Assembly: GCF_022259695.1 (NCBI RefSeq)
Contig: NZ_CP092099.1
Location: forward strand, 2,650,471-2,714,470
Length of the DNA stretch: 64,000 nucleotides
Direction: 5' to 3'
Origin: Flaviramulus sp. BrNp1-15
GTDB taxonomy: Bacteria > Bacteroidota > Bacteroidia > Flavobacteriales > Flavobacteriaceae
Shown: piece by piece, positions 1-64,000 of the stretch
Layout: each line of letters opens with the position of its first letter
Numbering within the stretch: position 1 is the stretch's first letter
Notes under the pieces: generated by a model
The model's database searches: none
The model's input: only the letters and a program-made list of their open reading frames with translations
Told to the model about the DNA's origin: nothing
Position numbers and translations under genes: made by a program

Positions 1-11
1 ACATTTGCCCC

Positions 12-1136
12 ATGAAATGCTTAACCTACCAAATCAGTAAAACTACTTTTAGTTTATTCTTTGTTATTTTATTTTTTAACTGCTCTAAAGATAATCCTAA
101 AGACAATTCTACAGTGATTATAAACAATCCGCTAGAAAATCCAGAAGATGGTCCGCCAGCAGGAAATCCAGATGGCAATTCTACTATACCTTTGGAAGCT
201 AGTTTAGAGGATGTTTCTAATCCTGACACTATAATTGGTGATGGTACACCACAAAGCTGTAATTGTGATGCTGTTGTAGATGCTGTTGCAAAAGGTGGAA
301 AAATAACTTTTAACTGTGGCACTCAACCTATAACTATTAAAATGGATAGGCCTGCAAAGGTTTTTAACAACGTAAATCCAGATGTAATAATTGATGGTGG
401 CGAATTAATAACTTTGAGTGGCGATGGAATAACCCGAATTTTATACATGAACACCTGCGATCCTGATCAAGTTTGGACAACAGATCATTGCCAAAATCAA
501 GATACACCAAGACTTACTGTTCAAAATATAACATTTGCTGATGGTAATTCAACTTCAGAACCCGAGTATACTGGAGGAGGTGCCATTTGGGTAAGAGGTG
601 GTCGTTTTAAAGCAGTAAATTCTAGATTTTTTAATAATATTTGCGCCAGTACTGGACCAGATGTTGGCGGTGGCGCTATAAGAGTTTTTAGTCAGTATAA
701 TAATTTACCTGTTTATATTACTAATTGCACTTTTGGAGGTGCAGATGGCTATGGAAATATTGGTTCTAATGGTGGTGGCATAAGTAGTATTGGTGTATCT
801 TGGACTATTATTAATAGCTTATTTTCTCATAATAAAGCTATTGGAAACGGTGGAAACCCTTCCCAAACAGGAACTCCTGGAGGTGGTAGTGGTGGTGCCA
901 TATATAATGACGGTAATACAATGTCTTTAAGTATTTACGGAACACGAATTGAAGAAAATGAAGTAAATGCCTATGGTTCATCTATTTTCTTTGTAAGTAA
1001 TGACCATTCTGGCAACATTTTAATCGATAACTCGATAATTCAAAATAACATAGGCGGGTCTTGGTATCCCGTATATCCGAGTATATCGATGCACTCAGAT
1101 ACTTCTATACATGTTACAAACTCAATAATAGAGTAA
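12..1136 (+). CDS. Exported lipoprotein with right-handed beta-helix repeats
   Basis: No specific function is recognised. The first 24 residues form a lipoprotein signal (hydrophobic run ending FFNC, lipidated Cys24), so the product is exported and membrane anchored. Residues 25-65 are a Pro/Asn/Gly/Asp-rich linker. From about residue 100 to the end there are several imperfect turns beginning GGAI or GGGI (GGAIWV, GGAIRV, GGGISS, GGAIYN) followed by short strands and Asn-rich corners, the pattern of a parallel beta-helix of the Pmp/pectate-lyase type. Such folds bind or cut polysaccharides or act as adhesins, but no lyase active-site motif is evident. Only 11 bases lie upstream in the window, so promoter and operon cannot be judged. 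Confidence 0.75.
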   Translation: MKCLTYQISKTTFSLFFVILFFNCSKDNPKDNSTVIINNPLENPEDGPPAGNPDGNSTIPLEASLEDVSNPDTIIGDGTPQSCNCDAVVDAVAKGGKITFNCGTQPITIKMDRPAKVFNNVNPDVIIDGGELITLSGDGITRILYMNTCDPDQVWTTDHCQNQDTPRLTVQNITFADGNSTSEPEYTGGGAIWVRGGRFKAVNSRFFNNICASTGPDVGGGAIRVFSQYNNLPVYITNCTFGGADGYGNIGSNGGGISSIGVSWTIINSLFSHNKAIGNGGNPSQTGTPGGGSGGAIYNDGNTMSLSIYGTRIEENEVNAYGSSIFFVSNDHSGNILIDNSIIQNNIGGSWYPVYPSISMHSDTSIHVTNSIIE

Positions 1137-1276
1137 TGAAAATTCTTTTTGTTCTATCTAAGAAACAAACTATTTAATTAATTTAACTTTAGTTAATAAA
1201 AACCTAAAATACATCTGATTTTTAGATATTTACACCATTTTTTTGTAAATTAAGACCACTTCTAAACACAATTGTC

Positions 1277-2536
1277 ATGAAAAAATCAGTCCAATTAACA
1301 TTAATTCTAACAAGTGTTTTATTTTTATTTAGCTTAAACATAAAAGCACAAACTGAAGACGTATTTAAAGAACTTGAAGGCAAAGTAATTGATGGTGATA
1401 CTAAAGCACCACTTATTTTTGCAGATATTGTTATAAAAGATTCAAACATAAGTACAGTAACCAATACTGATGGTGAGTTTTTATTAAAAATTCCTGAAAA
1501 TCATTTTGAAGGTATCTTAACCATTTCTCATTTAGGATACGAGAAAAAAGAGGTCAAAATTTCATCAATACAGAATAATGAAAAAATAAGTTTAACTCCT
1601 GCCATTACAAAATTAGATGAAATAAGTATTACAGCAAGCAAAAAAGACGCAAGGGATTTGGTAACTGAAATGTTAAGTAAAAAAAGTAAGCTTTACAATA
1701 CCAATAATACTTTAATGACGGCCTTTTACAGAGAAACAATTAAGAAAAGAAGACGAAATGCTTCACTATCAGAAGCTGTGGTAAAAATTCACAAACAACC
1801 TTATTCAAGTTTTAAAAAAGACAATATAGAACTTGTAAAAGCTAGAAAAAACACAAATTATAAAAGATTAGACACCATAGCTTTAAAGCTTCAAGGAGGC
1901 CCCTTTAGTAATCTTTACACAGATATTATAAAGTACCCAGAATATATTTTTACAAAAGAAAATATATTAGATTATGACTTTAGTTTTGACAAATCTACTC
2001 GTATTAACGAAAAATTAATTTACGTTGTTAATTTTAAACAAAAAGAAAATATAGACACACCTTTATATTTTGGTAAATTATATATTGATTCTGAAACTTT
2101 AGCATTAACCAATGCTACCTACAGTTTAAATGTTTCTAACAAAGAATTATCAAGCCAAATGTATGTGCGCAAAAAACCTAGAAAAGTTGATGTATATCCT
2201 ACAGAAGCTACTTATCGCGTAAATTATAGAACAAAAGACGGAAAATGGCAGTACGCTTACAGCAACATTTCACTTACATTTAAAGTAAATTGGAAAGGAA
2301 AATTGTTTAACAGTATTTATACTTTAAATAGTGAAATGGCTATTACTGATTGGGAAATTAGTGAATCTAAATTAGCTAAAAACAGAACCCAATTAATAAG
2401 ACCAACAACTATATTAAGTGAAAAAGCCTCTGGTTTTTCAGATCCAAGATTTTGGGGTGCTTATAACATTATAGAACCTGAAAAGTCTATTGAATCTGCA
2501 ATTAAAAAAATACAGAAACAGCTTAAACGAACATAA
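1277..2536 (+). CDS. Carboxypeptidase-regulatory-like domain exported protein
   Basis: Residues 1-24 are a Sec signal peptide (cleavage after NIKA). Residues about 33-115 match a CarboxypepD_reg-like beta-sandwich (GKVIDGDTKAPLIFADI, TDGEFLLKIP, SHLGYEKKEV), the domain that also precedes many TonB receptors. The remaining 300 residues start with the FYRETIKKRRR segment typical of Bacteroidota outer-surface proteins of unknown role that carry this domain. A second protein of the same architecture is encoded at 11062. It is a single gene convergent with parC, whose end lies 12 bases beyond its stop. The function is unknown; a cell-envelope role is inferred. Confidence 0.8.
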   Translation: MKKSVQLTLILTSVLFLFSLNIKAQTEDVFKELEGKVIDGDTKAPLIFADIVIKDSNISTVTNTDGEFLLKIPENHFEGILTISHLGYEKKEVKISSIQNNEKISLTPAITKLDEISITASKKDARDLVTEMLSKKSKLYNTNNTLMTAFYRETIKKRRRNASLSEAVVKIHKQPYSSFKKDNIELVKARKNTNYKRLDTIALKLQGGPFSNLYTDIIKYPEYIFTKENILDYDFSFDKSTRINEKLIYVVNFKQKENIDTPLYFGKLYIDSETLALTNATYSLNVSNKELSSQMYVRKKPRKVDVYPTEATYRVNYRTKDGKWQYAYSNISLTFKVNWKGKLFNSIYTLNSEMAITDWEISESKLAKNRTQLIRPTTILSEKASGFSDPRFWGAYNIIEPEKSIESAIKKIQKQLKRT

Positions 2537-2548
2537 TTTAAAGAGTAT

Positions 2549-5215
2549 TTAAAATAAAGTGGTCTGACCTTTATCTTCAGAATCTGAATCTTTATCAGAA
2601 TCATTTGAACTGGTTTTACTCGAAGAGTCATTATTTGTTGTTGGTGAAGTAGCTTCAACTGTTTCTTCATCAACAACTTCTAATTCATCTGCATGTACTT
2701 CTTCGGGGGCTTCATATGGTAAAGACTCTAATAAATTAACCTGATTTACTTTATCCCTTGTTAATTGATTTCCTAATGCAGATATCCCTTTAACAGCAAT
2801 GAATTCTTCAAGGTTTATTGCTAAATTATCTTTTCTGTCCTTACCACGTTCTTTAGCAAAAACAATTTCTGCCATAGGTTTCCAATCTGTAGAAACAATT
2901 TCTAACTGTGACTTTGGATTATCTGATATAAAAGACTCTTCTCTTCCTTCTTGTTCAATTAAAAAACGTTTTACATAATACAACTCCTTTTCACCGTTGT
3001 AATAAATGGCCGATATTGGCTTTTTAGGAATCCATTTTTCCATCACAATCATATCATCATCAAAATGCATAGTCACCTCTGGAGTTACCGTTTTAATCAT
3101 TCCAGATTGTGTGATAATAAGCAATTTATCTTCACCTCTAAACTCACCAACCAATTCACCTCTTCCATCAACATTTAAGCGTTGTACTGTATCATCAAAC
3201 CAAATTTTACGTGGTTTTAAAGTAGAAACACCTTTTTCTTTTAACTCAACGCGTTTTACAGAATATTTTGTAACGAGGTTCCCTTTTGACGTACGACCTT
3301 TAATAAGAATATCGGCAAAATCAATATCCCATTTTAGTTTTTTAATGCTTCCTGCTTGTCTTAATAAAATAGTCACAACCTCAGCTTCTCCATTTGGATT
3401 TGCAGAAAAATATAAAACTACTGATGATTTATTTCCGTTAGTTAAATCGTATTCTCTATCTCTGGTTGTACTAGTAACCGCAAAACGCTTTATATAAGAC
3501 GGACCGCCTTTACCATCTCTATAAATCATGTTATAAATGGTACGTTTGTCTTTCTTTTTAAATACTGCAACATGGATAATGTCTTTACCAACAAACGTTT
3601 TAGAATCAACTTTTGTAACCATCATTTTACCCTCTTTGGTAAATACAATAATATCGTCAATATCACTACAATCGCAAACGTATTCATCTCGTCTTAACGA
3701 TGTGCCAATAAAACCTTCTTCTCTATTAACATAAAGTTTGGTGTTACGAATTACAACTTTAGTCGCATCAACATCATCAAAAGTTCTTATCTCTGTTTTG
3801 CGTTCTCTACCTTCTCCATAATCTTTCTTCAACCTTTTAAAATATGCTATTGAATAATCTATTAGGTTTTCTAGATGATGTTTAACTTCTGCAATTTGTT
3901 CTTCTAAAGCATCAATTTTTTGTTGCGCCTTATCAATATCGAATTTAGAAATACGTTTAATTCTAATTTCGGTTAAACGAACAATATCTTCTTCAGTAAC
4001 TGCTCTTTTTAAATGTTTAATATGAGGTTTTAAACCTTTATCGATAGCACTAATTACACCTTCCCAGGTTTCTTCTTCCTCAATATCACGGTAAATTCTA
4101 TTTTCAATAAAAATACGCTCTAATGAAGCAAAATGCCACTGCTCTTCAAACTCTCCTAACTTTATTTCAAGTTCTTGTTTTAAAAGCTGAACGGTATTAT
4201 CTGTAGAGCGACGTAACATTTCAGACACTCCAATAAACAAAGGTTTATTATCTTCGATTACACAACCTAATGGAGAAATAGAAGATTCACAACTTGTAAA
4301 AGCATAAAGTGCATCTATAGTTTTATCTGGAGATAAACCAGATGGTAAATGCACTAATATTTCAACCTCTGCAGCAGTATTATCCTCAATCTTTTTTACT
4401 TTAATCTTACCTTTATCATTGGCTTTTAAAATAGAGTCTATTAATGAAGACGTTGTTGTTCCAAATGGCAACTCGGTTATAACTAGAGTATTCTTATCTA
4501 ACTGGGAAATTTTAGCACGCACACGCACTTTACCTCCTCTTAAACCATCATTATAGTTAGAAAAATCTGCTATACCTGCTGTTGGGAAATCCGGCAATAT
4601 AGTAAAGCGTTTTCCTTGTAAATGCTTGATAGAAGCATCTATAAGTTCTATAAAATTATGTGGTAAAATTTTTGTTGAAAGGCCTACTGCAATACCTTCA
4701 CCACCTTGCGCTAAAAGCAACGGGAACATTACAGGTAAATTTACCGGTTCTTTTCTTCTACCATCGTAACTGGCTTGCCATTCAGTAATTTTAGGATTGT
4801 AAACAACGTCTAATCCAAATTTAGAAATACGTGCTTCAATATAACGAGATGCAGCAGCACTATCGCCAGTTAGAATATTTCCCCAGTTTCCTTGAGTATC
4901 AATTAATAAATCTTTCTGCCCGATTTGTACCATGGCGTCTGCAATACTTGCATCTCCATGTGGATGGTATTGCATGGTGTGACCAACAATATTGGCGACT
5001 TTGTTATAGCGTCCATCGTCCAAATCTTTCATAGAATGCATGATACGACGTTGCACAGGTTTAAAACCATCTTCAATAGCAGGAACAGCACGCTCTAGTA
5101 TGACATAAGATGCATAATCTAAAAACCAATCTTTGTACATACCAGTAACTCTGGTAATAGTTTCTTGGGGCTCGTCTTGTTCGTTTGTTAAATCGTCGTT
5201 TTCTTCTTCTATCAT
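2549..5215 (-). CDS. parC: DNA topoisomerase IV subunit A
   Basis: This is the DNA-cleaving subunit of a type IIA topoisomerase that decatenates daughter chromosomes. The breakage-reunion domain is clear: FKPVQRRIMHSM near residue 51, YHPHGDASIADAMV near 83, and the catalytic tyrosine in AAASRYIEARIS (Tyr125). Residues about 440-500 form a coiled coil, and the C-terminal half is a beta-pinwheel. The last 35 residues are a Ser/Asp-rich tail ending TTLF. The residue after HGD, which is Ser83 in E. coli GyrA and a main quinolone-contact site, is Ala89 here. The partner parE lies upstream on the same strand, separated by a GIY-YIG insertion. It is called ParC rather than GyrA because of the adjacent parE and the divergent pinwheel. 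Confidence 0.93.
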   Translation of the reverse strand: MIEEENDDLTNEQDEPQETITRVTGMYKDWFLDYASYVILERAVPAIEDGFKPVQRRIMHSMKDLDDGRYNKVANIVGHTMQYHPHGDASIADAMVQIGQKDLLIDTQGNWGNILTGDSAAASRYIEARISKFGLDVVYNPKITEWQASYDGRRKEPVNLPVMFPLLLAQGGEGIAVGLSTKILPHNFIELIDASIKHLQGKRFTILPDFPTAGIADFSNYNDGLRGGKVRVRAKISQLDKNTLVITELPFGTTTSSLIDSILKANDKGKIKVKKIEDNTAAEVEILVHLPSGLSPDKTIDALYAFTSCESSISPLGCVIEDNKPLFIGVSEMLRRSTDNTVQLLKQELEIKLGEFEEQWHFASLERIFIENRIYRDIEEEETWEGVISAIDKGLKPHIKHLKRAVTEEDIVRLTEIRIKRISKFDIDKAQQKIDALEEQIAEVKHHLENLIDYSIAYFKRLKKDYGEGRERKTEIRTFDDVDATKVVIRNTKLYVNREEGFIGTSLRRDEYVCDCSDIDDIIVFTKEGKMMVTKVDSKTFVGKDIIHVAVFKKKDKRTIYNMIYRDGKGGPSYIKRFAVTSTTRDREYDLTNGNKSSVVLYFSANPNGEAEVVTILLRQAGSIKKLKWDIDFADILIKGRTSKGNLVTKYSVKRVELKEKGVSTLKPRKIWFDDTVQRLNVDGRGELVGEFRGEDKLLIITQSGMIKTVTPEVTMHFDDDMIVMEKWIPKKPISAIYYNGEKELYYVKRFLIEQEGREESFISDNPKSQLEIVSTDWKPMAEIVFAKERGKDRKDNLAINLEEFIAVKGISALGNQLTRDKVNQVNLLESLPYEAPEEVHADELEVVDEETVEATSPTTNNDSSSKTSSNDSDKDSDSEDKGQTTLF

Positions 5216-5222
5216 ATTTCAT

Positions 5223-5242
5223 ATTCCTGCGAAAGCAGGGAT
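5223..5242 (+). repeat. Palindrome near the parC start
   Basis: ATTCCTGC, loop GAAA, then GCAGGGAT: eight-base arms with one mismatch. It lies 7 bases upstream of the parC start codon and is an inverted partner of the palindrome at 5583-5602 across the GIY-YIG gene. Confidence 0.8.
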
Positions 5243-5252
5243 CTCATTAATT

Positions 5253-5566
5253 TTATTCTCTGAATTTTCTATAATTTAAGTTCCAATTCATTCCCAAATC
5301 CATCCAGCTTGGATTCATATCTTCAATTAGCTTTATCTTCCACTCTCTTTCCATTTTTTAAATTGTCGTTCTCTAACTTCCGCTTCATTACCTTTTACAA
5401 ATTCTTCAAAATAAACCAATTTATCACAATTGTATTTAGCAGTAAAAGATTTTGGAAACATTTTTAACTTATGCTCCTTGACTCTTTCATCAATATTATC
5501 AGTCATACCTATGTATAAAACACCTTTAGGTTTATTTGTTATAATATAGACATACCAATATTTCAT
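5253..5566 (-). pseudogene. GIY-YIG nuclease-like protein, frameshifted near its C-terminus
   Basis: The open frame from 5566 to 5333 gives 77 residues starting MKYWYVYIITN with the YIG part as VLYIGMTDNIDERVKEHK and the conserved C-terminal helix NEAEVRERQFKKWK. It then reads ESGR and stops. Adding one A to the run at about 5346-5350 restores the usual family ending: KREWKIKLIEDMNPSWMDL and on to a stop at 5253-5255. A single-base deletion therefore removed about 30 residues. The Tyr, Arg and Glu catalytic positions precede the break, so the short product could fold partly, but the family ending is lost. A sequencing error in an A run is the alternative. Confidence 0.75.
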
Positions 5567-5582
5567 ACTTTTTTACTATAAG

Positions 5583-5602
5583 ATTCCTGCCTTCGCAGGA
5601 AT
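5583..5602 (-). repeat. Palindrome at the parE stop
   Basis: ATTCCTGC, CTTC, GCAGGAAT on the plus strand: perfect eight-base arms. It directly abuts the parE stop codon and lies 16 bases upstream of the GIY-YIG start. It has no T-run of its own, so it is not an obvious terminator. Confidence 0.8.
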
Positions 5603-7453
5603 TCATTCTATTAAATCTAATTCAACTTTCAGATTTTCTATAATAAATTCTTGTCTTGTTGGTGTATTTTTACCCATATAAAATGATAACAACTCATCAA
5701 TAGACATGCCTTCGTCTAACATAACAGGATCTAATCTAATATCTTCACCTATAAAATGCTTAAACTCATCTGGCGAAATTTCACCTAGTCCTTTAAATCG
5801 TGTTATCTCTGGTTTGGGCTTTAACTTTTCAATAGCATCTCGTCGCTCTTCTTCAGAATAACAATAAATAGTTTCTTTTTTATTTCTTACTCTAAACAAA
5901 GGTGTTTGTAAAATATACAAATGCCCTTCTTTGATAACTTCTGGAAAAAACTGAAGGAAAAATGTTATTAATAACAAACGAATATGCATACCATCTACAT
6001 CGGCATCAGTTGCAATTACGACATTATTATAGCGTAAATCCTCTAAAGATTCTTCAATATTTAAAGCGGCTTGTAATAGGTTAAACTCTTCATTTTCATA
6101 AACAATTTTCTTACTTAAGCCATAACAGTTTAGAGGTTTACCTTTTAAACTAAACACTGCTTGTGTGTTTACATCTCGTGATTTTGTAATACTTCCAGAT
6201 GCTGAGTCTCCCTCGGTAATAAACAAAGTGGTTTCTAAATTGCGTTCGTTTTTAGTATCTCCAAAATGCACACGACAGTCTCGTAATTTTTTATTGTGTA
6301 GACTTGCTTTTTTAGCTCTATCTTTTGCTAATTTTCTAATACCTGATAATTCTTTACGCTCGCGTTCTGCCTGCAAAATTTTACGTTGAATTTTCTCAGC
6401 AGTATCAGTGTTTTTGTGTAAATAATTATCTAAATAGGTTTTAACAAAATCGTTGATATATGTTCTTACCGTTGGATAATCGCCACCCATATCGGTTGAA
6501 CCTAATTTTGTTTTGGTCTGACTTTCAAAAACAGGTTCCATAACTTTTATAGCAATAGCACTTACAACAGATTTTCTAATATCTGAAGCATCATAGTTTT
6601 TACCATAAAACTCACGAATAGTTTTTACAAGTGATTCTCTAAAAGCATTTAAATGCGTTCCTCCTTGTGTTGTATTTTGTCCATTTACAAATGAATGGTA
6701 TTCTTCACTGTATTGCGTTTTACTATGTGTTAAAGCAACTTCTATATCTTCACCACGTAAGTGAATAATTGGGTATAACAAGTCTGATTCATTAATGTTT
6801 TCAGCTAATAAATCTTTTAAACCATTTTCACTATAATACTTTTCTCCATTAAAAACTATTGTTAAACCTGGGTTAAGGTAAACATAGTTTTTAAGCATCT
6901 TAACAACATATTCACTTCTGTATTTATAGTTCTTAAAAATGGTGTCATCTGGTATAAAAGAAACCTTAGTTCCTTTTCTACGAGAAGTATCTTCAAGTAA
7001 TTCCTTATTGGTTAAATTACCTTGCTCAAATTCTGCGGAAGCAGACTTACCATCTCTTGTAGATTCTACTCTAAAATAGTTGGATAGTGCATTTACCGCT
7101 TTTGTACCAACCCCATTTAGACCAACAGACTTTTTAAAGGCTTTAGAATCGTACTTACCACCGGTATTCATTTTAGAAACCACATCTACTACTTTTCCTA
7201 AAGGAATACCACGACCGTAATCGCGTACTGTAACTTTAGTTCCTTGTATTGAAATTTCAATCGTTTTACCAGACCCCATAACAAACTCATCAATTGAGTT
7301 ATCAAGAACCTCTTTTAAAAGGATATAAATACCATCATCTGGCGAAGAACCATCACCTAATTTACCAATATACATTCCAGGACGCATACGAATATGCTCT
7401 TTCCAATCGAGTGAACGTATATTATCTTCGGTGTATTTGGTTTCAACAGCCAT
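5603..7453 (-). CDS. parE: DNA topoisomerase IV subunit B
   Basis: ATPase subunit of topoisomerase IV. The GHKL ATPase signatures are present in order: [13 protein letters not shown] (near residue 47), DYGRGIP (near 78) and [14 protein letters not shown] (near 111). The transducer domain follows. The TOPRIM domain carries [11 protein letters not shown] and [15 protein letters not shown], with the Glu and DxD metal ligands. The 616-residue length is normal for ParE and lacks the long GyrB insertion. The stop codon touches a palindrome that begins the GIY-YIG unit, so co-transcription with parC must run through that insertion. Confidence 0.94.
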
Positions 7454-7595
7454 AAAAGTGAGTAAAATTTTGTGATCGGATGCTAATATAGCACAACCAA
7501 TTAAAAAATGAAATAAGAAGTAAACAAAGTAATTAACAATAAAAAACCAATGTTGTTGAGAAAATTGGTTTAAATATAAATAACAAAAAAAATTA

Positions 7596-8294
7596 TTATA
7601 ACATATAAACTAAACCTAGCAAAACTCTTGGCATTAAAGCAGGCTGTTTTATAGCTTTATTAGCATCTTTAAAAGTGAATTGAACATCACCATTTTGATT
7701 ATTATTTCTTGGGTTTACATTGTCGTTATCTGGACTATATGAAGTATCGTGCCCCTTTAATGTATTATTAAAAAAATAATCTAACCCTATTGCTGTTAAA
7801 AAGTTGAGCTTGTCATTAATTTTAAATTGACTTTCTGCACCTAAACCTAATCCAAATTGTTTAGAAGTTACATCAAAATCTTCATTACCTCCAACGTATT
7901 TAAAATTAGCTTTAAAACTTGAGTATCTCGGTCCGAAAACTATTTTAGATGCTTCTGAATTTATAAAATCAGAATCTATCATAAAATCTAATCTGTAATC
8001 AAAAGCCTTTGCTTTTTCTTCTGGCACACCATTGGTTGCATTATTAATAAAAATGCGTCTGGCATCGGCAGAATTACCTGGATTTAATTTAGTTAAACCA
8101 ACGCCTAATCTTATTTGAACAGGAAGACTCTCAAAAGGTTTTAAAGCTGTTGCGCTTAACTGAAAACCTAAACCTCTATTATATCCTGTAGAAAAACCTA
8201 GAGCTAATTTAGGTTCATCTGCATCTATTTGAGCATAAGAAAAGAATGAAATTATAAGTAAAAAAACGGTTAAAATTGATTGTTTAGTATTCAT
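7596..8294 (-). CDS. Outer-membrane beta-barrel protein
   Basis: A 21-residue signal peptide ([21 protein letters not shown]) precedes about 210 residues with alternating amphipathic strands, glycines at strand ends ([35 protein letters not shown]) and a terminal LLGLVYML strand. This is the style of small OmpA/OMP_b-brl barrels. There is no ligand clue. It is transcribed alone, between parE and the EamA transporter, with about 130-140 bases on each side. Confidence 0.75.
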
Positions 8295-8423
8295 AAATTT
8301 GGAGTTTAATCTTATTGAACTAAGATTATTTACGAATACAAAAATGGTTTTGGATTATAAATTCATATATCTGTCGTACACAAATCGATGAACTGCATAA
8401 CACTGAATAAAATTTATGTTTTT

Positions 8424-9320
8424 TTAGTTCTTTTTTAAGGATACCAATAGAATTCCAACAATAACTATTAAAGCACCTATTAACTGAAGTAGAGTTAGCG
8501 TTTCATTCAAAAAAATTGCGGCTAAAATTATTGTGGAAATTGGACCTATACCTGCAACTATAGCAAAATTTGAAGAACTAATCATTTTAATTGAAATCGA
8601 CACTAAAAAAGATGGAATTACAGTAGCAAAAACTGCTATTAAAAACCCCAAAACATAAACTTCCCATGCAAAACTAAATAGACTAATTTTGCTAATAATA
8701 GAATAATGAATAAATACACAAATGCAAGAAACAAGCATAGCATAAGCCGTAAATTTAACAACACCAAATTTTGGAATTAACCAACCGCTACCTACTAAAT
8801 ATGAAGCATAAGTTATAGCACTTAGAAGTATAAAAAAACCTCCTAAGTAAGTATCTGTACCAGAGATAGCAACTTCATCAGAAAATGCAATAACAATACC
8901 TAAATAAGTTAATCCAATGGCTCCAGCTTGAGTTTTTGTAATAGGTTGTTTTAAAAACAATCTATTTAAAAGTAAAACAATAGTTGGATATAGAAACAAT
9001 ATAATTCGTTCTAAACTCGCTTTAATATAGGTAAGCCCAACAAAGTCAAAATAACTTGCTAAATAATACCCAACAAAACCAAAAAACACAACCCACACAT
9101 AATCTTTATTTTTAATTTTTACATCGTTATTTTTATTACGATATATATAAGCAATAATGATATAAAAGGGGAAAGAAAACAACATTCTTAACAACAAAAC
9201 ACTAATAGCATCAACTTGATAATTATAAGTGAGTTTTACCATAACCGCTTTTGAGGAAAAAAGAACAATTCCTAAAACACCAATAATAATACCTAACCAA
9301 AAATGCCTTGTTGTTTGCAT
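8424..9320 (-). CDS. EamA-family (DMT superfamily) transporter
   Basis: A 298-residue integral membrane protein with ten predicted hydrophobic helices in two repeats of five, the drug/metabolite transporter arrangement. EamA hallmarks are LLRMLFSFPFYIIIAY in repeat 1 and AGIGPISTIILAAIFLNETL in repeat 2. It probably exports an amino acid or related small metabolite, but the substrate cannot be told from sequence. It is followed on the same strand, 95 bases beyond its end, by another hairpin-free gap, and there is no clear operon. Confidence 0.88.
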   Translation of the reverse strand: MQTTRHFWLGIIIGVLGIVLFSSKAVMVKLTYNYQVDAISVLLLRMLFSFPFYIIIAYIYRNKNNDVKIKNKDYVWVVFFGFVGYYLASYFDFVGLTYIKASLERIILFLYPTIVLLLNRLFLKQPITKTQAGAIGLTYLGIVIAFSDEVAISGTDTYLGGFFILLSAITYASYLVGSGWLIPKFGVVKFTAYAMLVSCICVFIHYSIISKISLFSFAWEVYVLGFLIAVFATVIPSFLVSISIKMISSSNFAIVAGIGPISTIILAAIFLNETLTLLQLIGALIVIVGILLVSLKKN

Positions 9321-9414
9321 AAAACGAAGGTAGAATGGTATTACTAAATACTTTTTAAAAAAACTTGAGGATTACGATGTTCAGTAATAAATATCCCAAA
9401 AAGATTGTTTAAAC

Positions 9415-9867
9415 CTAAAGACTTTCTGCTTTCTCTTTTAAGAAAGAATTTCTGGTTTTTAAAAGTTTAGTCATGTAACTTTTTAAAAAAATCCAATTTA
9501 CAAACTTGCCTAAAATTCCATAAGGTAATTCAAAATAAAACCTATCAGTCATTATAGTTTTATCATCGCTTTCGCGGAAGAGGTGCTCATGCCTGTAAGA
9601 TTTATAAGCTCCAAATGCCAATTCATCTACAAATAAATTTGGGGCTTCAAATTCAGTAATTTTCAACGTTAGATGTTGAACAAACCCCATATAATTAGCT
9701 TCCCATGTTACATAGTCGTTAAGTTCTACTAAACCAGTGGTTCTTCCAGCTAATGCAATTTCTTTAGAATGTTTTAGGTTTTTTTGATAAAAATCTACAT
9801 CGCGTGCTAAATCAAAACAAGTTTTGATATCAGAATCTATTGTAGTATGTAGCTCAATTATAGGCAT
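9415..9867 (-). CDS. SRPBCC-family protein (cell-division-inhibitor-like)
   Basis: 150 residues with the helix-grip pattern of the SRPBCC/polyketide-cyclase-like superfamily: start IELHTTIDSDIKTCFDLARDVDFYQ, a middle WEANYMGFVQHLTLKI strand pair, and a long C-terminal helix. The family binds hydrophobic ligands; this member's ligand is unknown. Its start codon shares one base with the stop of ychF (TAATG on the minus strand), so it is translationally coupled downstream of ychF. A related protein occurs in the photolyase operon at 48773. Confidence 0.8.
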   Translation of the reverse strand: MPIIELHTTIDSDIKTCFDLARDVDFYQKNLKHSKEIALAGRTTGLVELNDYVTWEANYMGFVQHLTLKITEFEAPNLFVDELAFGAYKSYRHEHLFRESDDKTIMTDRFYFELPYGILGKFVNWIFLKSYMTKLLKTRNSFLKEKAESL

Positions 9868-10961
9868 TACACATTAAACAAGAAATGCATTACATCACCA
9901 TCCTTAACAATATAGTTTTTACCTTCAACACGCATTTTTCCAGCCTCTTTTACTTTAGCTTCACTACCGTAATTTACATAATCATCATAAGCTATAACTT
10001 CAGCACGAATAAAACCTTTTTCAAAATCGGTATGTATTACACCCGCTGCTTGTGGCGCAGTAGCTCCAATATCAACTGTCCAAGCACGAACTTCTTTTAC
10101 TCCGGCAGTAAAGTAGGTTTGCTGATTTAAAAGCTTGTATGCAGAACGAATTAATTTAGCAGAACCTGGTTCGTCTAACCCAATATCCTGTAAAAACATT
10201 TGGCGCTCTTCATAATCATCTAACTCATTTATATCTGCTTCTGTACCTACAGCAAGCACTAATACCTCAGCACTTTCATCTTTTACAGCCTCTTTAACTT
10301 GCTCAACATACGTATTCCCAGAAACCGCAGATTCTTCATCTACATTACATACATACATAACAGGTTTATCAGTTATAAATTGCGATGGTTTTACAAAATC
10401 GTTATCATCATCCTCACTAAATTCTAAAGCTCTTACTGATGTTCCTGCTTCTAAACCTGCTTTTATTTTCAATAAAACAGCTTCTTCTTTTTGAGCATCT
10501 TTATTTCCTGTTTTGGCAGCTCGCTTTACTTTATCAAGCTTCTTTTCAACAGTTTCTAAATCTTTTAGCTGCAATTCCATATCGATGGTTTCTTTATCTC
10601 TAATAGGATTTACATTACCATCAACATGCACAATGTTATCATTATCAAAACAGCGTAAAACGTGTAAAATAGCATCGGTTTCGCGAATGTTTGCTAGAAA
10701 CTGATTTCCTAAACCTTCACCTTTACTTGCCCCTTTTACTAATCCTGCAATATCAACAATCTCAACAGTTGCTGGAATTACACGCTCTGGATTTACCAAA
10801 GATTCTAATTTTTCTAAACGTTTATCTGGCACATTTACCACACCTATATTTGGTTCTATAGTACAAAACGGAAAGTTTGCACTTTGCGCTTTAGCGTTTG
10901 ACAAACAATTAAAAAGTGTTGATTTTCCAACATTTGGTAATCCTACAATACCTGCTTTCAT
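9867..10961 (-). CDS. ychF: Redox-regulated ATPase YchF
   Basis: An Obg-family P-loop protein that binds ribosomes and prefers ATP to GTP. The start [18 protein letters not shown] carries the G1 loop, [19 protein letters not shown] is the G3/switch region typical of YchF, and the G4 motif is CNVDEE (NxxE in place of NKxD), which explains the ATP preference in this family. A helical hairpin is followed by a C-terminal TGS domain (about residues 280-363). 364 residues is the family length. It forms a coupled pair with the SRPBCC gene downstream. Confidence 0.95.
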
Positions 10962-11061
10962 AATTTACTGAGATTTTTGCGGTGCAAATGTAACCATTTC
11001 CTTTGTTATTTTTTGTAACATTTTTAGGCTTAAATCGTTTATTAAATATAAACCATCATAA

Positions 11062-12540
11062 ATGAAAAAAATAACCCTATTATTTATAATTTGTTTTAGT
11101 TGCTTTTATACATTTTCACAAAATATAACAACTAAGTTAATAGACCAGAATAGCAAAAGTCCCATTCCGTTTGCCAATATTAAAACTGGAGAATATAGTG
11201 GTGTAATTTCTAATGAAGAAGGTTATTTTACCATAAACACAGATAGTAACAACCTTAAAACCATTACTATTTCGTGTTTAGGTTATCAAAACAAAACAGT
11301 AAACATTCAAGATTTAAAAGCTTTAAATTATATAATTGCATTAAGTGAAGCTATAAACCAACTTAACGAGGTTTATATTAGCAATAAAAAACCTAATGCC
11401 GACTCAATAATCGCAAGAGTTATTGCCAAAATTGACGATAATTACGACTCCAATCTTAACAAATACAATATATTTCATAGAACAACAGATTATGTAGATT
11501 TTCAAAGTCTAGACTTTGAAATTGAAAAAGCTTCGCATGTAAAAAAGAAGAATCTTGAAGACGCTAATGCTAGTTTAAGTGCCTTATCCAAAAAAATACG
11601 CGAAAGTGATATGAAACATTTCACCGATTTTAAAGGCGAACTTTACAGCTTAAACAAAGACAGTAGTAAAATTGTAGTTACAAAAGCTACAAAACTTATA
11701 GATTATAAAAACGACTTTGAAGTAGAAGATATACAAACCAAAGCACAAAGTGTTATTTTAAAATATCTGGATACTACAAAAACCTATAAATTAAAAACTG
11801 GCATTTTTAAAATTGAAGATTCTCTGTCTTTAAATGATGATGAATTTAAAGAAGAGGAAGAAAAACACGAATTTGATTTAAACCATTTAAATAACGAAAC
11901 CAAAAGTTTACTACGTCGTGGGCAGTTTTACAAAGACTCGTTTTTAAACAAGCTTTTAAACTCTAGTTTATATGATTATGTTTATGAAGATATTATTTAT
12001 AACAATGGCGAATTAAACTATGTAATTACATTTACTCCCAGAAAAGGAAAAGCAAAATATAGTGGTAAATTGTATGTAGCAAACGATAGTTATGCCATTA
12101 CGCGAGTTGATTACACTTATTACAAAAAAAGACATGGCGAAAAGCTAAATTTAAAACTTATTTTAGGTATAAAATACATTGCTAACGTTAGCGAAGGCTT
12201 GCTTTTATTTGAAAAAAACAGCGAAAACAAATACCATCCAAAATATTTAAAACGCACTACAGGTAGTTATTTTTATGTAAGTCGCGATATAAAGTTTATT
12301 GAAAATAGCAGAGCCAGAAATAAAGTGGGGTTTAGTTTTAAAATTGAAGGTAATAACCGTAATAAAGAAGAAATACTATTTACAGCAAATAATAAATTAA
12401 GTTTAAACGATTTTGTAGCTATAAAACAAAACAAAGTAGCGCCTTACACGGTTTTAAACGAATTTGAAAACACTATTTGGGAAAACGAAAACACTTTAGC
12501 GCCTTTACAGGAAATGAAAGATTTTAAGGTTGAGGATTAG
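11062..12540 (+). CDS. Carboxypeptidase-regulatory-like domain exported protein
   Basis: A signal peptide of about 19 residues ends at FYTFS-Q. Residues 20-110 form a CarboxypepD_reg-like sandwich (TTKLIDQNSKSPIPFANIK, EGYFTINTDS, ISCLGYQNKTV). The rest is a large beta-rich domain with an acidic Lys/Glu segment near 262-285 and a KGKAKYSGKLYVANDSYAI strand pair. It shares its architecture with the protein encoded at 1277. The role is unknown; an envelope location is inferred. It is a single gene and is followed at once by the oldest-looking repeat of cassette array 1. Confidence 0.8.
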   Translation: MKKITLLFIICFSCFYTFSQNITTKLIDQNSKSPIPFANIKTGEYSGVISNEEGYFTINTDSNNLKTITISCLGYQNKTVNIQDLKALNYIIALSEAINQLNEVYISNKKPNADSIIARVIAKIDDNYDSNLNKYNIFHRTTDYVDFQSLDFEIEKASHVKKKNLEDANASLSALSKKIRESDMKHFTDFKGELYSLNKDSSKIVVTKATKLIDYKNDFEVEDIQTKAQSVILKYLDTTKTYKLKTGIFKIEDSLSLNDDEFKEEEEKHEFDLNHLNNETKSLLRRGQFYKDSFLNKLLNSSLYDYVYEDIIYNNGELNYVITFTPRKGKAKYSGKLYVANDSYAITRVDYTYYKKRHGEKLNLKLILGIKYIANVSEGLLLFEKNSENKYHPKYLKRTTGSYFYVSRDIKFIENSRARNKVGFSFKIEGNNRNKEEILFTANNKLSLNDFVAIKQNKVAPYTVLNEFENTIWENENTLAPLQEMKDFKVED

Positions 12541-12554
12541 ATAGAATTTTTATT

Positions 12555-12640
12555 CAGTTTTGGATGTGGTTTAGTCATTCTAAAACACGAGGTTTGATAA
12601 AAAAATAGAAGCAATTAATAATAAACGTTATTGGTGATTC
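12555..12640 (-). repeat. attC-like repeat R0 (degenerate, partial)
   Basis: Downstream of the VOC gene. The minus strand starts AATCACCAATAACG then a TTATTATTAATTGC arm, which matches the left arm of better copies at most positions. The distal part around 12563-12580 (GGATGTGGTTTAGTC) resembles the other arm. The central hairpin is not recognisable and the far edge cannot be fixed. Confidence 0.5.
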
Positions 12641-12652
12641 TTTTTAATTTTC

Positions 12653-13003
12653 TTAAATGCTTTGACCAAATGTCAATAGGTTGGTATCTGGATCAAGTAT
12701 AGAGAATTCCTTTTGTCCCCAAGGTTTAGATTCCAATTTCCCATTTGGGTGAATAGTTACGTTATTATTTAATAATGTTTGGTAAAAATTGTCGATATCA
12801 TCAGTTCTAATATAAACTTGTCCGTAATTATCTTCAGGAGCAAGTTCTTTAAATTCAAAGAAATGAATTTCTATTTTATCTTTTCTAACCATTAAATACC
12901 CTTCATAATCGCTTATTTCTTTAAATCCTAGCTTATTTACATAAAATGTTCTAGTAACATTTTTATCACGCATAGGTAATTTCGGATTAATATCGGTTAG
13001 CAT
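12653..13003 (-). CDS. VOC-family (glyoxalase/bleomycin-resistance-like) protein
   Basis: 116 residues with the paired beta-alpha-beta-beta-beta modules of the vicinal-oxygen-chelate fold: FYVNKLGFKEISDYEGYLMV in the first half, VYIRTDDIDNFYQTLLNN and FSILDPDTNLLTFGQ in the second. Putative ligand residues are His near position 48 and Glu/Asp near the C-terminus, but the full metal set is uncertain. Members include bleomycin-binding proteins and diverse dioxygenases. It is the gene of the oldest-looking unit in array 1, with unit ends matching at 10 of 13 bases. Confidence 0.85.
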   Translation of the reverse strand: MLTDINPKLPMRDKNVTRTFYVNKLGFKEISDYEGYLMVRKDKIEIHFFEFKELAPEDNYGQVYIRTDDIDNFYQTLLNNNVTIHPNGKLESKPWGQKEFSILDPDTNLLTFGQSI

Positions 13004-13067
13004 AGTTGTACTATTAGTATTTCTAAATCATATTTTTCAATCCAATTTCAATATATCACGCCTGTTT

Positions 13068-13207
13068 AATGACCACTGACGTGTTTATGTATGGTAGTTG
13101 CGAGTCTTTCATTAAAATAGCCAAAGGAAATGAATCTATTGAAAATACGTAGGATTTTCCAAATAAACATTTGCCAAAGCAATTAATTACACACGTTGTT
13201 GTATGCA
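13068..13207 (-). repeat. attC-like repeat R1
   Basis: Downstream of the protease gene, 123 bases from its AAC core to its GTC (normally GTT) core. On the minus strand it begins TGCATACAACAACGTG, continues with a GTAATTAATTGC arm, has a central hairpin with arms GAAAAT and ATTTTC, and ends GCAACTACCATACATAAACACGTC. Its outer bases are complementary to the start of the same cassette at 14034-14043. Confidence 0.8.
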
Positions 13208-13211
13208 GTTT

Positions 13212-14009
13212 TTAAGGTAAACTATCAAATATTTTTTCCAAATATGATGCTTTCCATAATGCACCATAGATGTAAAGTTTATGTGAATGTGAAAAGACTC
13301 CCATAAATTTTGATTGACCAGTTACAAATGCATTTTTGCCATTTTTAAGTTTTACCATTTGATTACTTTTAAAATAAACTGGGGAACCAGACATTCCTGG
13401 GAAAGTTATAGCGTCAACCCACATTATTGGCTTTCCTTCTTGATCAAAATCTGGTTCAGATGCAATTAGTCCAGATTTCCATACAGGAAATGCAGGAAAA
13501 CTTCTCACACCTCTGGGAAATCCTAAAATGAATACTCTATCAGTAGTTGTTATTTGGACTTCGTCATACGCTGATTTTTTATAATTAACTGGATAAGTTT
13601 TTACTCCAAGAGTATCTTTTAAAGGTAATTCAATTACGTCAACATATTCATTCTTTATTTTATTTTCATGCCATAATTTATTGCCTAATTTATCAAATAA
13701 ATGTTCAGTTTTCAAAATATAAGTTCCCAAACTATCTGCATTGTGAAGTATTACAATTTTATTAGGTGCTACAGGTTTTTTTGGGTCAAGCCATTTATTG
13801 TTGAAAGGATTTTTATTAGTTATAACATGATAATTTGTAACTAAATAATTTTGAGTTTTTGATTTGATAATAAAACCTGTTGCGCTACTTAATTTAGTTG
13901 TGCCATTGTAAGTTTCTATATACAAACTTTGTAAAGACTCAATCTGCGTAATGGTTTGACTTATTGCAGATATAGGTAAAAAAAATAAAAATAGTATAAG
14001 GTTTCTCAT
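13212..14009 (-). CDS. Secreted trypsin-like serine protease (cassette gene)
   Basis: A signal peptide of about 17 residues precedes a chymotrypsin-fold domain. The His site is YLVTNYHVIT (around residue 58), a plausible Asp lies in VDVIELPL (about 126), and the catalytic Ser is in TFPGMSGSPVYF (about 215). The strand LVTNYHV and loop GMSGSPV are typical of stress-type trypsin-like peptidases without a PDZ domain. Substrate is unknown. Its cassette has 10-bp complementary ends (GTTGTATGCA at 13198 and TGCATACAAC at 14034). The stop lies five bases from the repeat edge and the leader is about 24 bases. Confidence 0.82.
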   Translation of the reverse strand: MRNLILFLFFLPISAISQTITQIESLQSLYIETYNGTTKLSSATGFIIKSKTQNYLVTNYHVITNKNPFNNKWLDPKKPVAPNKIVILHNADSLGTYILKTEHLFDKLGNKLWHENKIKNEYVDVIELPLKDTLGVKTYPVNYKKSAYDEVQITTTDRVFILGFPRGVRSFPAFPVWKSGLIASEPDFDQEGKPIMWVDAITFPGMSGSPVYFKSNQMVKLKNGKNAFVTGQSKFMGVFSHSHKLYIYGALWKASYLEKIFDSLP

Positions 14010-14033
14010 TGTTAGAGTAAAGTTTGTTCAAAT

Positions 14034-14173
14034 TGCATACAACGGTTTTATCTATGGTTAGTTGCGTGTTTCAGCAACTAATTTAGCAAACAAATCACAG
14101 ATAGAAAATTCCAGCGGAATTTTCGTAAGTCGGCAGTGAACCAAACAATTAATTATACACGTTGTTGTAACTT
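14034..14173 (-). repeat. attC-like repeat R2
   Basis: Lies between the winged-helix and protease cassettes; 126 bases from AAC core to GTT core. The minus strand reads AAGTTACAACAAC, arm GTGTATAATTAATTG, central hairpin with arms GAAAATTCC and GGAATTTTC around GCT, then arm CAACTAACCATA and core ACCGTTGTATGCA. It contains the segment CTAAATTAGTTGCTGAAACACGCAA, shared in large part with R5 and R7. Confidence 0.85.
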
Positions 14174-14183
14174 GTTTTTTAAA

Positions 14184-15047
14184 TTATTCCTTTTCAAAAT
14201 AGATTTTTGTCATAATACTATCTTTAACAACAGAATCATTTAATACATAATCAAATGCAATATTAATAACTCCTAAAATCTCTTTATCTTCTTTTTCAAA
14301 ATAAGCAATTCTATTTCCACTAAGAAGCATTTTTCTTTTAATCTGGAGTATTACAGATTCTTTTGTATTTACCGAATCTATTATTGGATTTGAAATAAAT
14401 GTTTCTAAAAGATTAATTTCAGGTTTCATTTCAAACCCTTGAGCTTCTTTTAAAATATATGGCTTGTCATAAAATTCATAATTGACAATTCTAAAATTTT
14501 CATTTATAATACTTTTAGTTCCTTGATAGGTAAATTCAATCTCTAAACTGTCAATTGTTGTAAAACTATCCATATTTGTAGTAATTCGATAGGGTTCAAC
14601 TCTTACTAAAGGTTTAACTAATTTATTAGAATGATTACTTGTATTTTCTATCGAGGAATTACTAAATAATAATATATAGCCGACAATTAAACCGCCAAAA
14701 ATTGCAATTGTCCAAGGATCATATAATATCTTTTTTAGATTAATTTTCCATTTAGAAGATAGTTTTGAATATCCTCCAAATTTTAAAAACTCGTAACCTT
14801 TTTTTGTGATTTCTGGGTTTTTTAGTTGATAATTTGCATCAAATTGAAAATTTACTAAACCATCTTCATTCAGTCTTCTCAAATATTTCATAGAAGTATT
14901 AGTTAATAATTCTAATTGCTGATTTGGTTCATTTTCTTTTTTGAGTAGTTCTTTTAAAATATTATCTAGAGTTTTAATATCATCTTTGTCTAAACTTAAA
15001 TGAGAGTTTGGGTTTGAAATATTTATGTTAAAATCTGTTTTTTTCAT
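14184..15047 (-). CDS. Winged-helix-like single-pass membrane protein (cassette gene)
   Basis: Not assigned to a family. Residues about 20-95 look like a small winged-helix domain (KYLRRLNEDGLVNFQFDANY then ITKKGYEFLKFGG, a phrase common in YjcQ/marR-like helices). One transmembrane helix follows at about 115-132 (TIAIFGGLIVGYILLFS), then a 150-residue outer domain of beta character. This topology suggests a membrane-tethered sensor or regulator, by inference. Cassette ends are GTTGTAACTT (14164) and AAGTTACAAC (15054), a perfect 10-bp complement; the leader is only seven bases. Confidence 0.6.
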   Translation of the reverse strand: MKKTDFNINISNPNSHLSLDKDDIKTLDNILKELLKKENEPNQQLELLTNTSMKYLRRLNEDGLVNFQFDANYQLKNPEITKKGYEFLKFGGYSKLSSKWKINLKKILYDPWTIAIFGGLIVGYILLFSNSSIENTSNHSNKLVKPLVRVEPYRITTNMDSFTTIDSLEIEFTYQGTKSIINENFRIVNYEFYDKPYILKEAQGFEMKPEINLLETFISNPIIDSVNTKESVILQIKRKMLLSGNRIAYFEKEDKEILGVINIAFDYVLNDSVVKDSIMTKIYFEKE

Positions 15048-15053
15048 CTAAAT

Positions 15054-15191
15054 AAGTTACAACGGTCTAGTGTATGATTTCGTTGCCTGTTTAAGCATTA
15101 AAGTTAGCGAATAAATCACAGATAGAAAGTCCGCGAGGACTTTCGTAAGTAAGCTATAACTAGCAATGAATTATACACATTGTTGTGCTTA
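15054..15191 (-). repeat. attC-like repeat R3
   Basis: Lies between the HEPN/nuclease and winged-helix cassettes; 124 bases between cores. The minus strand reads TAAGCACAACAAT, arm GTGTATAATTCATTGC, hairpin arms GAAAGTCC and GGACTTTC around TCGC, then GCAACGAAATCATACAC and core ACCGTTGTAACTT. Both the hairpin (AT pair to GC) and the arm (TTA/TAA to TTC/GAA) differ from other copies in a compensatory way. Confidence 0.85.
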
Positions 15192-15192
15192 G

Positions 15193-16140
15193 TTATTTTA
15201 TCGTTGTCGTATAATAAATTTCTTTTCCGAAATGTGCCATAGTATCAATTTCTAAAAAATTTGAGCTCGGAACATTTTTTGGATACCATAAAATACCTTG
15301 TTCAATTTTGGTTGCAGTTAGATAATCCAATAGTTGGTCTTCGTGAGAATGAGTTTGTCTAATTGAAGGTCGTTTGAATTCAATTATTAGTTTTTCTTTC
15401 CCTAATTCGACCAACATATCCAATCTGTAACTTCTGTTTTTGTCAGAATGTTTAACGTCAGTTTTTACTTCAATTTCTTTCGATGCAGTTTTGATAAAAG
15501 CACTAAACATTCCAATCAATTCAAGTTCTTTAGTGTTAGAATTTAAAAGTTTATTTTCTGTAGAAAACTCTTTTATTAATTCAACTATTTTTTCGTGTAA
15601 ATCTAAATCAGGTTTTTTAATAATTGCTTGAATTAACTTCTGCTTTTCCTTTTCATTTTTAAGTCTTTCTTTCTCGTTATCAAAAGCAAGTTTTTCAATG
15701 ATTTGATTTAATAAAACATATATGTAAGCCGAAACGTTTACAATAGCTAAAAATGCCTCACTTTGGTCAAAGAATAGTTTAAAATCGTGAGTTGACTTAT
15801 TCCTCCATTCTTGTCTGTAATTTTTAAAAAAGTGAAGAACACGTTCATTAAATATTGAATTTGTCTCAAAGAAATCCTCAATATCAACAGTTCGCTTATT
15901 GTTAGCTTGACTTTCAGATTTTTCAGCTAAAATCATATATGATTGCCTTAAACTTCCCTCAAAAGCTTGATTAGTTCTGTAGATTACATCTGTAAAATAG
16001 TTTTCATCTCCATTTAATCTTCCCTCTTTGTAGAAAAATTCAGCACGTTCAATATGAATTAGAACTTTATCTAAAGTCACAGCAGAAGATAATTCTCTTA
16101 TCTCTGTTATTTGCTCTCTGATTGCATTTAAAGTGTCCAA
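15193..16140 (-). CDS. Probable HEPN + PD-(D/E)XK nuclease-like fusion (cassette gene)
   Basis: Residues about 22-155 are all-helical and resemble a HEPN domain: IHIERAEFFYKEGRL, YRTNQAFEGSLRQSYMIL, then the RNase-type motif RNKSTH (Arg113, His118, Rx4H with Asn after Arg). A charged coiled region (155-175) follows. Residues 225-290 carry a restriction-type core: RLDMLVELG (Asp241), LIIEFKRP (Glu254, Lys256), and a helix with EDQLLDYL (Gln269). HEPN RNases and PD-(D/E)XK nucleases are both common in defence and toxin systems, so a defence role is plausible but inferred. Cassette ends are GTTGTGCTTA (15182) and TAAGCACAAC (16161). No partner antitoxin gene is visible. Confidence 0.6.
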   Translation of the reverse strand: MDTLNAIREQITEIRELSSAVTLDKVLIHIERAEFFYKEGRLNGDENYFTDVIYRTNQAFEGSLRQSYMILAEKSESQANNKRTVDIEDFFETNSIFNERVLHFFKNYRQEWRNKSTHDFKLFFDQSEAFLAIVNVSAYIYVLLNQIIEKLAFDNEKERLKNEKEKQKLIQAIIKKPDLDLHEKIVELIKEFSTENKLLNSNTKELELIGMFSAFIKTASKEIEVKTDVKHSDKNRSYRLDMLVELGKEKLIIEFKRPSIRQTHSHEDQLLDYLTATKIEQGILWYPKNVPSSNFLEIDTMAHFGKEIYYTTTIK

Positions 16141-16160
16141 TTTCGGTAGTTTTTTCTAAT

Positions 16161-16292
16161 TAAGCACAACTAAGGGATATGAATCATTTCACACTTCTAC
16201 TTCACTCATTAAAAACCAATTACACCCACTAACAAGCTAAATTAATAGAAATGCCACACTATTGAAAGCGAAGTTATTAAGAGTTGTAAACA
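16161..16292 (-). repeat. attC-like repeat R4 or array boundary site (divergent)
   Basis: The upstream edge TAAGCACAAC complements the far end of the HEPN cassette. A GTTGTAAACA box at 16283-16292, seven bases before the end of the pyruvate-kinase-like gene, gives a 118-base AAC-to-GTT interval, close to the other copies. The interior shows little of the family arms or hairpin (only a GTTAGTGGGTGTAATTGG segment on minus). It may be a decayed repeat or a primary attachment site; no partner for GTTGTAAACA was found upstream of the kinase-like gene. Confidence 0.45.
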
Positions 16293-16298
16293 AAAAAA

Positions 16299-17843
16299 CT
16301 AATCTTCTTTAACCAATGCAGTTTTTATACTTGTAAAGTTTTCTATAGCTGTTTTAGCTACATTAAGTGGCCTTAGCTCATTTTTCTTTTTAAACAAATG
16401 CCCTTCCATTCTTATAAGTACTTCATCAAGAATTTTTATGGCTTCGTTAATATGCGGGCCTTTATTTAGCATAATGCATTCTGCTTGTGCGCCTTGAGTA
16501 GCATCACTTATTTCTGCACGGGTTGGTATACCGGTTTTAGCCAAATTTTCAAGCACTTGAGTTGCCCAAATTACAGGTACGTGCGCTGCTTCGCATAACC
16601 ATAATATTTGGTTTTGCACTTCAGAAATTCGTTCAAAACCTATTTCTATAGCTAAATCTCCTCGAGCAATCATAACGCCTATTTTACCCCTTTTCATTCC
16701 TTCAATTAATATATTGGGTAAATTTTCAAAAGCTTCTCTATTTTCAATTTTAAAAACAACTCCTAAATCACATGCCTTATATTTATTAAGCTCGTTATAC
16801 AAATGTTTTACGTCTTCAGCGGTGCGTACAAACGAGTAGCCTACAATATCTGCATGTTTACAAATAAAAGGGAGTAACTCTATATCTCTGGCGGTTAAAG
16901 CTGGTAAATTAAGTACCGTATCGGGCAGGTTTATACCTTTAAAGGAAGATAATTTTGATTTATAACAGTCTGTAATAATTATTTCAATCTCGTCTTCTTT
17001 TTTTGATACCACTTTAGATTTTATCATGCCATCGTCAAAAAATAAAACATCACCTACTTTTACATCATCAATAATTTGATGTAATAAAACGCCAACTTCG
17101 GCTTTTTCAAGTTGTTCGTTATTTTTTCCGAATTTAGATTTCTTACCTAAGGTTTCTCTTTTGGTTAAAATAACATACTCACCCACTCGAATTGGAATAC
17201 CATTTTTAACTTTCCCTTTTTTGCTAAGTATTTCAATTTTTGCGGTTCTTATTTTTGGCCCAGATAAATCCATATAAATCTTTACAGCTCTATCCGTTTC
17301 ATTAGAAACTTCACGAATAATTGCAATAATTTTAGTCCAGATACTTAAATCGCCATGACTTAAATTAATTCTTGCTATTTCCATACCGTTTAAAACCATA
17401 TCCCGGATAATTTGTTTATCCTCGGCAGCTTCAACTGGAATGGTAACCATTATTTCTGTAAAGTGTTTTCTTTTAATTGTGTTGAATAAACTGTTGGCGT
17501 GCTTTTTTAGTAATTTTTTGCTTTTACCGTAGCCTATAATTTCAATATTTGTATCTACATTAAAAGGGTGCTCTAAAACAAGGCATAGATTTCTAACAAC
17601 GTTATATAGATTACTAAACACATAGCCTTCTCCTGTTCTTAATGAAGACAAACCAATATCTGATAATGTCTCGTGATACTTTCTTAAATCAAAACTTCTT
17701 AAAATAAGATACCTAAAAAAGTTTTTAGCACTTAATTTATAATCGTCATGAACTTGTACTATTTGTGATTCAATTGCAGATTCATTATCAATTATAACCT
17801 CTAAAATCTGTCTTAATTCCTCCTCTACTTTTTTTGTTTTCAT
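16299..17843 (-). CDS. Non-canonical pyruvate-kinase-like protein
   Basis: Residues about 135-490 carry the pyruvate kinase barrel: MEIARINLSHGD, MDLSGPKIRT, FFDDGMI, LPALTARDIELL, KIENREAFENL, VMIARGDLAIEIG and WATQVLE. The catalytic Lys and substrate-binding segments are recognisable. It differs from glycolytic enzymes by a helical 130-residue N-terminal extension (FFRYLILRSFDLRKYHETL) and by lacking the allosteric C-terminal domain; the usual VMLSGETA is ECIMLNKGP. This is a known divergent branch, so activity is likely but a regulatory or specialised role is possible. It is a lone gene whose end touches cassette array 1. Confidence 0.82.
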   Translation of the reverse strand: MKTKKVEEELRQILEVIIDNESAIESQIVQVHDDYKLSAKNFFRYLILRSFDLRKYHETLSDIGLSSLRTGEGYVFSNLYNVVRNLCLVLEHPFNVDTNIEIIGYGKSKKLLKKHANSLFNTIKRKHFTEIMVTIPVEAAEDKQIIRDMVLNGMEIARINLSHGDLSIWTKIIAIIREVSNETDRAVKIYMDLSGPKIRTAKIEILSKKGKVKNGIPIRVGEYVILTKRETLGKKSKFGKNNEQLEKAEVGVLLHQIIDDVKVGDVLFFDDGMIKSKVVSKKEDEIEIIITDCYKSKLSSFKGINLPDTVLNLPALTARDIELLPFICKHADIVGYSFVRTAEDVKHLYNELNKYKACDLGVVFKIENREAFENLPNILIEGMKRGKIGVMIARGDLAIEIGFERISEVQNQILWLCEAAHVPVIWATQVLENLAKTGIPTRAEISDATQGAQAECIMLNKGPHINEAIKILDEVLIRMEGHLFKKKNELRPLNVAKTAIENFTSIKTALVKED

Positions 17844-17953
17844 ACTTCCAATTTACCAATCAACATCTAAAAAAAATCTTTAATTATTTTAAGCGAATTC
17901 ACTATGCTAATTTAACCATTTATTACAGGCTATTTTAGTTTTATTTAACAAAA

Positions 17954-17980
17954 AAATCCTGAGCAAAATGCTCAGGATTA
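17954..17980 (-). terminator. Rho-independent terminator of the ferredoxin gene
   Basis: Perfect 11-bp stem (AATCCTGAGCA / TGCTCAGGATT, loop AAA) followed on the minus strand by a T-rich run (17950-17956). It lies 34 bases beyond the ferredoxin stop. Confidence 0.85.
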
Positions 17981-18013
17981 AATATTATTTATCAATTGTA
18001 ATTAAATATTAAT

Positions 18014-18462
<449 letters not shown>

Positions 18463-19521
18463 ATGCAATTACAACAAAGAATTAACGCTTTTGTAAAATT
18501 AGGAGAATTTTTAGGGCAATTTTCTAATGAAGCTGTACAAAAGGATGATAATGTTAATCACAACAATTTATTCTTTGATGGTTTTAAACACCAACTAAAG
18601 TTAGCTGAAGAGCATAATGGTTGGTTTACACAGGAAAATATAAAGTTTGCTTTTGCTTCTTGGAATAAAGCTTTAACTCACGAAAACATCAACACTTGGT
18701 TGAAAGCTTATGACATTAATGTTTCCACACCAAAACAGGTAGCTATTATAATGGCAGGAAATATTCCGTTAGTTGGGTTTCACGATTTTCTTTCAGTTTT
18801 AATTACAGGGCATTCTGTGTTGATAAAACAGTCATCAAACGACAAACACCTACTACCCTATTTAGCAAAATATTTAGAGTATGTTGAACCTGATTTTAAA
18901 GGCAAAATAACTTTTACCGAAGAAAAACTAGAAAATTTTGATGCGGTTATTGCCACCGGAAGTAACAATACAGCGCGTTATTTTGAATATTATTTTAAAA
19001 GTAAGCCTTCAATAATAAGAAACAATAGAAATTCGGTAGCTATATTAACTGGTAATGAAACTCCTGAAGATTTAAAAAACCTATCGGAAGATATTTTTAG
19101 ATACTATGGGTTAGGCTGCAGAAATGTTTCAAAACTTTTTGTTCCAAAAGGTTATAAATTTGATGCGTTTTTTGAAGCCATGTATCATTGGCATCCAATT
19201 GTTGATAAAGCAAAATATGCCAATAATTACGATTATAACAAAGCCGTTTATTTAATGAGTGAATTTGATATGCTTGAAAACGGTTTCTTTATGATTAAAG
19301 AAGATACAAGTTATGCATCCCCAATTGCTACCTTATTTTACGAATATTATAAAGACACAGATAGTTTAAAACAAAAATTAGAACAAGAAAAGCAACAAAT
19401 TCAATGTATCGTTTCCAATGGTTTTACAGAAAATGAAATCGCCTTTGGAGCGACTCAAAAACCTAAACTTTGGGATTATGCAGATAGTATCGATTCTGTT
19501 GAATTTTTGTTAGCAATTTGA
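18463..19521 (+). CDS. Acyl-CoA reductase (LuxC-like)
   Basis: 352 residues resembling the LuxC/aldehyde-dehydrogenase-like acyl-CoA reductases found next to serC in Flavobacteriaceae. Seen are IIMAGNIPLVGFHDFLSVL (cofactor-domain entry), VIATGSNNTARYFEYYF, RNNRNSVAILTGNE, and the YYGLGCRNVSKLFVP segment with the candidate catalytic Cys (about residue 224). The family reduces activated fatty acids to aldehydes with NADPH; the in vivo substrate here is unknown. It is upstream of serC by about 80 bases and divergent from ferredoxin. Confidence 0.85.
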   Translation: MQLQQRINAFVKLGEFLGQFSNEAVQKDDNVNHNNLFFDGFKHQLKLAEEHNGWFTQENIKFAFASWNKALTHENINTWLKAYDINVSTPKQVAIIMAGNIPLVGFHDFLSVLITGHSVLIKQSSNDKHLLPYLAKYLEYVEPDFKGKITFTEEKLENFDAVIATGSNNTARYFEYYFKSKPSIIRNNRNSVAILTGNETPEDLKNLSEDIFRYYGLGCRNVSKLFVPKGYKFDAFFEAMYHWHPIVDKAKYANNYDYNKAVYLMSEFDMLENGFFMIKEDTSYASPIATLFYEYYKDTDSLKQKLEQEKQQIQCIVSNGFTENEIAFGATQKPKLWDYADSIDSVEFLLAI

Positions 19522-19599
19522 TGAAAAAATTATTAATTTTTTAACAGGAAATACCCAATTAATTAGCACCTTTACATCTTTAAATTTCAAAACATAATA

Positions 19600-20664
19600 A
19601 TGAAAAAACATAACTTTAGTGCAGGACCATGTATTTTACCTCAAAGCGTGTTATTAAAAGCGTCAGAGGCTGTAATGGATTTAGATAACAGCGGTTTATC
19701 TTTAATAGAAATATCTCACAGAAGTAAAGCGTTTGTAGATATTATGGAAAATGCGCGCGCATTGGTTTTAGAACTACTTGGTTTAGAAGGCAAGGGTTAC
19801 AAAGCTTTATTTTTACAAGGTGGCGCGAGTACTCAATTTCTAATGGTTGCTTTAAACCTTTTAGAAAAAAGAGCTGGTTATTTAAACTCTGGTACATGGG
19901 CAGATAAAGCCATAAAAGAAGCTAGAATTTACGATGATGTATATGAAGTAGCATCATCAAAAGATGCTAATTACAACTATATTCCTAAAGGATATGATAT
20001 TCCTGAGGATTACGATTATTTCCACTGTACGTCTAACAATACCATTTTTGGTACACAAATGAAAGAATTCCCAAACTCACCAATCCCTATGGTTTGTGAT
20101 ATGAGTAGCGATATTTTTTCTAGAACGTTAGATTTTTCAAAATTTGATTTAATATATGCAGGTGCTCAAAAAAATATGGGTCCAGCAGGAACAACTCTAG
20201 TAGTAGTTAAAGAAGATATTTTAGGAAAAGTATCTCGTAAAATTCCATCAATGATGGATTATAAAACGCATATCAGTAAAGGGAGTATGTTTAATACGCC
20301 TCCTGTATTTGCGGTTTACACGTCTATGTTAACACTTGAATGGTTAAAAGATCTTGGTGGCATTGCGGCTATTGAAAAAGAAAATGAAAAGAAAGCACGC
20401 TTAATGTATTCTGAAATTGATTTGAATCCGTTATTTAAAGGTTTTGCTGTAAGAGAAGATCGTTCTAACATGAATGCTACTTTTACTCTTGAAAATGAAA
20501 ACCTAAAAGAAACTTTTGAAACTATGCTTAAAGAAGCTGGGGTTAACGGATTAAATGGTCACAGAAGTGTTGGTGGTTACAGAGCGTCAATGTACAACGC
20601 ATTACCTTTAGATAGTGTAAAAGTTGTTGTAGAAATAATGAGTGAATTAGAAAGTAAAGCTTAA
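19600..20664 (+). CDS. serC: 3-phosphoserine/phosphohydroxythreonine aminotransferase
   Basis: Second step of serine biosynthesis and also used in pyridoxal phosphate synthesis. It starts with the family N-terminus HNFSAGPCILP; substrate and cofactor residues are in LFLQGGASTQF and HCTSNNTIFG; the PLP Lys lies in YAGAQKNMGPAG (about residue 193); the end is GLNGHRSVGGYRASMYNAL. 354 residues is the family length. The neighbour serA supplies the substrate, so the pair forms the serine pathway. Confidence 0.96.
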   Translation: MKKHNFSAGPCILPQSVLLKASEAVMDLDNSGLSLIEISHRSKAFVDIMENARALVLELLGLEGKGYKALFLQGGASTQFLMVALNLLEKRAGYLNSGTWADKAIKEARIYDDVYEVASSKDANYNYIPKGYDIPEDYDYFHCTSNNTIFGTQMKEFPNSPIPMVCDMSSDIFSRTLDFSKFDLIYAGAQKNMGPAGTTLVVVKEDILGKVSRKIPSMMDYKTHISKGSMFNTPPVFAVYTSMLTLEWLKDLGGIAAIEKENEKKARLMYSEIDLNPLFKGFAVREDRSNMNATFTLENENLKETFETMLKEAGVNGLNGHRSVGGYRASMYNALPLDSVKVVVEIMSELESKA

Positions 20665-20756
20665 TAAGTTTGTTGTAAATATTGGCTGTACTCAGTGTTT
20701 ACTCAAACCCAAAATAATAAAATTTAATTTAAAGTTGAATTATTGAATGTTCACAG

Positions 20757-20789
20757 AACTTTTAACTTTTAACTTTTAACTTTTAACTT
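20757..20789 (+). repeat. Tandem heptamer repeat upstream of serA
   Basis: AACTTTT repeated between four and five times, ending six bases before the serA start codon. A change in copy number would alter the leader length or spacing of the serA messenger. Confidence 0.85.
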
Positions 20790-20795
20790 AAATAA

Positions 20796-21746
20796 ATGAA
20801 AGTATTAGCAAACGATGGTGTTTCACAAAGTGGAATTGATGCATTGGAAAAAGCTGGGCACGAAGTAATTACAACTACTGTTGCTCAAGAACAATTAATT
20901 AACTACATAAACGAAAATGATATTGCTGTTTTATTAGTACGTAGTGCTACAACAGTACGTAAAGATTTAATTGATGCTTGCCCAGGATTAAAAATTATTG
21001 GTCGTGGTGGTGTTGGTATGGATAATATTGATGTAGAATATGCTCGCGAAAAAGGGTTAAGCGTAATTAATACACCTGCAGCGTCTTCTCATTCTGTAGC
21101 AGAATTAGTTTTTGGACACTTATATGGTTTAGCACGTTTTTTACATAATGCAAACAGAGAAATGCCTCTTGAAGGTGATAGCAACTTTAAAGGTTTAAAG
21201 AAAGCTTATGCTAAAGGAACTGAGCTTAAAGGAAAAACTTTAGGTGTTTTAGGTTTTGGTCGTATTGGTCAAGCTACAGCTAAAGTAGCCTTAGGAGCAG
21301 GCATGAAAGTAGTGGCTTTCGATCCATTTTTAGAAAAAGCTAATTTAGAATTAGACTTTTTTGATGGACAAAAAGTAAGTTTTGAGATAGAAACCATTTC
21401 TAAAGAAGATGTTTTAAAACAAGCCGACTTTATCACATTACACGTTCCTGCACAAAAAGAATATGTGATTGATGAAGCAGAATTCAATATGATGAAAGAT
21501 GGTGTTATTATCGCTAATGCAGCACGTGGTGGTGTACTTAACGAAGTGGCACTTGTTAAAGCTATAGAAAGTGGTAAAGTTGCAAGAGCTGCTTTAGATG
21601 TTTTTGAAAAAGAACCTAAACCAGAAATGCAGTTATTAATGAATCCAGCATTGTCTTTAACTCCACATACAGGAGCAGCAACAAACGAAGCTCAAGATAG
21701 AATTGGTACAGAATTAGCATCACAAATTATTAGTATACTTGGGTAG
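20796..21746 (+). CDS. serA: D-3-phosphoglycerate dehydrogenase-type 2-hydroxyacid dehydrogenase
   Basis: NAD-dependent D-2-hydroxyacid dehydrogenase. The Rossmann motif is GVLGFGRIGQATAKVALGAG (about residues 150-169); the catalytic Arg/Glu/His set is in NAARGGVLNE and PHTGAATNEAQ. 316 residues is the short form without an ACT domain, so it lacks the serine-feedback domain of E. coli SerA. Its place after serC supports the phosphoglycerate substrate. Both lie on the plus strand with a 131-base gap that holds the heptamer repeats. Confidence 0.9.
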   Translation: MKVLANDGVSQSGIDALEKAGHEVITTTVAQEQLINYINENDIAVLLVRSATTVRKDLIDACPGLKIIGRGGVGMDNIDVEYAREKGLSVINTPAASSHSVAELVFGHLYGLARFLHNANREMPLEGDSNFKGLKKAYAKGTELKGKTLGVLGFGRIGQATAKVALGAGMKVVAFDPFLEKANLELDFFDGQKVSFEIETISKEDVLKQADFITLHVPAQKEYVIDEAEFNMMKDGVIIANAARGGVLNEVALVKAIESGKVARAALDVFEKEPKPEMQLLMNPALSLTPHTGAATNEAQDRIGTELASQIISILG

Positions 21747-21781
21747 ACTAAAAACAAAATGTGACCTAATCGTTATATTTG

Positions 21782-21812
21782 AGTCCTAACTATAAACGTT
21801 AGGACTTTTTTT
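21782..21812 (+). terminator. Rho-independent terminator after serA
   Basis: Stem AGTCCTAAC / GTTAGGACT with a 7-base loop, followed by a run of seven T. Confidence 0.85.
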
Positions 21813-21865
21813 GTACATTAAGCATCCTATTTTTATTAACTTTATTAAAATTAAACTATATTATT

Positions 21866-22504
21866 ATGTCTGGAATTTTAGATTTATTAAACAGTGACCT
21901 AGGAAAAACTATCATTAGTGGTGTTGCTGGACAAACCAATCAGCCTCAAAACAAAACACAAGATGTTTTAACAATGGCTTTACCTGTTTTAATGCAAGCA
22001 ATGAAACGTAATGCTTCAACTCCTCAAGGAGCAGAAGGCTTATTAGGAGCATTAAACAGCAAACATGACGGAAGCATACTTGATAACTTAGGTGGCTTAT
22101 TTGGCGGTGGTGTAAACTCTGATGTTCTAAACGATGGTAGTAAAATTTTAGGACACGTTTTAGGAGGAAAACAACAACGTGTTGAACAAACATTAGGAGC
22201 TAAAGCAGGAATGGATGCAGGTTCTGTAGCACAAATATTAAAAGTAGCAGCACCAATTTTAATGGGTGTTTTAGGAAAACAAACCAGACAACAAAATGTA
22301 AGCAACCCAAGCGGTATTGAAGGTTTACTTGGTGGTTTATTAGGTGGAAATTCTGCTCAACAAGAACAAAGCTTTTTAGAGTCTATTTTAGATGCTGATG
22401 GTGACGGAAGTGTAATTGATGATGTTGCTGGAATGGTATTAGGCGGAGGAAAGAAGAAAGGTGGCCTTGGTGGTTTACTAGGTGGTCTTTTTGGTAAAAG
22501 ATAA
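21866..22504 (+). CDS. DUF937 family protein
   Basis: A Gly/Leu-rich soluble protein of 212 residues starting MSGILDLLNSDLGKTII, with DVLTMALPVLMQAMKRNAS and repeated LLGGLLGG segments, matching the DUF937 family. It has an internal repeat: two helical modules (about 1-70 and 115-170), each followed by Gly-rich loops. A DADGDGSVIDD segment (about residues 174-184) resembles an EF-hand/dockerin-like calcium loop. Function is unknown; it stands alone between two terminators. Confidence 0.85.
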   Translation: MSGILDLLNSDLGKTIISGVAGQTNQPQNKTQDVLTMALPVLMQAMKRNASTPQGAEGLLGALNSKHDGSILDNLGGLFGGGVNSDVLNDGSKILGHVLGGKQQRVEQTLGAKAGMDAGSVAQILKVAAPILMGVLGKQTRQQNVSNPSGIEGLLGGLLGGNSAQQEQSFLESILDADGDGSVIDDVAGMVLGGGKKKGGLGGLLGGLFGKR

Positions 22505-22530
22505 CAGACTTTCTTATTATAAAATCTTTA

Positions 22531-22566
22531 AAAGAGTCAAGCTAAAAAGCTTGACTCTTTTTTTGT
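22531..22566 (+). terminator. Rho-independent terminator after the DUF937 gene
   Basis: Perfect 13-bp stem (AAAGAGTCAAGCT / AGCTTGACTCTTT, four-base loop) followed by a T run. Confidence 0.9.
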
Positions 22567-22723
22567 GTTAAAAACACTTAAAAACAAGTATTTAAGGAAC
22601 GGTTTTTGTAATTTTAGTTTTACGGACAGTTTACTCAACCAAAACAACAGTTAACTCATTCTTTATTTAAAGACTAAATGATGTGTTATAAATTTGCTTT
22701 ATAAAATTAAACTCATAAGATTC

Positions 22724-23161
22724 ATGAAAAATACAATATACATATTACTTCTTTGTGCATTTGTTTTTAATTGTAATACAACTAAAACTACCACAAACCA
22801 AAAAGATGAACGGTTAGAGAGTGTTAAAGATAATGACACCGTTACTATTGCTAATGATGATTTAGAATACCAGATAATCATCATAGAACCTGGATTTAAT
22901 ACTTGGCTAGTTAGTACTGCAAGACCAGAAGGTTACTATTCACAACAATTTCTGGAGAATAGAAATTATTTGTATGTAACTGAATGGAATCAACGTGTTA
23001 TGCAACCGCAGCGTTTTAATCCAAACTTGTACGAATTACAAATTAATTACCAACAAGGTATTGATTATGGCTATGAGGTAAATTATAAACTATATAACTA
23101 CTTCATTTATTTTCAATTAACTTATAACCAGAGGTTAGGTCCGTTTGTACCAAGAATTTAA
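22724..23161 (+). CDS. DUF6146 family lipoprotein
   Basis: The ATG at 22724 is chosen over one ten codons upstream because it places a lipoprotein signal at the N-terminus (MKNTIYILLLCAFVFNC, lipidated Cys17). The mature part (DLEYQIIIIEPGFNTWL, GYYSQQFLENRNYLYV, YGYEVNYKLYNYFIYFQLT) is the conserved Flavobacteriaceae family DUF6146. Function is unknown. It is followed by the DUF6787 gene and, two genes on, a TonB receptor, a conserved neighbourhood that suggests envelope or metal homeostasis; that role is inferred. Confidence 0.82.
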   Translation: MKNTIYILLLCAFVFNCNTTKTTTNQKDERLESVKDNDTVTIANDDLEYQIIIIEPGFNTWLVSTARPEGYYSQQFLENRNYLYVTEWNQRVMQPQRFNPNLYELQINYQQGIDYGYEVNYKLYNYFIYFQLTYNQRLGPFVPRI

Positions 23162-23197
23162 AATTCTTTTCTGTATTTTTGCATCAAAATTGCAAAT

Positions 23198-23500
23198 TTG
23201 GAAAAATTAAAAAAACGCTGGGGTATTGATAATAATTGGCAAGTTGTTGTTATTTTAATAGTATTTGCTGTAACAGGCTCTACAGCTTCATATATTGGCA
23301 AACCTATTTTAAACTTTTTAAATATTACTACCGAGAGTTTTGGAGTTTATAGTTATTGGATACTACGTATAGTTTTACTTTTTATCATGTATCAATTTCT
23401 ATTGGTGTTTTTTGGGTGGCTATTTGGGCAACATAAATTTTTCTGGAACTTTGAAAAAAAGATGCTAACCAGAATTGGTCTTAAACGATTTATAGAGTAG
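23198..23500 (+). CDS. DUF6787 family membrane protein
   Basis: 100 residues with two hydrophobic helices (WQVVVILIVFAVTGSTASYI and WILRIVLLFIMYQFLLVFFG) and the ending FGQHKFFWNFEKKMLTRIGL typical of DUF6787. The start is TTG; no in-frame ATG precedes the conserved EKLKKRWGI. Its stop overlaps the GTG start of the next gene, so translation is coupled. Function unknown. Confidence 0.8.
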   Translation: MEKLKKRWGIDNNWQVVVILIVFAVTGSTASYIGKPILNFLNITTESFGVYSYWILRIVLLFIMYQFLLVFFGWLFGQHKFFWNFEKKMLTRIGLKRFIE

Positions 23501-23832
23501 TGAAACACATTAAGGAACATATCATTTTTAAACTTATTACGCTAGTTTTAGTTTTAAGCCTGTTTGTTCCTACTGTTGTAAAATTTACTCACGTTTTTGT
23601 GCATCATTCGCATAAAGTTTGTTTAGATGATACTACAACTCACATTCATGAAGTAGATTTAGATTGTGAGTTTCATAAATTTCAGCTCAATCAAAACTTC
23701 ACATTTAATCAAACTTATTTACAATTATTTTCTCCTCAAGAAAAAGACATAGAAATTGTTTCACAATATAATTTCTTAAGTAAATTTCAACGTTTACACT
23801 TTTCGCTCCGTGGACCACCTGCTTTAATTTAA
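23500..23832 (+). CDS. Small His-rich exported or membrane protein, upstream of TonB receptor
   Basis: Starts at a GTG overlapping the previous stop by one base. It has one hydrophobic N-terminal helix (KLITLVLVLSLFVPTVVKF), then a histidine- and acid-rich stretch (THVFVHHSHKVCL, TTTHIHEVDLDCEFHKF) with two Cys, and ends SLRGPPALI. Proteins of this type commonly precede metal-type TonB receptors in Bacteroidota. Metal handling is inferred from the His/Cys content and from the receptor next door. No family name is recognised. Confidence 0.72.
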   Translation: MKHIKEHIIFKLITLVLVLSLFVPTVVKFTHVFVHHSHKVCLDDTTTHIHEVDLDCEFHKFQLNQNFTFNQTYLQLFSPQEKDIEIVSQYNFLSKFQRLHFSLRGPPALI

Positions 23833-23896
23833 TAGTATTAAAATATGCTGAAATCATTTTCAGCTTAAATCATTATTAAATTAAATAAATTCATAT

Positions 23897-26116
23897 ATGA
23901 AACTATTTTTAAACATATTGCTATTATTGGCAATTACTAACATATATAGTCAAAATAAAATACACGGTATTATAACAGATGCCAACACAAATGAAAAATT
24001 AGAATTTGTAAACATATACTTTCCCGAACTTGAAAAAGGCACTACAACTAATGAAAACGGAAAGTTTATTGTCGAAAATTTATCATCTGGAAATTACAAC
24101 ATCCTATTTTCTATGGTGGGTTATAAAACCCAATCATTATTAATAACTATTCCATCTAATGATGAAATAAAAATTAATTTAGTTCCTACTGCCATTGAAA
24201 TGGAAAGCATTATCATTTCTACACCATTCCATAAATTACAGAGTGATAATGTAATGAAAGTTGAACAACGAAGTCTTAAAGATTTAAAAGCCAATGGCGC
24301 TGTAACATTATCTGATGGTATTACAAATATTGCCGGTGTAGAAAGTGTAACAACTGGATTAAGTATTGGAAAACCAGTAATTAGAGGCTTAAGTTCAAAC
24401 CGAGTTTTAGTTTATACACAAGGTATTCGATTAGAAAATCAGCAATTTGGAGACGAGCATGGTTTAGGTGTTAATAGTACCGGAATTGAAAGCGTAGAAG
24501 TTATAAAAGGGCCTGCATCTTTACTTTACGGAAGTGATGCTCTTGGTGGTGTGTTGTATTTAAACCCAGAGCGTTTTGCAAATAACAACGAATCATCAGG
24601 AGATTTTAGAGGCGATTTTTATAGCAACACCTTGGGATATAGTACAAGTGTAGGTTTTAAATCATCAGGAGAACATTTTAAATTTTTATTTAGAGGAAAT
24701 TTAACTGAGCATGCCGATTATGAAACTAAGGATTATAGAGTTACCAATACTCGTTTTAGAGAACAAGATTTTAAAGCTGGTGTTGGCTATCAAATTAATA
24801 GTTTTAAAACTGAGTTTCGCTATAACATAAACCATTCTAAATTAGGAATTCCAGAAGAAGTTGGAGTACAATCTAAAAACAAAACACCGCTGCTACCGTA
24901 TCAAGATATCACTAATCATGTATTTAGTTCAAAGTCCACTTTATTTTTTAACGACTCTAAATTGGATATTAACTTAGGTTTTATTTATAACGACAGAAAA
25001 GAATTTGAAGAACATCATGAGGAAGAAGAAGAAGAAGAAGAACATGAAGAGCATGATGAAGATGAAGTTTTAGAAGCAGCACTTCACATGAAACTTAAAA
25101 CGGCTAATTATGATGTGAAATATAGCTTACCAAAATTGGGCAAATTTGAGACTATTGTTGGAGTTCAAGGAATGAATCAAGTGAATTCAAATTATGGAGA
25201 AGAAGAATTGATACCTGATGCTACTACCAACGATTTTGGTGTTTTAGCAACTTCTCATATTCATTTTGATAAAGCCGATGTACAACTAGGTGCGCGTTAT
25301 GATAATCGTTACGTAGATGTTGCTTCTGGACTTAATAAAAGCTTTAATAGTTTTAATGGAGCTTTAGGAGTTAAAACAAACTTAACAGAAAATATAACCA
25401 CCCGAATAAACTTAGCAACTGGTTTTAGAGCTCCCAATTTATCTGAATTAACATCTAACGGATCTCACGAAGGCACAAACCGTTACGAAATAGGAAATAG
25501 TAATTTAAAAAGTGAACAGAATTTTCAAACAGACCTCGCATTAGAGTTTCAAAACGAACATATAGAGTTGTTTGCTAACGGGTTTTATAACAAAGTGAAT
25601 AATTATATTTTCTTATCGCCAGACGGAACTTTTGTTGATGGAGATCCTGTTTTTCTATATTTACAAGACGATGCAAAACTTTACGGAGGTGAGTTTGGTT
25701 TTCATTTACATCCTCATCCTTTAGATTGGTTGCATTTTGAATCGAGTTTCGAAACCGTAACAGGAAAACAAAATAATGGCAATTATTTACCATTAATTCC
25801 TGCCAATAGTTTAACCAATATTGTTAGAATAGAGTTTGAAAAACCTTGGATTGAAAACGGATATGCTTTCGTAAAACTACGTTCTACATTTAAGCAAAAC
25901 AATGTTAGTCCTTTTGAGACAAATACTAATGGTTATAATCTTTTAAGTGCAGGTTTAGGCGGAAGTTTTTCAGTATTTAAAAATGAATTATCTGTTACAA
26001 TTTCAGGTAATAATTTAACTAACAAGAGCTACATTAATCATTTATCTCGTTTAAAACCAGATGGTATTTTTAATATGGGTAGAAATATAAATTTAGGGTT
26101 TACATACAGCTTATAA
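23897..26116 (+). CDS. TonB-dependent receptor, probable metal (Zn/Cu/Ni-type) uptake
   Basis: 739 residues. A signal peptide (about 18) is followed by a CarboxypepD_reg-like domain (19-110, HGIITDANTNEKLEFVNIYF). The plug spans about 115-235 (GPASLLYGSDALGGVLYL) and a 22-strand barrel ends LGFTYSL. The length and absence of SusC features indicate a small-substrate receptor. An extracellular loop at about residues 371-392 is almost wholly His and Glu (runs such as EEHHEEEEEEEE), which in related receptors marks zinc, copper or nickel transport. The upstream His-rich small protein fits this. The barrel and plug are well supported; the metal assignment is inferred. Confidence 0.88.
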   Translation: MKLFLNILLLLAITNIYSQNKIHGIITDANTNEKLEFVNIYFPELEKGTTTNENGKFIVENLSSGNYNILFSMVGYKTQSLLITIPSNDEIKINLVPTAIEMESIIISTPFHKLQSDNVMKVEQRSLKDLKANGAVTLSDGITNIAGVESVTTGLSIGKPVIRGLSSNRVLVYTQGIRLENQQFGDEHGLGVNSTGIESVEVIKGPASLLYGSDALGGVLYLNPERFANNNESSGDFRGDFYSNTLGYSTSVGFKSSGEHFKFLFRGNLTEHADYETKDYRVTNTRFREQDFKAGVGYQINSFKTEFRYNINHSKLGIPEEVGVQSKNKTPLLPYQDITNHVFSSKSTLFFNDSKLDINLGFIYNDRKEFEEHHEEEEEEEEHEEHDEDEVLEAALHMKLKTANYDVKYSLPKLGKFETIVGVQGMNQVNSNYGEEELIPDATTNDFGVLATSHIHFDKADVQLGARYDNRYVDVASGLNKSFNSFNGALGVKTNLTENITTRINLATGFRAPNLSELTSNGSHEGTNRYEIGNSNLKSEQNFQTDLALEFQNEHIELFANGFYNKVNNYIFLSPDGTFVDGDPVFLYLQDDAKLYGGEFGFHLHPHPLDWLHFESSFETVTGKQNNGNYLPLIPANSLTNIVRIEFEKPWIENGYAFVKLRSTFKQNNVSPFETNTNGYNLLSAGLGGSFSVFKNELSVTISGNNLTNKSYINHLSRLKPDGIFNMGRNINLGFTYSL

Positions 26117-26130
26117 GCTTATAAATAATA

Positions 26131-26165
26131 ATAAAAGCCAGTAATTATTTACTGGCTTTTATTTT
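26131..26165 (+). terminator. Rho-independent terminator after the TonB receptor gene
   Basis: Perfect 11-bp stem (AAAAGCCAGTA / TACTGGCTTTT, six-base loop) ending in a short T run. Confidence 0.85.
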
Positions 26166-26277
26166 AGCACGCTAACTCATTTTTGTAGAATTTTTAGTTA
26201 TTTTAGAGGTGGTATATAATGTGGATAAACGTATTATCTTTATCCATATGTTGTACACAATTTAACCAAACATTTGT

Positions 26278-26898
26278 ATGAAAGAAAATAAACATTATTT
26301 AATATTACCTTTTTTCTTGTTAGTAATATCTTGTTTAAATAATAAATCTTCAGATGAAACTATTGAGGTTAATTTTAGTCAAAAGACCATAAAAAATCAG
26401 ATATTTAAAAATCCCGAAGCAAACAAAACGAATAGTATTGCTGTAGAATTCGCGAAAAAAGGAGAAAACATAAAAGCGGAAAATATTTTCCATGAAGCTT
26501 TAGAAATCGAGCCTGATAACTACACGATAATGAGCAACATTGGATTGAATTCATTAGCTCTTAAAAAATATGACAAATCAATTGAATTTTTAAAAAAATC
26601 AATTACTGCTTCTGATTCAACTTATTTTATTGCAAGTTCCAATTTAGGACTTGTCTATTACAAAACTTCTGAATATGAAAAATCTATAAAAATTTTAGAC
26701 TTTGTCATTAAAAATTGTGATGATAAAGAAATTATTTTAGCTTCTTATATAAACCAAGCTTTTAGTTACTTATCAATCGGAAATTGTACTGAAGCTAAAA
26801 ACAACTTAATTCTTATTAAGAAAATAGAATTTGAATACAATGCTGACGTTGAATATGTTGAAGAAAAATTAAAAAAATGTGTACAACAACGTGTATAA
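26278..26898 (+). CDS. TPR-repeat lipoprotein (cassette gene)
   Basis: A lipoprotein signal ends LVISC (Cys19). Residues about 55-200 form four tetratricopeptide-type helix pairs (AVEFAKKGENIKAENIFHEAL, NIGLNSLALKKYDKSIEFLKK, NLGLVYYKTSEYEKSIKIL, NQAFSYLSIGNCTEAKNNL), a protein-binding scaffold. No partner is known. The last six codons, including the stop, lie inside repeat R5, so the C-terminal VQQRV is encoded by the repeat. Leader of 18 bases after the cassette edge. Confidence 0.85.
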   Translation: MKENKHYLILPFFLLVISCLNNKSSDETIEVNFSQKTIKNQIFKNPEANKTNSIAVEFAKKGENIKAENIFHEALEIEPDNYTIMSNIGLNSLALKKYDKSIEFLKKSITASDSTYFIASSNLGLVYYKTSEYEKSIKILDFVIKNCDDKEIILASYINQAFSYLSIGNCTEAKNNLILIKKIEFEYNADVEYVEEKLKKCVQQRV

Positions 26899-27020
26899 TT
26901 AATTGCTTTGGCAAGTGCTTATTTGGAAAATTCCTTCGGAATTTTCTCGCGTTCGTTTTTGTTTACTAAATTAGTTGCTGAAACACGCAACTAACCATAC
27001 ACAACAACGTTAGGAGTAAT
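26878..27020 (+). repeat. attC-like repeat R5
   Basis: 127 bases from AAC to GTT core. The order is TGTGTACAAC, AAC, arm GTGTATAATTAATTGC, central hairpin with arms GAAAATTCC and GGAATTTTC around TTC (26926-26946), arm GCAACTAACCATACAC, AACAAC, GTTAGGAG. The two arms pair over 16 bases with three A-C mismatches that are G-T wobbles on the other strand. It is about 91 percent identical by eye to R7, 35 kb away. Confidence 0.9.
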
Positions 27021-27071
27021 AATGACCAAACAAAGTTAACTTCAATCAGTTATTAATCAGATTAAAATACA

Positions 27072-27770
27072 ATGACTCACACCAAGACTTTTAAATTAGT
27101 ATTTCTTCAAATACTAATTATAATTTCAACAAAATCCTTTTCTCAAATTGTTGACAAACACTACAATCATAAAACAGCAGCACTTGAATTAGAAAACGTA
27201 GCCAAAAAAATAAGCTCTGGATTACCATATAATATCAGTCCAAAATTAGTGCAGTATATGTATGAAAATCATGAGGATTTTCCGAAAATACCAGAAAACT
27301 CTAGTTCTAAAAATAAAATGGAAACCCTAGCCCCTACTTATACCTACATTAATTTAATCCTTAAATCACAATTGATTGCACCTCAGGATTCAATTTCTAA
27401 AAAACAGGCTATGTTAGCGGCTACTCTCGGATATCAATCTATTAAAATTATTTCTCTATCCAATGAATTCATAAATTCTCTGGATAAGGATGCTTATAAT
27501 TACAAAACACGGGTTAGAGGATTTAATCAAGGAATAAAAGGCTTAAAGCAGTATCTTTTAGGCTATACTACAATGACATTTTTAGAAAATCAAAACCAAA
27601 ATGTTGATGACATACTAATTTCAAATTTAAAAAATTTTGCTCCAAAAATCTTAAATGAATTTCCTAGAGATGAAAAAGAACTAACCATTCAATTACTAAA
27701 GTCATCAATAGAAGGGAAAAATGATATTCGATTAATAAATGAATTCAATAGTTTTATTGAATCACTATAA
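27072..27770 (+). CDS. Exported protein of unknown function (cassette gene)
   Basis: A signal peptide (cleavage near KSFS-Q, residue 24) precedes a 208-residue mostly helical domain: NHKTAALELENVAKKI, a segment with KKQAMLAATLGYQSIKIISL, and NQGIKGLKQYLLGYTTMTFLENQN. No family is recognised. The conserved Lys/Gln face and absence of Cys give no enzymatic clue. Its cassette ends (GTTAGGAGTAATA and TACTATTGCTAAC) match at 10 of 13, older than the neighbours. The leader of about 50 bases is the longest of the plus-strand units. Confidence 0.65.
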   Translation: MTHTKTFKLVFLQILIIISTKSFSQIVDKHYNHKTAALELENVAKKISSGLPYNISPKLVQYMYENHEDFPKIPENSSSKNKMETLAPTYTYINLILKSQLIAPQDSISKKQAMLAATLGYQSIKIISLSNEFINSLDKDAYNYKTRVRGFNQGIKGLKQYLLGYTTMTFLENQNQNVDDILISNLKNFAPKILNEFPRDEKELTIQLLKSSIEGKNDIRLINEFNSFIESL

Positions 27771-27778
27771 AGCAAATG

Positions 27779-27920
27779 TACTATTGCTAACATAGTCTAT
27801 AATTTATTGCTAAGACTCTACTGCTTTCGAAAATCCTACGGATTTTATATTCGGTTTGTATTTGCTAAATTAGTTACTTAACAACACAATAAAAACGATG
27901 TTTAAAACCGTTGCAATCAA
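27779..27920 (+). repeat. attC-like repeat R6 (degenerate)
   Basis: 124 bases between AAC and GTT cores. The left arm TCTATAATTTATTGC and the central hairpin (arms AAAATCC and GGATTTT around TAC) are clear, and CTAAATTAGTTACT is shared with R5 and R7. The right arm is disrupted by an A-rich segment, and the edge is ACCGTTGCAATC. Confidence 0.65.
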
Positions 27921-27948
27921 TTAAAAATTATAACCAAAATTCAACAAA

Positions 27949-28173
27949 ATGGGAAAAGCTTCAATAATATTAATAGCAATAGTGCTTTTTGTAATAATCA
28001 CTTTTCTTTATTGGAAAATAACTAGAGGTTTTGGTGAAAAAGAATATGGTAAAAAGATGTGGGAAAATTGGGGAACTAGAACTTTTTATTGGACAGGTGC
28101 ATTATTCATTAGTGGCGGTATTACAGTGTTGTTAATTTATCTTTTAAAATGGGGAAATGTTTTGGCTTTTTAG
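27949..28173 (+). CDS. Small two-helix membrane protein (cassette gene, open unit)
   Basis: 74 residues with two transmembrane helices (IILIAIVLFVIITFLYW and WTGALFISGGITVLLIYLL) joined by a charged, Gly/Lys-rich loop (KITRGFGEKEYGKKMWENWG). No family is recognised. It follows repeat R6 by 28 bases, but no repeat or complementary edge was found after its stop, so this is either the array end or a unit that lost its site. Confidence 0.6.
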   Translation: MGKASIILIAIVLFVIITFLYWKITRGFGEKEYGKKMWENWGTRTFYWTGALFISGGITVLLIYLLKWGNVLAF

Positions 28174-28340
28174 AAGTCAATAAACAACACCTATCCTCTA
28201 CCTCAATTACAGTGAAATTTGTGAATTCTGTCATCTTGACATTTTAAAAAACTCTATAAGTTTATTTACTCTTTTTGGTATATTTTTTGAATTTTTAAGA
28301 ACGAATATCAATTTTGTTTAATTTAAAAAATACAACTAAG

Positions 28341-28802
28341 ATGAAAACACTTAAGTTAATCCCTTTGTTTTGTCTTTTATTTTTTAATTGCTCTGGGCAA
28401 GACAAACAAAAACGCGAAACAAATACTATTAAGCCAGATGAAAACATTACTGTAAATAAGGAATACGACGAGCATGGTAATTTAACTCGTTACGATTCTA
28501 TTTATTCCTACAGTTATTCATCTGGCAACAAATTAAACGACAGTATTAAAATGCAATTTCAACGTCATTTTAATAATCATTCATTATTTAACGATTCCTT
28601 TTTTGATGATTTTTTTAAGCGCGATTCTATAACAGGACACTTTAATCACAAAAACTTTTTCTTTGATGGTTTTATGAATCAGGATGATGAAATAAAAAGT
28701 ATGATGAAGCGTATGGATTCTATTCAACAATTGTTTTTCAACCAAAACCAAAGAAGCATTATTCCTGCTGAACCTGAAAAATCAAATCAAAAGAGAATTT
28801 AA
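28341..28802 (+). CDS. Lipoprotein of unknown function
   Basis: The ATG at 28341 gives the lipoprotein signal MKTLKLIPLFCLLFFNC (lipidated Cys17); a TTG nine codons earlier is rejected because it would push the signal inward. The mature part is very polar: a KETNTIKPDEN linker, a YDEHGNLTRYDSIYSYSYSSG segment like the amphiphilic start of RHS/YD-type repeats, and a Phe/Asp/His-rich second half (FNNHSLFNDSFFDDFF). No function is recognised. Confidence 0.7.
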   Translation: MKTLKLIPLFCLLFFNCSGQDKQKRETNTIKPDENITVNKEYDEHGNLTRYDSIYSYSYSSGNKLNDSIKMQFQRHFNNHSLFNDSFFDDFFKRDSITGHFNHKNFFFDGFMNQDDEIKSMMKRMDSIQQLFFNQNQRSIIPAEPEKSNQKRI

Positions 28803-28835
28803 ATTAAGTATTAGTAAAGCGTTAAATAAAAATTA

Positions 28836-28863
28836 AAACCAGCAATTCTGCTGGTTTCTTTTT
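28836..28863 (+). terminator. Rho-independent terminator
   Basis: Nine-base stem (AAACCAGCA / TGCTGGTTT, loop ATTC) followed by CTTTTTT. Ends the lipoprotein transcript before the PIG-L gene. Confidence 0.85.
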
Positions 28864-28895
28864 TATATTTGGTTGTTAGTTAACCAAACAAACTT

Positions 28896-31418
28896 ATGCG
28901 AAAGCCAATATTTTTAAGTGTACTTTTACTTTTTACAAGCCTTTATCTACAAGCACAAAAACCCAAAGCACCATCTTCTACAGAGATATACGAAGCGATA
29001 CAAAAACTAAATTTTTTAGGATCGGTTTTATACATAGCCGCTCATCCAGACGATGAAAACACCAGACTTATAGCTTACATGTCTAACCACGAAAAAGCAC
29101 GTACTGCTTATTTATCGTTAACACGAGGCGATGGCGGGCAAAACCTTATTGGTCCAGAAATAAGAGAACTTTTAGGCGTGATAAGAACTCAAGAACTATT
29201 AGCTGCAAGACGTATTGACGGTGGAGAACAAATGTTTACCAGAGCTAACGATTTTGGTTATTCTAAGCATCCAGACGAAACTTTAGAAATTTGGAATAAA
29301 GAACAAGTGTTAAGCGATGTGGTTTTAGCTATAAGAAAATTTAAACCAGACGTCATTATTAACAGGTTTGACCACAGAACACCAGGTACCACACACGGGC
29401 ACCACACCAGTTCTGCTATGTTAAGTGTTGAAGCTTTTGATTTAGCTAACAATAGCTCTGCGTATCCAAATCAACTCAACCAAACCAGTCTTTGGGAACC
29501 TAAACGATTATTTTACAACACCAGTTGGTGGCGCTATGGCAGTAGAGAAGCTTTTGATAAAGTAGATAAAAGCAATATGCTAAAATTTAATATTGGCACT
29601 TACTATCCACTTAAAGGTTTATCAAATAATGAATTAGCATCTTTGGCTAGTAGTCAGCATTTATGTCAAGGTTTTGGGCGTTTATCACAACGTGGTACAC
29701 AAGATGAATACATTGAATTTTTAAAAGGCGAACCTTTATCAGACAGTAAAAACATTTTTGATGGCATTGACACTTCTTGGAATAGAATTCAAGGTGGAAA
29801 AGCTATTGGAGATATTTTATATGACGTTGAAACAAAGTTCGATTTTACAAATCCATCGCAACAAATACCTCAACTTCTTGAAGCCTACAAGCTTCTTGAC
29901 AAAATAGAAGACCAACACTGGAAAACTCAAAAAACAAAAGCGTTAAAAGCTATTATTGAAATGTGTGCTGGTTTGTATTTAGAAGCTTCAGCTGAAACAA
30001 ATTGGGTGACTCAAAATGAAGATGTTAATTTAAATATTGAAGTTTTAAACAGAAGCAATTTACCTATAACTCTGGTAAGTTTAAAAAACAGTAATGGTTT
30101 AACCATTTCAAAAAACATTCCTCTTGAAAACAATAACAAATATGATTTTAAAGAGGTTATAAAAATAAAAACTGACAATCCTACAACACCTTATTGGCTT
30201 TCAAAAAAGGGAACTTTAGGTATGTATCAGGTAGACAATCCTAATTTAATAGGATTACCAGAAACACCAAGAGTACTTAACATAGAGTTTAATCTTTTAA
30301 TTAATAATGTGCCTTTATCATTCACAAAACCTATTATTCAACGTTACTCAAAACCAGATAAAGGTGAGTTATACAGACCATTTGAAATTATTCCTGAAGC
30401 TTCGGCTAAAATCACTGAAAAAGTCATCATTTTTAATAACGACCAACAACAAGACATCACAGTTATTGTTAAAGCTGGAAAAGACAATTTAGACGGTTAT
30501 GTAGAAGTTTGCCATCCAAACGGTTGGAGTGTTTATCCAGAAAAACAAAAAGTAAATATTGCCAATAAAGGCGAAGAACAAACTCTTGTTTTTACAGTAA
30601 TTCCGCCAAAAAATCAAAGTGAAGGATTAATTGGCCCAATTGTTCATATTGATGATAAAGATTATACTAAAGAACTAATTGAGATTGATTACGAACACAT
30701 TCCGTTTCAAACCGTTTTACTACCAAGCGAAAGCAAAATTGTACGTCTAGACATCAAAAAGAAAGGTGAAAACATTGGCTATATTCAAGGTGCAGGCGAT
30801 GTGGTTCCAGAAAGTTTACAGCAAATAGGTTACAATGTTTTAGTTATTAAACCTGAAGATATAAATACTGAAACTTTAAGTAGATTTGATGCCATTGTTG
30901 TGGGAATAAGAGCCTACAACACTCTAGAAGAATTAAAATTTAAGCAACAGCAATTATTTGATTTTGTAGCAGATGGTGGAAACATGATTGTACAGTACAA
31001 TACCAGTTACAGATTAAAAGTTGACCAAATTGCACCTTACGAACTAAAACTTTCTAGAGATAGAGTAACTGATGAAAATGCCGAAGTCCGTTTTTTAAAT
31101 CCGAATCATGAGTTATTAAATTCGCCAAATAAAATTACGCAACAAGATTTTGAAGGTTGGACTCAAGAACGCGGATTGTATTTCCCAGGTGAATGGTCTA
31201 GCGAGTTCACACCTATTCTATCTATGAACGATAAAGGTGAAACACCAAAAGATGGTAGCTTACTGGTTGCAAAACATGGAAAAGGTTATTACATGTATAC
31301 AGGTTTAAGCTTTTTTAGAGAATTTCCAGAAGGTGTTTCTGGCGCCTACAGACTATTTGCCAATATGCTTTCTATTGGTAAAGAAGATTTACAACTGGAA
31401 GCCAAACTAAACGATTAA
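28896..31418 (+). CDS. PIG-L/LmbE-family deacetylase with C-terminal glutamine-amidotransferase-like domain
   Basis: A signal peptide (20 residues) marks it as exported. Residues about 40-210 carry the PIG-L zinc deacetylase core: IAAHPDDENTRLIAYM (His-Pro-Asp-Asp), SLTRGDGGQNLIG, FKPDVIINRFDHRTPGTTHGHHTSSAM (zinc His). The middle has a beta-sandwich. The last 220 residues (from NVLVIKPEDIN, with FDAIVVGIRAYNT and ADGGNMIVQYNT) look like a class I glutamine-amidotransferase fold. Family members remove N-acetyl groups from sugars; the substrate is unknown. It is followed by a small membrane protein and a Na+ symporter on one strand, which suggests a sugar or aminosugar use unit by inference. 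Confidence 0.88.
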   Translation: MRKPIFLSVLLLFTSLYLQAQKPKAPSSTEIYEAIQKLNFLGSVLYIAAHPDDENTRLIAYMSNHEKARTAYLSLTRGDGGQNLIGPEIRELLGVIRTQELLAARRIDGGEQMFTRANDFGYSKHPDETLEIWNKEQVLSDVVLAIRKFKPDVIINRFDHRTPGTTHGHHTSSAMLSVEAFDLANNSSAYPNQLNQTSLWEPKRLFYNTSWWRYGSREAFDKVDKSNMLKFNIGTYYPLKGLSNNELASLASSQHLCQGFGRLSQRGTQDEYIEFLKGEPLSDSKNIFDGIDTSWNRIQGGKAIGDILYDVETKFDFTNPSQQIPQLLEAYKLLDKIEDQHWKTQKTKALKAIIEMCAGLYLEASAETNWVTQNEDVNLNIEVLNRSNLPITLVSLKNSNGLTISKNIPLENNNKYDFKEVIKIKTDNPTTPYWLSKKGTLGMYQVDNPNLIGLPETPRVLNIEFNLLINNVPLSFTKPIIQRYSKPDKGELYRPFEIIPEASAKITEKVIIFNNDQQQDITVIVKAGKDNLDGYVEVCHPNGWSVYPEKQKVNIANKGEEQTLVFTVIPPKNQSEGLIGPIVHIDDKDYTKELIEIDYEHIPFQTVLLPSESKIVRLDIKKKGENIGYIQGAGDVVPESLQQIGYNVLVIKPEDINTETLSRFDAIVVGIRAYNTLEELKFKQQQLFDFVADGGNMIVQYNTSYRLKVDQIAPYELKLSRDRVTDENAEVRFLNPNHELLNSPNKITQQDFEGWTQERGLYFPGEWSSEFTPILSMNDKGETPKDGSLLVAKHGKGYYMYTGLSFFREFPEGVSGAYRLFANMLSIGKEDLQLEAKLND

Positions 31419-31420
31419 AG

Positions 31421-31531
31421 ATGCCTGAAAACAAAGAAACAAAACAGCCTTGGTTAAAACTTTACTCTATTGTTTTAATTGCTAATGCTGTTTATTTCAT
31501 TCTTTTTTACTTAATAACCAAAGCCTTTTAA
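31421..31531 (+). CDS. Small single-helix membrane protein between PIG-L and symporter genes
   Basis: A 36-codon frame starting three bases after the PIG-L stop and ending four bases before the symporter start. It encodes a polar N-terminus (PENKETKQPWLKLY) then one helix, SIVLIANAVYFILFYLITK. The tight spacing on both sides, the ATG start and the well-formed membrane helix support a real gene. A role as a partner of the symporter is inferred. Confidence 0.65.
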   Translation: MPENKETKQPWLKLYSIVLIANAVYFILFYLITKAF

Positions 31532-31535
31532 CCCT

Positions 31536-33254
31536 ATGCAAGTCTTAAATTGGATTGATTGGTCTGTGCTTTGTGTTACGTTATTGGTTATAGTAGTTTA
31601 TGGCACTTATCAAACCCGTGGCAGTAAAAATGTACAAGATTATTTAAAAGGTGGTAATACATCTAAATGGTGGACCATTGGTTTATCGGTAATGGCTACA
31701 CAAGCTAGTGCGATTACCTTTTTATCAACACCTGGACAAGCTTTTAACGATGGAATGGGCTTTGTGCAGTTTTATTTTGGATTACCTATTGCCATGGTAG
31801 TTATTTGCATAGTTTTTATTCCGTTATATCACCGTTTAAAAGTCTATACCGCATACGAATTTTTAGAAAACAGATTCGATTTAAAAACCAGAACATTAGC
31901 AGCTATTTTGTTTTTAATTCAACGTGGTTTAGCAGCTGGAATAACCATTTTTGCTCCTGCTATAATTTTATCGGTAGTGTTAGGCTGGGATTTATTAACG
32001 CTAAATATTATAATAGGATTTCTAGTAATTATCTACACAGTTTCGGGGGGAACACGTGCTGTAAACGTTACTCAAAAACACCAAATGGTGGTTATTTTTA
32101 TTGGTATGCTAATCGCTTTCTTCCTAATTGTAGATAAACTTCCGCAGGATATTACATTTAAAAAAGCTTTAGAAATTGCTGGAGCAAGTGGTAAAATGGA
32201 AGTTTTAGATTTCTCGTTCAACTTAAATAATCGTTACACGTTTTGGAGCGGAATAATAGGTGGTACGTTTTTAATGTTATCTTATTTCGGGACAGACCAG
32301 AGTCAGGTTCAACGTTATCTTTCAGGTAAATCGGTAAAAGAAATGCAATTAGGCTTAATTTTTAATGGCTTGTTAAAAGTACCTATGCAATTCTTTATTT
32401 TATTGGTTGGTGTCATGGTTTTTGTGTTTTATCAATTTAATGAAGCTCCAATTAATTTTAATCCAACAGCTACTGAAGTCGTTTTAAATTCTGAGTATGC
32501 TGAAGATTACAAAGCACTCCAAGAAGAACAACATGACATTTTTAACGATAAGCAAAAGATTATTGAAGCCTATATAAATTCTGAAACCCCTGAAGCTTCA
32601 AAATATATAACAATAGCTAATGAAGCCAACGATGAAATAAGAAGTGAAGCCAGAGCATTAATAGACAAAGCTTCAGAAAAACAGAACTTAAAAATAGAAA
32701 GCAACGATAAAGATTATGTTTTTATACACTTCATTTTAAACAACCTACCTCGTGGCTTAATAGGTTTATTATTGGCAGTTATTTTAAGTGCTGCAATGTC
32801 TAGTACTGCTAGCGAATTAAATGCTTTAGGTTCTACAACTACAATAGATTTATACATTAGAAATACGGGTGAAAAAACTGAAGATGAAAAAGTAAAAGCC
32901 TCAAGATGGTTTACGTTTGTTTGGGGTATTTTAGCTATTGGTGTTGCTTGTGTTGCTAATCTTGCTGAAAATTTAATTCAACTTGTAAATATTATTGGTT
33001 CTATTTTTTATGGTAATGTTTTAGGCATCTTCCTGTTAGCTTTTTTCTTTAAATTCGTAAAAGGAAACGCTGTTTTTATTGGGGCATTAATCACCCAAGT
33101 TATCGTTATAGGTTTATATCTATTAGACTTATACGAAATGATAAACCTTCCTTTTTTATGGTTAAACTTTGTAGGCTGCATCATAGTTATTGGTATTGCA
33201 TGCTTACTTCAACTAATTAATCCAAATGACAAAACAATCACAACAAACAATTAA
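31536..33254 (+). CDS. Sodium:solute symporter
   Basis: A 572-residue integral membrane protein of the SSS family, about 13-14 helices. Motifs include NVQDYLKGGNTSKWWTIGLSV, ATQASAITFLSTPGQAF and YFGTDQSQVQRYLSGK (the Na+/substrate region), and DLYIRNTGEKTEDEKVKASR. A hydrophilic insertion of roughly 100 residues (about 320-400) lies between helices. It imports a sugar or organic solute with Na+; the substrate is unknown. The last 29 bases overlap the start of the next gene, so the two are translated together. Confidence 0.92.
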   Translation: MQVLNWIDWSVLCVTLLVIVVYGTYQTRGSKNVQDYLKGGNTSKWWTIGLSVMATQASAITFLSTPGQAFNDGMGFVQFYFGLPIAMVVICIVFIPLYHRLKVYTAYEFLENRFDLKTRTLAAILFLIQRGLAAGITIFAPAIILSVVLGWDLLTLNIIIGFLVIIYTVSGGTRAVNVTQKHQMVVIFIGMLIAFFLIVDKLPQDITFKKALEIAGASGKMEVLDFSFNLNNRYTFWSGIIGGTFLMLSYFGTDQSQVQRYLSGKSVKEMQLGLIFNGLLKVPMQFFILLVGVMVFVFYQFNEAPINFNPTATEVVLNSEYAEDYKALQEEQHDIFNDKQKIIEAYINSETPEASKYITIANEANDEIRSEARALIDKASEKQNLKIESNDKDYVFIHFILNNLPRGLIGLLLAVILSAAMSSTASELNALGSTTTIDLYIRNTGEKTEDEKVKASRWFTFVWGILAIGVACVANLAENLIQLVNIIGSIFYGNVLGIFLLAFFFKFVKGNAVFIGALITQVIVIGLYLLDLYEMINLPFLWLNFVGCIIVIGIACLLQLINPNDKTITTNN

Positions 33255-34206
33255 TTGGGGCATTATTGGGCTTGGTAATATAGCCAGCAAATTTGCCGAA
33301 GACTTACTAACTATTAACGATGCTAAACTTTACGCTGTAGCATCTCGTACTCAAGAAAAAGCTGATGAATTTGCAGCTAAATACGGTGCTACAAAAGCCT
33401 ATGCTACTTACGAAGATTTAGCAAAAGACCCTAATGTTGATGCGGTTTATATCGCAACACCTCACGTGTATCATAAAGACAATACCATGTTGTGTTTAAA
33501 AAAAGGAATAGCCGTTTTATGTGAAAAACCTTTTGCTATGGATGCTGAAGAAGTTGAAGACATGATTGCTTGCGCCAAAGAAAATAACACCCTCTTAATG
33601 GAAGCTTTATGGACATACTTTTTACCGCATTATCAATATGTTTTAGATCTTCTTGAAAAGAAAACTTACGGAAATATTTTGAAGGTTGAAAGCGATTTTG
33701 GGTTCCATAGAGCGTTTGATAATACGTCCAGAACTTACAATAAATCACTTGGTGGTGGTAGTTTGCTAGATATTGGCATCTACCCTATTTTTACTGCACT
33801 TTCTACTTTAGGCATGCCAAATAGTATTGATGCAGAAGCTACTTTTTTTGAAAACGGTGCAGACTCTACCTGTAATATGGTTTTCCATTATGATAATTGT
33901 GATGCACATTTAGAAAGCTCGTTTATTTCAAATAATCCTACCGAAGCCATTTTTTATTGTGAAAAAGCAACGATAAAAATAAACACTATGTTTCATATGC
34001 CAACAACCGTTTCAATAATTATTGATGGTAAAGAAGACATTAAGGATTTTGGCTATACAACCATTGGCTACAATTACGAAACCATACATTTTAACAACCT
34101 AATTAGAGAAGGTAAAAAGGAAAGTGATGTAATGACTTTTGATTTTAGCAGAAAACTCATAAAGCTTCTCGACGACGTTAGAGAAATTATTAATCTTCAT
34201 TATTAA
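33226..34206 (+). CDS. Gfo/Idh/MocA-family oxidoreductase
   Basis: An NAD(P)-dependent dehydrogenase of sugar-like compounds. The N-terminal Rossmann site is IGLGNIASKFAEDL (about residues 14-27), YIATPHVYHKDN and CEKPFAM follow (catalytic-region Lys), and the second domain has GGGSLLDIGIYPIF with the conserved Asp/His-region. 326 residues is usual. It overlaps the symporter gene by 29 bases, so transport and oxidation of the same solute are likely, by inference. Confidence 0.92.
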   Translation: MTKQSQQTINWGIIGLGNIASKFAEDLLTINDAKLYAVASRTQEKADEFAAKYGATKAYATYEDLAKDPNVDAVYIATPHVYHKDNTMLCLKKGIAVLCEKPFAMDAEEVEDMIACAKENNTLLMEALWTYFLPHYQYVLDLLEKKTYGNILKVESDFGFHRAFDNTSRTYNKSLGGGSLLDIGIYPIFTALSTLGMPNSIDAEATFFENGADSTCNMVFHYDNCDAHLESSFISNNPTEAIFYCEKATIKINTMFHMPTTVSIIIDGKEDIKDFGYTTIGYNYETIHFNNLIREGKKESDVMTFDFSRKLIKLLDDVREIINLHY

Positions 34207-34305
34207 CCCACAAAAGACTAGTTTTCATTACTTTTAGTTAATTTTATTTGTCTATATGTAAAGTTTATTTTACTTTTGATTTATCAATTTTAAAACGAAC
34301 AAATC

Positions 34306-34782
34306 ATGAAAACAAATTATTTATTACCGCACAAGTACAAAATCTTCGGTTGGGTACTTTTTATTATCGGAATTATTTCTGGAATCATATTTACTTTTGA
34401 TGGTTATGAATCTAACTTTTTGACGACTAAAGTCCTTTCAATTTATGACGGACTAAACATTTCTGTTAACAATAAACCCTCTTTATTCAACATTCAAGAG
34501 AATAGTATTATTGATGAGCTCATTACAGTTTTAATCATCATTGGAGGTTTAATAGTTGGATTTACCAAAGAAAAAGTTGAAGACGAATTCATCTATAAAT
34601 TACGGAAAGACTCACTAGTTTGGGCTATAATAGCAAACTATATTATATTACTTTTTGTAACTTTATTTATATATGAACTTGCATATTTTCATGTCTTAAT
34701 TTTTAACATGTTTACACCTCTTATATTCTTCATTATCCGTTTTAATTTCTTAAAATTAAAATCCAGAAGTCATGAAGAATAA
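34306..34782 (+). CDS. Membrane protein paired with an XRE regulator
   Basis: 158 residues with three or four helices (GWVLFIIGIISGIIFTF, ITVLIIIGGLIVGFT, LVWAIIANYIILLFVTLFIYEL, HVLIFNMFTPLIFFIIRF). No family name is assigned. Its last codons overlap the start of the XRE gene, a common two-gene arrangement in Bacteroidota in which a small Cro-like repressor follows a membrane protein. The role is unknown. Confidence 0.75.
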   Translation: MKTNYLLPHKYKIFGWVLFIIGIISGIIFTFDGYESNFLTTKVLSIYDGLNISVNNKPSLFNIQENSIIDELITVLIIIGGLIVGFTKEKVEDEFIYKLRKDSLVWAIIANYIILLFVTLFIYELAYFHVLIFNMFTPLIFFIIRFNFLKLKSRSHEE

Positions 34783-34972
34783 TATAAAAGTACAGCGCGC
34801 CATACACGACATGACACAAGCCGATTTAGCTGAAAAAATAGGTGTTAGCAGACAAACTATTAATGCTATGGAGAAAAACAAGTACGTGCCTTCAACAGTA
34901 CTTTCTCTTAAAATTGCTAAACTCTTTAAAAAGCCGGTTGAAGACATTTTCTTTTTAGAAAATGAAGATTAA
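34772..34972 (+). CDS. XRE-family helix-turn-helix regulator
   Basis: 66 residues that are almost all a Cro/CI-type helix-turn-helix: MTQADLAEKIGVSRQTINAM then EKNKYVPSTVLSLKIAKLF, ending VEDIFFLENED. This is the short YozG/Cro class often paired with a membrane protein. It overlaps the preceding gene by 11 bases, so the two are coupled. It probably represses this pair. Followed by a strong terminator. Confidence 0.92.
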   Translation: MKNNIKVQRAIHDMTQADLAEKIGVSRQTINAMEKNKYVPSTVLSLKIAKLFKKPVEDIFFLENED

Positions 34973-34974
34973 AC

Positions 34975-35006
34975 AAAAAACGCAACCAAAATTGGTTGCG
35001 TTTTTT
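34975..35006 (+). terminator. Bidirectional rho-independent terminator
   Basis: Stem CGCAACCAA / TTGGTTGCG (loop AA) flanked by A6 and T6, so it can end both the XRE operon and the DUF2911 gene that converges on it. Confidence 0.9.
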
Positions 35007-35041
35007 ATATCTAACATTCTAAAGATCTAAGAAGCCAAACT

Positions 35042-35887
35042 TTACATTGCTCCCCATTCTTTAAGAGAATCTTTATTCATTTTAACATAATCAGCATTAC
35101 CAGAAGCTTCAGCATCTGCTAAAGATTTCTTTGCAATTTTAATAGCTCCTTTTGTATCTCCAGCTTTAACATAAATTAAACTTTGTTGTCTTAATTGCCA
35201 AAAACGTGGATTATCATTCATACTCATAGCTTTATCCATCCATTCTTTAGCTTTTGCTATATCTTTTCCCTCACTTAAATAATACGTTGCGGCAGCATAA
35301 TAGTCGTTAAATCCTGGGCCACTTAAAGTACTTTCAATAGCAGCAGTTACAGCTTTATCTGTAGGTACTGTAAACGGAACAGCAACATAAGTTTTTTCCC
35401 ATATAAATTCTAATGTAGCACTATTGCTCTTTAAATTATTAATATCAATTGTAAACGATTCAACATTAAAAGGAACCGGATAAACTGGTGCTTTAACTCT
35501 TGCAGCCACTTTAGTTTCATCTAACTCAGCTGGCGCTCCGCCTCCACCATATTCAGTGTAAAAAATAACTTCCCAAGAATCAGCCTGTGGAATAGTAAAT
35601 ATCGCATACGTTCCAGCTTTAAGTTCTTTACCATCAACAGCAACATCGTTACTAAATGTAATTTTTGTTCTGGCATTTGCTCCAGTTCTCCATACTTTTC
35701 CGTAAGGCACTAAATCACCAAAAACAGTTCTTCCTTTAACTCCAGGTCGAGAATAATCTAAATTTACAGTTGTTAATCCAACCATTTGTTCCACCTTAGA
35801 CGACGGACTAGGCGCTGGTGTTTGAATTTGGGCATTTACAGAGTAAACCGTTGTAAAAGCCAATAGAATTAATAGTAGTTTTTTCAT
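35042..35887 (-). CDS. DUF2911 domain protein
   Basis: A signal peptide (about 19 residues) is followed by the DUF2911 domain (PAPSPSSKVEQMVGLTTVNL, YSRPGVKGRTVFGDLVPYGK, WRTGANARTKITFSNDV, KAGTYAIFTIP), a beta-rich periplasmic or surface domain widespread in Bacteroidota. The last 90 residues are helical and TPR-like (AATYYLSEGKDIAKAKEWMDKA, NPRFWQLRQQSLIYVKAGDTKGAIK). Function is unknown. It is a single gene that converges with the XRE operon. Confidence 0.9.
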   Translation of the reverse strand: MKKLLLILLAFTTVYSVNAQIQTPAPSPSSKVEQMVGLTTVNLDYSRPGVKGRTVFGDLVPYGKVWRTGANARTKITFSNDVAVDGKELKAGTYAIFTIPQADSWEVIFYTEYGGGGAPAELDETKVAARVKAPVYPVPFNVESFTIDINNLKSNSATLEFIWEKTYVAVPFTVPTDKAVTAAIESTLSGPGFNDYYAAATYYLSEGKDIAKAKEWMDKAMSMNDNPRFWQLRQQSLIYVKAGDTKGAIKIAKKSLADAEASGNADYVKMNKDSLKEWGAM

Positions 35888-36292
35888 TTTGTGTTTTATT
35901 AAAAATTTAAGGTTAATTGTTTTGCTATAAATTTACGTATCAAAATTTCGTTTAATGTTAACAAAAGCTTAAAATAAGGTATTGTATTATTGAAGTACAA
36001 TAACAATTATGGCGTTACCTTTAGGTCGGAATTTACATAATATTGTTTGAGAAAAACAAAAGGTCCTTAAAGCAAAAACAACTTTGTATTAAACAATTTA
36101 TCTTCATAACAATAGGCACATTTACTATTAAATTTGTTATTGTAAAGCCATAGTTTTTAATAGCTGGTTTTAGTTACAAACTACTTAAAAAAGACATTTA
36201 TTGCTAACAGTATATCTTTTAACAAAACATTTTGTTTAACTTTTAATTAAAATTGTTAAACATTTTGTATCTTTGTTGTAAATTAATGTGTT
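35888..36292. other. 405-base intergenic region
   Basis: This is the only gap over 300 bases without a gene or repeat. No reading frame of credible length, RNA gene or tandem repeat was seen. The right end holds the photoprotection-operon promoter with its palindrome (36234-36275) and an adjacent inverted repeat (AACAAAA around 36220-36226 with TTTTGTT at 36230-36236). The rest is A+T-rich with no feature I can support. Confidence 0.7.
36234..36275 (+). promoter_or_regulatory. Promoter with 28-bp operator of the TetR/photolyase operon
   Basis: An imperfect 28-bp palindrome (36234-36261, outer arms GTTTAAC and GTTAAAC) is followed six bases later by the -7 box TATCTTTG (36268-36275), 17 bases before the start codon. 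The same palindrome and spacing occur at 44774. No -33 TTG is present; the palindrome occupies that region, so its protein may either occlude or activate. Confidence 0.75.
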
Positions 36293-36949
36293 ATGGCAAA
36301 GAAAAAAACAATTACAAAAAACGATATTATAACCTTTTACATGGATTATGTTTTAGAACATGACCAAAACCCAAAATCAGTTTTTGCATTTGCAAAGGCG
36401 AATAACTTTGAAGAATCCAAGTTTTATGAATTTTTTGCATCTTTTGAAGCTATAGAAAAAGGAATTTTTGAAGCTTTCTTCACTAACTCAATAGAAGCAT
36501 TAAATAAAAGTGAAGATTATAAAATTTTTGATGCCAGAAATAAACTATTAAGTTTTTACTACACATTTTTTGAAAACTTAACAGCTAACAGAAGCTATGT
36601 TAAACATGTGCTTTATAAATACAAAAACAACTTAAAAGGGTTAAAAGTACTTTCTGGTTTAAAACATCATTTTACAGGTTACATAAATGATTTGGGGATA
36701 CAAATGCTTGATATTAAACAAGAACAACTTGAAAAAATCCAAGAAAAAGCCCTAAAAGAATCGGCGTGGTTACAACTACTTTTAACTATGAAATTTTGGT
36801 TGGATGACACCTCTGCATCTTTCGAAAAAACAGATATTTTCATTGAAAAGTCTGTAAATACAACTTTTGATGTGCTTGATATTGCACCTCTAAAAAGTGT
36901 AATAGACTTAGGTAAATTCTTGTTTAAAGAAAAATTTCAAATGAATTAG
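36293..36949 (+). CDS. TetR-like regulator, first gene of the photolyase operon
   Basis: 218 residues: an N-terminal helix-turn-helix-like segment (about 8-50, NDIITFYMDYVLEHDQNPKSV then NNFEESKFYEFFASFEAIEK) and a helical ligand domain, the TetR C-terminal type usual for this Flavobacteriaceae gene. The HTH is divergent, so DNA binding is likely but not certain. Seven bases separate it from the UbiB-like kinase gene, a conserved neighbour. It lies directly behind the palindromic operator and is the obvious local candidate to bind it. Whether it answers to light, singlet oxygen or another signal is unknown. Confidence 0.72.
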   Translation: MAKKKTITKNDIITFYMDYVLEHDQNPKSVFAFAKANNFEESKFYEFFASFEAIEKGIFEAFFTNSIEALNKSEDYKIFDARNKLLSFYYTFFENLTANRSYVKHVLYKYKNNLKGLKVLSGLKHHFTGYINDLGIQMLDIKQEQLEKIQEKALKESAWLQLLLTMKFWLDDTSASFEKTDIFIEKSVNTTFDVLDIAPLKSVIDLGKFLFKEKFQMN

Positions 36950-36955
36950 AAGTGT

Positions 36956-38266
36956 ATGAAAACTATTGATAAAATACCCACAAGTAAAATACAACGTGCT
37001 ACTAAGTTAGTATCTACAGGCGCCAAAGTTGGTGTTAATTACCTAAAATATTATGGTGATAAAATTGTAAATACCGAAGAAGAAGCAAAAGAACGCCTTA
37101 ACAAGAACAATGCTGCCGATATTTATGATGGATTAAAACAACTTAAAGGAAGTGCACTTAAAGTGGCTCAAATGCTAAGCATGGAAAAGAGTATTCTGCC
37201 ACAAGCATACGTAGAGAAATTTTCTTTAGCTCAATTTTCTGTTCCTCCACTATCGCCACCACTTGTTATAAAAACGTTTAAAAAATACTTTGGAAAACAT
37301 CCAAATGACATATTCGATACTTTTAACGCAACTTCTGTAAACGCTGCCAGCATTGGTCAAGTGCATATAGCAGAAAAGAATGGGAAAAAACTTGCTGTGA
37401 AAATCCAATATCCAGGAGTTGCGGAAAGTATCGCATCAGATTTAGCTATGGTTAAACCCATTGCTATGAGTATGTTCAATATTAAAGGAAAAGATTCTGA
37501 TAAATATTTTAAAGAAGTAGAAAATAAGCTAGTAGAGGAGACAAACTACGTGTTAGAAATGAAACAAAGCAAAGAAATTGCTTTAGCTTGCTCCCATATA
37601 GATAATTTAAAGTTTCCAGAATATTATGAAGACTTATCGTCAGAGCGTATAATCACTATGGATTATATGCATGGTGAGCATCTTTCTGAATTTACTGCAT
37701 ACAATACAGACCAAGAGAAATCAAATAAATTAGGACAGGCACTTTGGGATTTTTACATGTTTCAAATTCATAAGTTAAGAAAAGTACATGCAGACCCACA
37801 CCCTGGAAATTTTTTAATATCTGAAAAAGGAGAATTAATAGCTTTAGATTTTGGGTGTATAAAAACCATACCCATGGATTTTTATACACCTTATTTCGAA
37901 CTAGCTAAAAAAGAAAACATTGATAATAAAGCATATTTTGTTTCAAAATTATATGAGTTAGAAATTTTAAGAGCAGATGACAGTAAAGAAGAATTAGAAT
38001 TTTTTACAGAAATGTTTTATGAGATGCTAAGCTTATTTACTCAACCTTTTCATACCGAAACTTTCGATTTTTCTGATGCTAATTTCTTTGGTAAAATTGC
38101 AGAATTAGGCGAGCGTTATTCAAAAAGTACAGATCTAAAAAAGATGAATGGAAATCGTGGTTCTAAGCATTTTATATACATAAACAGAACATTTTTTGGA
38201 CTTTATAACTTAATGTTCGATTTAAAAGCTAAAGACATTAAAATCAACAATTTCAAAAACTTATAA
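36956..38266 (+). CDS. AarF/UbiB/ABC1 atypical kinase
   Basis: A 436-residue protein-kinase-like ATPase. The ABC1 hallmark KxGQ motif appears as KGSALKVAQMLS (about residue 61). The A-rich P-loop is NAASIGQVHIAE, the VAIK-type Lys is LAVKIQYPG, and the catalytic/metal motifs are HADPHPGNFLI and ALDFGCIK. Family members (UbiB, ADCK3) support isoprenoid-lipid or quinone metabolism and lipid homeostasis. Inclusion in this operon suggests protection of photosensitive lipids or carotenoids, by inference. The stop overlaps the next start. Confidence 0.9.
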   Translation: MKTIDKIPTSKIQRATKLVSTGAKVGVNYLKYYGDKIVNTEEEAKERLNKNNAADIYDGLKQLKGSALKVAQMLSMEKSILPQAYVEKFSLAQFSVPPLSPPLVIKTFKKYFGKHPNDIFDTFNATSVNAASIGQVHIAEKNGKKLAVKIQYPGVAESIASDLAMVKPIAMSMFNIKGKDSDKYFKEVENKLVEETNYVLEMKQSKEIALACSHIDNLKFPEYYEDLSSERIITMDYMHGEHLSEFTAYNTDQEKSNKLGQALWDFYMFQIHKLRKVHADPHPGNFLISEKGELIALDFGCIKTIPMDFYTPYFELAKKENIDNKAYFVSKLYELEILRADDSKEELEFFTEMFYEMLSLFTQPFHTETFDFSDANFFGKIAELGERYSKSTDLKKMNGNRGSKHFIYINRTFFGLYNLMFDLKAKDIKINNFKNL

Positions 38267-38883
38267 TGGCCTATTTTAGTGAGAATGATATTGAAAAATT
38301 AGAACATATTTATAAAATTAATCTTATAAATAGTTGTTCTGGTTATAAATCTGCCAACTTAATTGGTACAAAATCTAATACCAATATAGAAAATGTTGCA
38401 GTTTTTAGTTCTGTTACTCACATTGGCTCTAGTCCTGCCATGTTTGGCTTTTTTTTACGCCCAACTACAGTGGTTAGAAACACTTACGAGAATATAAAAG
38501 CTACGGGGTATTATACAATAAATCATATTCATGAAAGCATTACAAAAGATGCGCACCATACTTCAGCAAAATATAATGCTTCAACATCAGAATTTAATGT
38601 AACTGATTTAAATTCAGAATACAAAAACAACTTTTTTGCGCCCTTTGTTAAAGGCGCACCCGTTCAAATTGCTATGAAATTTGTTGAAGAGTATAATATT
38701 AAAGCAAATAACACCATTTTAGTTGTTGGTAAAATTATAGGATTATATATAAACGATAACCTTATTGAAGATGATGGTTTTATAAACTTATCTAAGGCTA
38801 AAGTTGCAGCAATAAATGGACTAGATGGTTACGCTATTCCAGAGCATAAAAAACGTTTTGGTTACCAAAGACCAAAACAATAA
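38266..38883 (+). CDS. Flavin-reductase-like FMN-binding protein
   Basis: 205 residues of the flavin-reductase/FMN-binding split-barrel: SANLIGTKSNTNIENVAVFSS, SPAMFGFFLRPTT, GYYTINHIHE and HHTSAKYN positions fit FMN binding. It may reduce flavin with NAD(P)H, or hold FMN for another protein. In a photolyase operon, supplying reduced flavin to the FAD-dependent enzymes is plausible but inferred. One-base overlap with the kinase gene. Confidence 0.85.
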   Translation: MAYFSENDIEKLEHIYKINLINSCSGYKSANLIGTKSNTNIENVAVFSSVTHIGSSPAMFGFFLRPTTVVRNTYENIKATGYYTINHIHESITKDAHHTSAKYNASTSEFNVTDLNSEYKNNFFAPFVKGAPVQIAMKFVEEYNIKANNTILVVGKIIGLYINDNLIEDDGFINLSKAKVAAINGLDGYAIPEHKKRFGYQRPKQ

Positions 38884-38892
38884 TGAATTTAC

Positions 38893-40317
38893 ATGAAAAT
38901 TCTTGTTACAGGAGCTACAGGCTACATAGGCAAAAGACTAATCCCTTTTTTAATAAATCAAGGGCATCAGGTTATTTGTGTTGTACGTGATAGATTGAGA
39001 GCTGATAAAAGCTACAGCGAAGAAGAACTTATTTATGTCATTGAAGCCGATTTTTTAAAACCAGAAACACTTAGTAATATTCCCAAAGATATTGATATAG
39101 CCTATTATTTAATTCACTCAATGTCTAATTCTTCAAAAGATTTTGAATCGCTTGAAGAAAGTTGTGCTATAAATTTTAAAACATACATAGAAACAACAAA
39201 TACCAAGCAAGTTATTTATTTGAGTGGAATAACCAATGAAGATGAGCTATCTAAACACTTAAGATCCAGAAAAAATGTTGAAGATATTCTGAAATCAAAA
39301 AAGTATGCGACTACCATTTTTAAAGCTGGAATTATTGTAGGTTCTGGAAGTTCTTCATTTGAGATTATTAGAGATTTAGTAGAAAAATTACCTTTTATGA
39401 TTGCTCCAAAATGGTTAAATACAAAAACACAGCCATTGGCGGTTAGAGACGTGTTAACCTTTTTATACAAAGCTGCTGGACGTGAGAAACTTTACAATAA
39501 ATCGTTTGATGTATTTGGTCCAGAAATTCTAACCTACAAACAAATGTTATTACAATTTGCAGAGGTTAGAAATTTAAAACGTTACATTTTAACAGTACCT
39601 GTAATGACACCAAAATTATCATCGTATTGGTTGTATTTTGTAACCTCAACATCATATAAATTAGCAACTTCTTTGGTAGATAGTATGGGAGTTCAAATTA
39701 TTGGTAAACCCAGTAATATAAATAAAACTCTAAATGTAAAACCTATAACTTATAAGCAAGCTGTAGAGTTAGCTTTCGAAAAAATAGAACAAAACAGTAT
39801 TGTTTCCAGCTGGAAAGATTCTATGATTAGTAGCGGACGCTTACGGAAAAACCTTCACAAATATGTAAACGTACCAAAATATGGGTGTTTTAAAGATATT
39901 AAAGAAAGACCTATAAAAGACACTAATAAAACCATTGATAAAATATGGCGAATTGGTGGTACAACAGGTTGGTATTACGGTACAATACTATGGAGAATTA
40001 GAGGTTACATAGATAAAATGGTTGGTGGTATAGGATTAAGGCGAGGAAGAACTCATGTATCTCAACTAGATGCTGGTGATGCTTTGGATTTTTGGCGCGT
40101 GATTTTTGCCGATAAAAAACAAAAAAAATTACTCTTATATGCAGAAATGAAACTCCCTGGTGAAGCTTGGTTAGAATTTAAAATAGAAGACAATCTACTA
40201 AAACAAACAGCAACTTTTAGACCACGCGGACTTTGGGGGCGAATATATTGGTATAGTGTTCTACCTTTTCATGGATTGATTTTTAAAGGTATGATTAACA
40301 AATTGGTTGATGTCTAA
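38893..40317 (+). CDS. SDR-type NAD(P)H-binding protein with DUF2867 domain
   Basis: Residues 1-290 are an atypical short-chain dehydrogenase: [16 protein letters not shown] (dinucleotide site), then [22 protein letters not shown] and [15 protein letters not shown]. Residues about 320-470 are DUF2867 ([44 protein letters not shown]). This two-domain protein is a regular member of bacterial photolyase/carotenoid clusters. Substrate unknown. Its stop overlaps the DUF2256 start. Confidence 0.88.
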
Positions 40318-40459
40318 ACACAAAAAACAACATTTACCAACAAAAATATGTCCGGTTTGTAAATTACCTTTCAACTGGAGAAAAAAATGGGAAAAGAATT
40401 GGAACCATGTAAAATATTGTAGTGAAAAATGCAGGAGAAACAAAACAACATTGCTTTAG
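40310..40459 (+). CDS. DUF2256 zinc-ribbon-like small protein
   Basis: 49 codons that match the DUF2256 pattern: a basic start ([11 protein letters not shown]), then [14 protein letters not shown] and [11 protein letters not shown], four Cys suited to one zinc. It overlaps the SDR/DUF2867 gene by 8 bases and the DASH cryptochrome gene by 31, in another frame. DUF2256 genes accompany cryptochrome DASH and CryB-type genes across bacteria; function is unknown. Confidence 0.85.
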
Positions 40460-41739
40460 TTTGGTTTAGAAATGATTTAAGAGTAAATGACAATGTTATT
40501 TTAAACCATGCCATTAGTAATCATAAGCATATTATAGCATGCTATTGCTTTGATCCAAGACATTACCAAACCTCAAAATTTGGATTTAAAAAAAGCGAAA
40601 AATACAGAGCCAAATTTTTAATAGAAACTATTCAGGATTTACGTAAAAATCTAAAAAAGTTAAATATTGAATTATTTGTTTTTATTGAAAAACCAGAAAT
40701 AATCATTCAACAACTTGTAAGTAATCATAATTGTAGTACTATTTACTTTCAAAAAGAATGGACAAACGAGGAAACAAGTGTTACAAACCAAGTTAAGGAA
40801 TCATTACCCAATAGTGTTAAAAGTATAAGTTTATTCGATCAGTTTCTTTATCATCCAGAAGATGTAAAAATTTCATTCACTAAAGTTCCTCATGTTTTTA
40901 CCAATTTTAGAAAGCATGTTGAAAAAAACAGTAGTATCCAACCATCTGTAAATAGTAATTCTGCTGAAAAAATAAAGTTTTTAATTAATACAACGCCTAT
41001 TCCAACACTTGAGGATTTAGGTTTTAAATCTTTTGAAACACACTCAAACACTGCATTTCCATTCACAGGAGGTGAAACTTCTGCATTAGAAAGATTAAAT
41101 CATTATTTTTTTGAAACTAAAAAACTAGGCTATTATAAAAAAACACGAAACGGTTTAGTTGGTACAGATTTTAGTTCAAAATTTTCTCCATGGCTAGCAA
41201 ATGGTAGTATTTCTGCCAGAACTATTTATTGGCAAGTTAAAGATTTCGAACAAATACATTTTAAAAACGAATCTACCTATTGGCTCGTTTTCGAATTGAT
41301 ATGGAGAGACTATTTCAAATACATTTCTTTAAAACATGGTAATAACATTTTTAAAATTGGAGGCATTTTAAATAGACATTATAATTGGAATAATGATGAA
41401 AAACTAATTGAGCAATGGATTAATGGTGAAACCCAATCAACATTTGTTAATGCCAACATGAAGGAGCTTAAAAAAACAGGTTGGATGAGTAATCGTGGAC
41501 GCCAAAATGTGGCTTCTTTTTTTTCAAAAGAGCTTATGCTAGATTGGAGAATTGGTGCAGCATATTTTGAATCCTTACTCATAGACTATGATGTGCATAG
41601 TAATTACGGAAATTGGATGTACGTTTCTGGAGTTGGTAACGATCCTAGAGATAGAAAATTTAATGTTGAACTTCAGGCAGAACGTTATGATGCTAATGGC
41701 AAATTTCAAAATCTTTGGCTACAAGAAACCCTTTTTTAA
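40429..41739 (+). CDS. DASH-type cryptochrome (photolyase family)
   Basis: 436 residues. The N-terminal antenna domain starts [18 protein letters not shown], and the FAD domain has [51 protein letters not shown] and [15 protein letters not shown]. The DASH-specific ending [15 protein letters not shown] is present. DASH proteins repair cyclobutane dimers mainly in single-stranded DNA and can bind MTHF and FAD. Starts inside the DUF2256 gene; the next gene follows with no space. Confidence 0.92.
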
Positions 41740-43272
41740 ATGAAAACACTTAGGCTCCTACTTGGTGATCAACTCAATATAAAACATTCTTGGTTTAATC
41801 AAACCAATGATGATGTAGTGTATTGCTTATTTGAAATGCGCCAAGAGACTGACTACGTTAATCACCACATTCAAAAAGTAATAGGTTTTTTTGCAGCAAT
41901 GCGAGAATTTGCTCAAAATTTAAAAGACAAAAATCATAAGGTAATATATTATAAAATAAATGATAGCAAGAACACCCAAAACTTAACTCAAAACCTTTCA
42001 GTTTTAATTGAAGAAAACAAAATAGAGAAGTTTGAATATTTATATCCTGATGAGTATCGATTAGATAATCAACTAAAAAAAATTTGTAAGTCCTTAAATA
42101 TTAAAACCGAAGTTTATTCTACTGAGCATTTTTATACAAAAAGAGATGATTTAGCTACTTTTTTTGATGGTAAAAAACAATATCTCATGGAGAATTTTTA
42201 CCGTAACATGCGAAAGAAGCATGATATATTAATGGTTGGAGACCAGCCCGAAGGTGGTAAATGGAATTATGATAAAAGCAACCGTAACAAATGGAAAGGT
42301 GAGGTAAATATCCCAAATTACAAATTATTTAAAAATGATGTGTCAGAGATTTTAGAGGATATAAATAATGCTAAAATTAAAACCATTGGAAATTTTAACA
42401 CAAAAACGTTTTCTTATCCTATTTCAAGATTCCAGGCTTTACAACAACTCAAATATTTTTGTGAGGAGTTACTTATTCATTTTGGCGATTTTCAAGATGC
42501 TATGCATACTGATGAAATTTACTTATTTCATTCAAGATTATCGTTTGCCATGAACATAAAACTAATTTCTCCTAAAGATGTGGTTACTACCGTAATGAAT
42601 TATTACCGAAAACATGGAGATGGTATTGATATCTCGCAGGTAGAAGGTTTTGTAAGGCAAATAATTGGTTGGAGAGAATATATGAGAGGTATGTATTGGG
42701 CTTTTATGCCCGATTACAAAAACCTGAATACGCTTGAAAATAAAAATGAGTTGCCAGATTTTTTCTGGACAGGAAACACAAAAATGAATTGCTTAAAGCA
42801 CTCCATAAAAAATTCTTTAGATAATGGATATGCGCATCACATACAACGCTTAATGATTACTGGTAACTATGCTTTACTTACTCAAATAAATCCAGATGAT
42901 GTTGACAAATGGTATTTAGGTATTTATGTTGATGCCATTGAATGGGTACAATTACCCAACACCAGAGGCATGAGTCAGTTTGCAGACGGAGGTAAAATTG
43001 CAACAAAACCCTATGTATCATCTGGCTCATACATCAACAAAATGAGTAATTATTGTGGCAATTGTTATTATAATAAAAATAAAAAAACCGAAGATGATGC
43101 TTGTCCTTTTAATAGTTTGTATTGGAATTTTTTAGATGATAAAAGAACCTTTTTGGGCAATAATTACAGAATGGGTATGATGTATAGCTTACTCGACAAA
43201 ATGAATAAAACAGAATTAAACAACATAAAGGAAAAAGCAAAACATATAATAGAAAACCCTAATGAATACTAA
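41740..43272 (+). CDS. Iron-sulfur (6-4)/CryPro-type photolyase
   Basis: 510 residues of the FeS-BCP class that includes Agrobacterium PhrB. It starts LRLLLGDQLNIKHSWF and has the insert SYINKMSNYCGNCYY. Four Cys that would hold a 4Fe-4S cluster are seen: TKMNCL, YCGNC (two) and DDACPF. FAD-binding regions include FVRQIIGWREYMRGMYW and NTRGMSQFADGG. Members repair (6-4) photoproducts and use a lumazine antenna. The stop overlaps the next start by 11 bases. Well supported as a class; lesion specificity is inferred. Confidence 0.9.
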   Translation: MKTLRLLLGDQLNIKHSWFNQTNDDVVYCLFEMRQETDYVNHHIQKVIGFFAAMREFAQNLKDKNHKVIYYKINDSKNTQNLTQNLSVLIEENKIEKFEYLYPDEYRLDNQLKKICKSLNIKTEVYSTEHFYTKRDDLATFFDGKKQYLMENFYRNMRKKHDILMVGDQPEGGKWNYDKSNRNKWKGEVNIPNYKLFKNDVSEILEDINNAKIKTIGNFNTKTFSYPISRFQALQQLKYFCEELLIHFGDFQDAMHTDEIYLFHSRLSFAMNIKLISPKDVVTTVMNYYRKHGDGIDISQVEGFVRQIIGWREYMRGMYWAFMPDYKNLNTLENKNELPDFFWTGNTKMNCLKHSIKNSLDNGYAHHIQRLMITGNYALLTQINPDDVDKWYLGIYVDAIEWVQLPNTRGMSQFADGGKIATKPYVSSGSYINKMSNYCGNCYYNKNKKTEDDACPFNSLYWNFLDDKRTFLGNNYRMGMMYSLLDKMNKTELNNIKEKAKHIIENPNEY

Positions 43273-44731
43273 ACCTAATTTACATATTGTTTGGTTAAAA
43301 AGAGACTTACGTCTATACGATAATGAAGCTATTTTTAATGCTATATCATCAGGCAAACGTGTTTTGTTGCTATATGCATTCGAGCCTTTATTGATAAATG
43401 ACGATCACTATAGCCAACGCCATTGGGATTTTATTAAAGAATCCATAGTGGATTTGAATGAAGAACTTAAAACATATAATTCCAAGGTTCTGACTGTTAA
43501 TGCTGATATTATTGTTACAATAAATCAAATATTAACAAACTATCAGGTTACTAATATGTATTCACATCAGGAAACTGGTATTTTAATTACTTACAATAGA
43601 GATAAGTCATTTAAACGTTATTGTAAAAACAATCTTATTAATTGGCATGAAAACATAAACAATGGCGTACAACGTGGTTTAAAAAACCGTGATAAATGGT
43701 TAGAATTATGCAATATGTTTTACGAAATGGAACCACTACCATTTTCACCCGATGAAAATCAATTATTATCTATTGAAGAAATAAATGAACTAGAGAAAAA
43801 CTTTAAAATACCTAGCTTAGAAACAAACTCCAATAAACCATTTCAAAAAGGTGGAAGACAAATGGGTTTAAAATATTTAAACTCCTTTTTTGAAGAACGC
43901 TATATAAATTACATGTTTCATATTTCTAAACCCGAATTGTCAAGATCATCTTGTAGTAGAATTTCTCCATATATAGCTTGGGGGAATTTATCGGTTAGAG
44001 AAGTTTATCATCAAGCTTTTAAGCTTAAAAAAACATCAAAACACAAAAAAGCGCTAGAAGCCTTTATGTCTAGATTACGATGGCAATCACACTTTGTTCA
44101 AAAGTTTGAAATGGAACACACCATGGAAGAAGCCAGTATAAATAAAGGGTTTCACAAATTAAAAAAAAGTATATCTCAAGAATATCAAACGGCTTGGAAA
44201 ACAGGGAAAACAGGTTACCCACTGGTAGATGCATGTATGCGTTGTTTAAATGAAACTGGATATCTTAACTTTAGAATGCGTGCTCTGGTAGTTTCATTTT
44301 TCACACACAATTTATGGCAACCTTGGCAGGAAGCTACTACTCATTTATCGCAAATGTTTCTGGACTTTGAACCTGGTATTCATTTTCCGCAACTGCAAAT
44401 GCAAGCTGGGGAAACAGGAATTAATATGCTACGTATATACAATCCTATAAAAAATAGTTTGGAACACGATCCGGATGCCGAATTTATAAAAAAATGGGTT
44501 CCAGAACTCAAAAACCTAGATACAGTATTCATACATCAACCCTACTTAATGACAGAACTAGAGCAACAGTTTTATAATTTTAAACTAGGTATAGACTATC
44601 CAAAACCTATTGTAGATGTAAATATTACCAGAAAAAAAGCTACTGATACTTTATGGAATATGCGTGATGATGCATTAGTTAAAAAAGAACGATTACGCAT
44701 ATTAAAAAAGCATACTACAGCCAATACCTAA
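43262..44731 (+). CDS. Cryptochrome/deoxyribodipyrimidine photolyase family protein
   Basis: 489 residues with the Rossmann antenna domain LHIVWLKRDLRLYDNEAIF and the FAD domain (SRISPYIAWGNLSVREVY, RLRWQSHFVQKFE, KTGYPLVDACMRCLNETGY, FEPGIHFPQLQMQAG). The FEPGIH and QMQAG forms mark the FAD-binding branch common in Bacteroidota, distinct from both DASH and class I CPD enzymes. Repair or signalling activity cannot be told apart from sequence. It is the last gene of the first operon; a palindromic promoter follows. Confidence 0.88.
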   Translation: MNTKPNLHIVWLKRDLRLYDNEAIFNAISSGKRVLLLYAFEPLLINDDHYSQRHWDFIKESIVDLNEELKTYNSKVLTVNADIIVTINQILTNYQVTNMYSHQETGILITYNRDKSFKRYCKNNLINWHENINNGVQRGLKNRDKWLELCNMFYEMEPLPFSPDENQLLSIEEINELEKNFKIPSLETNSNKPFQKGGRQMGLKYLNSFFEERYINYMFHISKPELSRSSCSRISPYIAWGNLSVREVYHQAFKLKKTSKHKKALEAFMSRLRWQSHFVQKFEMEHTMEEASINKGFHKLKKSISQEYQTAWKTGKTGYPLVDACMRCLNETGYLNFRMRALVVSFFTHNLWQPWQEATTHLSQMFLDFEPGIHFPQLQMQAGETGINMLRIYNPIKNSLEHDPDAEFIKKWVPELKNLDTVFIHQPYLMTELEQQFYNFKLGIDYPKPIVDVNITRKKATDTLWNMRDDALVKKERLRILKKHTTANT

Positions 44732-44773
44732 ATATCAATAAATAATAGCTATACGATTATAGAAAATTATTTT

Positions 44774-44815
44774 GTTTAACTTATTTTAAAATAAGTTAAA
44801 CATTTTGTATATTTG
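44774..44815 (+). promoter_or_regulatory. Promoter with perfect 28-bp palindrome, second photoprotection operon
   Basis: A perfect 28-bp palindrome (44774-44801, arms GTTTAACTTATTTT) is followed six bases later by the -7 box TATATTTG (44808-44815), with the gene start 16 bases on. The spacing and outer arms equal those at 36234, so one regulator probably controls both operons. Confidence 0.8.
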
Positions 44816-44831
44816 ATGTAATCAATAACAT

Positions 44832-45260
44832 ATGATTTTAGATTCTACACATACAAACAAAGAAAATAAGTTAATTATAAACGATTTAGTTGGAAGACCT
44901 TTTACATTATTTGAATCCTTTAGAATGAAAGGTATAGGATCTAAAAGAATGATTATTGAAGATGTTAGTCCTAACCTAAAGACATACATGAATTTAGTTT
45001 CAGATATTAATTATGCTAACATAGAGTTAAGAACTGGAGGAATTTTAATATTCATAAACAAAGGCTTAAAAAATTTTACTTGGGCTATCCCCTATTACCA
45101 TTTGGTACTTTACAAAATTAATGGAGCAAGCATTCATGCTCAAGGTCATTTTATTCGTTTCAAAAACAATAAAACATTTAAAGAAAACAAAAAGTTTTTC
45201 GACAAATTATTGGATGAAAAAATTAAGTACGACATGCAATACGATTTTCAATACACATGA
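44832..45260 (+). CDS. Conserved protein of unknown function, first gene of second operon
   Basis: 142 residues, not recognised. It is rich in charged residues with alternating strand-like segments (NDLVGRPFTLFESFRMKG, IELRTGGILIFINKGLKN, TWAIPYYHLVLYKINGASIH). No signal peptide or membrane helix; probably cytoplasmic. It begins directly behind the palindromic promoter and overlaps the TIGR03643 gene by four bases. The position suggests a role in the light or oxidative response, by inference only. Confidence 0.6.
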   Translation: MILDSTHTNKENKLIINDLVGRPFTLFESFRMKGIGSKRMIIEDVSPNLKTYMNLVSDINYANIELRTGGILIFINKGLKNFTWAIPYYHLVLYKINGASIHAQGHFIRFKNNKTFKENKKFFDKLLDEKIKYDMQYDFQYT

Positions 45261-45529
45261 ATTTAAGCATTGAAGATACCGATAGAGTAATAGAAATGGC
45301 CTGGGAAGACCGCACAACTTTTGAAGCCATAAATTATCAATTTGGGTTAAAAGAACAAGAAGTTATAGAACTTATGCGAACCGAAATGAAACCTAGTAGT
45401 TTTAAAATGTGGCGCAAACGAGTTCAAGGTCGAAAAACTAAACATGAAAAACTTAGAACTTTTGAAAAAGGCAGATTTAAATGTTCTAGACAAAAACAAA
45501 TTACACACAACTCAATATCAAAACGTTAA
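45257..45529 (+). CDS. TIGR03643 family protein
   Basis: 90 residues matching TIGR03643: DTDRVIEMAWEDRTTFEAI, FGLKEQEVIELMRTEMKP, SSFKMWRKRVQGRKTKH. The first part is a helix-turn-helix-like unit, so nucleic-acid binding is plausible. Genes of this family sit with photolyases, DUF2256 and FolE in many bacteria; function is unknown. Four-base overlap with the previous gene. Confidence 0.88.
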   Translation: MNLSIEDTDRVIEMAWEDRTTFEAINYQFGLKEQEVIELMRTEMKPSSFKMWRKRVQGRKTKHEKLRTFEKGRFKCSRQKQITHNSISKR

Positions 45530-45583
45530 CGTGCTTTGATTAAAGAGATGAGTTCTTTAAGACAGCACACTAAAAAGAGAAAT

Positions 45584-46279
45584 ATGAGCACAGACACTTT
45601 AAAAATCAAGAATAATGGTCATAAACTAAATGGGGTTTCAATTCATGATATTGGAGACGAACACCTTTACACAGGTTTAGAAACACCCATGAAAAAAGAT
45701 GCGTTTAAGTTAACTGACACAGAGAAAAAAGAGCGTATAGCTATTTTATTTGAAGAAATAATGGATGTTATGGGATTAGATTTAACAGATGATTCTCTAA
45801 AAGGCACACCACAACGTGTTGCAAAAATGTACATTGATGAAATATTTTCTGGTTTAAATCCTCAAAATAAGCCTAAAGTGGCATTGTTTGATAACAAATA
45901 CCAATACAATCAAATGTTGGTTGAAAAAAACATTACGTTTTATTCTAACTGCGAGCATCATTTTGTACCTATAATTGGAAAAGCACATGTAGCTTACATT
46001 TCTTCGGGTAAGGTTATTGGTTTATCTAAACTCAATCGTATTGTTCAGTATTACGCAAAGCGTCCGCAAGTACAAGAACGATTAACAAATCAAATAGCAA
46101 ATGAGCTAAAAAATATTTTAGAGACTGAAGATGTTGCTGTAATTATTGATGCTAAACACCTGTGTGTTTCTTCACGAGGTATTAAAGACGATACCTCTGC
46201 AACAGTAACCACATACTACGGAGGTAAATTTAATAGTCCAGAAAAAATAACAGAATTACAAAACTATATAAATAATTAA
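45584..46279 (+). CDS. folE: GTP cyclohydrolase I
   Basis: First step of folate/pterin synthesis, GTP to dihydroneopterin triphosphate. Start chosen at the ATG at 45584 (MSTDTLKIKNNG), because the residues before it are non-conserved. Zinc and catalytic residues are seen in SNCEHHFVPIIGKAHVAYI (Cys, His-His) and KHLCVSSRGIKDDTSATVT (His, Cys). Placing folE in a photolyase operon suggests supply of the pterin antenna (MTHF), inferred. The family usually has about 220 residues; here 231. Confidence 0.94.
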   Translation: MSTDTLKIKNNGHKLNGVSIHDIGDEHLYTGLETPMKKDAFKLTDTEKKERIAILFEEIMDVMGLDLTDDSLKGTPQRVAKMYIDEIFSGLNPQNKPKVALFDNKYQYNQMLVEKNITFYSNCEHHFVPIIGKAHVAYISSGKVIGLSKLNRIVQYYAKRPQVQERLTNQIANELKNILETEDVAVIIDAKHLCVSSRGIKDDTSATVTTYYGGKFNSPEKITELQNYINN

Positions 46280-46283
46280 TATT

Positions 46284-46508
46284 ATGGATTTAATAGACAG
46301 AGCATTAGAGTTTGAACAAAGAAAAATGAGATCATTATCAACAAGTGATCGTGTTAAACTATCTAGAGAAGCAAAAGCATTAATCCTAGATTTAAATCAG
46401 ATTTATAAAGTAAAAAAAGACGAGAAAATAATGGATATCATGAAGCGTTTAACAGCAATTAAAAGAAAGGTTGAAAAACGACTTAAAGGAGCGCCGTTAA
46501 CTGCTTAA
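46284..46508 (+). CDS. Small charged helical protein, paralogue A
   Basis: 74 residues: LIDRALEFEQRKMRSLSTSD, then REAKALILDLNQIYKVKKDE, then MKRLTAIKRKVEKRLKGAP. All helical, Lys/Arg-rich, no family recognised. A close relative is encoded at 46677. Four bases follow folE, so it is in the same transcript. Confidence 0.72.
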   Translation: MDLIDRALEFEQRKMRSLSTSDRVKLSREAKALILDLNQIYKVKKDEKIMDIMKRLTAIKRKVEKRLKGAPLTA

Positions 46509-46676
46509 TTTTTTGAAAAAAGATTAAAAATAGCATCAAATAAAATAAATTATTAAATTTTTTATAAAATATCACCATAAAAATAGTAAATCTCATAGAT
46601 TTTATTATATTGTCAAATTGTGGGAAAACCTATAGTTTTCTCAGACTAATAAAATTAGATTAAAGATTAAAAAGTT

Positions 46677-46892
46677 ATGGAGATTATTGATAAAGCTCTA
46701 GAATTCGAGCAACGCAAACACACTTTTAAAACAACAAGTGAGCGTATTGAATCGTCTAGAGAAGTTAAAAATTTAATATTAAGTTTAAATTCTATTTATA
46801 AAGAAAAAAAGGATCCAGAGTTAATGGATCTTATGAAACGATTAACAGTAATTAAACAAAAAATTGAAAAAAGGCTAAAGGGCAGGCCATAA
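46677..46892 (+). CDS. Small charged helical protein, paralogue B
   Basis: 71 residues aligned end to end with the protein encoded at 46284 (LEFEQRK, LNSIYK, MDLMKRLTVIKQKIEKRLKG), clearly a tandem duplicate. The 168 bases between the two copies hold no gene. No function recognised; the conserved EFEQRK and MKRLT segments are good search seeds. Confidence 0.72.
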   Translation: MEIIDKALEFEQRKHTFKTTSERIESSREVKNLILSLNSIYKEKKDPELMDLMKRLTVIKQKIEKRLKGRP

Positions 46893-46916
46893 TTAAAAAA
46901 AATGCCCTGAAACCAT

Positions 46917-47600
46917 ATGAAAACAATAATTGTTATAGGTGGTAGTAAGGGCATTGGAAATGCCATAGTTAAGAAACTACTCAATCATTCTAAAGTTATA
47001 AATATTAGTAGAACTTCACCAGAAGATAATCATGCTAATCTAACTCACTATTCTTGCGATGTAACTAAAGATGATTTTCCAACAATTGAATCTGCAGACG
47101 GTTTAATTTATTGCCCTGGTAGTATTAATTTAAAACCTATTTCCAGACTCAGTATCAACGATTTTAAAGAGGATTTTGAAATCAATGTTTTAGGTGCTGT
47201 AAAGGCTATTCAAAACTATTTACCAATATTAAAAAACGGTAATAATCCAGCTGTGGTACTTTTTAGTACTGTAGCGGCTAAGTTGGGTATGCCTTATCAT
47301 GCAAGTATTGCTACATCTAAAGCTGGTGTTGAAGGTTTAGTAAAATCATTGGGTGCCGAATTAGCGCCTACTATTCGTGTAAATGCTATTGCGCCAACAG
47401 TTACTAATACACAATTGGCTTCAAAATTATTACGTAATGATAAAATGATTGAAAACATTACGGAAAGGCATCCGTTAAAAAAGTTTTTGAATCCCGAAGA
47501 AGTTGCAGATATGGCTGAATTTCTAATATCTGAAAAATCTGCTTCACAATCTGGTCAAATATTTGAAATGGATTGTGGTATTGTAAGTTTTAAAATTTAA
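46917..47600 (+). CDS. Short-chain dehydrogenase/reductase
   Basis: 227 residues of classical SDR type: IVIGGSKGIGNAIVKKLL (cofactor site), a Tyr/Lys active site in PYHASIATSKAGVEGLVKSL with the usual Tyr replaced by His (YHASIATSK), and the ending FLISEKSASQSGQIFEMDCG. The Ser before it is present as LFSTVAA. The YxxxK is seen as Y-H-A-S-I-A-T-S-K spacing, so activity needs checking. Substrate unknown. Confidence 0.85.
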   Translation: MKTIIVIGGSKGIGNAIVKKLLNHSKVINISRTSPEDNHANLTHYSCDVTKDDFPTIESADGLIYCPGSINLKPISRLSINDFKEDFEINVLGAVKAIQNYLPILKNGNNPAVVLFSTVAAKLGMPYHASIATSKAGVEGLVKSLGAELAPTIRVNAIAPTVTNTQLASKLLRNDKMIENITERHPLKKFLNPEEVADMAEFLISEKSASQSGQIFEMDCGIVSFKI

Positions 47601-47602
47601 AT

Positions 47603-48142
47603 ATGAATCCGTTTATGGCATACTTATCAACTTTATTTTCTAAAGCTAAACCAAAAAAGATGGACGTTAAATCTATTTATGATATTTCTATAAATAGTTT
47701 AACAGGAAAACCTATTGATCTATCAAATTTTGAAGGGAAACATATATTATTTGTAAATGTAGCTTCAAAATGTGGGTTTACACCTCAATATAAATCCTTG
47801 CAAGAGTTACACGAAAATTATAACGAAAAGTTACAAGTTATAGGTGTACCATGTAATCAATTTGGAAACCAAGAACCTGGTGATTCTAAAGACATAGAAT
47901 CTTTTTGTGAAGTTAACTACGGAGTTACTTTTTTAATTACTGAAAAAATAGATGTAAAGGGTAAAAACCAACATCCATTATATACTTGGTTAACTCAAGA
48001 AGTAAACAACGGAAAAAAGAATTCTTCAGTTAAATGGAATTTTCAAAAATATTTAGTTGACCCTGATGGTAAATTAGTAGATTACTATTTCTCTTCTACA
48101 AGTCCATCAAGTTCAAAAATTATTAAACACTTAAAAAATTAA
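47603..48142 (+). CDS. Glutathione-peroxidase-family thiol peroxidase
   Basis: Residues about 25-179 form the thioredoxin-like GPx domain: NVASKCGFTPQYKSL (peroxidatic Cys, not selenocysteine), GVPCNQFGNQEPG (Gln), and VKWNFQKYLVDPDG (Trp-Asn-Phe). Bacterial members mostly use thioredoxin. It reduces lipid and hydrogen peroxides and fits a light/oxidative-stress operon. The first 23 residues are non-conserved; an ATG 19 codons on could be the start. Confidence 0.9.
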   Translation: MNPFMAYLSTLFSKAKPKKMDVKSIYDISINSLTGKPIDLSNFEGKHILFVNVASKCGFTPQYKSLQELHENYNEKLQVIGVPCNQFGNQEPGDSKDIESFCEVNYGVTFLITEKIDVKGKNQHPLYTWLTQEVNNGKKNSSVKWNFQKYLVDPDGKLVDYYFSSTSPSSSKIIKHLKN

Positions 48143-48147
48143 CAGCT

Positions 48148-48315
48148 ATGTTTGGATTATTTAAAAAGAAATCTGAAGCTGAAAGGCTTCAAGAAAAATT
48201 TAACAAACTTATGGCAGAATGGCATAAGTTATCTAGTATAAATCGTACGGAAAGCGATAAAAAATATGCTGAAGCTCAAGTTATAGCGCAACGCATAGAC
48301 AGCTTAAAATCATGA
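48148..48315 (+). CDS. Lacal_2735 family small protein
   Basis: 55 codons: MFGLFKKKSEAERLQEKFNK, then LSSINRTESDKKYAEAQV. This is the Lacal_2735 family, a short helical protein restricted to Flavobacteriaceae and relatives. Function unknown. It starts five bases after the glutathione peroxidase stop and its stop overlaps the TspO start (ATGA). Confidence 0.85.
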   Translation: MFGLFKKKSEAERLQEKFNKLMAEWHKLSSINRTESDKKYAEAQVIAQRIDSLKS

Positions 48316-48773
48316 AGTTAGTAAAACTTGTTATTGTATTTCTAGCTATCAATTTTGCAGCTTTAGCAATTGGAAGTTTGCTAATGAACAATGGCCCACA
48401 AACTGCTTGGTATGAAAATTTAAATCAAGCACCATGGACGCCTCCTGGTTGGGTTTTTGGTGTCGCTTGGACAACCATTATGGTTTGTTTTTCAATATAT
48501 ATGGCTTACTTATACAAGGTGTTTCCAACAAACAAAGTAATTACATTATTCAGTATTCAATTTATTTGTAATGTTATATGGAATTACATTTTTTTCAATC
48601 AACATTTAATAGGTTTAGGTCTATTTGTTATTATATTACTTACGCTTATAATAGCTACTTTTTTATTTTTATACACAAAACATCTCAAGTTTAAAAGCAT
48701 TTTTATACTGCCCTATTTTATTTGGTTATGTATAGCTACATCTTTAAATGCTTATATTTTAATCAATAATTAA
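48312..48773 (+). CDS. TspO/MBR-family membrane protein
   Basis: 153 residues with five helices and the TspO signatures APWTPPGWVFGVAWTTIM (pore/ligand region) and WNYIFFNQHLIGLGLFVII. TspO proteins bind porphyrins and tetrapyrroles and are tied to photo-oxidative stress. The family is regularly found with photolyase and FolE genes under light-responsive MerR or other regulators. It overlaps both neighbours by a few bases. Confidence 0.92.
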   Translation: MKLVKLVIVFLAINFAALAIGSLLMNNGPQTAWYENLNQAPWTPPGWVFGVAWTTIMVCFSIYMAYLYKVFPTNKVITLFSIQFICNVIWNYIFFNQHLIGLGLFVIILLTLIIATFLFLYTKHLKFKSIFILPYFIWLCIATSLNAYILINN

Positions 48774-49234
48774 TGAAGATTTACAGACTCCACAAAAAGC
48801 AAAATTTACCCATATCTATAGATGAGGGTTGGAATTTTTTATCAAACCCAAAAAACCTAAAAACAATTACACCAGATTACATGGGTTTTCACATCTTATC
48901 TGGTGCAGACAGACCTATGTTTGCAGGACAAATAATTCAATATATTGTAACACCAGTTTTAGGTATAAAAACAAAATGGGTAACCGAAATTACCCATAGT
49001 ATAGACAAACAGTATTTTGTGGACGAACAACGTTTTGGTCCTTACGCTTTATGGCATCATAAACATTTTATAAAGGAAATTGATGGTGGCATTGAAATGG
49101 AAGACATTATTGATTATAAAGTTCCTTTTGGAATTTTGGGCCAACTTGTCCATCCTTTTTTAGTGAAACCTAAACTGGAAGAAATTTTTAACTACAGAAC
49201 AAAAAAATTAGAAGAAATTTTTGGCAAGTATTAA
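48773..49234 (+). CDS. SRPBCC-family protein
   Basis: 153 residues of helix-grip type: KNLKTITPDYMGFHILSG, GQIIQYIVTPVLGIKTKWV, then WHHKHFIKEIDGGIEMEDII and a C-terminal helix. Typical for the START/cyclase-like family next to photolyases. Ligand unknown. One-base overlap with TspO and no gap to the photolyase gene, so it is in the same operon. Confidence 0.85.
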   Translation: MKIYRLHKKQNLPISIDEGWNFLSNPKNLKTITPDYMGFHILSGADRPMFAGQIIQYIVTPVLGIKTKWVTEITHSIDKQYFVDEQRFGPYALWHHKHFIKEIDGGIEMEDIIDYKVPFGILGQLVHPFLVKPKLEEIFNYRTKKLEEIFGKY

Positions 49235-50539
49235 ATGAATCAACCTTTAAATATTTTCTGGTTTCGTCGAGATTTAAGATTAGACGATAATGTAGGTTTT
49301 TATGAAGCTTTAAAAAGTGATTTACCTGTATTACCAATTTTTATTTTTGATACTGAAATCTTAGAAAAACTACCTAAGGATGATGCTAGAGTTACATTTA
49401 TTTTTGAAACGCTTCAAAAGATGCGTAAAACTCTTCAAAATGAAAACAATAGCAGCATCGGTATATATCAAGGAAAACCTATTGAAATATACAAACAATT
49501 AGTTAAAGATTATCAAATTAATACCGTTTTCACCAATCATGATTATGAACCTTATGCCATAAAACGCGATGATGAAATAAAAACTTTTTTATCTGAAAAC
49601 GATATTGAATTTAAAACCTTTAAAGATCAAGTTATTTTTGAAAAAGATGAAGTTGTTAAAAGCGATGGTAATCCATATGTGGTTTACACACCATACATGA
49701 AGACTTGGAAAGAAAAGTTTAAAGATTATAACCTAGAAATATTTTACACCAATAGCTATTTAGATAATCTAGCAAACAACACACGCTTGCCAAACCTTAG
49801 TTTAAGCGATATTGGATTTACAAGATCTGAGCAAACTATTACAGATTACAATGTCACTCCTACTCTAATACAAGGCTACGAAGCTACCAGAAATTTTCCA
49901 GCAAAAGATAGCACCTCCAGATTAGGTCCGCACCTACGTTTTGGTACGGTAAGTATTCGTAAAATGGTTAAAAAAGCCATTGCCGAAAAAAACGAAATAT
50001 TCTGGCAGGAATTAATCTGGCGTGAGTTTTTCATGCAGATTCTTTGGCAATTTCCTCATACAGTTAATAAATCTTTTAAAGCTAAATACGATCGTATAGA
50101 GTGGCGCAATAATGAAGATGAATTTAAATTATGGTGCGAAGGAAAAACAGGTTATCCGTTAGTTGATGCAGGTATGCGACAACTAAACCAAACCGGATTT
50201 ATGCATAATCGAGTACGTATGCTTGTAGGTAGTTTTTTGTGTAAACATTTGCTTATAGATTGGCGTTGGGGAGAAGCTTATTTTGCAGAAAAGCTTCATG
50301 ATTATGAAATGGCTAGTAATGTTGGTAATTGGCAATGGGTAGCTGGTTCTGGCGTAGATGCTGCTCCTTATTTTAGAATTTTTAATCCTACAACACAAAT
50401 TGATAAATTCGACAAAAACTTAGAATACATAAAAACATGGGTTCCAAATTTTCAGGAATTAACCTACCCAAATAAAATGGTAGATCACAAATTTGCCAGA
50501 GAACGCTGTTTACAAGTTTACAAAGAGGCTTTAAATTAA
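49235..50539 (+). CDS. Class I CPD-type deoxyribodipyrimidine photolyase
   Basis: 434 residues: NIFWFRRDLRLDDNVGFYEAL (antenna domain), then FPAKDSTSRLGPHLRFGTVS, FWQELIWREFFMQIL, KTGYPLVDAGMRQL, MHNRVRMLVGSFL and NVGNWQWVAGSGVDAAPYF of the FAD domain. These fit class I cyclobutane-dimer photolyases with the FAD-proximal Trp chain. It repairs UV dimers in double-stranded DNA using blue light. It ends the second operon. Confidence 0.93.
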   Translation: MNQPLNIFWFRRDLRLDDNVGFYEALKSDLPVLPIFIFDTEILEKLPKDDARVTFIFETLQKMRKTLQNENNSSIGIYQGKPIEIYKQLVKDYQINTVFTNHDYEPYAIKRDDEIKTFLSENDIEFKTFKDQVIFEKDEVVKSDGNPYVVYTPYMKTWKEKFKDYNLEIFYTNSYLDNLANNTRLPNLSLSDIGFTRSEQTITDYNVTPTLIQGYEATRNFPAKDSTSRLGPHLRFGTVSIRKMVKKAIAEKNEIFWQELIWREFFMQILWQFPHTVNKSFKAKYDRIEWRNNEDEFKLWCEGKTGYPLVDAGMRQLNQTGFMHNRVRMLVGSFLCKHLLIDWRWGEAYFAEKLHDYEMASNVGNWQWVAGSGVDAAPYFRIFNPTTQIDKFDKNLEYIKTWVPNFQELTYPNKMVDHKFARERCLQVYKEALN

Positions 50540-50669
50540 ATTGCTTTAATTCACATTTAATAACAAATCATTTTTGATGTTGCGATTATGATAAAAATCA
50601 CAATATCTAAAATCCAAATTTCTTACTTTTAAAGCTAAATAGATTTTCATTTAATTTAATTTATGCTTT

Positions 50670-52337
50670 ATGACCGATTTACAAATAGCCAAAACCATTA
50701 CCTTAAAACCTATTACAACCATTGCAGAAAAATTTGGTTTAGACTCAGACCTAATTGAGATGTATGGAAAACATAAAGCAAAATTACCCTTAAAAGCAAT
50801 TGATAGAAAAGCAGCAAAACAAAGCAATCTTGTATTAGTTTCCGCCATTTCCCCTACTCCTGCTGGTGAAGGAAAAACAACTATTTCAATTGGTTTATCT
50901 GAAGGCTTGAATCGTTTAAATAAAAAAACTACAGTAGTTTTAAGAGAACCATCTTTAGGTCCTGTTTTTGGTATAAAAGGCGGAGCAACAGGCGGTGGGT
51001 ATGCTCAGGTATTACCTATGGAAGACATAAATCTTCATTTTACAGGCGATTTTTCAGCAATTGAAAAAGCTCATAATTTACTTGCCGCAATTATTGATAA
51101 TAATATCCAAAGTAAAACAGCATCTTTAATGATTGACCCCAGAACTATTGGATGGAAACGCGTAGTAGATTTGAACGATCGCTCTCTAAGGCATGTTATT
51201 GTTGGATTAGGTGGAACAACTTCAGGCGTACCTAGAGAAACTGGTTTTGATATTACAGCTGCTTCAGAAATTATGGCTATACTCTGTTTAGCAGAAAACC
51301 TAAAAGACCTTAAAAATCGGTTAGGAAATATTTTTGTCGGTTATACTTTTGATAAAAAACCTATCTACGCCAAAGATTTGAAAGCTGAAGGTGCTATGAC
51401 TGTTTTATTAAAAGACGCTATAAAACCTAATTTAGTACAAACTATTGAAGGTAATCCGGCAATAATTCATGGTGGACCATTTGCTAATATTGCTCAAGGA
51501 ACTAACTCTGTAATTGCAACATTAATGGGAATGTCTCATTCTGAATATACAGTTACCGAAGCTGGTTTTGGGTTTGATTTAGGAGCCGAAAAATTCTTTG
51601 ATATAAAATGCCAAAGTGCAAATTTAAAACCTAAGGCTGTAGTACTTACAACCACTATTCGCGCTTTAAAATATCACGGAGGAGCAGATTTAAAATCACT
51701 CACTACAGAAAATTTAGAAGCACTTAAAAAAGGGATTCCTAATCTGGAAAAACACCTTGAAAATATTTCAAAATTCAATATAGTTCCAATAATAGCTATT
51801 AATAAATTTTTATCCGATACTGATGAAGAAATACAATTAATTAAAAATTTTGCAGATTTAAATGGTATAAAAATAGCTGTTGCTGATGTTTGGGCTAAAG
51901 GTGGTGAAGGTGCATTAGGATTAGCACAGTGTGTGATTGATGTAATAGAATCTAACATATCTGATTTTAAACCACTATATCAATGGAAATCTGATGTAAA
52001 AACTAAAATTGAAACTATCGCTACAGAAATTTATGGTGCAGAATATGTGGAATACACCGCTAAAGCAAAAGCGCATTTAAACAAAATATCTAATTTGGGA
52101 TTAAATGATTTACCTATTTGTATAGCAAAAACTCAAAAATCACTTTCAGATAACCCTAAACTTTTAGGTCGCCCAAAAGATTTCATTATTACTGTTAGAG
52201 AAATTGAAATCGCAGCAGGTGCAGGCTTTTTAATACCTATTACTGGAGATATTATGCGCATGCCTGGGCTTCCGGCTCATCCTGCATCAGAAAAAATGGA
52301 TATTAATGATGATGGGGAAATAACAGGGTTGTTTTAA
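50670..52337 (+). CDS. fhs: Formate-tetrahydrofolate ligase
   Basis: Makes 10-formyl-THF from formate and ATP. The P-loop-like motif TPAGEGKTTISIGL and the family segments EPSLGPVFGIKGGATGGG and HFTGDFSAIEKAHNLL are intact, as are GFDITAASEIMAILC and the C-terminal ITGDIMRMPGLPAHPA. 555 residues is the normal length. It supplies 10-formyl-THF for fmt and purine synthesis. Single gene with its own terminator. Confidence 0.96.
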   Translation: MTDLQIAKTITLKPITTIAEKFGLDSDLIEMYGKHKAKLPLKAIDRKAAKQSNLVLVSAISPTPAGEGKTTISIGLSEGLNRLNKKTTVVLREPSLGPVFGIKGGATGGGYAQVLPMEDINLHFTGDFSAIEKAHNLLAAIIDNNIQSKTASLMIDPRTIGWKRVVDLNDRSLRHVIVGLGGTTSGVPRETGFDITAASEIMAILCLAENLKDLKNRLGNIFVGYTFDKKPIYAKDLKAEGAMTVLLKDAIKPNLVQTIEGNPAIIHGGPFANIAQGTNSVIATLMGMSHSEYTVTEAGFGFDLGAEKFFDIKCQSANLKPKAVVLTTTIRALKYHGGADLKSLTTENLEALKKGIPNLEKHLENISKFNIVPIIAINKFLSDTDEEIQLIKNFADLNGIKIAVADVWAKGGEGALGLAQCVIDVIESNISDFKPLYQWKSDVKTKIETIATEIYGAEYVEYTAKAKAHLNKISNLGLNDLPICIAKTQKSLSDNPKLLGRPKDFIITVREIEIAAGAGFLIPITGDIMRMPGLPAHPASEKMDINDDGEITGLF

Positions 52338-52350
52338 AATATACTAACTT

Positions 52351-52381
52351 AAAAATACGTACAAGTGCGTATTTTTTTTTG
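52351..52381 (+). terminator. Rho-independent terminator after fhs
   Basis: Nine-base stem (AAAAATACG / CGTATTTTT, eight-base loop) and a T run. Confidence 0.8.
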
Positions 52382-52430
52382 CCTTTAATAGTATTACTTT
52401 TGAAGGTGTAATATTACAAATCAACCTGTT

Positions 52431-52670
52431 ATGATACGTTTACAATTAAAACCCTCAATTTTAAAAAGTTTGAATTTCAATAAAGAAAATGAATCTTTAG
52501 AAATAGAATTTAAAAAAGATATAAAAACAGCAAAACATATTGAGATTCCCTTATCTATTATAAAGGATTACGTGAACTCACTTAAAGAAAATATTCTTTT
52601 TGAAAACGAAGAAGACAACCATTCTAATTTAAGAATCGTGTATTCTAACTTTAAAACATCTTTAAATTAA
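52431..52670 (+). CDS. Small protein of unknown function
   Basis: 79 residues, not recognised: a basic start (MIRLQLKPSILKSLNFNKEN), a Lys/Glu-rich centre (LEIEFKKDIKTAKHIEIPLSI) and an acidic end. A possible -7 box TACTTTTG lies at 52395-52402, which supports its own transcript. It converges on murA, two bases beyond its stop. Confidence 0.6.
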   Translation: MIRLQLKPSILKSLNFNKENESLEIEFKKDIKTAKHIEIPLSIIKDYVNSLKENILFENEEDNHSNLRIVYSNFKTSLN

Positions 52671-52672
52671 GA

Positions 52673-53980
52673 TTAAACTCTCTCAATCTTAGCACCAATA
52701 GCACGCAGACGTTCGTCTATGTTTTCGTAACCTCTATCAATCTGTTCAATATTCTGAATTGTAGATGTTCCTTTTGCAGATAGTGCAGCAATAAGTAACG
52801 ACACACCAGCACGAATATCTGGCGAGGTCATAGTAGTTGCTTTTAAGGTCGATTTAAAATCATGTCCTATTACAGTTGCTCTATGCGGATCGCACAATAT
52901 AATTTTTGCCCCCATATCAATCAACTTATCTACAAAGAACAAACGGCTTTCAAACATTTTTTGGTGTATTAATACACTTCCTCTTGCTTGTGTAGCTACA
53001 ACCAAAATGATACTTAATAAATCTGGTGTAAACCCAGGCCAAGGGGCATCAGAAATGGTTAAAATAGAACCATCAATAAAACTTTGTATTTCGTAACCAT
53101 CAGTATGTGCAGGAATATGAATATTGTCTCCTTGCTTTTCAACAGTTATTCCTAACTTTCTAAACACGTTAGGTATTAATCCTAAATCGTTCCAACTTAC
53201 ATTAGTAATAGTAAGTTCACTTTTTGTCATAGCAGCTAAACCAATCCAACTCCCAATTTCAATCATGTCTGGTAGCATCGTGTGCTCGGTTCCACCTAAG
53301 CTTTCAACACCATCAATAACCAACATATTAGAACCTACACCGCTAATTTTTGCCCCCATTCTATTAAGCATTCTACATAATTGCTGTAAATAAGGTTCGC
53401 ATGCTGCGTTGTAAATAGTGGTTTGCCCTTCGGCTAAAACAGCAGCCATTAAAATATTTGCTGTTCCGGTTACAGAGGCTTCTTCAAGAAGCATATAAGT
53501 ACCTTTTAGTTTTTTTGCTTCAACACCATAAAATTGTTCTTCTCTACTGTAACCAAATTTAGCTCCTAGCTTAATAAGGCCTTCAAAATGTGTATCTAAA
53601 CGACGACGTCCTATTTTATCTCCACCTGGTTTAGGAATATAACCTTTACCAAATCGTGCTAACAACGGACCAACAATCATGATAGAACCGCGTAAACCTC
53701 GACCATCTATTTTAAACTCATCAGATTCTAAATACTTAAGGTTAACCTCATCGGCTTGAAAAGTATAAGTGCCTTTTGATAATTTTTTAACTTTTACACC
53801 AAGTTTTTTAAGTAAACTTATAAGTTTGTTTACATCTACAATGTCTGGTATATTATAAATTGTAATTAACTCTGGAGTAAGTAAAACGGCACATAAAATT
53901 TGTAATGCTTCGTTTTTGGCACCTTGTGGTTGTATACTTCCTTTTAATTGGTGACCACCTTCAATTTTAAATGTTCCCAT
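52673..53980 (-). CDS. murA: UDP-N-acetylglucosamine 1-carboxyvinyltransferase, Asp-type active site
   Basis: First committed step of peptidoglycan synthesis, adding enolpyruvate from PEP to UDP-GlcNAc. EPSP-synthase-like fold with the family start GTFKIEGGHQLKGSIQPQGAKNEAL and the ending of alternating helix-strand repeats. The active-site loop reads PKPGGDKIGRRRLDTHF: the Cys115 of E. coli, target of fosfomycin, is Asp121 here. In mycobacterial and chlamydial MurA this same change keeps activity and gives fosfomycin resistance. Followed seven bases later on the same strand by the DUF4290 gene start, which is its conserved upstream neighbour. Confidence 0.95.
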   Translation of the reverse strand: MGTFKIEGGHQLKGSIQPQGAKNEALQILCAVLLTPELITIYNIPDIVDVNKLISLLKKLGVKVKKLSKGTYTFQADEVNLKYLESDEFKIDGRGLRGSIMIVGPLLARFGKGYIPKPGGDKIGRRRLDTHFEGLIKLGAKFGYSREEQFYGVEAKKLKGTYMLLEEASVTGTANILMAAVLAEGQTTIYNAACEPYLQQLCRMLNRMGAKISGVGSNMLVIDGVESLGGTEHTMLPDMIEIGSWIGLAAMTKSELTITNVSWNDLGLIPNVFRKLGITVEKQGDNIHIPAHTDGYEIQSFIDGSILTISDAPWPGFTPDLLSIILVVATQARGSVLIHQKMFESRLFFVDKLIDMGAKIILCDPHRATVIGHDFKSTLKATTMTSPDIRAGVSLLIAALSAKGTSTIQNIEQIDRGYENIDERLRAIGAKIERV

Positions 53981-53986
53981 GAAGTT

Positions 53987-54625
53987 TTAGTAGCGTTTTC
54001 TTTGTCGGTTAGATTTTTTATGATGTCCTTTCTTGGTGCTTGAATGTTTACTTTTAGTGCGTAATAAGCTGGAAGCGTCTGTTAAATCTTCTTCAGAATC
54101 TTTTAAATTAATTTTCCCATCAGAAAGCTCGTATAAATGTTCATAAATTACCGCATCTTCTACAGTGTCTTTATTCCAATTTAAAAAACACTTCTTCATA
54201 TGGTTAGCAATCGTATAAGTTAGTGCTTCCTTAAGTTCACCTTCTTCCCAAGTATTTGCCACATCAATCATGGTTTTAATATTATTTCCGTAAAAACGAT
54301 ATTTAGGATGATTTTGTGGATATCTTAACGGCTCTGGGCGTTCTTCAAAAAGTTCTTTTGTAGGTTTTTCAAAAGGTGAATCTACATCCAATTCAAAATT
54401 AGACATAATGAAAAGTTGATCCCAAAGCTTATGCTGAAAATCTGGAACATCACGTAAATGAGGTTGCATATTACCCATTACGGCAATTATAGATTTTGCA
54501 ACTTTGTTGCGTTCTTCTTTTGACTCTATGGTTTTTGCGTGATTAATCATTTTTTGCATATGACGCCCGTATTCGGGAATGATTAAATGTTCACGCTCTG
54601 TGTTGTATTCTAAGTTATCTATCAA
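53987..54625 (-). CDS. DUF4290 family protein
   Basis: 212 residues matching DUF4290 (EYNTEREHLIIPEYGRHMQK, MGNMQPHLRDVPDFQHKLWD, YRFYGNNIKTMIDVAN), a conserved helical protein of Bacteroidota. Its C-terminus is very basic (KSKHSSTKKGHHKKSNRQRK). It sits directly upstream of murA in an operon in this family, so a cell-wall-related role is inferred; no function is established. Confidence 0.88.
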   Translation of the reverse strand: MIDNLEYNTEREHLIIPEYGRHMQKMINHAKTIESKEERNKVAKSIIAVMGNMQPHLRDVPDFQHKLWDQLFIMSNFELDVDSPFEKPTKELFEERPEPLRYPQNHPKYRFYGNNIKTMIDVANTWEEGELKEALTYTIANHMKKCFLNWNKDTVEDAVIYEHLYELSDGKINLKDSEEDLTDASSLLRTKSKHSSTKKGHHKKSNRQRKRY

Positions 54626-54692
54626 AATTTAATGTGTAGAGTTATATGTTGTTGCATGTAGTTGATATGCTTGTGCAAAATACGAAAAAAAA

Positions 54693-54986
54693 CTAAAGAC
54701 TTATAACGCCTTCAATTTTTTCTGCAACTTCCTGATATTTTTCTATAACTGCATCCGGATTTCGCATAAGTAAATTAACAGAAACACTTGTGTATTTTCC
54801 GTTTTTAGATTCTACTGTATTAATAACAGCTCCCATGTTATCAAAAATAACTTCTAATTTAGCTATTTTAACAACATCTGATTTTACAATAAACTTGTAT
54901 AAATACTCTGCAGGCCAACTGTTAGTTTGGTACAATTGGTTTTTTAATTTTTCGTAAAATTCTTCTGAATTTGGAGGTGTACTCAT
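54693..54986 (-). CDS. DUF493 family protein
   Basis: 97 residues of DUF493/YbeD-like ferredoxin-type fold: AEYLYKFIVKSDVVKIAKLE, SKNGKYTSVSVNLLMRNPDA, VIEKYQEVAEKIEGV. Small regulatory-type domain (YbeD is proposed to regulate lipoate or other factors), without assigned function here. Lies 67 bases upstream of the DUF4290 gene. Confidence 0.85.
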   Translation of the reverse strand: MSTPPNSEEFYEKLKNQLYQTNSWPAEYLYKFIVKSDVVKIAKLEVIFDNMGAVINTVESKNGKYTSVSVNLLMRNPDAVIEKYQEVAEKIEGVISL

Positions 54987-55074
54987 AGTTTCTTTTTCTG
55001 CTGCAAATATACAGTTTTGTTTCTATTTTTTTTATAGCAGTTAAATTCCGATTTTTACATCAAATTTTATACCA

Positions 55075-55614
55075 TTGAACACAAAAAAAATTGTTATAAC
55101 AGGTGGACCAGGAACGGGTAAATCTACATTAATTAACGCATTAATTAAAAAAGGTTACACGTGTTTAGAAGAAATATCGAGACAGGTTACTTTAGAAGCT
55201 AAAAAAGAAGGTGTAGATCAGCTTTTTTTAACCAACCCTTTATTATTTAGTGAACGCCTTTTAAAAGGAAGACAAAAACAATTTATTGATGCTGATGTTT
55301 ATAAAAACACTACTGTTTTTTTTGATAGAGGTATCCCCGATGTTTTAGCTTATATGGATTATATTGGTGATACTTACCCTGAAGATTTCATTGATGCTTG
55401 CAACCAAGCTATTTATGATGCTGTTTTTATTTTAAAACCTTGGGAAGCGATTTATACAAAAGACAATGAGCGTTATGAAAGTTTTGACCAAGCGCTACAA
55501 ATACATGATAACTTGATAAACACTTATAAAAATTATAATTATACACTTATTGATGTACCTTTTGATACGGTTGAAAACCGAACCAATTTTATTCTTCAAG
55601 TATTAGACATGTAA
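55075..55614 (+). CDS. P-loop ATPase (AAA_28-like kinase/ATP-binding protein)
   Basis: 179 residues starting at TTG, because the conserved start KKIVITGGPGTGKSTLIN follows at once and no ATG is near. The Walker A is GGPGTGKST; FFDRGIPDVLAY fits Walker B-like metal binding. The family is similar to nucleoside-kinase-like ATPases. Substrate unknown. It is followed directly by recQ (no gap), so the two are likely co-transcribed. Confidence 0.85.
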   Translation: MNTKKIVITGGPGTGKSTLINALIKKGYTCLEEISRQVTLEAKKEGVDQLFLTNPLLFSERLLKGRQKQFIDADVYKNTTVFFDRGIPDVLAYMDYIGDTYPEDFIDACNQAIYDAVFILKPWEAIYTKDNERYESFDQALQIHDNLINTYKNYNYTLIDVPFDTVENRTNFILQVLDM

Positions 55615-57519
55615 ATGGAACACCCAATAAACATACTCGAGCGTTATTGGGGTTTTACTTCATTTAGACCTGAACAAGAAGCTATTATTAATGCAGTTAT
55701 TGATGGTGAAGACTCTTTTGTTTTACTACCAACAGGCGGCGGAAAATCGTTATGCTTTCAAATTCCGGCATTAGCAAAAGATGGTATTTGCATTGTTATT
55801 TCGCCTTTAATTGCACTAATGAAAGACCAAGTTCAGCAACTAAACAACAAAGGTATAAAAGCCATGGCTATTACAAGTGGAATTAGTTATAGTCAATTAG
55901 ACACGCTTTTAGATAATTGTATTTATGGCAACTATAAATTTTTATATCTCTCGCCAGAACGTTTGCAACAAGAGTTAGTGCAAGAACGTATTAGGCAAAT
56001 GAATGTTAATTTAATTGCTGTTGATGAGGCACATTGTATTTCACAATGGGGAAGCGATTTTAGGCCTGCTTATAAAAACATTGCACTGTTACGTCAATTG
56101 CAACCATCTATTAATATTGTAGCTCTAACCGCTTCGGCAAAACCAGAAGTTGTAGATGATATTATTAAAGAACTGGATTTTATTCAACCTAAAATATTTA
56201 AACAATCGTTTTTAAGACCCAATTTAGCTTATATGGTGTTTCATGAAAATGATAAATATTACAGACTTGAAACTATTTTAAAAAAAAATCATGCATCTTC
56301 TATTATTTATGTTAGAAATAGAAAATCTACTCTAGAAGTAAGCGAATTTTTAAAATCTAAAAATATAACAGCTACGTATTATCACGGTGGACTTTCAAAT
56401 CCTGAAAAAGATACACATATGACTGCTTGGTTAAACAACCAAAAACAAGTTATGGTGGCCACCAATGCTTTTGGTATGGGTATTGATAAACCAGATGTAA
56501 AAACAGTTATACATTTAAATTTACCCGAAAGCATAGAAAGTTATTTTCAGGAGGCTGGTCGTGCTGGTAGAAATGGAGAAAAGGCGTTTGCAGTTATTTT
56601 AAAAAACAACAGTGATGAAGTTTTAGTTAAAAATCAATTTTTGAGTGTTTTACCCACAGTTGACTTTGTAAAACAAGTATACAGAAAACTCTGCAATTAT
56701 TTTCAAATATCTTATGGAGAAGGCGCTTACCAAACTTTCGATTTTGATTTTAACACCTTTTGCAAAACCTATAAATTTAGTTCAATACTATGTTACAATG
56801 CCTTATTGCTACTAGATAGAAATAGTGTCATCACTTTATCTAAACAATTTAAAAACAAAGTAACCGTACAATTTATTGTTTCTAACAATGCACTTTTTCA
56901 TTATTTAGACACACATGAGGATTTTAATAGTATTGTAAAGTCCATTTTACGTTTGTATGGTGGTATTTTCGACCATATTACAAAAATCGATTTAGGCAAA
57001 ATTGAAGCTAAAGCTTCAGTAACTGAAAGTAAACTTATAGATACTTTGCAACAACTAGAGCGTGATGAAATCATCAGTTTAAATTTAGCAAAAACTGATG
57101 CTCAAATTACATTTATAGAGCCAAGAGAAGATGATAAAACCATAAATAGAATTGCCTCAACAATAGAGCAACAAAACAAATTAAAGCAACAACAAGTTAA
57201 GGCTATGCTTAATTACGTTGAAAACGATTCAGTATGTAAAAGCATACAACTGCTCTCCTATTTTGGTGAAAAAGACACAAAACCTTGTGGTATTTGTTCG
57301 GTTTGCATAACTTCTAAAAAGAATGAGTCTCCAAAAGATATAAACACCATTAAAAAGGATGTTATAGAATTATTAGAAAACGGAGACAAATCATCAAGAG
57401 ACATCATAGCACATTTAAAATATTCTGAAAACGACTTAAAAACGGTTATAAAGTTACTTTTAGAGCATCAAATTATAACATTAACATCAACAAACACATA
57501 TAAATTAAGTCATTTATGA
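55615..57519 (+). CDS. recQ: RecQ-family ATP-dependent DNA helicase
   Basis: 634 residues. Helicase motifs: LLPTGGGKSLCFQIPAL (I), AVDEAHCISQWGSDFRPAY (II, DEAH), VALTASA (III), YYHGGLSN and VATNAFGMGIDKPDVK, QEAGRAGRNGE (VI). The zinc site is in CKSIQLLSYFG with CGICSVC. The C-terminus is short and lacks a clear HRDC domain. It unwinds recombination and fork structures with 3'-5' polarity. Bacteroidota often carry two RecQ genes; this is the HRDC-less form. Confidence 0.93.
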   Translation: MEHPINILERYWGFTSFRPEQEAIINAVIDGEDSFVLLPTGGGKSLCFQIPALAKDGICIVISPLIALMKDQVQQLNNKGIKAMAITSGISYSQLDTLLDNCIYGNYKFLYLSPERLQQELVQERIRQMNVNLIAVDEAHCISQWGSDFRPAYKNIALLRQLQPSINIVALTASAKPEVVDDIIKELDFIQPKIFKQSFLRPNLAYMVFHENDKYYRLETILKKNHASSIIYVRNRKSTLEVSEFLKSKNITATYYHGGLSNPEKDTHMTAWLNNQKQVMVATNAFGMGIDKPDVKTVIHLNLPESIESYFQEAGRAGRNGEKAFAVILKNNSDEVLVKNQFLSVLPTVDFVKQVYRKLCNYFQISYGEGAYQTFDFDFNTFCKTYKFSSILCYNALLLLDRNSVITLSKQFKNKVTVQFIVSNNALFHYLDTHEDFNSIVKSILRLYGGIFDHITKIDLGKIEAKASVTESKLIDTLQQLERDEIISLNLAKTDAQITFIEPREDDKTINRIASTIEQQNKLKQQQVKAMLNYVENDSVCKSIQLLSYFGEKDTKPCGICSVCITSKKNESPKDINTIKKDVIELLENGDKSSRDIIAHLKYSENDLKTVIKLLLEHQIITLTSTNTYKLSHL

Positions 57520-57602
57520 AATGAGCTTCGTTGAATTTTAATATTTTTTAAAAACACTGAGGCGAATTACATTTGACATAAAAACAGAATAAACATCAAC
57601 AA

Positions 57603-58550
57603 ATGAAAGATTTAAGAATCATATTTATGGGAACTCCAGATTTTGCAGTTGCCACCTTAAAAACATTAGTAGAAAACAACTATAACATTGTTGGTGTAAT
57701 TACAGCACCAGACAAACCTGCTGGTCGTGGTAGAAAACTAAACGAAAGTGCAGTAAAACAGTATGCAAAATCGATTGGTCTAAATATTTTACAGCCAACT
57801 AATTTAAAAAACGACCATTTTTTAGATGAATTAAGAGCCTTAAAAGCTAATCTTCAAATAGTAGTTGCTTTTAGAATGTTACCCAAAGTAGTATGGCAAA
57901 TGCCAGAATATGGTACATTTAACTTGCATGCTTCTTTATTACCAAACTATCGAGGTGCTGCTCCAATAAACTGGGCTATTATAAACGGAGAAACTAAAAC
58001 TGGAGTTTCTACCTTCTTTATTGATGAAAAAATAGACACTGGTGATATGATTCTACAAGAAGAAATACTCATAGAACCAGATGAAAATGCAGGAAGTCTG
58101 CATGACAAATTAATGAACTTAGGAAGCCAATTAGTTTTAACCACTGTTGCTGCCATAGAAAAAGGTGATGTTAAAACGATTAAGCAAAAAGACACCAAAA
58201 ACATAAAAACCGCCTACAAACTAAATAAAGATAATTGTAAAATTAATTGGAATGATTCTTTAGAAAATATATACAACCACATTCGTGGGTTAAGTCCCTA
58301 CCCTGCCGCATGGTGTAAATTAATAAATGAAAATGATGAGTTGGATATAAAGATATATGAAGTTGAAAAAGTATACGAATCACATTCATTAAAAACAGGT
58401 ACAATTATTTCATCTAAAAAAGAACTAAAGGTTGCAGTAGCAAAAGGTTACATAATTATAAAGGAAATGAAGCTACCAGGTAAGCGTACTATGGATGCAA
58501 AATCACTTTTAAATGGATATACATTTGAAGCAAATGCCAAAGTGCTGTAA
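57603..58550 (+). CDS. fmt: Methionyl-tRNA formyltransferase
   Basis: Formylates initiator Met-tRNA using 10-formyl-THF. The formyltransferase core is present: IFMGTPDFAVATLKTL, NLHASLLPNYRGAAPINW (Asn-His with Asp further on), KIDTGDMILQEE (catalytic Asp). The C-terminal tRNA-binding domain spans about 210-315. 315 residues is normal. Single gene. Confidence 0.95.
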   Translation: MKDLRIIFMGTPDFAVATLKTLVENNYNIVGVITAPDKPAGRGRKLNESAVKQYAKSIGLNILQPTNLKNDHFLDELRALKANLQIVVAFRMLPKVVWQMPEYGTFNLHASLLPNYRGAAPINWAIINGETKTGVSTFFIDEKIDTGDMILQEEILIEPDENAGSLHDKLMNLGSQLVLTTVAAIEKGDVKTIKQKDTKNIKTAYKLNKDNCKINWNDSLENIYNHIRGLSPYPAAWCKLINENDELDIKIYEVEKVYESHSLKTGTIISSKKELKVAVAKGYIIIKEMKLPGKRTMDAKSLLNGYTFEANAKVL

Positions 58551-58654
58551 ACCCTTATTCTCATTGATATTGTAAAATAATCGACGAAATGCATTGTCTT
58601 TGTTAACAAAAGAGCTAAGTTATTAACAATAGCATGCATTTCCCTTGCTATTAC

Positions 58655-58684
58655 TTGCGTGATTGCATAATCCGTATAAATTTG
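58655..58684 (+). promoter_or_regulatory. Candidate HU promoter
   Basis: TTG at 58655-58657 and TAAATTTG at 58677-58684, 19 bases apart, matching the Bacteroidota -33 TTG/-7 TAnnTTTG spacing. The HU start lies 56 bases downstream, leaving an A+T-rich leader. Confidence 0.6.
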
Positions 58685-58739
58685 TAGAGGATTTAACAAA
58701 ATGTTTAACCAATTTTATTAATAATTAAATTTTTATATT

Positions 58740-59012
58740 ATGAACAAAACAGATTTAATCGATGCAATGGCAGAACACGCAGGAATCACTAAAGCTGCTG
58801 CAAAAAAAGCATTAGAGTGTGCTTTAATTGAAATTGAAGGAGCTTTACAAAAAGGAAACAGAGTTTCTTTAGTAGGTTTTGGTTCTTGGTCAGTATCTAA
58901 AAGAGCTGCTAGAGAAGGAAGAAATCCTCAAACTGGAGCAACTATCAAAATCAAAGCTAAAAACGTTGTTAAGTTTAAAGCTGGGTCTGATTTATCAAAT
59001 GCGGTAAACTAA
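58740..59012 (+). CDS. HU-family DNA-binding protein
   Basis: 90 residues of the nucleoid protein HU: NKTDLIDAMAEHAGITKAAA, SLVGFGSWSVSKRAAREGRN (the beta-arm), PQTGATIKIKAKNVVKFKAG. It bends and compacts DNA; a typical HU dimer. Own promoter and terminator. Confidence 0.95.
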   Translation: MNKTDLIDAMAEHAGITKAAAKKALECALIEIEGALQKGNRVSLVGFGSWSVSKRAAREGRNPQTGATIKIKAKNVVKFKAGSDLSNAVN

Positions 59013-59033
59013 TTACTTAGTAATTTAATATAG

Positions 59034-59065
59034 AAAAGGCCTTCATTAAATGAAGGCCTTTTTTT
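59034..59065 (+). terminator. Rho-independent terminator after HU
   Basis: 12-bp stem (AAAAGGCCTTCA / TGAAGGCCTTTT, five-base loop) with a T run. Confidence 0.9.
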
Positions 59066-59133
59066 ATATATCTTATCAAACAGTTGCATTTTTAATAAAT
59101 AAATATTAGATTTAATTGCTAATTCCTCATAAT

Positions 59134-59694
59134 ATGGTTACAACCAAGCCCAAAAAAGGAAATTTATTGATCGCCGAACCTGCGATTATAGGCGATGTTT
59201 CATTTAACCGTTCTATCGTTTTATTAGCAGACCATTCGCAAGAAGGTTCAATAGGTTTTATTCTTAATAAACCACTTGATTATACCATAAATGATTTAAT
59301 TCCAGAAGTTGAAGCCTCTTTTAAAGTATATAATGGCGGACCTGTTGAACAGGATAATTTATACTTCATTCATAAAATTCCACAATTAATCCCAAATAGC
59401 ATAGAAATTTCATTAGGTGTTTATTGGGGAGGAGACTTTACTAAAGTTGCAGAACTTATTAAAGATAATACTATTAAAGAAAATGATATTCGTTTTTTTC
59501 TTGGGTATTCTGGTTGGGAATCCAGACAGCTTGAAGATGAACTAAAAGCTAGTTCTTGGGTGGTTACCGAGAATATTTATAAAAAGGATATTATAGAGAA
59601 AGATTACGAATCTTTCTGGAAAGAAAAAATGCTTGAATTTGGTGGTGAATACAGTATTTGGTCTAATGCTCCAGAAAATCCCAGTTATAACTAG
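59134..59694 (+). CDS. YqgE/AlgH family protein
   Basis: 186 residues from the ATG at 59134; a TTG six codons before is rejected because MVTTKPKKGNLLIAEPAI is the family start. Family motifs: RSIVLLADHSQEGSIGFILN (GFILN), VYNGGPVEQDNLYFIH, FFLGYSGWESRQLEDEL and WVVTENI. Function unknown; widespread. Convergent with the aminotransferase gene with a four-base overlap of the two ends. Confidence 0.92.
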   Translation: MVTTKPKKGNLLIAEPAIIGDVSFNRSIVLLADHSQEGSIGFILNKPLDYTINDLIPEVEASFKVYNGGPVEQDNLYFIHKIPQLIPNSIEISLGVYWGGDFTKVAELIKDNTIKENDIRFFLGYSGWESRQLEDELKASSWVVTENIYKKDIIEKDYESFWKEKMLEFGGEYSIWSNAPENPSYN

Positions 59695-60533
59695 CCTAAT
59701 CTCACTTTTACATTTAATTTTTGAAGTAACATTTTTGAGACTTCATTTGTATACTGCTTTTTTCTGTATTTGCTTACTGGTTGTATACCAACAATAACAT
59801 TTGTAATAAACATTTCGTCTGCTTTTTGCAGCTCAAAAGGAGATATTGATTCTTCAACCAACTCATAATCCGGTAAATTTTTAATAATATTTAAAAGTTG
59901 AGTTCTCATGACTCCTTTTAAACAACCATCTAAAAGTGGAGCTGTTTTTATAATTTTTCCTTTTACTAAAAAAATATTACCGTTTAGAGCTTCTACAACA
60001 TGCTTATCTGTATTTATTAACAAACAATTATTCAAATTGTTTTCTTTAGCATAAATGCTACCAATGACATTAAGTGCTTTGTTATTGGTTTTTAATGTTG
60101 ATAATAAGCTTGGAGAAAGATAATGGTCTTTAAACAAATCAACTTCATAAAAATCTGTATTCAAAATATAAAAATCTTCTTGAATTGATTTAACAGAAAT
60201 TATAAAACTTACATCATTAGTTTCAGGTGTATATAATCCACCTTCATTTCTATGAACCATTAATTTAACACGAGCTGATGCTTTTAATAATTGATTTGCT
60301 TCTAATGTTTTGTTAATCTCTGCTTCTAAAAACTCCATGGTAAAGTTCATGGGTATTTCCATACGCATTATACGCATTGAAGCCATTAACCTAAAGTAAT
60401 GATCTTCCCAAAACAATATTTTTCCATAGCTTGTTTTAATGGTTTCAAAAAGCGCATCCCCATAAGCATATCCTCTATTTGTAAATGATAAGTTTTTATT
60501 TTCGGCTAAAAGAGTTCCGTTAAAATTTGTCAT
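59691..60533 (-). CDS. Class IV aminotransferase (ADC-lyase/BCAT-like)
   Basis: 280 residues of fold-type IV PLP enzymes, similar to 4-amino-4-deoxychorismate lyase. The N-terminus has TNRGYAYGDALFETIK, the cofactor Lys is likely in LLSTLKTNNKALNVIG (as in PabC), and the C-terminus has FELQKADEMFITNVIVGIQPV. It could provide the folate precursor pABA. Folate genes fhs, folE and fmt in the same window fit, but branched-chain or D-amino acid use is possible. The 5' leader contains a hairpin. Confidence 0.85.
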   Translation of the reverse strand: MTNFNGTLLAENKNLSFTNRGYAYGDALFETIKTSYGKILFWEDHYFRLMASMRIMRMEIPMNFTMEFLEAEINKTLEANQLLKASARVKLMVHRNEGGLYTPETNDVSFIISVKSIQEDFYILNTDFYEVDLFKDHYLSPSLLSTLKTNNKALNVIGSIYAKENNLNNCLLINTDKHVVEALNGNIFLVKGKIIKTAPLLDGCLKGVMRTQLLNIIKNLPDYELVEESISPFELQKADEMFITNVIVGIQPVSKYRKKQYTNEVSKMLLQKLNVKVRLG

Positions 60534-60565
60534 AAAAAAATCCCGCTAATGATTAAAAGCGGGAC
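60534..60565 (-). terminator. Terminator hairpin abutting the aminotransferase start
   Basis: Minus strand: GTCCCGCT, ten-base loop, AGCGGGAT, then a run of T ending at the aminotransferase start codon. It can end the START-like gene transcript, or act as an attenuator for the aminotransferase gene. Confidence 0.7.
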
Positions 60566-60594
60566 AAATATAATTTAAAATATATGATTTAGAA

Positions 60595-60987
60595 TTAGGC
60601 AGAACCTAATACTTGTTTTAAACTGGAAATTTGATTTTCCCATAACATTTTAGCTTCATCAATCTCATCTTCTTCAGCAAAATCGGTAACTATTAAAGAC
60701 ACATCTTTTGTGATTTCATCAACTTGAATTCTAATTTCAAAAAAGCATGTTAATTCGTCCTCTTCATCTTCCATCCATCTAAACTTTACGCGTTCTCCAC
60801 TTTTCTTATTTAACAACTTTGCTTTTTCCTCGCTGTCATCCCAAATAAAAGTAAATAATTCACCTCTTGAGTTTACATTATCTGAAAACCATTCAGACAA
60901 ACCAGATGGTGTTGATATGTATTGATATAATAACTGAGGAGAGGCATGTATTGGAAATTCAATATCAAACTTTACTTTATCGTCCAT
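60595..60987 (-). CDS. START-like domain protein
   Basis: 130 residues of the Bacteroidota START-like (SRPBCC) type: KFDIEFPIHASPQLLYQYIS, PSGLSEWFSDNVNSRGELFTF, then GERVKFRWMEDEEDELTCFF and a final helix. The start is fixed by the family N-terminus. Ligand unknown. Followed by a terminator, then the aminotransferase. Confidence 0.88.
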   Translation of the reverse strand: MDDKVKFDIEFPIHASPQLLYQYISTPSGLSEWFSDNVNSRGELFTFIWDDSEEKAKLLNKKSGERVKFRWMEDEEDELTCFFEIRIQVDEITKDVSLIVTDFAEEDEIDEAKMLWENQISSLKQVLGSA

Positions 60988-61118
60988 AAGTACTTTTAAA
61001 ATTTATATTGCCCAATATATACATTAATTAATAAGTATAATAACTATTTTTAATAATATTTTACTCAACTTCTGTTTGCTTACAATAATATTGTTTTTAT
61101 ATTTGCAGCCTTAAATTA

Positions 61119-61192
61119 GGCGAGGTAGCTCAGTTGGTTAGAGCGTCGGATTCATAACCCGGAGGTCGGGGGATCGTGCCCCCCTCTCGCTA
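61119..61192 (+). tRNA. tRNA-Met (anticodon CAT)
   Basis: A 74-base cloverleaf: acceptor GGCGAGG / TCTCGCT with G-T ends, D-stem GCTC/GAGC, anticodon loop TTCATAA with CAT, T-stem GGGGG/CCCCC, and discriminator A. Because there is no C1-A72 initiator mismatch and the three GC anticodon pairs are imperfect, an elongator Met tRNA is more likely than initiator. The T-loop is ATCGTGC rather than TTCRANY, and the anticodon stem closes with an A-C pair. No CCA is encoded, as is usual here. An integrase fragment follows 55 bases downstream. Confidence 0.88.
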
Positions 61193-61247
61193 CAAATGTA
61201 AAATCACACAAAACTAGCGGTTTAGGTTTTCTCTAAACCGTTTTTTT

Positions 61248-62081
61248 ATGTCTACATTTAAACAAATTCTTACTTTTGCATACGAAAGTGAATACGAAAG
61301 TGCATACGATTTGTCAAAAAAGAAACTTTTTTCCAGTCCAAAAATCTATACAGCCAACGGAAATTTATCCAAGCGATGGTATGTGTATTTTTCCTTTCGA
61401 GACCCCAATACAGGTAAACTAAAGCGTCTCACCCCGTTTTATGGAACAGCAAACACTTATAAAACCAAGGAAGAGCGCATGGAAGTACTTACAGTATATC
61501 GTAAAGTATTACTCAAGCTCTTAAAACAAGGTTATAATCCTTTTAAAGATAACACTGCGTTATATCAAAAATTACATGGAAAAACTATAACCACACCTTC
61601 AATAACTGAAGAAAGCACCCAACAAAAAGAAGCGAAACAGAGCTTAAATCAACCCCGAGAAATGCCCAATCTATCATTGAGGGCTGCGTTTGATTATGGT
61701 TTAAAACTCAAAGAAAAATTAGTAGGTGTACGTACTTTAAAAGATTATAGAAATAAAATAGATCTGTTGTTAAAATGGTTGGATAAAAACCATCCAAATA
61801 TTAAAACAATTGACACTTTAGATAAACAGTTGGTTCTTCAGTTTTTAAACCATGTTTTAGATAAAACCTCTCCACGTAATAGAAATAATTATCGAGCCGA
61901 TTTAGGTAGCATTATTCAAGTGTTGGAAGATAATGATGTTATTGGACAGAACTTTGTAAAAAACATACCCATATTAAAATCAAAACCAGAACGCAATAAA
62001 ACCTATACGTTAGAAACTCAAGAAGCAATAGATAAGAACATAGAACTTTCTATAAAGGAACAAGAGAACAAAAAGAATTAA
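61248..62081 (+). pseudogene. Tyrosine integrase fragment lacking the catalytic domain
   Basis: 277 residues: an N-terminal arm-type region (SKRWYVYFSFRDPNTGKLKRL) and a SAM-like core-binding domain (about 150-245, LKDYRNKIDLLLKWLDKNHP, SPRNRNNYRADLGSIIQVLED). It then reads ETQEAIDKNIELSIKEQEN and stops where the Flavobacteriaceae integrase family continues into the catalytic domain. The Arg, His-x-x-Arg and Tyr of the recombinase site are therefore absent. The break coincides with repeat R7 of cassette array 3, ten bases from the stop. It sits 55 bases from tRNA-Met, a typical island site. Confidence 0.8.
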
Positions 62082-62083
62082 AC

Positions 62084-62224
62084 TATGCACAACACCGTGT
62101 ATAATTAATTGCTTTGGTCGTTGCTTATATGGAAAATTCCTTCGGAATTTTCTCGCGCTCGTTTTTGTTTACTAAATTAGTTGCTCAAACACGCAACTAA
62201 CCATACACAAGACCGTTGTACACC
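62084..62224 (+). repeat. attC-like repeat R7
   Basis: 127 bases between cores. The layout equals R5: TATGCACAAC, arm GTGTATAATTAATTGC, hairpin arms GAAAATTCC and GGAATTTTC around TTC, arm GCAACTAACCATACAC, ACCGTTGTACACC. It differs from R5 at about 12 of 130 bases by eye. Its left-edge bases (TATGC) have no complementary partner nearby. Confidence 0.9.
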
Positions 62225-62236
62225 ATTTGAGGAAAT

Positions 62237-62731
62237 ATGAAAATACTGACAATATTTACACTTTTTTTATTTATTAATTCTGGGATTATAGAGAATAATT
62301 GCGTTGATAATGTGAAAATCGGAATGGATATTTCTGAATTTTTAGAAAGTAAGAGAGAAATTTACAAAGTCAAAGAAGAAACAATAAATCTTGAAGGAGA
62401 TGACTATCCTATTTTTAATGTTTATGAAAACTCTGAATTGATTTATGCTGTAGAACCAGACGAAAACGGAGAAAAAGTGTGGAGGATTTGGCTATATGGA
62501 CAGAAGTTCAAAACAGAATTAGGAATTGGTATAGGCAATACTCTTGTTGACTTAAAAAACAAATATACCATTGACGATATATCAACAGCCGAGGGAAGTT
62601 TATTTATCTTGGTCAAAGAAATTGAAGTTGGTTTTGAATTAGATGGCTCTAAAATACCAAGAGAATGGTGGAACGAAATGAAGCTTGAGGAATTGAAAAA
62701 TGATTTACCGATAAGTTTAATAATAATATAA
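62237..62731 (+). CDS. Exported protein of unknown function (cassette gene)
   Basis: 164 residues with a signal peptide (LTIFTLFLFINSGI), then a domain with VKIGMDISEFLESKREIYKV, IYAVEPDENGEKVWRIWLYG and IGIGNTLVDLKNKYTIDDI. The repeated IGxxxxxxL pattern suggests two similar halves, seen in small beta-rich periplasmic proteins. No family is recognised. A 10-bp perfect complement bounds the unit; leader of 12 bases, stop five bases from the right edge. Confidence 0.65.
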   Translation: MKILTIFTLFLFINSGIIENNCVDNVKIGMDISEFLESKREIYKVKEETINLEGDDYPIFNVYENSELIYAVEPDENGEKVWRIWLYGQKFKTELGIGIGNTLVDLKNKYTIDDISTAEGSLFILVKEIEVGFELDGSKIPREWWNEMKLEELKNDLPISLIII

Positions 62732-62735
62732 AAAC

Positions 62736-62879
62736 GGTGTACAACAATGCATAAAAATAATGCTTAGTTTTATACTTAATCAAAGTTTAGTGCTTTTTTG
62801 TTAGCTTCTGATTTTCCTTCGGAAAATCCTCGCATACAAACACGTAACTTTTCTTACACATAAACATTTTGCACAATAT
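62736..62879 (+). repeat. attC-like repeat R8
   Basis: 126 bases from the AAC core to ATT in place of GTT. The central hairpin has arms GATTTTCC and GGAAAATC around TTC (62810-62828), unlike R5 in sequence but equally paired. The arms are more diverged (ATGCATAAAAATAATGC with a CTTACACAT side). Edge bases continue into the next gene's start. Confidence 0.75.
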
Positions 62880-63450
62880 GAAAATCGAGATGCGAAGAAT
62901 ATTAATAGTAATATTTTTACTGTCAACCAGTTTCGGATTTGGACAAAATACGACCTCTGAAAATTGGAATGAAAATGATAAGGCGCAATACTCTAAACTA
63001 AAGGGATTAGCTAAATACGTGTATAACAAAGAAAAGTCTGAAATCTCAAAAGATAGTTTATTTGACAAATATGTCTTTTTCGACTATGTCCTAAACGATA
63101 CTGTTTCTGAAAGAAGAGAAAGAAGAATTGTTGCGTTCGACACGCTTTTTTATTATTTCAAAAAAACGGTTGAAAGTATTGGATTGGAAAACTTGGATGC
63201 TAAACCAGTAAGATATTATAAAAATCACGAAATTTATAAGCCTTTCGATGAGGAAAAATCTGAACTGAAAACCGTTGGAGGAGAAAAAATGTATGCTAAA
63301 GATGACAACGTTTTTGCGTACTTCAGAAAGGAAGAGCCTGAAAATCCAATAGGAGTATTACTATTTGAACCTGAAACTGACAAATTAGGAGCTTGGATTA
63401 TGATAAACCAAGGTGGATACAAATATTTTTTAACGTTTAGTCTATTATAA
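62878..63450 (+). CDS. Exported protein of unknown function (cassette gene)
   Basis: The ATG at 62878 gives MKIEMRRILIVIFLLSTSFG, a signal peptide cleaved near FGFG-Q; a TTG three codons upstream or the ATG at 62890 are alternatives. The mature part (QYSKLKGLAKYVYNKEKSEI, VLNDTVSERRERRIVAFD, GVLLFEPETDKLGAWIMINQ) has no recognised family. The start codon lies inside the cassette edge, the most compact arrangement in the window. Confidence 0.65.
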   Translation: MKIEMRRILIVIFLLSTSFGFGQNTTSENWNENDKAQYSKLKGLAKYVYNKEKSEISKDSLFDKYVFFDYVLNDTVSERRERRIVAFDTLFYYFKKTVESIGLENLDAKPVRYYKNHEIYKPFDEEKSELKTVGGEKMYAKDDNVFAYFRKEEPENPIGVLLFEPETDKLGAWIMINQGGYKYFLTFSLL

Positions 63451-63452
63451 AA

Positions 63453-63594
63453 ATACTGTACACAACAACGTATATAAAAAATTGCTGGTGTTGTGCTAAA
63501 ACAAAGGTCGTTGCACGTTTGCTACGTCTGATTTTCCTTCGGAAAATCCTCGCACGCAAACCCGCAACTTTCCATATACAAACACGTTACAGGT
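63453..63594 (+). repeat. attC-like repeat R9
   Basis: 125 bases between cores. The hairpin has arms GATTTTCC and GGAAAATC around TTC (63530-63548). The left arm GTATATAAAAAATTGC and right arm GCAACTTTCCATATAC pair over 16 bases with the same three A-C positions as R5, although the intervening bases (TTA/TAA in R5) have changed to AAA/TTT. Confidence 0.85.
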
Positions 63595-63620
63595 AATTTG
63601 AGAAATCTCAGAAATAATAT

Positions 63621-63986
63621 ATGAAAACAACAGCAAAACATAATGAACGTATAGCAAAAATGACATTTGCATCCGTTTATCCTCACTATTTAACAAAGGT
63701 TCAAAAAAAAGGAAGAACTCAAGAAGAACTATACCAAGTGATAGAATGGTTAACAGGTTATAACGAAGCTAAAATACAAACATTGATTGATGAGAAAGTG
63801 ACGTTTCAAACATTTTTTCAAAATGCAAATTTAAACACGAATGCTAACCTAATTAAAGGCGTTATATGTGGCTATCGAATAGAAGAAATTGATAATCCAT
63901 TAACGCAACAGGTAAGATATTTGGACAAACTAGTAGATGAATTAGCTAAAGGTCGAAAAATGGAAAAAATTTTACGTGTCGGATGA
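63621..63986 (+). CDS. DUF2200 family protein (cassette gene)
   Basis: 121 residues of DUF2200: MTFASVYPHYLTKVQKKGRT, VIEWLTGYNEAKIQTLIDEK, GVICGYRIEEIDNPLTQQVR and a C-terminal helix ending DELAKGRKMEKIL. The family is small, cytoplasmic and of unknown function, often in mobile regions. It follows R9 with a 26-base leader. The right end of the unit lies outside the window. Confidence 0.92.
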   Translation: MKTTAKHNERIAKMTFASVYPHYLTKVQKKGRTQEELYQVIEWLTGYNEAKIQTLIDEKVTFQTFFQNANLNTNANLIKGVICGYRIEEIDNPLTQQVRYLDKLVDELAKGRKMEKILRVG

Positions 63987-64000
63987 ATTTGAATGGCTAC

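Follow-up and report, generated by a model that had tools for sequence, protein, structure and literature searches.

The initial annotation of the window, by which we mean the whole 64,000-nt stretch of the Flaviramulus sp. BrNp1-15 chromosome analyzed here, proposed an integron-like cassette system in a flavobacterium. This raised the question of whether the repeats and genes of the window are indeed the sites and cassettes of an integron and, if so, which recombinase acts on them. From the sequence analyses described below we consider it highly probable (at close to 0.9) that an integron-like system is present, in which the repeats serve as attC-type sites and the intervening genes as mobile cassettes.

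Gene units with complementary ends

The window array lies on the minus strand and is headed by an insertion site (16157..16190; ATTCATATCCCTTA|GTTGTGC) with a CATAT-N6-GTT motif that was also identified in the attI-like site, in the landing pads and in the attC-like repeats. Cassette 1 (15057..16170; ends GTTGTGCTTA / TAAGCACAAC) contains a gene for a PD-(D/E)XK nuclease-like protein of 315 aa (15193-16140) and the attC-like repeat R4 (15057-15187). Cassette 2 (14037..15063; ends GTTGTAACTT / AAGTTACAAC) has a gene for a 287-aa protein without a Pfam match (14184-15047) and repeat R3 (14037-14169), and cassette 3 (13076..14043; ends GTTGTATGCA / TGCATACAAC) has a gene for a trypsin-like protein of 265 aa (13212-14009) and repeat R2 (13076-13203), whose R' end is degraded. 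A probable old fourth cassette on the same strand (12589..13076) includes a glyoxalase-like gene (12653-13003) and a repeat remnant (12589-12633) that was weakly matched (E = 0.63).

The remaining units of the window are on the plus strand. Cassette A (26250..27014; ends GTTGTACACA / TGTGTACAAC), inserted at CCATAT|GTT, comprises a gene for a 206-aa protein with TPR repeats (26278-26898) and repeat R6 (26882-27014), and cassette B (27009..27916) comprises a gene for a 232-aa protein without a Pfam match (27072-27770) and the degraded repeat R7 (27788-27916). Repeat R8 (62088..62220) is located directly 3' of a truncated phage/ICE-type integrase gene (61248-62081). Cassette D (62215..62871; ends GTTGTACACC / GGTGTACAAC) contains a gene for a protein of 164 aa (62237-62731) and repeat R9 (62740-62871), and cassette E (62869..63592), the 5' end of which is degraded, contains a gene for a protein of 193 aa (62869-63450) and repeat R10 (63461-63592).

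Counted from the G of GTT, five cassettes start at 16170, 15063 and 14043 (minus strand) and at 26250 and 62215 (plus strand), and the R'' boxes matching those starts are at 15176-15192, 14158-14174, 13192-13208, 26877-26893 and 62735-62750. All five matched at 10 of 10 bp, in agreement with the annotation's claim of unit-specific complementary ends. However, the GTTGT and ACAAC boxes that it had described were not constant, as starts of GTTAGC.., GTTGGC.. and GTTACC.. were also found, indicating that the unit-specific part is the seven bases adjoining an invariant GTT/AAC. The older, degraded units that it had implied were apparent as degraded repeats at 12.6, 13.1 (3' end), 27.8, 62.7 and 63.5 kb. 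When matching ends were counted against chance, as had been suggested with the annotation, the excess over decoys was large: genome-wide sequence searches, on which the counts for this genome rest, identified a 10/10 end match in 26 of 49 copies (2.6% of decoy boxes), and the match extended over 9-10 bases in 96 of 114 units from 20 further genomes (decoys, 4.1%). Pairing stopped at base 10 throughout the units of these other genomes (base 11, 0/114). We suggest that each unit retains its own complementary ends since these have to pair with each other once the cassette is circular. The consensus RYYYAAC/GTTRRRY was not followed, RYYYAAC fitting only 7 of the 114 R'' boxes and AAC/GTT alone being constant; together with a recombinase that scored below the cut-off of model TIGR02249, this makes plausible the annotation's forecast that standard models may miss these sites.

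The repeats, the recombinase and the main array

The structure of the repeats, which are ~130 nt in size, was settled by alignment, as minimum-energy folds of single repeats were inconsistent. The 63 aligned copies had in common a 16-bp L stem with strong covariation: 98.5% of its cells were paired, compared to 29-48% in slid controls, and 11 pairs had double changes, in 108 cells altogether (shuffles, 22). The arms of the bottom strand were more stable in 63 of 63 copies. The stem also holds two G.T wobbles that favor the bottom strand and are invariant in most copies, and some copies have one extra stem base. With the R stem evidenced by end complementarity and the L stem by covariation and strand bias, the structure is that of an attC: an imperfect inverted repeat in which an unpaired spacer lies between the R and L stems and the bottom strand folds best.

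The window units are 170-220 kb from a gene on the same chromosome for a tyrosine recombinase of 376 aa (C1:2886557-2887687). The catalytic residues expected of such an enzyme were invariant across its family. Directly 3' of the gene is a palindromic attI-like site, followed by at least 16 attC-ended cassettes over ~15 kb, which are codirectional and mostly of a single gene. A tRNA or tmRNA suspected by eye in cassette 1 of this main array was not found by ARAGORN. The annotation's reading as a cassette system was thus supported, but the system is wider than the window array, and the window units are its outlying cassettes.

The same layout of recombinase gene, attI-like site and array recurs in tens of genomes across the Flavobacteriaceae. 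As in an attI, the palindromic site adjoining the gene was conserved up to GTT in these genomes, with different cassettes and unrelated sequence beyond; between Winogradskyella loci, for instance, identity was 96-99% over the 400 bp before GTT and 9-29% over the following 400 bp. All 116 repeats checked in other genomes were downstream of the recombinase gene and on its strand, and the median cassette length in other genomes was 650 bp. The same cassettes with G|TT ends were found in different genera, or duplicated within arrays, which establishes their mobility between positions and genera at the level of sequence. Repeats were present in 216 of 249 sampled Flavobacteriaceae genomes, and a large, mostly uncharacterized cassette pool may therefore have been overlooked in this dominant marine group. 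Some of the genomes with repeats (G462) had no close homologue of the recombinase. No repeats of the flavobacterial type were identified next to three classical IntI genes of the phylum that were inspected, save a weak match (E = 0.006) ~0.8 kb from the IntI gene of L244.

Landing pads and alternative explanations

The scattered cassettes sit in pads of ~85 bp, in which a promoter-like sequence is combined with a mini-hairpin and which occur also in other genera. The promoter-like sequence, read by eye, was TTG-N20-TAACTTCG, which we take to resemble the Bacteroidetes promoter consensus, and the pads probably let inserted cassettes be transcribed. Among orthologous pads, one was occupied here and empty in genome G544, another was in the reverse state, and a third had different cassettes. 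Occupied and empty orthologous sites, compared in two genera, differed by the gain of a gene together with its repeat at (G/A)|TT, with no duplication of the target. The strain comparison at the G/TT boundary that had been suggested with the annotation thus gave breakpoints at (G/A)|TT, and the annotation's observation of no target-site duplications was borne out, as we found none and the empty sites agreed. Together with the pad junctions and the shared cassettes, these sites place the crossover, as read from the sequences, at G|TT. The two empty pads observed were of the GTT type only, and the reading of A-type junctions assumes the former sequence ATCGCATTAAACGAAC, a state never observed empty. 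A strain comparison via pyruvate kinase, for which 30 relatives were sampled, yielded no orthologue that could be used.

We propose that the bottom strand of the repeat would fold into an R stem (AAC/GTT and the seven cassette-specific bases), an unpaired spacer and the 16-bp L stem with its two fixed G.T wobbles. The recombinase, which position and boundary suggest to be the acting protein, would then exchange one strand between the folded repeat and the attI-like site or a pad, with the cut falling between the first base and the TT of GTT (or ATT); cassettes would in this manner also enter the dispersed pads. The integron-like reading is supported by the recombinase gene, attI-like palindrome and array being in the same chromosome and in the same layout in tens of genomes, by the covarying, strand-asymmetric hairpin, by the G|TT cassettes common to genera and by the empty and occupied orthologous sites.

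Several other explanations were weighed against this reading. Approximately 50 dispersed copies in one genome, a hairpin structure and some solitary copies would also be features of MITE-like or REP-like elements moved by a transposase, with the complementary ends as their terminal inverted repeats. We consider this extremely improbable, as the variable ends belong to the gene unit and not to the repeat, and the repeats near recombinases were codirectional and downstream in all cases checked; for the compared pads it was refuted by the gain of gene plus repeat without duplication. Xer/dif-type modules, in which host XerC/D recombine dif-like sites flanking genes (cf. the pdif modules of Acinetobacter plasmids), would be consistent with the presence of Xer-like genes and with the recombinase passing the cut-off of the XerA-type model NF040815. 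However, the sites are ~130-nt covarying, strand-biased hairpins rather than duplex sites of ~28 bp, the arrays begin where a dedicated recombinase gene ends, and that recombinase was outside the Xer clade (100/96), making such modules very unlikely. It is also improbable, although less so, that the recombinase forms the array while the solo cassettes in pads arose from ordinary homologous recombination between pads or repeats. Both are repeated sequences, so that exchange is possible, and one R'' 10-mer (TATGCACAAC) is common to R8 and cassette 1 of the main array, but pads that differ in sequence had junctions precisely at (G/A)|TT, and the same orthologous pad had received different cassettes.

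More credible, but still doubtful, is that this is an ordinary integron with a divergent IntI, which has lost the extra domain and become aberrant by nothing more than sequence drift. TIGR02249 was among the best NCBIfam matches of the recombinase, its predicted fold was the IntI/Xer core with IntI4 (2a3v) as the closest structure, the tree grouped it with IntI against Xer (100/96), and the site architecture and crossover point are as in integrons. However, the TIGR02249 score of 203 bits is far under the cut-off of 265, and NF040815 was the closest NCBIfam equivalog above cut-off. In a careful tree search with more rows (an earlier quick tree had long-branch warnings), the recombinase was excluded from the IntI clade (100/99) and fell in its own group (92/91), whose members were all insertion-free recombinases, of the three kinds A, B and C, from Bacteroidota. 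Of 395 genomes sampled over the phylum, 105 had a classical IntI gene above cut-off, and none of these was from the Flavobacteriaceae. The spacing from KGxKDR to HxLRHSFAT was 73-74 residues, versus 115 in IntI1 and Bacteroidota IntIs, and is 81 in XerD and 75 in XerA. By both family model and domain the recombinase does not qualify as an IntI, and we interpret it as a likely sister lineage of IntI. Judged from its sequences, the system works like an integron, yet it is no standard IntI integron.

The N-terminus of the recombinase has ~90 extra residues, including a domain of ~75 residues, for which there was no consistent Pfam match and all Foldseek matches were above E 0.03. Its structural matches, both weak, were the XPB damage-recognition domain (Z 6.8, the best) and the SMARCAL1 HARP domain (Z 4.1). 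The chances seem even that this is a Bacteroidota integron system whose IntI-sister recombinases never had, or do not need, the IntI-specific domain, in which the N-terminal domain of the Flavobacteriaceae, resembling folds that read DNA distortion, may take the recognition role, and many promoter-bearing pads make for a chromosome-wide rather than a single-locus integron. We identified no earlier report of a non-IntI integron in flavobacteria in the open-access literature, a scope that leaves aside preprints and most subscription papers.

Comparison with known systems

Integrons, the main known bacterial platform for gene capture, have an integrase whose defining feature is an extra domain regarded as required for recombining folded DNA. 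This IntI-specific additional domain near patch III is reported as necessary for recombination in a passage of PMC9668308 citing Messier and Roy 2001, and it is not fully conserved (PMC8138268). An IntI-sister lineage that appears to do the work of IntI without it would allow a direct test of the requirements of folded-site recombination and of integron origins. If the promoter-like landing pads are confirmed, they would represent a new means of expressing captured genes.

Like XerA, XerC and XerD, the recombinase is without the IntI insertion and has an XerA-type match above cut-off; it differs from Xer in its placement outside that clade, its extra N-terminal domain and its ties to folded repeats and arrays. 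The pads are similar to attG sites in that cassettes insert at scattered genomic sites, although in the flavobacteria one ~85-bp element, which has a hairpin of its own and a promoter-like part, is repeated at many of the target sites. In PMC12901181, attG denotes genomic cassette integration sites other than attI and attC. Archaeal and other non-proteobacterial integrons (Ghaly et al. 2022, PMC9668308) are further examples, beyond the Proteobacteria, of sedentary arrays with attI and attC, but their IntIs have the IntI-specific additional domain that the flavobacterial recombinases lack.

The likeness to IntI integrons such as the Vibrio cholerae superintegron and class 1 extends to a recombinase gene, attI and codirectional single-gene cassettes; to an attC hairpin with an R stem, unpaired spacer, L stem and variable terminal part; and to the bottom-strand bias, the G|TT crossover, cassettes common to genera and a toxin-antitoxin cassette. 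In contrast to IntI integrons, the flavobacterial system has a recombinase that lacks the IntI-specific insertion and carries ~90 further residues at its N-terminus. The recombinase gene is codirectional with the array and has a palindromic attI-like site at its 3' end, and the R'' boxes rarely fit RYYYAAC, with pairing that extends seven bases past GTT. Classical attC sites have extrahelical bases where most of the flavobacterial repeats have their invariant G.T wobbles, and the flavobacterial system differs further in having promoter-like pads dispersed over the chromosome.

Cassette units and their complementary ends

All five units that the initial annotation had read as cassettes of an integron-like system were located in the window (64 kb, 31% GC; C1:2650471-2714470 of the complete, single-contig 3.58-Mb genome), each with a matching R'' box at its opposite end. 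Taking the G of GTT as the start, they begin at 16170, 15063 and 14043 on the minus strand and at 26250 and 62215 on the plus strand, and in every one the ends were complementary at 10/10 bases counting from GTT. The proposed unit-specific complementarity was therefore upheld, while the constant box proved shorter than the GTTGT/ACAAC suggested: only GTT/AAC is constant, and the seven adjoining bases vary between units and are complementary inside each. Beyond the ten pairing bases, the 5' side mostly runs on as ATT, and AAAAC[GT] precedes the 3' end.

A sequence-only repeat model built on eight window copies identified ~50 good copies in the genome, which its relatives place in Flavobacteriaceae. 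Among the 49 with a readable AAC box, 26 had a 10/10 upstream partner and a further 3 a 9/10 partner, compared with 10/10 in 2.6% of decoys (boxes of other units). In 20 other genomes, 9-10 bases matched in 96 of 114 units versus 4.1% of decoys, and none of the 114 paired over 11 bases. The matching-versus-decoy count thus showed an excess of complementary ends both here and elsewhere, and the copies failing complementarity were mostly old, with degraded ends.

Close to R8, an attC-like repeat at 62088-62220 (+), a tRNA-Met gene (61119-61193) is followed by a truncated phage/ICE-type integrase gene (277 aa) that ends 9 bp ahead of the AAC box of R8, the two together spanning 61119-62081. This looks like an element with its integrase cut by a cassette event. 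Positions 60679-61297 are 85% identical to the region upstream of the integron recombinase of another genome, G544 (L162:3508-4125).

The recombinase locus and its array

The best match in the genome to the integron integrase model was a 376-aa tyrosine recombinase (C1:2886557-2887687). Directly 3' of its gene lies the palindrome ATATATAGTTACTAGTAACTATATACATAC, followed by GTTGTGCATA, the start of the first cassette, whose end sequence is TATGCACAAC. The array contains at least 16 repeats across ~15 kb, every one in the direction of the recombinase, and two cassettes identical across 558 bp. The finding of a recombinase, an attI-like site and codirectional attC-like repeats bears out the integron-like reading, and the sequence indicates that the system works like an integron, with position and the exact attI-like boundary tying the recombinase to the repeats on which it would act.

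Most cassette genes had no Pfam match. The protein product of the first cassette (L014:12759-13880) has an abortive-infection domain (Abi_C) at its C terminus; ahead of the attC of this cassette is a tRNA-like GGTTCGAGTCCCCC...CACCA stretch, at which ARAGORN called no tRNA. A 126-aa protein with CxxC motifs (L014:11089-11469), without a confident family match, is encoded divergently from the recombinase gene, the two having their upstream region in common. Another array cassette (L045:12080-13683) has two ORFs, a partner ORF and behind it one of AbiEii type, and is probably a toxin-antitoxin cassette, a kind common in large integrons.

A scan for the recombinase identified 37 loci, nearly all in Flavobacteriaceae, most with a palindromic site 3' of the gene that is kept up to GTT and followed by divergent sequence. 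In Winogradskyella, the 400 bp before GTT were 96-99% identical and the 400 bp after it 9-29% alike. All 116 repeats checked were downstream of the recombinase on the same strand. In two loci (L066 and L076), draft contigs stop near the attI-like site, within ~100 bp of the end of the recombinase gene; assemblies seem to break at the array start, and drafts may under-represent arrays.

A sample of 249 Flavobacteriaceae genomes, with almost one for each genus, had repeats in 216 and close recombinases (at least 56% identity) in ~45. Of 13 genomes with strong repeats and no close recombinase, 12 had a distant one (33-45% identity), which in several cases adjoins arrays and has its own attI-like end, CATATAAC-N-A-GTT. 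Genomes of a different Bacteroidota family carry a third form, short and devoid of the N-terminal domain, close to repeats and on the strand opposite to the array. Phylum-wide, the repeat model matched 78/395 genomes. The single-contig genome G462 has at least 13 repeat matches, and the recombinases found there were Xer-like only; a recombinase since lost may have left these repeats as relics, or the cassettes may have been moved in trans.

Cassette mobility and the exchange point

Cassettes of one kind were observed across different genera and recurred inside arrays, with boundaries at G|TT between genera. One is common to loci L067 and L175 (96.7% over 876 bp) and another to our array and L167 (91% over 430 bp), both ending at G|TT.

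Solo cassettes of the genome are housed in copies of an ~85-bp element, or pad, consisting of the promoter-like TTGACTTTGTAAAAATTTTCAACTAACTTCG and a mini-hairpin ending ATCGC(A/G)|TTAAACGAAC; from this layout we infer that cassettes are expressed from pads. Pads were present in 12 of 25 relatives tested, and one copy in our genome is empty. Comparison with G544, which belongs to another genus, revealed gain or loss of single cassettes. One pad is occupied here, with junctions ..CATATCATCGCA|TTACACAC.. on the left and ..TACGTAACCG|TTAAACGAAC on the right, and empty in G544, where it reads ..CATATCCTTGAAG|TTAAACGAAC; a second is empty here and filled in G544 (GTTATAGTCA/TGACTATAAC, 10/10); at a third the two genomes hold different cassettes. 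No target duplication was identified at the pads compared, in keeping with the earlier claim. In these junctions the target supplies the left base and the repeat the right G, which indicates that exchange takes place between base 1 and TT, the same point as in integrons.

Relation to classical integrons

Three features set the recombinase apart from integron integrases (IntI) as defined: it scored 203 bits against a model cut-off of 265, it lacks the IntI insertion (KGxKDR and HxLRHSFAT are 73-74 residues apart, versus 115 in IntI1 and Bacteroidota IntIs) and it fell outside the IntI clade (100/99). In the same tree it grouped with IntI against Xer (100/96). The insertion has been called necessary for integron recombination (PMC9668308; PMC8138268). 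The predicted core resembles the IntI4 and XerA structures. The residues expected to be essential in a tyrosine recombinase (two R, K, two H, Y) were all invariant in our alignment. The extra N-terminal domain was predicted with good confidence up to residue ~78; its nearest folds were those of XPB damage-recognition domains (Z 6.8), with SMARCAL1 HARP scoring lower (Z 4.1), and at such values either resemblance may be fortuitous. Our guess is that the domain might read folded or distorted DNA.

A phylum-wide sample of 395 genomes included 105 with classical IntI above the cut-off, with no Flavobacteriaceae among these positives. The stretches analysed around three classical IntI genes from other Bacteroidota families (L243, L244 and L245) had no clear flavobacterial-type attC repeats. 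The matching XerA-type model at NCBI is named 'site-specific tyrosine recombinase/integron integrase', so gene annotations may carry this name even if nobody has described the system; no earlier description was found in the published open-access papers searched.

The architecture of the repeat is that of integron attC sites. A bottom-strand alignment of 63 copies, drawn from about 20 genomes, revealed a common 16-bp stem with 98.5% of cells paired, compared with just 29-48% in slid controls. Both sides had changed in 11 of the 16 pairs; double changes filled 108 cells, against 22 in shuffled alignments (0/500 as high). Outside this L stem are an unpaired spacer of ~6/3 nt and an R stem of AAC/GTT plus seven cassette-specific bases. 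The R'' boxes differ from the classical RYYYAAC, as had been proposed, with just 7 of 114 in the 20 other genomes conforming. Two stem pairs are G.T in 63/63 copies; because the top strand has A.C mismatches at these positions, the bottom-strand arms are the more stable in 63/63. Classical attC sites have extrahelical bases at the place where the flavobacterial repeats instead have these G.T wobbles.

Follow-up and report, generated by a model that had tools for sequence, protein, structure and literature searches.

The short array at 26215-27915 of the window (the whole 64,000-nt stretch of DNA that was analysed, C1:2650471-2714470 of a 3.58-Mb genome on one contig), here called array B, is most probably one small part of a system that captures genes in the manner of an integron, when its cassettes, its insertion site and the rest of the genome are read jointly. 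This system very likely works like an integron, to judge from its sequences; in the strict sense it is not one, since its recombinase lacks the I2 helix of integron integrases and its cores mostly depart from the GTTRRRY consensus. It is widespread in marine Bacteroidota, where standard integron surveys report nearly none; for Bacteroidetes proper, IntegronFinder 2.0 listed only one complete integron, that of Salinibacter (PMC9024848). No published description of the system was found in the open-access literature, though one may exist elsewhere. Some genomes hold at least 50 cassettes, and the recombinase is present at hundreds of loci; if the reading is right, a large stock of mobile genes has gone unnoticed.

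Array B and its locus

Array B consists of an attI-like site and two cassettes, after which comes a third gene without a repeat:

26215 to 26252, + strand: attI-like site, TGGATAAA-N9-TTTATCCA, then 3 nt and GTT
26250 to 27008, + strand: cassette 1, from GTT to the base preceding the next GTT; complementary ends 12/13
26278 to 26898, + strand: TPR lipoprotein gene, stop within unit b1
26883 to 27014, + strand: attC-like unit b1 (R1 model, 123 bits)
27009 to 27908, + strand: cassette 2; ends agree 10/13
27072 to 27770, + strand: gene of cassette 2, 232 aa, without Pfam match
27787 to 27915, + strand: attC-like unit b2, right half degenerate (R1 model, 50.8 bits)
27949 to 28173, + strand: third gene, a 74-aa membrane protein, after unit b2 and without a unit of its own

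An earlier note on this DNA had described the TPR lipoprotein unit as having perfect 10-bp complementary ends and as containing the last codons of the gene (VQQRV and stop), and had called the next unit older, with 10 of 13 matches. These descriptions are borne out: the 5' end at 26250 (GTTGTACACAATT) and the 3' end, once reverse-complemented (GTTGTACACATTT), agree at 12 of 13 positions, the first 10 perfectly, the reading frame stops 16 nt into unit b1, and cassette 2 gives the stated 10 of 13. The same note had remarked that no left repeat precedes the first gene and had supposed an attachment site within 26165-26259. An attI-like site does stand there in place of a repeat. At recombinase loci, an inverted repeat (arms 7-14), 2-7 nt and GTT follow the stop codon of the recombinase gene in 63 of 78 cases, an attI beside the recombinase gene as in integrons, whereas a palindrome with GTT occurs in 3 of 240 control stretches. 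Against 73 such recombinase-linked attI sites, 26215-26252 is the top match on both strands of the window (31/38; runner-up, 27/38), the 31/38 being reached with the attI of Hanstruepera marina and that of a Polaribacter MAG. The genome's own attI, beside its recombinase gene, is of a different type. Four contigs (L272, L328, L326 and L292) stop 3-6 nt from the start of the attI GTT, which hints at live cassette exchange within the sequenced population, since assemblies break where differing sequences join one point.

Because of the match at 26215-26252, array B is best read as an attI with cassettes and without a recombinase gene. No such gene adjoins it, and that of the linked recombinase (C1:2886557-2887684) lies about 210 kb off. 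This distance, and the fact that targets other than attI hold most of the scattered cassettes in the genome, would also suit an off-target insertion at an ordinary GTT, attG-like, in which array B does not derive from an integron platform and the palindrome on its left is coincidental. Such an origin is unlikely, however, as the site is the best match in the window with its GTT in register, and its arm, loop and gap (8, 9 and 3) equal those of the attI at L283 and L292. Under the preferred reading, array B probably either brought along an attI of its own (Hanstruepera/Polaribacter type) or is what is left of an older platform after loss of the recombinase gene; its right end has decayed. Array B itself may be inactive, because it has no adjoining recombinase gene, unit b2 is degenerate and the third gene is unit-less. 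PADLOC gave no defence match in array B.

Comparison with relatives behind the TonB receptor gene had been proposed as a check, with the expectation that the cassettes would be absent and the flanks rejoined. The first part held, in that none of 29 relatives has cassettes 3' of this gene; the second did not, in that the next gene differs. The genes on the right of array B (lipoprotein, PIG-L deacetylase) stand after a CorA-like gene in relatives, similarity to which starts again at about 28226, and in none of the relatives examined do the TonB and PIG-L genes adjoin each other. On this arrangement, array B lies at a break in gene order, and an empty form of the exact site could not be demonstrated: neither the TonB-flank nor the PIG-L-flank comparison gave a clean one.

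Cassette ends and strand asymmetry of the units

The first 13 nt of a cassette pair with the last 13 nt of the same cassette. Among cassettes in relatives, 146 of 195 match their own other end at 8-9 of 9 matchable positions, against a chance level, from ends of other cassettes, of 1.7%. Position 11 never matches; of 176 well-matched pairs, 158 set a 5' A against a 3' C, equivalent to T.G on the bottom strand, and array B has A against A. Searched without a model, the two strands of the window yielded only four perfect end pairs, all at cassette ends of the two other arrays, A and C. This pairing is the logic of integron cassettes, the two ends of which meet in the circle.

The genome holds 56 attC-like units of about 130 nt in many places. 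When 32 of them are aligned, the layout is an AAC core, a 3-nt spacer, the left arm GTGTATAATTAATTGC, a variable middle with a small hairpin, the right arm GCAACTAACCATACAC, a spacer and a GTT core; the spacer that separates the AAC/GTT cores from the L arms is unpaired. Stem pairs covary, T-A, A-T, G-C and C-G being found at single positions, and at two to three stem positions the coding strand nearly always has A against C, that is, T against G on the other strand. Read on the top strand, A.C and G.T number 86 and 8 in the own genome, 183 and 3 in 20 loci of relatives, and 382 and 8 in 80 named loci (94 and 8 minus two fixed columns). With wobbles included, pairing on the bottom strand extends to 94% of cells in the own genome, the units of which were aligned by sequence, and to 98-99% in both relative sets, which were aligned to the model and are biased to its structure, a bias that does not produce the direction of the asymmetry. 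Near-full stem pairing is thus a property of the bottom strand only and fits the expectation for recombination of a folded bottom strand. As in integrons, the unit is a hairpin (R''-L''-L'-R') with an asymmetry favouring the bottom strand, here by way of A.C/G.T pairs.

The cores depart from those of integrons: GTT and AAC are kept, while only 12 of 146 have the full GTTRRRY and 9 of 149 the full RYYYAAC, and a pattern search for GTTRRRY gave no excess over the reversed control. Rfam has no match at the units. Single-sequence folding of integrated units gave z of -1.5 to -2.7 only, without strand preference; it is weak because the outer arms of an integrated unit stem from different cassettes, and covariation is the better test.

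The recombinase and its linkage to the units

Five tyrosine recombinases are encoded in the genome, two of them XerC- and XerD-like. Another (C1:2886557-2887684) has 376 aa; on the 3' side of its gene come TATATAGTTACTAGTAACTATATA-CATAC-GTT and a same-strand array of 17 units that extends to 2903112. The enzyme passes the NCBIfam model of XerA type, NF040815 (238.6 bits; cut-off, 220), and fails that of integron integrases, TIGR02249 (203 bits in two stretches; cut-off, 265), as does the first orthologue scanned (209.5 bits). The catalytic motifs R, K, HxxR, H and Y are retained. The I2 α-helix insertion of integron integrases is absent, 24 aa lying between the aligned blocks versus 66 in VchIntIA (2a3v). 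The nearest fold to an AlphaFold model built with 44 orthologues (pLDDT 81; the single-sequence version was unusable) is this same integron integrase, 2a3v (E 1e-16). The recombinase has an added N-terminal α-β domain, about 75 residues long in the model and about 100 aa in the comparison with Vibrio-type integrases, with no consistent Pfam family match, which, as a guess, stands in for I2. Known integron integrases act on folded attC via the I2 helix, and its absence here counts against the integron-like reading. In PMC7790495, I2 is regarded as the innovation that enabled integrases to use single strands. If the present reading is true, a second type of protein is able to recombine cassettes as single strands, and the part played by I2 can be tested directly in this system.

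A scan of GTDB genomes found at least 492 relatives of the recombinase, the closest of which, among named genomes, are held by Flavobacteriaceae, and 80 named loci of this family were retained. All 241 units at these loci share the strand of the recombinase gene, and 235 are downstream of it, so that cassettes with an attC-like palindrome stand in tandem and in one orientation, as in integrons. Of the 58 loci in which 1.5 kb or more follows the gene, 55 have units. The recombinase gene is instead divergent from the array in two branches farther away (L161 and L172). Among 60 relatives, in which presence of the recombinase was called at about E 1e-45 or better, units occur in 36 of the 37 genomes that have the recombinase and in 5 of the other 23 (P = 6e-10). 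One relative (G019) counts against the linkage, having 36 units and no detected recombinase orthologue. Elsewhere in the phylum, units were found in 36 of 148 sampled genomes. On three plasmids, of Chryseobacterium, Persicobacter and Rufibacter (L359, L360 and L362), same-strand units come after the gene of a related recombinase, and same-strand small genes also lie behind the recombinase in annotated plasmid records of Chryseobacterium and Rufibacter; the plasmid copies in these two genera suggest that the system can travel. The R1 model detects few units on plasmids from distant hosts, and more distant attC types are therefore under-counted.

These findings can be joined in the following scheme. 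A cassette is one gene with one attC-like unit, the bottom strand of which would fold to a hairpin whose outer arm is formed by both ends of the same cassette. The recombinase, encoded elsewhere than array B, would act at the GTT core of the circular cassette and link it to one of three partners: the GTT adjoining an attI palindrome, a further unit or a scattered palindromic docking site. The sequences themselves show the anatomy, the paired ends, the strand asymmetry, the linkage to the recombinase, the attI and the targets both empty and filled; the circular intermediate, the single-stranded mode and the recombinase as the agent are inferred. It is quite improbable that the units are mobilised by another enzyme, such as XerC/XerD (pdif), an IS200/IS605 or REP HUH transposase or an IS91-type element. 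XerC and XerD are indeed present in the genome, and TnpF-like plasmid recombinases are related to the recombinase described here, but the units track this one gene by position, strand and presence. A XerCD pdif module needs 28-bp XerC/XerD flanking sites (dif), whereas the units are hairpins of about 130 nt with cassette-specific arms; for IS200/IS605 or REP elements (HUH Y1), the genome gave one match below threshold (21.7 vs 23 bits) and no Y1 transposase above it.

Scattered docking sites and comparison with known systems

Ten single cassettes outside the main array each lie, in constant orientation, between the halves of a palindrome, CTAACTTCGTTTAACGATTGATAT...ATATCATCGC on one side and TTAAACGAAC on the other. 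The docking site is a 65-bp palindrome, TTCGTTTAAC...GTTAAACGAA, found at L239:3230-3300 and again at some 16 other positions of the genome. An empty copy (L239) and an occupied one (L258) of the same genome have the left half in common, and likewise an empty (L242) and an occupied copy (L243) in a relative (G006); further empty copies are L248 and L249. The insertion point is the GTT (or ATT) core. In the window, array A lies on the minus strand at about 16170-12610 and array C near the right end:

16110 to 16170, - strand: left border of array A, a TCATATC-N5-GTT target half, a half-site related to the docking palindrome
15058 to 15186, - strand: unit u1 of array A
14038 to 14168, - strand: unit u2 of array A
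13075 to 13202, - strand: unit u3 of array A, right end approximate
62089 to 62220, + strand: unit c1 of array C
62741 to 62871, + strand: unit c2 of array C
63462 to 63591, + strand: unit c3 of array C

The 5' end expected for the c1 cassette was not found within 4.5 kb upstream. At 61119-62220, a phage-type integrase gene (61248-62081) comes after a tRNA gene; only its N-terminal part is left, and it abuts unit c1.

The three arrays in 64 kb that the earlier note had counted are thus all present. It had concluded that the cassettes integrate at many sites, unlike one large chromosomal integron. The docking palindromes, empty and occupied, and the many places that hold the 56 units make this right in general; the contrast is only half right, since a large 17-unit array adjoins the recombinase gene and the scattered sites do not replace a chromosomal integron. 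That the units are terminators or RNA elements inherited vertically with their genes is hardly tenable: they hold a hairpin, sit at gene ends and in one case contain the stop of a gene, but their end pairs are cassette-specific, A.C pairs would spoil a coding-strand RNA, their orientation is fixed relative to the recombinase, one target is known both empty and occupied, and 29 relatives have no cassettes behind the TonB gene.

Sedentary chromosomal integrons of the Vibrio type (IntI, attI and attC) resemble this system in a recombinase gene adjoining attI, in arrays of single genes in one orientation, each with an imperfect palindrome and a GTT core, and in complementary cassette ends and a bottom-strand hairpin (PMC2727003). 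They differ in that the recombinase here has an extra N-terminal domain and lacks I2, its gene usually points in the same direction as the cassettes, the cores are GTT without RRRY, and strand polarity is given by G.T wobbles rather than extrahelical bases. Array B and the scattered arrays, without a neighbouring recombinase, are like the CALIN of IntegronFinder (attC clusters lacking an integrase), although the cores here are mostly off the attC consensus, array B has an attI-like site, and a complete platform exists elsewhere in the genome. Insertion at secondary or attG sites likewise puts cassettes beyond the integron, with GTT or GAT as the junction (PMC10127599), whereas the sites here are a repeated palindromic element with empty copies rather than scattered degenerate sites. 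XerA and TnpF-type recombinases (NF040815) share the family of the enzyme, which clears their cut-off; unlike them, it is linked to attI and cassette arrays. On balance, we lean towards a separate class of integron in Bacteroidota, in which folded-strand recombination would have evolved without I2, perhaps via the N-terminal domain, and dispersed palindromic docking sites would account for single cassettes all over the chromosome.

A few further features were observed. Two direct repeats of 151 nt, 74% alike and spaced by 393 nt, lie at 46339-46882 of the window. In array A, 13212-14009 encodes a trypsin-like protease similar to the candidate defence family PDC-S45. According to PADLOC, a main-array cassette at L044:18079-19682 encodes an AbiEi/AbiEii toxin-antitoxin pair.

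Follow-up and report, generated by a model that had tools for sequence, protein, structure and literature searches.

A candidate integron-like cassette system of Bacteroidota with its own recombinase and attC-like sites whose strand is probably marked by G-T wobbles

The closest described systems are the integrons, in which the crossover takes place between the first base and the TT of a core with the consensus GTTRRRY / RYYYAAC (PMC12901181). In the known attC sites, the integrase IntI uses its alpha-I2 helix and beta-4,5 strands to read extrahelical bases on the bottom strand (PMC3053210). Cassettes can also be inserted at genomic sites named attG (Loot et al. 2024, cited in PMC12901181). 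Bacteroidetes are regarded as almost devoid of integrons: a single complete one, in Salinibacter, was reported for this group by IntegronFinder 2.0 (PMC9024848), and a review lists Bacteroidota among the integron-bearing phyla without further detail (PMC8618304). In the present analysis, nearly all of the Flavobacteriaceae genomes searched contained cassette arrays, which can reach tens of kilobases and include abortive-infection genes beside many unknowns. No description of such a system was found in a literature search that excluded preprints and most subscription papers, so an earlier account may exist.

The 3.58-Mb chromosome of the Flavobacteriaceae strain Flaviramulus sp. BrNp1-15 contains about 58 related sites according to a covariance model for which 38 divergent sites were used and whose E-values are rough owing to a short calibration. 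The window, that is, the whole stretch of 64,000 nucleotides that was analysed, contains eight of them in three clusters (13.1-15.2 kb, minus strand; 26.9-27.9 kb, plus strand; 62.1-63.6 kb, plus strand), as follows.

13076..13202, minus strand: attC-like site of the minus-strand cluster
14039..14168, minus strand: attC-like site of the minus-strand cluster
15059..15186, minus strand: attC-like site of the minus-strand cluster (R3 of the first-pass annotation)
26878..27018, plus strand: attC-like site (R5), with R'' TGTGTACAAC at 26878-26887, L'' at 26891-26906, L' at 26987-27002 and R' GTTAGGAGTA at 27009-27018
about 26924-26947, plus strand: terminal hairpin of the site at 26878..27018
between 27009 and 27010, plus strand: putative crossover point of the site at 26878..27018
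27787-27914, plus strand: degenerate attC-like site of cassette 2 (47 bits)
62089..62219, plus strand: attC-like site (R7)
62741..62870, plus strand: attC-like site
63462..63590, plus strand: attC-like site (R9)

The first-pass annotation had drawn attention to R5, whose arms GTGTATAATTAATTGC (26891-26906) and GCAACTAACCATACAC (26987-27002) are perfect complements except at arm positions 7, 8 and 12, which are A-C mismatches on the plus strand and G-T wobbles on the minus strand. These arms were found just as described and recur unaltered in the copy at 62089, while those of the copy at 63462, GTATATAAAAAATTGC / GCAACTTTCCATATAC, keep the three wobble positions unchanged, and the compensatory TTC/GAA change reported for R3 is present in the minus-strand copy at 15186-15059. 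The matches to the 5' end of the site are not due to chance, with 7 seen and 0.15 expected. Two aspects of the earlier description needed amendment. The feature includes the arms and is longer than had been proposed, extending from R'' at 26878-26887 through R' at 27009-27018. Furthermore, the constancy of the same three wobble positions holds in the subfamily of R5, R7 and R9 only; positions 7 and 8 vary family-wide.

The strand asymmetry itself is real and general. In 113 arm pairs from related genomes, an A-C on the top strand that becomes a G-T on the bottom strand was counted at 246 positions, and the reverse at 5. The wobble is seen at arm position 7 in 73 of the 113 sites and at position 8 in 47, and the one near position 12 is invariant, being present in all 38 divergent sites once these are aligned with gaps. 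Two invariant G-T pairs are found in 38 out of 38 divergent sites, one beside the crossover and the other within the stem. When both strands were folded, a check that the first-pass annotation had suggested, the bottom strand had the more stable fold in nearly all of 115 sites: RNA parameters favoured it in 114 and DNA parameters in 108. In one subtype, represented in the window at 26969-26994 and in similar sites, a local hairpin of the top strand (TTAGTTGC/GCAACTAA) competes with the long stem and is a possible further source of strand bias.

Compensatory change affects 12 of the 16 stem pairs. In an unfitted alignment of the 38 divergent sites, 96.5% of the cells pair and 13 pairs change on both sides. 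Cells with two-sided changes number 122, as opposed to 38 after shuffling, and none of 500 shuffles reaches 122, although these counts overstate the significance because the sites are related and not independent. Slide controls, which keep this relatedness, yield 30-43% of paired cells at shifts of one or two columns and 46-54% at three, far under the 96.5%. RNAalifold gives one structure of 21 pairs for the bottom strand of the 38 sites, and only 12 pairs for another set, of 20 sites, aligned as top strands. The bottom strands of the 38 sites contain 83 G-T pairs versus 2 A-C; in 25 sites the L stem is free of extra bases, and in 12 it has one or two at a single place.

The strong covariation, the restriction of GU wobbles to one strand and the location of the sites after genes would also suit an RNA function, be it a small RNA from the minus strand, which the first-pass annotation had offered as an alternative, or a structure at the mRNA 3' ends of the cassette genes. 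However, no structured-RNA family in Rfam matches the site, and the small-RNA proposal gained no support. An RNA function also leaves unexplained the complementary ends owned by each cassette, the N^TT junctions, the empty targets and the neighbouring recombinase described below, and it appears very improbable.

Consecutive sites enclose one gene or a small gene pair, and the two ends of such a unit are mutually complementary (for example, GTTACACCA...TGGTGTAAC), following the pattern GTTRNNNNN...NNNNNYAAC. In a set of 172 cassettes, for which the sites were redefined by the stem alone to avoid circularity, the six variable end bases are complementary in 85.5% within the cassette, in 40.2% within the site and in 34.3% after shuffling (maximum 39.3%). 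All 172 sites have GTTR, the rest of the core being variable, and GTTRRRY is found in 9 of them. The median length of 233 cassettes is 684 bp; the longest ORF has the orientation of the site in 220 of these, and 198 carry an extra fixed wobble at cassette-end position 11, with A-C on the top strand. In a circular cassette, the ends would be expected to extend the folded stem of the site. The cassettes of the window are the following.

26251..27009, plus strand: cassette 1, a TPR-protein gene (26278-26898) plus the site; it starts with TTGTACACA, the complement of which is the R'' TGTGTACAAC
27010..27910, plus strand: cassette 2, with a gene at 27072-27770 that has no Pfam match; it starts with TTAG and its R'' ends with CTAAC
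13076..16169, minus strand: three consecutive cassettes, each with its own complementary ends; left end CATATCCCTTAG^TTGTGC
15193-16140, minus strand: PDDEXK-like nuclease gene in a cassette of 13076..16169
14184-15047, minus strand: gene with no assigned function in a cassette of 13076..16169
13212-14009, minus strand: trypsin-like peptidase gene in a cassette of 13076..16169
62216-62745, plus strand: cassette ahead of the site at 62741..62870, with 10-nt complementary ends GTTGTACACC/GGTGTACAAC

With regard to cassette content elsewhere, the first cassette after the recombinase at one locus (L026:5759-6592) encodes an Abi_C protein, and a further one (L026:16080-17683) carries an AbiEi/AbiEii pair; anti-phage genes are therefore among the cassettes. 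One cassette is present several times within the array at L108, L109 (genome G014) and L110 (genome G255), and in G014 the sites next to the recombinase extend over about 55 kb. In the window, positions 61120-62081 hold a tRNA-Met-like gene and, after it, an integrase fragment of 277 aa with the N-terminal and core-binding parts only, and then comes the attC-like site at 62089; the fragment looks like an island integrase truncated at the cassette junction.

The first cassette of the plus-strand cluster at 26.9-27.9 kb is preceded by a hairpin.

26222..26250, plus strand: attI-like or target hairpin before the first cassette, GGATAAA-CGTATTATC-TTTATCC-ATAT, ending with TTTATCCATAT^GTTGTA

It ends exactly as the attI-like site of another genome (G040, locus L085). 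The main array of the chromosome likewise has a palindrome, TATATAGTTACTAGTAACTATATA-CATAC^GTTG, between the recombinase gene and the array, and a palindrome followed by GTT between the recombinase and the first cassette is found in many genomes, unlike the known double-stranded attI. In addition, about a dozen solitary cassettes of this genome lie in copies of one palindromic element, of which an empty copy was found at C1:1441239-1441296 (L113), reading TTCGTTTAAC-ATTAGATATAAAACATTAAAACGATTTCATATC-AAGTCG^TTAAACGAA. This element resembles a short attC-like site, since it has R''/R'-like arms and an A-C/G-T position in the stem. In most of its copies, 35 nt further upstream (TTGACTTTGTAAAAAATTTCAGCTAACTTCG) are conserved, and they look promoter-like or like part of a larger element. 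The left ends of cassettes were searched with only TT required, since a GTT requirement misses A^TT insertions. In the 11 occupied copies, the target flank is unchanged up to an A or G, with the TT of the cassette next; at the right junction, the G of the cassette is always present and the target then resumes with TTAAAC(G/T)AA. The junctions of the 11 occupied copies and the empty one therefore place the exchange between the first base and the TT (N^TT), from which we infer an integron-like crossover between the first and second base of R'. Of 25 dispersed clusters, about 17 are co-directional with replication, which is not significant and assumes an origin at dnaA (C1:1.418 Mb); the skew of this chromosome is too weak for placing origin and terminus.

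The dispersed intergenic copies and the repetition of the palindromic targets might recall a repeat of the transposable or REP-like kind that some other enzyme spreads, such as an IS200/IS605 relative or a MITE, with the intervening genes there by coincidence. Yet the copies bound single-gene units that share end sequences and form long arrays in the same orientation, and what lies at the junctions is a gene plus a site, not the repeat alone, which makes such an origin barely conceivable.

The main array starts directly after the gene of a candidate recombinase.

C1:2886557-2887687, outside the window, same strand as the array: tyrosine recombinase, Xer-type, 376 aa

Orthologues with 56-78% identity are found in about 50 of 299 genomes of the family, and 78 of 80 family genomes are site-bearing. 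Among the fetched Flavobacteriaceae neighbourhoods of an orthologue, 18 of 20 have same-strand cassettes downstream; as for the remaining two, the contig of L077 ends almost directly downstream, and L072 has nothing beyond a chance pair. More distant homologues adjoin arrays too. In a sample of 80 named or MAG loci of recombinase homologues, all 48 site matches are on the bottom strand and 47 are downstream, all in Bacteroidota loci, including those of Winogradskyella ursingii, Seonamhaeicola aphaedonensis, Algibacter onchidii, Flavobacterium and Algoriphagus; no sites were found near the homologues from other phyla in these 80 neighbourhoods. Across 247 genomes of the phylum, 36 have the recombinase and at least 3 sites, 9 have sites only, 44 have the recombinase only and 158 have neither (Fisher p 3e-13 for genomes with at least 3 sites). 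A recombinase match at the threshold used is absent in 9 of the 45 phylum genomes with at least 3 sites, and 3 of those 9 carry an IntI-family match; chance or canonical attC may account for some of the single site matches outside Flavobacteriaceae. In a different family of this phylum (L112 of genome G342, and genomes G334, G349 and G465), a homologue of about 282 aa is divergent from the array, which is the usual integron layout. Position and co-occurrence together suggest that the recombinase acts on the sites.

The local recombinase was considered as an IntI and rejected: it scores 126.6 bits against a curated cut-off of 265, with a gap at model positions 178-240, which correspond to the extra segment of IntI. 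Of 61 members of its clade for which the catalytic-motif spacing was measured, 60 have 67-72 residues, compared with 109 in two genuine IntI from the same phylum. The recombinase aligns in two pieces to IntI4 (2a3v) and in one piece to XerA/XerC-like proteins, and a quick tree places the array-associated recombinases in one Bacteroidota clade (SH-aLRT 97) from which IntI and the Xer proteins of this genome are absent. Structure prediction (pLDDT 81, pTM 0.49) gives a fold closest to IntI4 on attC (2a3v) and to XerA, and the N-terminal extension of about 100 residues has no Pfam match. Judged by its sequence, which lacks the insertion, misses the cut-off and falls outside IntI in the tree, the array-adjacent recombinase is not an IntI.

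These comparisons bear on whether the locus could be an ordinary chromosomal integron, with canonical attC and an IntI integrase, merely unannotated in this family. The cassette logic, the crossover and the folding of the bottom strand are the same, and IntI4 is the best structural match of the recombinase. However, a search with the IntI model gave none over the curated cut-off in this genome, and none at E<=1e-50 among the Flavobacteriaceae rows listed in the phylum sample, in which 70 of the 247 genomes do have an IntI over the cut-off. The missing insertion, the clade that excludes IntI, the rarity of GTTRRRY and the 25 of 38 sites without an extra stem base likewise speak against an ordinary integron, which we consider improbable.

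Taken together, the locus very probably belongs to an integron-like cassette system of Bacteroidota that has its own recombinase and attC-like sites in which the strand would be marked by G-T wobbles and not by extrahelical bases. The attC-like reading proposed in the first-pass annotation, with a folded single strand being recognised, is strongly supported by the complementary ends owned by each cassette, the recombinase beside the arrays, the empty target and the precise crossover. In the mechanism that we propose, the bottom strand of the site would fold into the R''/R' and L''/L' stems, and the Xer-type recombinase would bind the folded strand and cleave it at N^TT. Single-gene cassettes would thereby be excised or inserted, the points of insertion being the palindromic attI-like site, further attC-like sites or the dispersed palindromic targets. 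The conserved G-T wobbles, being A-C mismatches on the top strand, would let only the bottom strand fold well, and both strand choice and cassette orientation could be set in this way. The recombinase would then act on single strands and read the wobbles, which probably tell the enzyme which strand to use; the lack of an extra base in most sites, the 83 G-T versus 2 A-C pairs and the absence of the IntI insertion all suggest that the wobbles have taken over the role of strand marker. The system makes it testable whether wobble pairs are enough for a recombinase to recognise one folded strand or whether extrahelical bases and the IntI insertion are required. There seems to be an even chance that it represents a separate, Bacteroidota-native integron-like class, with an Xer-type recombinase devoid of the IntI insertion, folded single strands and a strand coded by G-T wobbles, which may be independent of IntI in origin.

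Since IntI is missing here and most sites lack the integron core and the extrahelical bases, the system is, by its sequence features, called integron-like and not an integron. As in integrons, single-gene cassettes are arrayed in one orientation; the sites have R'', L'', L' and R', with the R' and R'' of one cassette being complementary; the crossover would fall after the first base of GTT; the folding strand is the bottom one relative to the cassette genes, as in attC; and a palindrome that may be the counterpart of attI lies beside the recombinase. Conversely, the recombinase lacks the IntI insertion and is outside the IntI clade, the recombinase gene of Flavobacteriaceae lies on the strand of the array with its 3' end towards it, and the putative attI-like site is palindromic. 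The core is GTTRNNN, with cassette-specific arms of about 10-14 nt, and the strand asymmetry is provided by G-T wobbles, extra bases being absent in most sites. As in attG insertion, single cassettes are found in the chromosome away from the array, whereas the targets here are copies of a repeated palindromic element that measures about 56 bp and carries R''/R'-like arms, almost all of the copies seen being occupied. XerA/XerC-like tyrosine recombinases (4a8e, 5hxy) are the closest sequence matches and share the same catalytic-motif spacing; in contrast to them, the recombinase described here has the N-terminal extension and, from its position beside cassette arrays, would act there and not at dif.
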